20,075 nucleotides of DNA from a virus. This document shows positions 1 to 20,075 of the stretch, piece by piece. The notes under the pieces were generated by a model, which made no database searches, was not told where the DNA came from, and saw only the letters and a list, made by a program, of their open reading frames with translations. The stretch spans positions 1-20,075 of the IMG/VR virus record IMGVR_UViG_3300030085_004990; one strand, written 5' to 3'. How positions within the stretch are numbered: position 1 is the first letter of the stretch; each line of letters begins with the position of its first letter. A program made the position numbers and the translations under genes.

Positions 1-2
1 AT

Positions 3-3000
3 CTTGTACGTCAATCGAATGTCGGAGAAGGTTCAGTGGTCTTCGGCCCGTCTGTTTACGAACTGCCCCTGCTTCCGTTCGAGAAAGAATTAATCAAGAC
101 GATTGGAGTAACTGAGGAGGAGTATCGCAAGTTTGCTGCTGAGGTGCGGCGCAAGGGCGTAATACGTCCCGCTGAATATGATCACATCCCTGAAATCCAA
201 GCAGGACCTGCCACGCCATTTCTTATTCAACTGGGCATTGGACTGCTTATTGGTGGTGCGGCTTATCTCTTAACACCAAAGCCCAAGATGCCTGAGGCAT
301 CAAAGCAGTCTCAGATGAATCTTGGGAGCGTTAATGCTGGCAACCGTTTTACTCAAAGCCGAGGTTTTGACACGCTGAACGAGCTAGCAGATTACGGCTT
401 GCCTATCCCAATCATCTTCGGTCTTTACGACGAAGCAACTAAAACTGGCGGAATGCTTGTTACACCAAAACTGGTGTGGTCAAGAATGTTCAGTCATGGA
501 ACGCAGCAATCAGCCAAGTTGATGTTTGTTGTAGGCGAGCAAGGGGTTTCCAATAACAACAGCCCTCCAGATGGCATTGAAAAGCCAAGTCTTGAAGGAA
601 TTTTCCTTGGCAACAATGCCTTGGACGTTGTTCACGAAGACTTTTTTGCTTTTTACTGGAAAAAAAATACGACTGCTTCTGGCATAAGTCGAATCAGACG
701 TAACAACTTAGTGTGGGGAACGGCAGGCGCTCCAGATCGTGGAGATCCCATGCCATTCGATGCTGGTGATGATGACGTATTTTTGTGTCCAAGCAATACG
801 GCTGATAATACGGAAGATTTTTGCCACGCATATTCTCTCTCTAATAATGCAGAGTTTGGCGTTTATGGCGCGATTGCAAATGGCACGGGGTATAGGGTCA
901 ATTATGAAGTCGTTTCTATTCAAGATGAGCAAGACAAAGAGCCATACAAAAGATCCCTTGCTCTGCGTCGCCTGAAAATTACTGGCAGCAGAAACAAAAA
1001 AGGGGATGTCAAAGATGAAGACTTTCTCGACAGAGTCAAAAGGCAAAATCAAGAAGGTAAAGGTCGCCAGTACAGCCCGCGCATGGGAGTGGTCCAGATT
1101 ATGCGCAATGGTACAAAAATAAAGCCATCTGATGGCACATCAAAAGAGATTTATAGCGTTCAAGTAGACGATGAGATTGAGTTTAAGATGAGCAAGCGTC
1201 AAATACCTGAAGATATTTACGAGCGCAGCAACAATAGAGGCAAAGAGTCTGTTGATGACATTAACCAAACAGTGAGATCAGAGCAACTTGCTGCCGATGA
1301 TGCGTTGCAAGTTGGAGAGCAGTTTGCCATTGGAAATACGATATGGAAGGTTGTCCGGCGGAGGCTGACAAGATTTACTCCCGAGGAAGATAATGCACGG
1401 GATCAATTTATTACCCTAAGGTGTATTGACACAAATGAGTCTCGTCAAAAACAAATTGGCGTTCTTAACAGGGACTTAGTGATAGACCCGTCGGATCATT
1501 TTATTTCAGACGGCGGTGAGTTTGAGCCCTCTTCAGGCAGTCCATACACCAATAACAGGAGGGGAGGCGTTGGAGCAGGATTTTTCCCTTTGACCCGAAT
1601 TTCTACGGGCTTGGTGAGAAACAACAGGCCAGCAGTCGTTACTGAAATTGGCATTAGAAGCAGGGTTTTTCAGAATTTGCAGGGCCTTTGCGCTTTCAAC
1701 ACTGTCCCAAGCCCCAACGAATTGGACAAGTTTGACGATAAAAATGTCCAAGTGCGTTCAGGTACTTACACAGGTCCAATCACAAGATCTTCTGTTTTTC
1801 AAGTTTTTGTCAGGAAAGCCGGCCTCGGTGAAACCTCAGAAAGCTTTGAGTTTCAAAGAATAAATCATTACTTTGTTGTTACTGGTAGCAGTCCTGTCGA
1901 TCAATACAATTTCCTGCGTTTTACTCATCCGCATGACTTGCCGCCAACAGAGCTTGAATTTAAGTTTGTTCCGATTCCTGGCTCTGAATTGAGGTCATTG
2001 GATAAAGAAGAGCCAATGATTCGCTTGTCTGCATCACTTTCTGAGGAGGACAGTGATCCTCTGCATTTGTCAGACGATGTCCCGGGGCTTGGAACGATCA
2101 ACATAACGCTTGCCGGCAATAGAATTGTTAAAGGTCAAATAGAACTCAATAGTCAGTTTATTAGAGATCCACAAAAAACTGAATTAGTAGAAGGAACCAG
2201 AAAGCCCAAGTCAGTTACTCGTAGCTTTGCTTTACCTCAAGACGTAGAAGGCGACGTAGTCACTGTAAGCGGCATTGAAAGAGAGGCGAATATATCTAAT
2301 GAGCGCGACATTGTTTCAGGTAAATTAGGCGCTTTTTTCCACGAAATTTTTGGAAACGCTGACGACCCTGTACATGCAGTCGGTACTTTTAAGACAAAGC
2401 AGACCAGGGAGATTTTAAGTACAAACAGGCGTCGATGGATTGTAGTTAAGTGGACGGTTGAGAAGAGACCACTGCCAGAAGGTCATTATGCACGCGACAA
2501 CGGCGCAGAGAATTCATGGGCCTGGAGGGGCACTGAAGTCGTAGGAAGCTCTGACGGCTATAGCGTGAACGATGACCCGCTGGAGTTTAAACGCGGGTTT
2601 GGCTCTACTGGTGATGGTACGTCGCAGAGCGCTTATTCAAGCAGCAACCCGTTCCGCAATAATCCCGTGGCAACGATGACGTTTTCCGGGCAAAGATACA
2701 GGATTACTGATGTAGACAGAAGAGAGTTTGCAGTTGGCAAGTCTCAGGCTTACTACTATGAAGTTTTTGGAAATGCTGCAAATCTTGAAATAGGAGAGTC
2801 AAAAACCGTTGTTAAAAACTATCCCGACGGTTCGAGGAAAATTAAAGTGCAAATGACGGCCACTGTAAAAGAGCAAGTAAACCATTTTAGTGGTGAGACA
2901 AAGGGCTGGAATCATCCAACCAAGATAGAAGTCATACAAGATTCAGATACTACAAGCAACTGGAACAAAGGAGACACTTATAGTGATCTAGTCACAATAT

Positions 3001-4454
3001 CTTCTAGCAACCCTTATATCACTGCATTTGAGAAAACCGGCTTTAAATATGTTATCGGCGATATTGGAAAAGTAGAAACTACAACAATCGTATCAGGCGA
3101 AGAGATATATGAAACCCAAAGTCAATATGCGGACATAAGCCTTTACCGTGGGCTTGTGCAGAAGTCAAACGAGTCTGAGCCAGAACATACAATCGTTTAT
3201 GTGAATGAAATTGTTCCGAACAAAGAGACTCCTCAATACAACCACACAACACTCGCCGGCTTGTCTCTTAAAGCTAGCCGTAACTTCACGAGTCTTGATC
3301 AGCTGAGATGCTGGCTTGGCAGTGGCTTGCATGTAACGCGACTGCACCCTGATCGATCTGTCTACGACTTAGAAGATCTTAGTGTCAATGGGCTTGCTCA
3401 CGGTCCAAGCAATTTGTTTACTGACCTAGTGTTTTACCTGATGGCCAACACTATGGGTGGGGCAGGTTCATTGTTAAAAATTAGTGACGCGCAGACCAAC
3501 CCAGCGTTAATTAACAAGGCTGACCTCGTCGAGACATCAAGGTTTCTTCAAAAGCAAAAATTGTTTTTCAATGGCGTGATTGGCGATCGCACTAATTTGC
3601 GCCAGTTTATTGCAGATACAGCTCCATACTTTCTGTGTAATTTTGTAATTACAAACGGAAAGTTTTCTTTGCTGCCAGCTTTGCCGGTAATGGAAGGTGG
3701 TGAGCTTAACTTGGGGCCAGTTGCAATCAAGCAGCTTTTCACCGCTGGCAACATTCTTGAGGACAGTTTTAAGGTTGAATACTTGAGGAGTGAAGAGCGA
3801 CGGCCTTTTAAGGCTGTAGTGCGTTTCAGGCATGAAACCAAAAACAAATTTCCACAGGAAAAAGTCATAGAGGTCAAGCTGCTAAACCAGCTAACCAAGC
3901 ATGGGATTGAGCTTTTGACCCAAGAGCAGTTCGATTTAACTCAGTTCTGCACTTCAAAAAGGCACGCAATACAAGTCGCTAAATACTTTTTGGGCATCCG
4001 TGACCTTGTGACCCATACGATCAGTTTTTCAACAACAGTGCATGGATTAGACCTAAAAGCAGGTGACTACATCAAGGTCGTCACTACTTCAAGCCCCTAT
4101 AACAGCGCAAACAATGGAACGGTGAGTAGCACTGGAGTTGTCACCAGCGTTAGCGATCTAGCAGACGGTCAGTATGACGTGTCGTACTTTGCGACAGGCT
4201 CTGCAGACGTTGAGCAGGACATAATGGGTGTTAGCAATGGAGTTGTTGATGATGAAAAATTCCATGATTCTGTTTTTAGTCTTATCGGCTCAAATGTCCA
4301 CGAGAACGTCTACGTCGTCGAGCAGCTGACTTTTTCGGAGGAAGGCACAGTAGATATCGTTGCTTCAGAGCACCCTTGCGATGAGAATGGAGCTAGCAAG
4401 CTTGCGCAACTTGTCGCAAGCGACAGCTTAGTTCACATAGTTGAACCCACCTAA
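3..4454 (+). CDS. Giant tail-tip / host-specificity (J-like) protein, probably 5'-partial
   Basis: Probable central tail-tip protein that contacts the host, resembling the lambda J class. Numbering from the GTG at 36 gives 1472 residues. There is a hydrophobic, glycine-rich segment at about 62-80 ending in the motif LLTPKPKMP, typical of tail-assembly/J-like proteins. A conserved-looking block follows at about 104-152 (RFTQSRGFDTLNELADYG, then PIPIIFG, GGMLVTPKLVWSRMF). A long beta-rich middle follows, and the C-terminal third has the hub-like pattern of such proteins. The reading frame is open back to base 3 with plausible residues (LVRQSNVGEGS), so the gene may begin left of the window. The GTG at 36 has a GGAGAAGG purine run at 24-31 and remains an alternative start. 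The stop overlaps the next ATG by one base (TAATG), so the genes are translationally coupled. From memory, similar large proteins occur in marine cyanophages. Confidence 0.75.
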   Translation, partial: LVRQSNVGEGSVVFGPSVYELPLLPFEKELIKTIGVTEEEYRKFAAEVRRKGVIRPAEYDHIPEIQAGPATPFLIQLGIGLLIGGAAYLLTPKPKMPEASKQSQMNLGSVNAGNRFTQSRGFDTLNELADYGLPIPIIFGLYDEATKTGGMLVTPKLVWSRMFSHGTQQSAKLMFVVGEQGVSNNNSPPDGIEKPSLEGIFLGNNALDVVHEDFFAFYWKKNTTASGISRIRRNNLVWGTAGAPDRGDPMPFDAGDDDVFLCPSNTADNTEDFCHAYSLSNNAEFGVYGAIANGTGYRVNYEVVSIQDEQDKEPYKRSLALRRLKITGSRNKKGDVKDEDFLDRVKRQNQEGKGRQYSPRMGVVQIMRNGTKIKPSDGTSKEIYSVQVDDEIEFKMSKRQIPEDIYERSNNRGKESVDDINQTVRSEQLAADDALQVGEQFAIGNTIWKVVRRRLTRFTPEEDNARDQFITLRCIDTNESRQKQIGVLNRDLVIDPSDHFISDGGEFEPSSGSPYTNNRRGGVGAGFFPLTRISTGLVRNNRPAVVTEIGIRSRVFQNLQGLCAFNTVPSPNELDKFDDKNVQVRSGTYTGPITRSSVFQVFVRKAGLGETSESFEFQRINHYFVVTGSSPVDQYNFLRFTHPHDLPPTELEFKFVPIPGSELRSLDKEEPMIRLSASLSEEDSDPLHLSDDVPGLGTINITLAGNRIVKGQIELNSQFIRDPQKTELVEGTRKPKSVTRSFALPQDVEGDVVTVSGIEREANISNERDIVSGKLGAFFHEIFGNADDPVHAVGTFKTKQTREILSTNRRRWIVVKWTVEKRPLPEGHYARDNGAENSWAWRGTEVVGSSDGYSVNDDPLEFKRGFGSTGDGTSQSAYSSSNPFRNNPVATMTFSGQRYRITDVDRREFAVGKSQAYYYEVFGNAANLEIGESKTVVKNYPDGSRKIKVQMTATVKEQVNHFSGETKGWNHPTKIEVIQDSDTTSNWNKGDTYSDLVTISSSNPYITAFEKTGFKYVIGDIGKVETTTIVSGEEIYETQSQYADISLYRGLVQKSNESEPEHTIVYVNEIVPNKETPQYNHTTLAGLSLKASRNFTSLDQLRCWLGSGLHVTRLHPDRSVYDLEDLSVNGLAHGPSNLFTDLVFYLMANTMGGAGSLLKISDAQTNPALINKADLVETSRFLQKQKLFFNGVIGDRTNLRQFIADTAPYFLCNFVITNGKFSLLPALPVMEGGELNLGPVAIKQLFTAGNILEDSFKVEYLRSEERRPFKAVVRFRHETKNKFPQEKVIEVKLLNQLTKHGIELLTQEQFDLTQFCTSKRHAIQVAKYFLGIRDLVTHTISFSTTVHGLDLKAGDYIKVVTTSSPYNSANNGTVSSTGVVTSVSDLADGQYDVSYFATGSADVEQDIMGVSNGVVDDEKFHDSVFSLIGSNVHENVYVVEQLTFSEEGTVDIVASEHPCDENGASKLAQLVASDSLVHIVEPT

Positions 4455-5215
4455 TGGCTTTCCCAATTCTCAAGCCTTCTAGCCGGAGTTACGACCCTGG
4501 AACGTATCCGGTCAAGGTTTTCAAGGCTCAAAACGGCCAAGAGACTCGCATTTTGTATGGCAGTGAACGGACTGAGGTCAAACTCAGCTTGTCTTACGCC
4601 AACATCGGCGATCCCAATGCTGAGCTTTTTTTAGACCACTACGACGAAGTGCAGGGCACGTTTCAAACTTTTAAACTGCCAGGACAGGCGTTAGGCGGTT
4701 GGGAAGGCAACGATGATGCGCTCAAGCCAGCAGAGATTGCGACTCCTACCGTGACCTACAACGTCAAGGTAGTTGCTGATGGCAACCAAAATTATTTTCG
4801 TTTTGACAACGATAATTACACCGCCAACGCGCAGACGCTTGAGTTGACTGAAGGCACGATTTATTTGTTTAGCCAGCAAAACGTTTCTAATGCTGGGCAT
4901 CCGTTCCGTTTTTCCACAACAAGCAACGGCACTCATAACAGCGGAACGGAGTACACGACTGGCGTGACGACATTTGGAACGCCTGGGCAAGCTGGCTCGT
5001 ACACAAGGATTCAGGTAGCAACTGGAGCGCCAACGCTGTATTACTACTGTTCTGCCCATCCTGGAATGGGAGGTCAGGCAAATACACCTGCTGCGACAAC
5101 TACTGCCTCTACCTCTGGCAGCCAAGCTAAGTACAGATATGAAAGCCCGCCGCAGGTTGTCCAGGTGCGGCCTGGGATTAGCACTGTTACAGTGAATCTG
5201 ATTGGCGTGATCTGA
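4454..5215 (+). CDS. Minor tail protein split by a cupredoxin-like domain
   Basis: 253 residues with a three-part structure. Residues 1-95 (starting MAFPILKPSSRSYDPGTYPV) and 225-253 (YRYESPPQVVQVRPG and a final beta strand) look like two halves of one small tail protein. Between them, about residues 100-211 form a cupredoxin-like beta sandwich with a possible type-1 copper site: His149 in NAGHP, then Cys199, His202 and Met205 in YYYCSAHPGMGG. The same module recurs at residues 820-928 of the large fibre at 8956. The start is fixed by the one-base overlap with the upstream stop, and the next gene also overlaps by one base (TGATG). The flanking halves and operon position support a tail role. 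Copper binding is inferred from ligand spacing only; the domain could be purely structural. Confidence 0.7.
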   Translation: MAFPILKPSSRSYDPGTYPVKVFKAQNGQETRILYGSERTEVKLSLSYANIGDPNAELFLDHYDEVQGTFQTFKLPGQALGGWEGNDDALKPAEIATPTVTYNVKVVADGNQNYFRFDNDNYTANAQTLELTEGTIYLFSQQNVSNAGHPFRFSTTSNGTHNSGTEYTTGVTTFGTPGQAGSYTRIQVATGAPTLYYYCSAHPGMGGQANTPAATTTASTSGSQAKYRYESPPQVVQVRPGISTVTVNLIGVI

Positions 5216-5649
5216 TGGCAAAGGTCTACACCGGCAGAGATGGCGTACTGCAGCTCGGTGGGACGACCTTGGCCAAGGTCGTTAGTTTTCAGCTGTCGTC
5301 AAATCTGGAAACGCTTGAGACGACAACGCTGAACGAGCATATTCGTGTTTATGTGCCTGGTGTCGTCGGTTATAGCGGCAGTGCCACGTTGTTGTATTAC
5401 AAAGAAGATGACGGCAGCTTCAACACCACAAACCTCCTAAACAAGCTCTACAAGACTGGCAGCGAAGGTGTTAGCAGTAGCGACACCGTTGACCTGACCT
5501 TTCGCTGGGTTGATGGAACGGACAACAACGACATTAAGCTTAGTGCTTATATAACTAGCGCTTCAATTGGAGCATCAACTGGCGAAATTGTTAGGGCTGA
5601 AATTTCTTTCCAAGGCACTGGCGTCTTGTCAACAGTAACGATCTCATGA
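5215..5649 (+). CDS. Tail-tube-like protein (first paralogue)
   Basis: 144 residues, nearly all predicted beta strand. The pattern fits the tail-tube/major tail protein fold: an ETTTLNEHIRVYVPG block at about 36-50, a glycine-rich strand pair, a loop rich in acidic residues, and a closing strand EISFQGTGV. The length is in the usual range for small siphovirus tube proteins. It starts inside the TGATG overlap with the previous gene, and its TGA overlaps the next ATG by four bases (ATGA). The following gene contains a related block, so the two look paralogous. A genuine tube protein normally precedes the tape-measure and tip genes, whereas here it follows the tip gene. It may therefore be a terminator, hub or decorating protein with a tube-like fold. 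Confidence 0.6.
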   Translation: MAKVYTGRDGVLQLGGTTLAKVVSFQLSSNLETLETTTLNEHIRVYVPGVVGYSGSATLLYYKEDDGSFNTTNLLNKLYKTGSEGVSSSDTVDLTFRWVDGTDNNDIKLSAYITSASIGASTGEIVRAEISFQGTGVLSTVTIS

Positions 5650-6515
5650 GCGTATATCTAGGCACTTTTGGTGAGGTTGAGCTGAAGCGTCAATTCGACG
5701 GAGGCGAGCTGTCCTCTACGATTGATCCAGCAGATGTCAACGTAACGCGCAAGCGATTTAGCTTTGATTTCGAGCATGGTCAATTGCTTACAGGTGACCA
5801 GATCGAAATCACAAGCACAGATGGCGCAAACTTAAGCTTTATCAGCGGTCATTCAAGCGATAGTATTAAAAGATTTATTCATGTTGACGAGCTAGATGGC
5901 ATCAGGCTTTTCAGCACTTTCGCTCACGCCATGGGCGGTGATTCTGCGAATGCGATTGCTCTTGCCTCGCCAGGAAGTGCCATCCCGATCAAGGTCATTG
6001 TTGCAAACTCCTCTTACAGGGTCTTGGGGAGAGTTCAAAGTTATGAGCTAAATACTACTCGTGAGACTGTAGACACAACAACTCTTTCTGACCAGTTTCG
6101 CAGTCAAATAAGCACAGTGATGTCTGGATCAGGCAGAATGTCTTGTGAGTGGGAATATACGGGTGATTCTATTAAAGAATTGCCGCATTATTTGCTGGAG
6201 CTAGCTTTGCGCACAAGGATTGGCAGCTCTTTTGCCGCCAAGTTTTACTTAAAGACGGCTAGCTACAACCCGGCAAATCACACGAATGCAGCTGATGATG
6301 AGATTTGGTATGAGGTGACAGGAGTTTTAACTGCTTGTGCAGTTCAATTTAATCCAAACACTTTAGTCCAAATCACTGCCGATTTTATAACTACTGGTGA
6401 GATTCAAATAAGAGCCACGGTCGATCCAAGGGACGCTCTCTTGCAAGAGGACTCTGGTGAAATACGCTTGGATCAAGACAGCGGCGCTAAACTGCTGTTA
6501 CAGCAGGACGTTTAA
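5646..6515 (+). CDS. Larger tail-tube-like paralogue
   Basis: 289 residues, beta-rich, without signal peptide or membrane segment. A central block at about 130-180 (RVQSYELNTTRETVDTTTLS, then a Gly/Ser-rich strand and a Trp-Glu-Tyr) parallels the ETTTLNEHIRVYVPG block of the preceding 144-residue protein, and the strand order after it is similar. This suggests a tube-fold domain in the middle, with an extra N-terminal domain (1-120) and a short acidic tail containing LQEDSGEIRLDQDSGAKLLLQ. Four-base ATGA overlap with the upstream gene shows coupling. The family is not recognised precisely. A tail-tip or tail-completion role is the best inference from paralogy and operon position. Confidence 0.55.
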   Translation: MSVYLGTFGEVELKRQFDGGELSSTIDPADVNVTRKRFSFDFEHGQLLTGDQIEITSTDGANLSFISGHSSDSIKRFIHVDELDGIRLFSTFAHAMGGDSANAIALASPGSAIPIKVIVANSSYRVLGRVQSYELNTTRETVDTTTLSDQFRSQISTVMSGSGRMSCEWEYTGDSIKELPHYLLELALRTRIGSSFAAKFYLKTASYNPANHTNAADDEIWYEVTGVLTACAVQFNPNTLVQITADFITTGEIQIRATVDPRDALLQEDSGEIRLDQDSGAKLLLQQDV

Positions 6516-6532
6516 CACGGAGCTAGCCACCC

Positions 6533-8959
6533 ATGGCTGATCTCAAAATTAGTGAGCTTAATGCGCTTGCTGGCTCCGCTCTAGCCACTGGTGATTTAGT
6601 TGCTGTTGTCGACGACAGCGCCAGTGAGACCAAGAAGCTGACGGTTGGCGACTTGGTCGCCAATGGCGTCACATTGATTAATGACGACACGATCCCTGGC
6701 GCGAAGATTCTTTTTGCCGCAGGTGATATTGCTACAGCGGCTGTTGCCGACTCAGCGATCACAACTGCCAAAATCGCCAACGACGGCGTAACGGCAGCAA
6801 AGCTTGCCGATGAGTCAACGGTCGATCTTGTCACGACACTGCCAGGTTCTGGTGGCTTTGTTGGCCAGCTCGCAGTTGATACGGACGACAACTCTCTTCA
6901 TTGTTGGGACGGCTCGTCTTGGCTGGAATTGAAGGCCGGTGGTTCGGTCAATAGTGTTTCCGGCAGCACCGTTGGTGTCATCGACATCACTGCTACGACC
7001 ACAAGTGGTGCAGTCACGATTGCCGCTGTCATTAACGACACGTCTGCAGCCAATCAATTCCTTGCCGGCCCCACAAGTGCTGGTGGTGCGGTTGAGTATC
7101 GAACAATTACTGGCAGCGATATTCCTGTTGCGACTAGCAGCGCCAAGGGCGGTGTGATCGTCAATGGCGAAGGGCTCCGCATGGACTCCAACACCATTGA
7201 GGTTGATAACGACGTAACGGCTAGCACTACGCACCATGTCGTTACTTACAGCGCAAAAGGTCTGATCACTGGCGGTCGTGCGATTACGGCTAGTGATCTT
7301 CCTGCTGCAACCAGCTCTGCGAAAGGTGCTGTCATCCCTGGAACGGGTCTGTCTGTTGATGCCAGCGGCAACCTAAACCACAGCAACACGGTTACGACTG
7401 GCACCTTCACCAAGGTGACGATTGACGGCCAAGGTCATGTCACAACAGGCGACACACTGGTTGCAGATGATATTCCTGACCTTTCGGCTGCGAAGATTAC
7501 AAGCGGCACGATCCCGTCAGATCGCATCGCTACAGATGCCATCACGGCAGCAAAACTTGCTAATCAAAGTGTCACCAAGTTTGGCGGTGCTGGCGCTACC
7601 GATAACATCGTTACCTTCCCTGATGGTGACTTTACAGGCCAGTTCTTCTTCGATGAAAAGAACGAAGATCTCTACATTTATACGGGAACATCATTCCTGC
7701 CGATCACGGTTATCAGCGGCAACCTGATCAACGCTGGAACGTATAACGCCAACACAAACCTGCTGACCAGTGTCACGACTGCTGGCTCTGCTGCTGGCTT
7801 TACGTCTGGAGCGGCACTGCCTGCACCTGCTGGCACTAACCTCAACTATTACGTTGTCGTTGACACGTCAGGTACAGGTTCAGGCAACGCGCCTGCAGTG
7901 GCCCTTGCACCACCTGACATGTTGATCTCGCTTGGCACGGGATCAACTTTCGAGTTGATTGACGTTTCCAACGCTATTGCTGGTCAAACTGCAGCCAACA
8001 TTTCAGTTGTTCCTGTTGGCAACATTGCAGCAAGCAATGTTCAGTCAGCCCTGCAGGAGCTAGACAGCGAAAAAATTGGTGCTGCTAGCCCGACGTTTAC
8101 TGGCACGGTGCTGTTGGGTCAAAACGCTGTGCTGGCGTTTGAGGGATCTGCAGATGATGCAAACGAGACCACAATCACAGTCACTAACCCGACTGCTGAT
8201 CGCACAATCACGTTTCCGGATGTCACGGGCAATGTCGTAACCACTGGCGATACTGGAACGGTTACTAGCACGATGATTGCGAACGCAACGATTGCGGACG
8301 CAGACATCAGCGCAACGGCTGAGATTGCAGTCAGCAAGCTTGCGAACGGTTCTGCCCGTCAACTACTGCAGACCGATGCAGCTGGAACAGGTGTCGAGTT
8401 CACTAGCAATGTGGACATCCCTGGCACGTTGGATGTGACAGGCGTTGCAACGTTTGATAGCACTACAACTTTTGCGGGTGTTGCGACGTTTAACAGCAAC
8501 ATCGTGATGGAGGGCACGTCAGCTGACGATCACGAGCTGACCCTAACCTGCAATCCAACTGCTGATCGAACCGTCACGCTGCCTGACGAAACGACAACCC
8601 TTGCTGGTCTTGCTGTTGCTCAGAGCTACACAAAGGCACAGCGTGGAACGCCTGTTCCGCTGACTGATGGGACAGTGGCAGTGGACCTAAGTCTTGGCAA
8701 TAACTTCACGTTGACGCTTGCAGAGGACTCAACGCTTAGCGCTCCAACAAACGCAACTGCTGGTCAGTCAGGTGTGATTGTGGTCACGCAGGATGGCACA
8801 GGAAACCGCACATTGGGTTACAACACGGCGTATAAATTTGCTGGCGGTACGGTGCCGACGGTCACTGCTACGGCGAATGCAGTTTCAGTTCTTGCGTACT
8901 ATGTAGAAAGCTCTAGCCGGATTACTATGACGGCATTGCTGGATACGAAGCGGTCATGA
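6533..8959 (+). CDS. Repetitive tail fibre protein
   Basis: 808 residues, low in Cys and aromatic residues and very rich in Thr, Ala, Gly, Asp and Val, as in fibrous trimeric phage proteins. The N-terminus (KISELNALAG, then DLVAVVDDSASETKKLTVGDL) matches, from memory, the particle-proximal end of many marine phage fibres. Residues 72-92 contain ITTAKIANDGVTAAKLADES-type repeats. Residues 192-311 hold two imperfect repeats of about 59 residues, each opening with SD-[IL]-P-x-A-T-S-S-A-K-G. A second repeat pair, NPTADRT[IV]T[FL]PD, lies near 553 and 674. The C-terminal 120 residues look like a compact tip domain. An upstream CGGAGC at about 6519-6524 may be a weak ribosome-binding site. The stop overlaps the next ATG (ATGA), so it is probably made together with the following adhesin. 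Confidence 0.8.
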   Translation: MADLKISELNALAGSALATGDLVAVVDDSASETKKLTVGDLVANGVTLINDDTIPGAKILFAAGDIATAAVADSAITTAKIANDGVTAAKLADESTVDLVTTLPGSGGFVGQLAVDTDDNSLHCWDGSSWLELKAGGSVNSVSGSTVGVIDITATTTSGAVTIAAVINDTSAANQFLAGPTSAGGAVEYRTITGSDIPVATSSAKGGVIVNGEGLRMDSNTIEVDNDVTASTTHHVVTYSAKGLITGGRAITASDLPAATSSAKGAVIPGTGLSVDASGNLNHSNTVTTGTFTKVTIDGQGHVTTGDTLVADDIPDLSAAKITSGTIPSDRIATDAITAAKLANQSVTKFGGAGATDNIVTFPDGDFTGQFFFDEKNEDLYIYTGTSFLPITVISGNLINAGTYNANTNLLTSVTTAGSAAGFTSGAALPAPAGTNLNYYVVVDTSGTGSGNAPAVALAPPDMLISLGTGSTFELIDVSNAIAGQTAANISVVPVGNIAASNVQSALQELDSEKIGAASPTFTGTVLLGQNAVLAFEGSADDANETTITVTNPTADRTITFPDVTGNVVTTGDTGTVTSTMIANATIADADISATAEIAVSKLANGSARQLLQTDAAGTGVEFTSNVDIPGTLDVTGVATFDSTTTFAGVATFNSNIVMEGTSADDHELTLTCNPTADRTVTLPDETTTLAGLAVAQSYTKAQRGTPVPLTDGTVAVDLSLGNNFTLTLAEDSTLSAPTNATAGQSGVIVVTQDGTGNRTLGYNTAYKFAGGTVPTVTATANAVSVLAYYVESSSRITMTALLDTKRS
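7106..7468 (+). repeat. Two imperfect ~59-residue repeats inside the fibre gene
   Basis: Codons 192-251 and 251-311 of the fibre encode two tandem units. Each begins with an SDIP/SDLP motif followed by ATSSAKG[GA]V, continues with a G-x-G-L-x-[MV]-D turn, and ends with a histidine-containing Val/Thr strand and a glycine pair. The DNA copies have diverged, so this is an old protein-level repeat and not a recent duplication. Such units usually form a triple-stranded shaft. Confidence 0.6.
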
Positions 8960-11900
8960 GTATTCCTGGAAGTGCTAGCCCGCTGTTTCTTGCTACAGCG
9001 GCTGCTGCTGATGCTGCGGCGTTCCAGATTGACCGCAGCTTGAGGTTTGACAACAGCGTAAATTCGACTTTAAGCAAAACTTTTTCTTCTTCAGGGAACA
9101 GAAAAACTTGGACGCTCTCTTGGTGGATGAAGCTAGGAAAACTAGGCAGCAACCGTGGCTTATTCGGGATGCCAGGCTCTTCTAGTGGTTCGCCACAATT
9201 TTATTCACGGATAGGGTCCGACGATAAGTTGTATGTGTATGAATACAACACTAGTGGCACATACCAATTTATCAAAAAAACTGATGCTGTTTTGCGTGAT
9301 CCTAGTGCGTGGTATCACTGCGTTTTTCAGTTCGATTCTAGCCAAGGCACAGCAGAAGACGGCTTCAAAATTTATATCAATGGGACAAGGGTGACCAGTT
9401 GGACTACAAATAATCTACAAAACTATTCACAAAACTATGAAGGCGCTTGGAACAACAGTGGCAACACAGGTGTTCATGTAATTGGGCGGTCAGATTCTTA
9501 TTTCGACGGCTATATGGCCGAAATTCATTTTGTTGATGGCACGGCACTTACTGCGGATGATTTTGCAGAAGAAGATAGCAACGGAGTCTGGCAGCCAAAG
9601 GAGTATACGCATGGCACTGCTAAGCATTTAGGCGACTGGGTAGCCGACACCTCAGGCACGCATTACAACGTTAATACCACTAAGGACAGAAGCTTCGATG
9701 GAGATACTTCAACTCGCTCTCAGCCAGCTGCTGGCCAAACTCTAAATTTTCAGCCTTCAACAGCGATTACAGGCATCACAAAAGTAAGAGTTAGAGTTGA
9801 CCGAAACTCAGGAACTGCTGACAGCGACTTGCAGCTTAATGGGAGCAGTATAGGTGGCAGTTATAGCAACGGAAATGATCAATCTGCAGAATTTACCGTT
9901 ACTACTTTGACCAGCTTGAGTTGGAGCGCGACTTCAGGCGGAAATGCTTTCAGCGTGCGAATGATCGAGATTTACTACGATGGCGCTTATCATGCCCTAA
10001 CCATAGGTGAAGTAAATTCTTTCTATCTGAAGTTTGCGGACAACAGCAGCAACTCTGCACTTGGAACGGATAGCAGCGGGAATAGCAACACTTGGGACGT
10101 TACTAACCTTGACGCTGGGGCTACAGCTTATGCGGCGACTGGGGCTGATCCGAATAGCAAAATTGTTAGCGGCAACTACCAAGACTTTTGGGATGGCAGC
10201 ACGTCTACTTACATAGAAATAAGCCGGGGTGACTATGTCCAAATGACGAGCACTGCGCTTCCTGCTGCAAGCAGTACCGTCGGGTTTTACACTGCAAATG
10301 GTGCGGCCACTGCAACACTGAGAATCAACGGATCCAGTGTTTTTCAAGCTAATTCCTCAACTCTTGGATGGTTCGATTTTAGTTTCAGTGGAGCTATAAA
10401 CAAAGTTGAAATTGCATATTTAGGCAGCTCTGGCGGCACTAATTATTTTCGTGCTTTTCGTATTGACGGAACCACTATTGTTGGCGCTAGCCCCTCAGAA
10501 ACTGACAGCCTGATCGACTCCCCAACCAACTACGACGACGGGACAAATGTTGGTGGTAACTATGCGACGTTGAATCCTTTAATATCTCCTGCTTCCTCAC
10601 ATCTAAGTGAAGGTAATTTAAAGATTGCAGCGACTACCACTAGCTGGGTGCAAGCCACTTCAACGATTGGGGTCAATTCTGGGAAGTGGTATTGGGAAGT
10701 TTTGTTTGAAGGAACAAATACTTTAATTGGAGTCACTTCAAATCCTAATAGTGGCAGTTACATAGGCGAGGTCGCAGGCAGTTATGGACGTGACGCAGGG
10801 GGTGGTTATTACATAAACGGAAGTAATGGCACTGGATATACGTCTTTCGCTTCAGGCACAACTCTTGGAGTTGCGCTTGATATGGACAACGGCACCGTAA
10901 CTCTTTATTTTAACGGAAGTGCTGAATCAACTTTTGCCACTGGCTTGGACACCTCAAAAACATTTTATGCAGGTGTTTCTGTTTATGGTTCAACCTCAAA
11001 AAATACTATTAACTTCGGCGCTAGACCCTTTGCCTACACGCCACCAACAAACCATCTAGCGCTTGTAACCACCAATCTTCCCGACCCAACGATTGCCAAT
11101 GGTTCGACGGCGATGGATGTCCTTTTGTACACAGGCGATGGTCAATCGAGCAAAGCAGTTACTGGTTACGGTTTCTCCCCAGACTTTTTGTGGCTTAAAG
11201 AAAGGAGTTCAACTTCTGATCACGGTCTGTGGAACACAGTTGTTGGAAGCGGCAAGTATTTGTCATCTAATTTGACCGCTGCTGAAGTCACTACAACCAC
11301 AGAGCTGAGTTCTATTGATTCTGCTGGCTTCACTGTTGGTTCATCTGGTATGACCAATCAAAGCAGCCAGACATATGTCGCGTGGGCTTGGGACGCTGGC
11401 GCCAACAGTAGTAAAACATATACCGTTAAAGTCGTAAGCGATAGTGGAAACAAGTACCGCTTCGATGACTTTGGCTCCAGTGCCGTGACTCTTGAGCTTG
11501 AAGAAGGGAGTACCTATGTGTTTGACCAGTCAGATTCCAGTAACGCAGGCCACCCACTGCGATTCTCCACTACGTCTAACGGAACGCACGGCGGAGGCAC
11601 TGAATATACGACAGGTGTGACGACTACAGGCACACCTGGTCAGGCTGGCGCCAAAACCACAATTGTCGTAGCAGCAAGTGCGCCAACTCTTTATTACTAC
11701 TGTAGTGTGCATAGCGGGATGGGTGGCCAGGCTAATACAAACAGCACCGCTGGGGCGTCTAATCTTGATGGAAGTATTCAGTCGCTTGTCCGCACCAATC
11801 CGTCTGCTGGATTTTCGATTGTTACTTGGACTGGAAACAGTGGAACAGTAGGTCATGGATTAAATGCTGCTCCTGGTTTAATTATTTCCAAAATAAGAAA

Positions 11901-12426
11901 CCAATCGTCAGTATGGCCCGTGCAACACAGCTATGACACCAGCCAGTTCCTTACTTTAAACACAACTGACGCAGCCAGTTCAGGTGCCACTAGGTTTGGC
12001 GCGGCTCCAACTAACTCCGTTTTTAGTGTTGGCAGTTGGTGGAATAGTAACAGCGACGGAGTGGCTTACTGCTTTGCACCTGTCGCAGGCTATAGCGCGT
12101 TTGGTTCGTACACCGGCAACGGAAATGCTGATGGTGCATTTATATACACAGGTTTTAAAATTGCATATTTAGTAATAAAATGCACTAGCCACACAAGCAT
12201 GTGGAGCTGTTGGGACACAACGCGAGACGTTTACAACCCAGCGGAACGCCGTCAAAAGCTTGATGACAACAGAACCGAGGAGTCTGGTGACTCAAATTTG
12301 TATATTGACTTGCTGAGCAACGGATTTAAGACAAGAGTCACAGACACTGATACAAACGGTAGCGGCAGAACATATGTGTATATGGCATTTGCTGAGCATC
12401 CCCTTAAAACTGCACGAGCACGCTGA
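8956..12426 (+). CDS. Mosaic fibre/adhesin: LamG-, discoidin-, SPRY- and cupredoxin-like modules
   Basis: 1156 residues. Visible order: short Ala-rich N-terminus; LamG/concanavalin-like domain at about 44-205 (WTLSWWMKLG, WYHCVFQFD, DGYMAEIHFVDG); a discoidin-like beta domain at about 222-346 (SFDGDTSTRS to VRMIEIYYDG); a linker (NSFYLKFADNSSNSALGTDS); a second copy of the discoidin-like domain at about 400-510; a SPRY-like domain at about 573-692 (SGKWYWEVLFEG, ALDMDNGTVTLYFNG); and a C-terminal phage domain from about 720 (YTGDGQSSKAVTGYGFSPDF) to YVYMAFAEHPLK. This last domain is interrupted at 820-928 by a cupredoxin-like module with His866, Cys916, His919 and Met922. Host-surface binding is the likely role. 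It overlaps the upstream fibre by four bases. Confidence 0.75.
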   Translation: MSIPGSASPLFLATAAAADAAAFQIDRSLRFDNSVNSTLSKTFSSSGNRKTWTLSWWMKLGKLGSNRGLFGMPGSSSGSPQFYSRIGSDDKLYVYEYNTSGTYQFIKKTDAVLRDPSAWYHCVFQFDSSQGTAEDGFKIYINGTRVTSWTTNNLQNYSQNYEGAWNNSGNTGVHVIGRSDSYFDGYMAEIHFVDGTALTADDFAEEDSNGVWQPKEYTHGTAKHLGDWVADTSGTHYNVNTTKDRSFDGDTSTRSQPAAGQTLNFQPSTAITGITKVRVRVDRNSGTADSDLQLNGSSIGGSYSNGNDQSAEFTVTTLTSLSWSATSGGNAFSVRMIEIYYDGAYHALTIGEVNSFYLKFADNSSNSALGTDSSGNSNTWDVTNLDAGATAYAATGADPNSKIVSGNYQDFWDGSTSTYIEISRGDYVQMTSTALPAASSTVGFYTANGAATATLRINGSSVFQANSSTLGWFDFSFSGAINKVEIAYLGSSGGTNYFRAFRIDGTTIVGASPSETDSLIDSPTNYDDGTNVGGNYATLNPLISPASSHLSEGNLKIAATTTSWVQATSTIGVNSGKWYWEVLFEGTNTLIGVTSNPNSGSYIGEVAGSYGRDAGGGYYINGSNGTGYTSFASGTTLGVALDMDNGTVTLYFNGSAESTFATGLDTSKTFYAGVSVYGSTSKNTINFGARPFAYTPPTNHLALVTTNLPDPTIANGSTAMDVLLYTGDGQSSKAVTGYGFSPDFLWLKERSSTSDHGLWNTVVGSGKYLSSNLTAAEVTTTTELSSIDSAGFTVGSSGMTNQSSQTYVAWAWDAGANSSKTYTVKVVSDSGNKYRFDDFGSSAVTLELEEGSTYVFDQSDSSNAGHPLRFSTTSNGTHGGGTEYTTGVTTTGTPGQAGAKTTIVVAASAPTLYYYCSVHSGMGGQANTNSTAGASNLDGSIQSLVRTNPSAGFSIVTWTGNSGTVGHGLNAAPGLIISKIRNQSSVWPVQHSYDTSQFLTLNTTDAASSGATRFGAAPTNSVFSVGSWWNSNSDGVAYCFAPVAGYSAFGSYTGNGNADGAFIYTGFKIAYLVIKCTSHTSMWSCWDTTRDVYNPAERRQKLDDNRTEESGDSNLYIDLLSNGFKTRVTDTDTNGSGRTYVYMAFAEHPLKTARAR

Positions 12427-12429
12427 ACC

Positions 12430-12708
12430 ATGGTATTTAAAATCATCATCACCGTCCTAGCTTTGGCCCCAAACCTTTTAATTGGGTACTTGTTTCTCAA
12501 TAAAGACGCAATTATTGAGAATCAGAAAAAAGCTCTGCTAGGAGCTATTTCCGGCCAAATGTCTAGTCAATTGACTAAGCAGACTGACGCAATTAAGGGC
12601 AACATGGGATCAATGTTTACAGACACTATTAAGCCCGAAATCAAAGCAGGTGACAAGAAGACTTTAGACGCAATCCCAACCACTACGGGTCCTGCGTTAC
12701 CCTTTTAG
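12430..12708 (+). CDS. Small membrane-anchored protein
   Basis: 92 residues. Residues 3-24 form one hydrophobic helix (IIITVLALAPNLLIGYLF), followed by a helical Gln/Lys/Ser-rich stretch and a Pro/Thr tail ending GPALPF. It starts three bases after the fibre stop and ends two bases before the next ATG, so it is in the same operon. From memory, proteins that begin with the LAPNLLxGYLF pattern sit in front of homologues of the next gene in T4-like cyanophages, but the function is unknown. A single N-terminal helix suggests insertion in the inner membrane or a membrane-interacting virion part. Confidence 0.65.
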   Translation: MVFKIIITVLALAPNLLIGYLFLNKDAIIENQKKALLGAISGQMSSQLTKQTDAIKGNMGSMFTDTIKPEIKAGDKKTLDAIPTTTGPALPF

Positions 12709-12710
12709 TA

Positions 12711-13496
12711 ATGCCTTCAATACCTGATCTTACAGTCAGGCCTGTAGGTGATTTGTACATCCGACCTATTCATAATTGGGTAGGCGTACCGCCAGTTGTC
12801 AATGCGGTGTCACCACCCGTTACCTTGACTCTTGGCACACCAATTATTCAAATACCTGGTTGCGTTAAGGCGCACCCTAGTTCAGATAAATCGGACATAA
12901 TTGGCGATGATGATCCGAAAGGAGTGAGGACTTATTGTGATGCAAATCAGCCAACTTTTTCTCCTCTTGACTACACTCCTGAAAATTTAATATATCAAAA
13001 GCCAGCTAAATTTAGTGGGTATAGGGGGTCAAAACCTGCGCAAAAACAAGACCAAAAAACTGAGGATTTTGCAAAAACTACGTTGCCAATACCACCTGTT
13101 ACTGGTGAAATAAATACAGCTAATAATAAAGAAAAGGATAGTGTAGAAACTAAGCCTGTTTGTGCAGATGGCTACAACTTAGTTGACAACAAATGCTTAG
13201 AAATTAAAGCTGAAGTGATAAGTGAAGTATCCTTTGTCGAAAAATATTTACCCACAGCGCCTCAAGTAACTACTACAGCAACCATAGCTGTCGTCGCCAC
13301 TACGTCTGCTTTATTGGCCAAACCATTAGCAGATCTTCTTTTAAAATTAATTAAACCTACTGTGAAGAAGATAATGAAGAAGATTGCTGCGTTGAGAGGA
13401 CAGAACCAGAAGGTAGAGAGTGTTTTACAGCGTCGTCTTGCCCAACGTGATCGGAATCGTGCGATTCGTGCTCTTCGAGTTGCTTTAAAGAAATAG
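12711..13496 (+). CDS. Pro-rich protein with hydrophobic segment and basic C-tail
   Basis: 261 residues of unknown function. The N-terminal 50 residues are Pro/Val-rich (DLTVRPVGDLYIRPIHNW). Four cysteines occur: Cys51 and Cys76, and a pair 151/162 in CADGYNLVDNKC, a small loop that suggests a disulfide. A hydrophobic helix at about 186-214 (ATIAVVATTSALLAKP) is followed by a strongly basic tail (KPTVKKIMKKIAALRG and Arg-rich helices). From memory, similar proteins are conserved in marine T4-like cyanophages and are listed as structural or hypothetical. The last 140 bases are also coding on the opposite strand for the end of the converging gene, leaving no room for a terminator between the two operons. 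Confidence 0.65.
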   Translation: MPSIPDLTVRPVGDLYIRPIHNWVGVPPVVNAVSPPVTLTLGTPIIQIPGCVKAHPSSDKSDIIGDDDPKGVRTYCDANQPTFSPLDYTPENLIYQKPAKFSGYRGSKPAQKQDQKTEDFAKTTLPIPPVTGEINTANNKEKDSVETKPVCADGYNLVDNKCLEIKAEVISEVSFVEKYLPTAPQVTTTATIAVVATTSALLAKPLADLLLKLIKPTVKKIMKKIAALRGQNQKVESVLQRRLAQRDRNRAIRALRVALKK

Positions 13497-14124
13497 GATG
13501 ATAATGCGGGACTAAAGTATCGCCTGGCATCTTAACTACAACATCCTTGCAAACATCAAAGTATGGTGATTTTGGGTGAAAAGTTATACCATTCTTTGCG
13601 AGCTCACCACAATTTTTAAGTCTTGCGATTTCAAAATCTAGTCTTCGATTCGCAAGCACTTGTTGTTGAAGAGCTATTTGTGTGTCGACAGCTTTTTTAC
13701 AACGTTTTTGCAAACTATTGTCTAAGGGAAAAGATATTGTGGCGGAAAGTCCAGCGTTTAAGCTGTGCGTATCTTTTTGGCCTGTCCTTACATCTTTCCA
13801 ATATAAAATTTCACCTGGATTATCAATTACTCCATCGCCGTCAACATCGCTGACGTCATAGACAGGATCTTTGTAGTAGCCCTCAAACGGTTTCTGAAAA
13901 GAATTACTATTGGTAATAAAAGGAGTGATATTAAGTGTAGGGCCTTGACACTGTATGCCCATTCCGTAGGTATTGGTTATATACGGGCCTTGTAACACCT
14001 GAATTGCCTGATTGGTAACCGAGCCGCTGCTTGTCGCGACCGGGTTTGCTGTGGCGCTTACACCACCAATATCAGCTGCCATGCAGGGTGAAGCAAAAGT
14101 AGCTATCGCACTTATTGAGAGAAT
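13357..14124 (-). CDS. Secreted conserved protein, third gene of minus operon; probable ATT start
   Basis: Unknown function. The mature part begins ADIGGVSATANPVATSSGSV and contains TNQAIQVLQGPYITNTYG, a calcium-loop-like DVDGDGVID, and a helical region with LDFEIARLKNCGELAKNG followed by FHPKSPYFDVCKD. The C-terminus is His/Ser-rich. From memory this closely resembles a conserved cyanophage protein. It needs a signal peptide, and a good one exists (ILSISAIATFASPCMA|AD), but no ATG, GTG or TTG lies at its beginning. The only candidate is ATT at 14124-14122, overlapping the upstream stop by 13 bases with a weak AGAAAG nine bases before it. The first in-frame ATG (14283) would add 53 residues read from inside the upstream gene with no secretion signal. 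The last 140 bases overlap the + strand gene. Confidence 0.65.
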   Translation of the reverse strand: MLSISAIATFASPCMAADIGGVSATANPVATSSGSVTNQAIQVLQGPYITNTYGMGIQCQGPTLNITPFITNSNSFQKPFEGYYKDPVYDVSDVDGDGVIDNPGEILYWKDVRTGQKDTHSLNAGLSATISFPLDNSLQKRCKKAVDTQIALQQQVLANRRLDFEIARLKNCGELAKNGITFHPKSPYFDVCKDVVVKMPGDTLVPHYHPISLKQLEEHESHDSDHVGQDDAVKHSLPSGSVLSTQQSSSLSSSQ

Positions 14125-14567
14125 ATGGAGGTACTTTCTGTAACGCTGTGAATTTCTGTGGTTCTTTGAATTACAGTCTGATTGGACAGACCCGGACCTG
14201 TCATGGTTTCTGTGAACTGAAAGCCTTTTCCGGGATTCACTATCTCCCATCTCGGTTTGTTTGCAGTATCGAGAGTTGTCCATGTACTTGTGACTCCATT
14301 GACCGTATTTGAGGTCGAGTCGGTAGCACTTGGCGCGAGACTTCCGCCAGTATTTTTGATATTACTACCAGTTACAGAGTACTGGTACCCAGTGTTGTAG
14401 TCAATTGAATTTATTGTTTCAGAGACCACTGATGTTGTCTCAGTTTTTGACTGTAAGCTGCCTTGAGTGAAGTTTGGGACTACAGGAACTGAGTACGCAG
14501 CTTGCGAAAGGCCATGCAAAATTCCTAGGCAAAAACCTAGTACAAGCGAATCGCGAAGGTTATACAT
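14112..14567 (-). CDS. Secreted Ser/Thr-rich protein, second gene of minus operon
   Basis: 151 residues if started at the ATG at 14567, which lies one base after the upstream TGA (TGACATG) and gives a clean signal peptide (MYNLRDSLVLGFCLGILHG, with cleavage near SQAA). A GTG seven codons earlier would overlap the upstream gene and weaken the signal. The mature protein is beta-rich with many Thr, Ser and Asn. Recognisable stretches include YNTGYQYSVTGSNI, SNTVNGVTSTWTTLD and GPGLSNQTVIQRTTE. It ends in SIFSQ, and its stop overlaps the next gene's probable start by 13 bases. From memory similar proteins are found in marine cyanophages next to the neighbour genes. Function unknown; an exported virion or surface protein is the best guess. 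Confidence 0.7.
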   Translation of the reverse strand: MYNLRDSLVLGFCLGILHGLSQAAYSVPVVPNFTQGSLQSKTETTSVVSETINSIDYNTGYQYSVTGSNIKNTGGSLAPSATDSTSNTVNGVTSTWTTLDTANKPRWEIVNPGKGFQFTETMTGPGLSNQTVIQRTTEIHSVTESTSIFSQ

Positions 14568-14568
14568 G

Positions 14569-15060
14569 TCAACGCACGGTGACCTCACTTACGTGCTGTC
14601 CTGTTGCCGTTGTACCGGCGCCACCAGCCGTAATCGTCATTGCACCGTCTGTAGCGATCGTTCCAGCCAGCGATCCTGCTACACCACCAGAGGAGGTTGT
14701 AGTCGAGCCCAGCATGGGAAGAGAAGGGACAACACCTGACGACACTGTCGTTCCACTGGTCACATCATCTCCTTCGATGTATGACTCGCTAAATGTAAAG
14801 GCATCGCCAGTGGTGGTGATTTCTGCCCCCATAGGGGTATATCCGACTGCAGTACCAGATGAAAGAGCACCAAGACCGCCAAAGGAGCTCCCTGACTTGA
14901 CAGAGACGTTAGAGCCACTTACTGAGTAAGTGCTGCCAATACGTGTTGCCTGACTAGCTGCACCATCGACAGTCAGCTGTACTGAACTTTGTAATTTATG
15001 AGTAATATCTGCACGTGCAGCCCCTGCAAATAAGATGATTAATGCGAAGATTCGGAGCAT
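14569..15060 (-). CDS. Secreted Gly/Ser/Thr-rich protein, first gene of minus operon
   Basis: 163 residues. A short signal peptide (MLRIFALIILFAGAARA, cleavage before ADITHK) precedes a Gly/Ser/Thr-rich body with very few charged residues. The N-terminal mature part (THKLQSSVQLTVDGAASQAT, then RIGSTYSVSGSNV) shares the YSVSGSN / YSVTGSN motif with the second gene, so the two may be distant relatives. The C-terminal half is almost all small residues, as in amyloid-like or fibrous secreted proteins. It is the promoter-proximal gene of the three-gene minus operon. The 54-base gap to the divergent + strand gene must hold its promoter. No strong Shine-Dalgarno is seen before the ATG. Function unknown. 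Confidence 0.7.
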   Translation of the reverse strand: MLRIFALIILFAGAARADITHKLQSSVQLTVDGAASQATRIGSTYSVSGSNVSVKSGSSFGGLGALSSGTAVGYTPMGAEITTTGDAFTFSESYIEGDDVTSGTTVSSGVVPSLPMLGSTTTSSGGVAGSLAGTIATDGAMTITAGGAGTTATGQHVSEVTVR

Positions 15061-15079
15061 GGTTTTATCTACACTACTC

Positions 15080-15115
15080 TGATATTAAACGGAGGAAACA
15101 CAGTATGATATTAAA
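15080..15115. repeat. 10-base direct repeat in the divergent promoter region
   Basis: TGATATTAAA occurs at 15080-15089 and again at 15106-15115, 26 bases apart centre to centre, within the 54-base region between the two divergent operons. The reverse complement (TTTAATATCA) gives an AT-rich element facing the minus operon. It may mark two promoter elements or a binding site for a phage regulator. A chance repeat in AT-rich DNA is possible. Confidence 0.3.
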
Positions 15116-15140
15116 TGAAAGTGATTGTACCCATGGCTGA
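15091..15140 (+). promoter_or_regulatory. Shine-Dalgarno aimed at an 11-codon leader frame
   Basis: The strongest ribosome-binding site in the intergenic region, GGAGG at 15091-15095, is nine bases before an ATG at 15105. That ATG opens an 11-codon frame ending in TGA at 15138-15140, overlapping the first codons of the downstream membrane-protein gene. The gene's own ATG candidates lie 19 (15115) and 37 (15133) bases after the GGAGG. The leader stop sits inside ATGGCTGA at 15133, an arrangement compatible with stop-and-restart. This is read from spacing only. Confidence 0.25.
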
Positions 15141-15570
15141 AGTTGTAAAGGAAGATCCCAAAGACCCTAAAAAGAAAAGTGTTTTTGCAAAGATTAAGGA
15201 GAAAGCAGGTGATAGCGAAGAACATCTTGCAATTCTCTCAAACTTTGTACGACTCGGTGTTTTAATTTGGAGTGGTGGAATCCTTACTCTGAATTACGTA
15301 ACTATTCCTGGCTTGGCCCAACAGAAAATTGATCCGACTTTCATTGCCAGCGTATTTACGGGAGTACTCGCTTCTTATGGGGTCCAGACAGCAAAGAAAT
15401 CTGGTGACGGTACGATGAAGATGAATGGGGGTTCTGGTATCACAAAAGCTGATATCGAAAAATTGATTGAAAAGGCTGCACAGACTGCGCCGGCCCAAGT
15501 CATTAGAGTTGAGCAAGCGCCTCTTAAAATCACGACTACAACTGAAAAAGACGACACCTACAAAATGTAA
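15115..15570 (+). CDS. Holin-like membrane protein
   Basis: 151 residues. A Lys/Glu-rich, cytosolic-looking N-terminus (about 8-35) precedes two hydrophobic helices, about 47-62 (LGVLIWSGGILTLNYV) and 74-92 (PTFIASVFTGVLASYGVQ), joined by a short loop, then a polar, Thr-rich tail ending DDTYKM. Small size, two membrane helices and a charged tail fit the broad holin pattern, but many small phage membrane proteins look alike. From memory, a protein with the DPTFIASVFTGVLA segment is common in T4-like cyanophages without assigned function. The start at 15115 is directly preceded by an in-frame TAA; the ATG at 15133 (MAEVVKEDP) is an equally plausible start. It lies two bases before the next gene, so they are co-translated. 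Confidence 0.6.
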   Translation: MKVIVPMAEVVKEDPKDPKKKSVFAKIKEKAGDSEEHLAILSNFVRLGVLIWSGGILTLNYVTIPGLAQQKIDPTFIASVFTGVLASYGVQTAKKSGDGTMKMNGGSGITKADIEKLIEKAAQTAPAQVIRVEQAPLKITTTTEKDDTYKM

Positions 15571-15572
15571 AA

Positions 15573-16169
15573 ATGAATTGCAAACCTCTACTTATTGGTG
15601 CAGCCACGATCATCGGCATCGCCCATCTTGGCGTACTTGGACATTTGCTTCAAGTACTGAAAGAGGATAATAAAGTAATAATGCCGTCTATTAACCTGCC
15701 AACAGGTCCTTACTCGTCTTACAAAGTCAATGTGAACAAGCAGGGATATCAGTTGCAATACAACGCCAATGACCCCAAAGTAATGAAATCCCGTAGGGTA
15801 CTGGACTTGAATGAGGCCAGGAACAGGGAGGGCGGACTTTTCAAGCCAGCAGAGAAATCAATTGAAGATCGAAGAGAATATGAAACACATGAATACACTA
15901 TGGATGGATACAGGAATACAGGTGAGGGCGGTCCCGTTGAATCGGGAAAGTTGACTGCAAAACAATTAGAGTGTATAAAGGCGGCAGGGTCTGGCGAGAG
16001 CACAGGTGCGATGGTTGGCGCTGGCGTAGTCAGTAGTGTTGCTCCTGCATTAAATGCGATTCCGTATGTGGGTTGGCTTGCAAGCGGTTGGGCTGTTATG
16101 TTTGGTCAAGAGAAAGGAGCTGAGATCGGCGGCACAGTTGCTACTGCTCTAAAAGATTGCGATGCCTAA
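15573..16169 (+). CDS. Membrane-anchored protein with glycine-rich hydrophobic C-terminus
   Basis: 198 residues, not recognised. Residues 5-28 form an N-terminal membrane anchor (LLIGAATIIGIAHLGVLGHL). A charged, Tyr-rich middle (50-125) follows. The C-terminal block at 127-198 starts KLTAKQLECIKAAGSG and becomes a long hydrophobic glycine-rich stretch (about 143-190) with GxxxG and GG spacing (GESTG, GAG, GQEKG, EIGG), bracketed by Cys134 and Cys196. This architecture suggests helix packing in a membrane or a pore-like element; its position after a holin-like gene makes a role in the cell envelope plausible. The start is two bases after the upstream stop, and the stop overlaps the next gene by eight bases. 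Confidence 0.6.
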   Translation: MNCKPLLIGAATIIGIAHLGVLGHLLQVLKEDNKVIMPSINLPTGPYSSYKVNVNKQGYQLQYNANDPKVMKSRRVLDLNEARNREGGLFKPAEKSIEDRREYETHEYTMDGYRNTGEGGPVESGKLTAKQLECIKAAGSGESTGAMVGAGVVSSVAPALNAIPYVGWLASGWAVMFGQEKGAEIGGTVATALKDCDA

Positions 16170-16371
16170 ATCTGACGATGAAGACGATATTTATCTGACG
16201 ATTGAATTTCACCAAAGTGATATAGCTCAGTTAGCTGAGTCTGTGGATTTTCACTGGAAAATGTGGCCAGGTAGTCCAGCAAGGCCCATCGAAGAACAAG
16301 AGCGTCTTTATCGACTAAAGACAATATTGCGTGTTGCCATGCTTGAAATTATGTATCATAAGAAAGAATAG
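16162..16371 (+). CDS. Small acidic protein of unknown function
   Basis: 69 residues, acidic at the N-terminus (PKSDDEDDIYLTIEF) and helical at the C-terminus (ERLYRLKTILRVAMLEIMYH). It has no signal peptide or membrane helix. It overlaps the upstream gene by eight bases and is followed nine bases later by the C39-like gene, so it belongs to the same transcription unit. Family not recognised. Confidence 0.6.
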   Translation: MPKSDDEDDIYLTIEFHQSDIAQLAESVDFHWKMWPGSPARPIEEQERLYRLKTILRVAMLEIMYHKKE

Positions 16372-16379
16372 AATTTTTC

Positions 16380-17156
16380 ATGGCACGGGAAGTAAGTATC
16401 AGGGCTGTAGTTAATACTAATTTTGTGGTCCTTTCAGACAATGAGAAACAAGGAGAATTTCTAAAAGATCGTCGAATACCAAGCTGCAGGCTTTTAGAGG
16501 AACTAGAGTCATCACTTGTCATTGATTCACCGCTAGGCACTTGGCTTTTAGTCAAAGATGACTGGGTGATCGAACAAGACGAAATAATCGAAAAACCCTA
16601 TAAAGAAAAAGAAGGTTTTCGCTATATAGAGGGTTGCCCTTACTTTCATCTTCCGCTCGAAAAAGAGCATGACCACCGCAAAGGCCTGATTTACAGTACG
16701 GCAAGTGCTTTGATAGGCTTAAATATGAGTCCTATTAAGGACCTTGACGATTATTTATCAGCCGTCTATAAGCACGGTACTGGTACTTATAAGGCCGACA
16801 ATCGTGCAGGACTTTCAGAGATCGGAGTCGGTTGTACTGTTTCTCATACTATCGGTCCTGACGAGATTGAAGATGAGATCGACGAGGGCCGGCCTGTAGT
16901 TTTAGCGATCGTAGCCAAAGGGACGCATAGGAGGCCTTTTGGGCTCACCTATTACGTCTGCCTTTATGGCTATAGCAGTGATTCCTGGCTACTGCACGAT
17001 CCTTGTGGACGCCTTGATTTGAAAGACGGGCTTTGGGAATCTACTGTTGAGGGCGCAGGTAAAGGTGTTACTTATGACAGGGAAATGTCACAGAAGCGAA
17101 TTTTTTACGGAGGCGGAGCCAGTGGCTGGGGCTTTATTAGATTTCATGAATTGTGA
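16380..17156 (+). CDS. C39-peptidase-like protein lacking catalytic residues
   Basis: 258 residues. An N-terminal SH3-like beta region (about 4-78) precedes a domain that follows the C39-type (papain-like) cysteine peptidase layout known from cyanophage wall-acting proteins: a PYF strand at 87-89, a helix at 101-115, ...GRPVVLAIVAKG (170-181), YYVCLYGY (191-198), HDPCGRL (206-212) and a C-terminal SGWGF. Against the active pattern as I remember it, the oxyanion Gln after PYF is His/Leu, the nucleophile Cys at the head of the first helix is replaced (GLIYSTASAL, 102-111), and the GGH histidine is FGL (187-189). Only Asp207 of the NDP/HDP motif remains. This suggests a binding or structural pseudoenzyme. 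Its stop overlaps the next GTG by four bases (GTGA). Confidence 0.6.
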   Translation: MAREVSIRAVVNTNFVVLSDNEKQGEFLKDRRIPSCRLLEELESSLVIDSPLGTWLLVKDDWVIEQDEIIEKPYKEKEGFRYIEGCPYFHLPLEKEHDHRKGLIYSTASALIGLNMSPIKDLDDYLSAVYKHGTGTYKADNRAGLSEIGVGCTVSHTIGPDEIEDEIDEGRPVVLAIVAKGTHRRPFGLTYYVCLYGYSSDSWLLHDPCGRLDLKDGLWESTVEGAGKGVTYDREMSQKRIFYGGGASGWGFIRFHEL

Positions 17157-17386
17157 GCTATACTGATTCCAAATCAAGGGCAGTAATGGACGAAATCCTT
17201 ACCGACACAGAGGATAAACTCCTTATTCAACAGCAGGATCTTGCAGATAAAATCCGTGCTGCTGAGGATTCATTGATGCGAGATAAGGAGCTGTATCTAA
17301 AGGTCACTGGTGCCCTTGAGGGAATCGCAATTGTCAAGCAACGTATGGCGCCTAAGCTGACCGAGGCGGTTACTGAGGCCAATTGA
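17153..17386 (+). CDS. Small coiled-coil protein
   Basis: 77 residues, starting at a GTG inside GTGA, a four-base overlap with the C39-like gene's stop that implies coupling. It is almost entirely helical with heptad-like hydrophobic spacing at about 15-60 (EILTDTEDKLLIQQQDLADK onward), and is acidic overall. No signal peptide, membrane helix or catalytic motif. Function unknown; coiled-coil oligomerisation is likely. Confidence 0.6.
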   Translation: MSYTDSKSRAVMDEILTDTEDKLLIQQQDLADKIRAAEDSLMRDKELYLKVTGALEGIAIVKQRMAPKLTEAVTEAN

Positions 17387-17387
17387 G

Positions 17388-17621
17388 ATGATGGAAGGTC
17401 TCACAAGGAGTCGCTACAAGGCGCTTGAGACGGTTGCTGAACACTTATCTCCTCCGTCCCGTGAAATGCGTCTGGAGGCGATTATAAAAGACATCCCAGA
17501 CGAAGATCTGCGCTGGGTTGTCGACAAATTACATTACTTTATTCTAAAAATTTTAGAGGATGCTGAATTTGATCCAGCCGAAGAAGATCACGATTTTTTG
17601 TCGCCTGGCTTAACTGATTGA
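17388..17621 (+). CDS. Small helical acidic protein
   Basis: 77 residues, predicted helical, with an acidic C-terminus (EDAEFDPAEEDHDFLSPG). It starts one base after the preceding stop at ATGATG; either ATG could serve. Its TGA at 17619-17621 directly abuts the 3' end of the tRNA gene on the other strand. Not recognised. Confidence 0.55.
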   Translation: MMEGLTRSRYKALETVAEHLSPPSREMRLEAIIKDIPDEDLRWVVDKLHYFILKILEDAEFDPAEEDHDFLSPGLTD

Positions 17622-17706
17622 TAGGAGCGGAGGGGCTCGAACCCTCACGACCGCTGTGGTCTCAGGATTTTAAGTCCTGTGTGTCTACCGATTCCACCAC
17701 GCTCCC
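17622..17706 (-). tRNA. tRNA-Leu (anticodon UAA)
   Basis: Reading the minus strand gives a complete 85-base class II tRNA: acceptor GGGAGCG pairing with CGCTCCT (the outermost pair is G-U), a D-arm region GTGGAATCGGTAGACAC, anticodon stem CAGGA/TCCTG with loop CTTAAAA (anticodon TAA), a long variable arm (GACC/GGTC stem), T-arm GAGGG-TTCGAGC-CCCTC and discriminator A. CCA is not encoded. The long variable arm and anticodon identify leucine. It lies antisense between two + strand genes. Phage copies of this tRNA help decode UUA codons, which an AT-richer phage uses more than its Synechococcus host. Confidence 0.93.
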
Positions 17707-17734
17707 GGTGGTGCAAGCATAACGTAGAGCACAA

Positions 17735-18187
17735 GTGTGTGCAGCCTACAGTTTTGACATAGCTGGAATACCACAAGTGTTTCATTGCGAGCAAGACTTA
17801 CTGGTTAACTTAATTGTTTTAAGCCCCAAAGCTGCTCGTCGAAAATTTAGAGCCTTCATATTCGAGAGTTGGGATTGGGAATGTGCTTATTGCGGTAAAA
17901 AATTGACCGCTGACACCGCTACAATCGATCACATTTTGCCCAAACACAAGGGCGGCCATAACATTCGATCAAACATGGCGTGTTGCTGCTCAAGCTGCAA
18001 TAGGGCCAAAGGATCGACATTGCTCAATGATTGGTACACCGAAGAACTGCCATACTTTACGGAAGAAAGGTTTGATAGAATTACTGCATGGGTTGAGCAA
18101 AAATCCTGCTCAATAAAGCTGCCCAGCACAGAATTAGCTCAAGCGTACATTGACGATGACATCTCCATCAGCTGGGTCGCAATCTAA
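17735..18187 (+). CDS. HNH endonuclease
   Basis: 150 residues with a complete zinc-stabilised HNH fold at about 50-95: CAYCGKKL (Cys50, Cys53), then IDHILPKHKGG with the Asp65-His66 pair, Asn80 in RSN, and the second zinc pair Cys85/Cys88 followed by NRAKGS. Flanking residues, including RRKFRAFIFESWDWE before it, match the usual context of phage HNH proteins. It cuts DNA; in phages such enzymes are either free-standing homing nucleases or packaging helpers. Its position beside a tRNA gene favours a homing-type mobile gene. The start is a GTG at 17735; a second GTG at V15 (17777) is possible. It overlaps the next gene by 32 bases. Confidence 0.85.
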   Translation: MCAAYSFDIAGIPQVFHCEQDLLVNLIVLSPKAARRKFRAFIFESWDWECAYCGKKLTADTATIDHILPKHKGGHNIRSNMACCCSSCNRAKGSTLLNDWYTEELPYFTEERFDRITAWVEQKSCSIKLPSTELAQAYIDDDISISWVAI

Positions 18188-18335
18188 AGACAAAAATAAA
18201 GAGAAAGAATTTCTTGGCGGTTACATCAAGGAACTGCAGGAAGAGCGTATTCCTGAAGACGGGGACCGCGCCATGCGTGGTGAAGTTGGTGATGACGTCT
18301 CAGGCAAGATGGATCGAGGCGTATTGAAGGTGTGA
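18156..18335 (+). CDS. Small hydrophilic protein
   Basis: 59 residues from the ATG at 18156; a TTG two codons upstream is the alternative. It is highly charged (SKDKNKEKEFLGGYIKELQE, then IPEDGDRAMRGEVGDD) and ends KMDRGVLKV. It overlaps the HNH gene's end by 32 bases and stops one base before the next ATG, indicating tight coupling. No membrane helix or known motif. From memory, short proteins with this ending occur in marine cyanophages. Confidence 0.6.
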   Translation: MTSPSAGSQSKDKNKEKEFLGGYIKELQEERIPEDGDRAMRGEVGDDVSGKMDRGVLKV

Positions 18336-18336
18336 G

Positions 18337-18624
18337 ATGGCTGACCGCAAGAAGGCGAAACACCTAGCCAAGGAGCACATGAAGTGCAATAAGCCAAAGA
18401 AAACTCCAGGGCATAAAACTAAAAGCCATGTCGTGAAGGCATGCAAGGACGGAAAAGAGAAGATTATTCGTTTCGGCCAGCAGGGTGTCAAAGGGGCAGG
18501 TAAAAACCCTAAGACCGCTAAAGAAAAGGCAAGAAAGGCCTCATATTACGCAAGGCATAACGCACAAGACAGCAAACCAGATAAAATGTCAGCGCGTTAT
18601 TGGTCCCACAAGGTCAAGTGGTGA
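18337..18624 (+). CDS. Basic DUF6321-like protein
   Basis: 95 residues, Lys-rich (pI clearly high). The core KSHVVKACKDGKEKIIRFGQ followed by a G-x-K-G-A-G loop and a final MSARYWSHKVKW matches, from memory, a small conserved family of phages (DUF6321) of unknown function. Two cysteines (in MKCN and KACK) and several histidines could bind a metal or nucleic acid, but there is no proof. It begins one base after the preceding stop. Confidence 0.65.
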   Translation: MADRKKAKHLAKEHMKCNKPKKTPGHKTKSHVVKACKDGKEKIIRFGQQGVKGAGKNPKTAKEKARKASYYARHNAQDSKPDKMSARYWSHKVKW

Positions 18625-18640
18625 CCTCTCATAGAGAAAA

Positions 18641-18760
18641 ATGCCTATCATCAGCTTTTTGACTCTATTTACTGTCGCCTACCTCTCTGGAATTTTGTTT
18701 TTGGTTGAGGCTAAAACCGAGCGAAGCCGTAGGCGTAAGCGTAGAAGTCGATCTAATTGA
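18641..18760 (+). CDS. 39-residue membrane protein with Arg-rich tail
   Basis: A short reading frame: ATG at 18641, TGA at 18758-18760. Residues 3-24 form one hydrophobic helix (IISFLTLFTVAYLSGILFLV), followed by a dense basic tail (RSRRRKRRSRSN). A purine run AGAGAAAAA sits just upstream of the ATG. A single helix with a strongly positive tail would orient with the tail in the cytoplasm. It fills the gap between two convincing genes and has no competing frame. Function unknown; small helices of this kind can be regulators or lysis accessories. Confidence 0.5.
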   Translation: MPIISFLTLFTVAYLSGILFLVEAKTERSRRRKRRSRSN

Positions 18761-18784
18761 CCATCAATTTAATGCTGGTAGGAT
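18757..18784 (+). promoter_or_regulatory. Candidate sigma70 promoter for the NblA-like gene
   Basis: TTGACC at 18757-18762 and TAGGAT at 18779-18784 are separated by 16 bases. A TG-G immediately before the -10 element gives an extended -10. Transcription would start near 18791, just before the AAAGG ribosome-binding site (18796-18800) of the gene at 18807. The -35 element overlaps the stop of the preceding small gene. Confidence 0.4.
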
Positions 18785-18806
18785 AGATCCAAGGTAAAGG
18801 CTAAAA

Positions 18807-19022
18807 ATGGATGCATTAGGACTCCCGGTGGATGTTGAATTTCAAATCCACGCAGCGTCACTAGCCATTCAGGGCATGGATCGAGACGAATTAGAAGAAG
18901 CATTCGTTGAAATGCTTCATCAAAAAGCTCACGATCGTCAGATGTTCCTATCAATCCTAAAAGATCACGGCATAGATGCCGAAGTCACCTTTAATTACCA
19001 AACCTTCGGTCAAATCTCCTAA
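18807..19022 (+). CDS. nblA: NblA-like phycobilisome-degradation protein
   Basis: 71 residues; host and phage NblA proteins are usually about 55-65. After a short N-terminus, VDVEFQIHAASLAIQGMDRD aligns with the NblA pattern of a short Leu/Val-x-x-Glu-x-Gln-Phe start, a first helix, a Met-Ser/Arg-x-x turn, and a second helix (ELEEAFVEMLHQKAHDRQMF) ending LSILKDHGI. NblA is an adaptor that attaches to phycobilisome rods and recruits Clp protease, dismantling the antenna. A phage copy would redirect amino acids and light use during infection. AAAGG with a six-base spacer precedes the ATG, and it has its own candidate promoter. Assignment rests on pattern memory; another small helical-hairpin family is possible. 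Confidence 0.55.
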   Translation: MDALGLPVDVEFQIHAASLAIQGMDRDELEEAFVEMLHQKAHDRQMFLSILKDHGIDAEVTFNYQTFGQIS

Positions 19023-19027
19023 TAACA

Positions 19028-19411
19028 ATGGCAACTCGTACCGTTCAAGGAACCCTTGATACCTTTTCTGTAAACACAGGCTCCGACGTGACTTATGAAG
19101 GTGCTGGTGCTGGCAACGATAGGAGCCAGAACACACGGGCATTTAAGGTTAACCCTGGCTCTACAGGAGACATTACCGTTTCACTGAACCAGTCGTTTGG
19201 TGTGATCGGCATGGAGATCTTCCAGGAAGATGACCATTCTGCTGCAAGTGCTCCTACTGGTTACAAGAAGGCCTTTAACGTCGCCCAGGCTGGTAAAGGG
19301 AAGGGTGCAGTCGGCGTGACTGTCACTAATGCCGCCAAAGACTACATTGTCCTGTTGACCTTGGACGGTTATTCTGAGGTGAGCTATACCGCTACTGTTG
19401 AAGTCCCGTAA
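19028..19411 (+). CDS. Beta-rich protein of unknown function
   Basis: 127 residues without signal peptide or membrane helix. It is predicted all-beta: GTLDTFSVNTGSDVTYEG, a strand pair around GDITVSLNQSFGVIGMEIF, an Ala/Gly-rich region and a closing DYIVLLTLDGYSEVSYTATV. The ending resembles Ig-like or pre-peptidase C-terminal (PPC) beta sandwiches, but I cannot assign it. It lies five bases after the NblA-like gene, so it probably shares its transcript. Its last 14 bases overlap the likely start of the lysozyme gene. Confidence 0.6.
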   Translation: MATRTVQGTLDTFSVNTGSDVTYEGAGAGNDRSQNTRAFKVNPGSTGDITVSLNQSFGVIGMEIFQEDDHSAASAPTGYKKAFNVAQAGKGKGAVGVTVTNAAKDYIVLLTLDGYSEVSYTATVEVP

Positions 19412-20075
19412 GAAACAGCAGTCTTGGAAGGACTACCCCTTTCTTACAGATATTGGTATTGAATTAATTAAGTTTCACGAAACGCCTCGTACCTACATAG
19501 GTATGGGGCGTTTTGCTGCATACAAGGATTTTGGCGAGGCCAATTGGAGGATCGGTTACAACAGTCTGAAATTAGGTAAAAGGCGTGTTGCGTACAATGA
19601 AAAGACTGATAGAGAAGATATCGAGAGACAACTGGTAGAAGATCTTAAAGAATTCTCGAAAGAGGTTTCACAATACGTATATGTGCCCTTAAACAGGCAC
19701 AAAAAAGGCGCAGTGCTCAGCTTCGCGAGGAGCCTTGGTATTCTTGGGTTCAAGAATTCTAAGCTGCTGGAGCTAATTAACAGCCACGCCTCAAAAAAAC
19801 AGATTATTTCAGAGTGGAGTCCCTATATAAATAGGTACTGGCTTTGCGGAGGAGACAGGATGCGTGACAGAAGAAGAGCTGAGTTAAATGCTTTTCTTTC
19901 TGCCGACAAAGAAATACCAACATTCACAAGGCATACTTGCCAGACCTCTATATGCCTATTGAATCTGACTGAGACATACAATGGGGCACCAAACCAGATT
20001 AAAGCCGTTGAGTACCTTGAGAAAAAAATCAAAGAATGGGATCCGACTGGTCACGCTCTTCGGAGGTTTTACCGT
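19398..20075 (+). CDS. GH24-like lysozyme (endolysin), 3'-partial
   Basis: Open to the right edge, at least 226 residues. The only good start upstream is TTG at 19398, overlapping the previous gene by 14 bases; the first ATG (19503) would cut off the catalytic region. The layout follows T4-lysozyme-like muramidases, which cut peptidoglycan: Glu28 in FHET, Asp44 in AAYKD, WRIGYNSLKLGKR, a helical lobe with VPLNRHKKGAVLSFARSLG, a core helix KLLELINSHAS, and the late GGDRMRDRRRAEL that matches the usual GG-x-x-x-x-RR-x-E. Two oddities: the position of T4 Thr26 is Arg51, and about seven extra residues separate Glu and Asp. From memory, cyanophage lysozymes share the tail that follows (TCQTSICLLNLTETYNGAP). 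Confidence 0.7.
   Translation, partial: MKSRKKQQSWKDYPFLTDIGIELIKFHETPRTYIGMGRFAAYKDFGEANWRIGYNSLKLGKRRVAYNEKTDREDIERQLVEDLKEFSKEVSQYVYVPLNRHKKGAVLSFARSLGILGFKNSKLLELINSHASKKQIISEWSPYINRYWLCGGDRMRDRRRAELNAFLSADKEIPTFTRHTCQTSICLLNLTETYNGAPNQIKAVEYLEKKIKEWDPTGHALRRFYR
19478..19515. repeat. Long near-perfect hairpin inside the lysozyme gene
   Basis: Bases 19478-19495 pair with 19498-19515 over 17-18 positions: C-G, then AAACGCC/GGCGTTT, TCG/TGG with two G-U wobbles, and TACCTA/TAGGTA around the bases CA, so the loop is effectively ACAT. It is followed by only a short T run that is part of the stem. It lies 67 bases after the preceding stop codon, in position for a terminator of the NblA-like operon, but within coding sequence. 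Confidence 0.65.

Follow-up and report, generated by a model that had tools for sequence, protein, structure and literature searches.

A self-contained domain with the predicted fold and ligand set of a type-1 copper protein appears to have entered the tail proteins of a virus at two places, one being a small minor tail protein from the tail-tip region and the other a large tail fibre. The best reading of the evidence is that this module belongs to a cupredoxin subfamily that lacks annotation and that serves repeatedly to decorate tail and adhesion proteins. In its specific form, to which a probability of roughly 0.6 is assigned, the module would be a type-1 copper cupredoxin domain that decorates exposed loops of tail proteins, faces outward, takes part in host engagement and binds one copper ion.

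Gene context of the module

The window, meaning the whole stretch of 20,075 nucleotides analysed here, is a 20-kb record whose source is a virus fragment. Its tail genes include the following.

36..4454, plus strand: gpJ-like tail tip protein, adjoining the small tail protein
4454..5215, plus strand: minor tail protein with the inserted module, 253 aa (coordinates include the stop codon; phrog_15525, E = 4.7e-20)
5215-6515: two tail-tube-like proteins
6533-8959: repetitive fibre-like protein, 808 aa, following the tube-like proteins and preceding the large fibre
8956..12426, plus strand: large tail fibre, 1156 aa, with SPRY and DUF7483 domains, carrying the second copy of the module

The sole relatives of the gpJ-like protein and of the small-protein scaffold in phage records come from the Synechococcus siphophages S-CBS1, S-CBS3 and S-LBS1, which makes a cyanobacterial host likely. 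The 808-aa fibre-like protein has partial family matches only.

Several genes downstream of the tail proteins also deserve mention. Three open reading frames on the minus strand (13357-14283, 14112-14588 and 14569-15060) lie amid an otherwise plus-strand stretch and may form a small cargo cassette spanning 13357-15060. One of the three matches DUF6322 (E 3.1e-38), and the start of the reading frame at 14569-15060 resembles that of an exported protein (MLRIFALIILFAGAARA). A DUF6450 protein (15115-15567, E 1.1e-32) is encoded directly after this cluster, and an HNH endonuclease gene (17735-18187) is located close to the end of the tail/lysis region.

Insertion into the small tail protein

The first copy of the module and the parts of the small tail protein that surround it can be placed as follows.

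4454..4747, plus strand: N-terminal scaffold part, common to relatives without the module
4748..5086, plus strand: cupredoxin-like module, copy 1, residues 99-211 (pLDDT of 93.5 when modelled alone; Foldseek; hhalign)
4898..4900, plus strand: putative copper ligand His149 (conservation, hhalign)
5048..5050, plus strand: putative copper ligand Cys199 (conservation, hhalign)
5057..5059, plus strand: putative copper ligand His202 (conservation, hhalign)
5066..5068, plus strand: putative copper ligand Met205 (conservation, hhalign)
5087..5131, plus strand: linker rich in Ala, Thr and Ser, residues 212-226 (pLDDT below 50 at 213-227)
5132..5212, plus strand: C-terminal scaffold part (YRYE...LIGVI), common to relatives without the module

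The original prediction had proposed that a beta-rich module bearing these four residues divides an otherwise continuous tail protein. Direct checking of the codons placed all four ligands exactly as claimed, with residue 100 starting at position 4751 and residue 211 finishing at position 5086. The proposed division of the protein was borne out by relatives in which the insertion site is empty. The form of about 250 aa that bears the module is encoded by 32 viral contigs, one of which ends at the contig edge, and a further module-bearing contig is cut inside the module. A shorter form of about 125-142 aa is encoded by 27 other viral contigs, and in these proteins the same flanks, namely the N-terminal part (ending in QTF) and the C-terminal part, join directly.

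A tree built from the flanks separates carriers from non-carriers by one branch (support 98/99), and the outgroup relatives of the small tail protein in the S-CBS phages are likewise without the module. Given this topology and outgroup, a single gain of the module in the lineage of the small tail protein would be the simplest reading. The scaffold itself is strongly matched by the phrog_15525 family of 'minor tail protein' and weakly by the phrog_1302 family of 'distal tail protein' (E 0.0018-0.13), and its gene follows the J-like gene.

A second copy in the tail fibre

The window holds a second copy of the module that was overlooked in the earlier note.

11413..11739, plus strand: cupredoxin-like module, copy 2, interrupting DUF7483 (70% identity to copy 1)
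11551..11553, plus strand: copy 2 ligand His866
11701..11721, plus strand: copy 2 ligand loop Cys916-x2-His919-x2-Met922

Positions 4-107 of the DUF7483 profile match immediately before this copy and positions 105-330 match immediately after it, and therefore copy 2 interrupts a known domain as well, in a tail protein that is unrelated to the small one. Copy 2 resembles a copy from the myovirus S-B68 (83.5% identity) more closely than it resembles copy 1, a sign that different types of phage have probably swapped parts of their fibres.

The tail fibre also provides a caution. A third Cys-x2-His-x2-Met motif (CTSHTSM) occurs by chance in the DUF7483 part of the protein, outside both modules, and for this reason the motif alone was rejected as evidence.

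Fold and relationship to cupredoxins

The module modelled by itself with AlphaFold2 is predicted with high confidence (pLDDT 93.5, pTM 0.87). In this model, Cys199 is at the end of a strand, His202 and Met205 are in the loop that follows, and His149 just precedes a strand. These are the strand and loop positions at which the ligands of cupredoxins are found. When the model was compared with the PDB using Foldseek, 47 of the 50 best matches were cupredoxins, including copper nitrite reductase, N2O reductase and multicopper oxidases. The best match was 2dv6 (TMq 0.66, E 6e-3), and no PDB match of either the module-only or the full-length model had an E value below 0.001. As modelled, the module has the Greek-key beta-sandwich fold of cupredoxins.

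Comparison of sequence profiles leads to the same family. When the module family was aligned with hhalign to cupredoxins drawn from cellular genomes, the comparisons scored 89.7% (E 1.8e-6) and 96% (E 3.9e-9), and a control scored 0.5%. All four ligands fall in register with those of plastocyanin, and the loop from Cys to Met is two residues shorter in the module than in the aligned plastocyanins. Homology of the module to known cupredoxins thus appears to be detectable at the level of profile-profile comparison. A profile built from diverse modules retrieved pseudoazurin, nitrite reductase and many plastocyanins from the PDB with E values of 0.04-0.6, which are individually weak, and it was the only PDB sequence query to be enriched for copper proteins. 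The Pfam plastocyanin family PF00127 gives a faint match to a related copy from SAR92 (E 0.12). Prochlorococcus phage P-HM1 has a second module that looks more like plastocyanin; its match to plastocyanin 1b3i has an E value of 7.7e-5, and its match to PF00127 (E 0.0017) falls slightly short of the curated threshold. For the module itself, no cupredoxin model in Pfam or NCBIfam gave a match.

Taken together, the structure prediction, Foldseek and profile alignment support the proposal of a beta-rich, cupredoxin-type module with a type-1 copper ligand set. The predicted strands, Foldseek and the profile alignment agree in placing the four residues where cupredoxins carry their ligands. An hhalign comparison with the six plastocyanin-type proteins alone reached only 54%.

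It is highly improbable that the module is not a cupredoxin at all, but some other beta-sandwich of an immunoglobulin-like or carbohydrate-binding kind whose motif is a coincidence. Antibody and T-cell receptor chains do appear among the weak matches, and one of 21 family members is matched by the carbohydrate-binding family CBM_4_9 (E 8e-4). However, a Foldseek search with the confidently modelled module by itself gives cupredoxins as nearly all of its top matches, and profile comparison aligns the four ligands whereas the control does not match. The window module itself gave no match to a carbohydrate-binding module.

Some searches were set aside. A sequence search of the PDB with the module alone returned only antibody-type noise, and a profile search with the whole protein was uninformative. 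The quality of the full-length model is low beyond the module (mean pLDDT 61.2), antibodies are mixed into its Foldseek list, and the module-only model took its place. Separately, a likeness in predicted fold was observed by Foldseek to two small 'beta-sandwich proteins' of giant viruses, A0A481Z6J5 of Pithovirus LCPAC302 (E 5e-6) and A0A481YVH3 of Marseillevirus LCMAC201 (E 6e-5).

Conservation of the putative ligands

The four ligands are kept in register across modules down to about 30% identity, and it is on this shared conservation of all four residues, read from alignments, that the case for a motif beyond chance rests. To count conservation fairly, loci were used that had not been picked by their Cys-His-Met loop, and a loop-based scan was excluded as biased. 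Across 25 clusters formed at 62% identity, the Cys, the second His and the Met are each present in 24, with one degenerate copy accounting for the only gap, and the first His is present in all 25. A set of 28 diverse modules is invariant only at the four ligands and at one Tyr.

The original prediction would have been weakened by homologues that conserve the fold and not these residues. Nearly all modules behave otherwise: among the matches listed for a query that left out the loop, the His, Cys, His and Met are all present in 79 of the 80 complete modules, and two further modules in this loop-independent search are cut by contig ends. The count for the first His in this search is not fully independent, because one of the search patterns still includes His149. 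Judged from these alignments, the copper-ligand set of the module is under strong constraint.

The exceptions are instructive for a different explanation, according to which the module is a decorating beta-sandwich that descends from cupredoxins and whose four residues act as a structural metal staple, with copper as such playing no role. One locus (L236) has Asp in place of His and Leu in place of Met, the two residues having been lost together. Degenerate extra copies without the Cys-His-Met loop persist in S-CAM4 (residues 852-1024 of its reading frame, YYYCLSSTIDHAGEGG) and in S-MbCM7 (residues 855-1045, YYYNSINDPENAESGG), each with an intact copy next to it in that protein. These cases fit the staple explanation, as does the fact that the carrier proteins are structural and that many tail decoration domains are beta-sandwiches. 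On the other hand, the ligands are as conserved as core glycines and hydrophobic residues, or more so, in diverse sets that are independent of the loop. Also, His, Cys, His and Met in that order constitute a ligand set for copper rather than zinc. The staple explanation is considered rather unlikely, and a copper-binding cupredoxin domain is preferred.

Distribution of the module

Two scans matched at least 548 and at least 580 stretches of the module, which is present on at least 580 viral contigs. The phages that carry it infect Synechococcus, Prochlorococcus, Pelagibacter and Methylophilales, and the phage proteins that contain it have been annotated as tail fibres, baseplate components or structural proteins of the virion. 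The labels that carriers bear, such as 'tail fiber' or 'hypothetical', are generic. Carriers available in culture include the Synechococcus phages S-B68 and S-TIM5 and the Pelagibacter phage HTVC028P.

Genome contigs from marine bacteria and archaea encode the module too. Some of these copies are viral, as indicated by T7-type fibre starts and by a cyanophage-like protein of 2377 aa. Others are cellular and belong to lipoprotein-like and adhesin-like proteins: those of SAR86, SAR92 and OM182 have lipoprotein-like starts followed by glycine runs, those of Marine Group II are in proteins with collagen repeats, and another is in a 3861-aa Bacteroidetes protein. Cellular relatives of this kind would form a family of surface cupredoxins in marine plankton that has apparently gone without annotation. 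Among five loci encoding lipoprotein-like or collagen-repeat proteins from SAR92, SAR86, Marine Group II and OM182, one was observed to be fused to a domain resembling phosphatidylethanolamine-binding protein.

This distribution does not support the link to host plastocyanin that had been suggested at the outset. The link is weak because phages that infect Pelagibacter or Methylophilales also carry the module, as do lipoprotein-like surface proteins from many bacterial and archaeal groups, and the plastocyanin (petE) genes of Prochlorococcus form a separate branch. Those phages, together with a Pelagibacteraceae genome that gave no match to PF00127, led to rejection of the notion that the module follows hosts using plastocyanin.

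The same observations bear on whether the module might be redox active, either by passing electrons at the cell surface or by sensing redox state so as to trigger tail opening. Such a function is suggested by a ligand set that is the same as that of electron-transfer copper proteins and by the one-electron carriers among the matches. However, neither a redox partner nor a conserved docking face was found, and the module is carried on unrelated scaffolds by phages of unrelated hosts, including Pelagibacter, for which one Pelagibacteraceae genome gave no match to PF00127. A redox role is considered very unlikely.

Possible roles of the module and of copper

If the module is a copper-binding decoration domain, as preferred here, then it would project outward from its two host proteins and help the virion engage the host surface. 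This adhesion role is inferred from location, and it has parallels in the protruding insertion domains of distal tail proteins in other siphophages, which serve adhesion (PMC7291167, PMC10276861). The module can likely bind copper, an expectation that has good support in the ligand alignments and the model, and its His-Cys-His-Met site with the short Cys-x2-His-x2-Met loop would hold a single copper ion. The metal would presumably be picked up outside the cytoplasm after lysis. Phage proteins fold in a cytoplasm that is poor in free copper, so that the site may in many cases carry no metal or a metal other than copper. Where copper is bound, it could serve the stability or the binding of the adhesion domain rather than electron transfer.

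A bolder proposal is that copper itself is the point, such that virions take up copper and engage the host proteins responsible for copper uptake, or mimic their cargo. This arrangement would be a copper analogue of the iron 'Ferrojan horse' in tail fibres, which provides a precedent hypothesis (PMC11705849). The strong constraint on the ligands across many phage lineages is consistent with this proposal, as are the low levels of trace metals at which the marine hosts of the carriers live. Against it, no host copper receptor is implicated, the copper in virions is putative, and non-viral proteins of cells commonly contain the module as well. On balance, copper uptake is judged to be distinctly unlikely.

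A more general statement would be that many marine tailed phages display copper-loaded type-1 domains on their tail-tip and fibre proteins and that the copper takes part in infection. This is conceivable yet doubtful, and the same doubt attaches to the ways in which copper might then act, which include receptor engagement via copper handling, redox triggering or copper delivery. If this statement is true, virions would constitute a previously unrecognised class of extracellular copper proteins and a copper ligand in seawater.

Even the preferred reading of a decoration domain has notable consequences. Iron and inserted sugar-binding domains were already on record for phage tails, and a decoration domain of tail proteins with a putative copper-type site would be an addition to these. 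The annotation sources consulted were Pfam, PHROGs and NCBIfam, and no papers on a copper-protein or cupredoxin domain in phage tails were found in the open-access journal literature searched. Based on sequence and modelling, many marine virions may carry copper on the parts that bind hosts. Were the modules loaded, abundant marine virions would hold copper, and the metal could influence adsorption or stability. The module is small and confidently predicted, and so is open to a direct bench test.

Comparison with known systems

The module is most similar to type-1 cupredoxins, which include plastocyanin, amicyanin and pseudoazurin (PF00127) and the type-1 domains of copper nitrite reductase and multicopper oxidases. 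It shares with them a predicted beta-sandwich and, in register, the ligand order of His followed by Cys-x2-His-x(n)-Met. The ligand loop of amicyanin is also Cys-x2-His-x2-Met. In contrast to these proteins, the module is below Pfam detection, its first His is followed by Pro and not Asn, and it forms part of phage tail proteins, whereas they are soluble secreted carriers.

Cyanophages are known to carry plastocyanin (petE) as a metabolic gene, which provides a second point of comparison within the cupredoxin superfamily. The module differs in that it is inside a structural protein, is without a signal peptide of its own and falls outside the plastocyanin clade. The window module gave no match to PF00127 and is not a secreted single-domain plastocyanin carrier.

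Metal sites at the host-facing end of phage tails have precedents in the HxH iron sites of T4 gp37-type fibres (PMC11705849) and in the Fe-S cluster of lambda gpL and of the R4C hub (PMC10276861). Those proteins hold iron through HxH repeats or four Cys residues, whereas the site described here, which is putative, is of the copper-type His-Cys-His-Met kind and is part of a transferable domain.

The closest architectural parallel is offered by 'evolved' Dit proteins with inserted carbohydrate-binding modules (PMC7291167) and by the insertion domain of the R4C Dit (PMC10276861). These likewise involve a small tail protein with a beta-rich domain in a loop and relatives with an empty site. The present scaffold differs in belonging to phrog_15525, with its best match to phrog_1302 being weak (E 0.0018), and in being encoded downstream of a J-like gene. 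The insert differs as well, in that it presents a putative copper site rather than a recognised carbohydrate-binding module.
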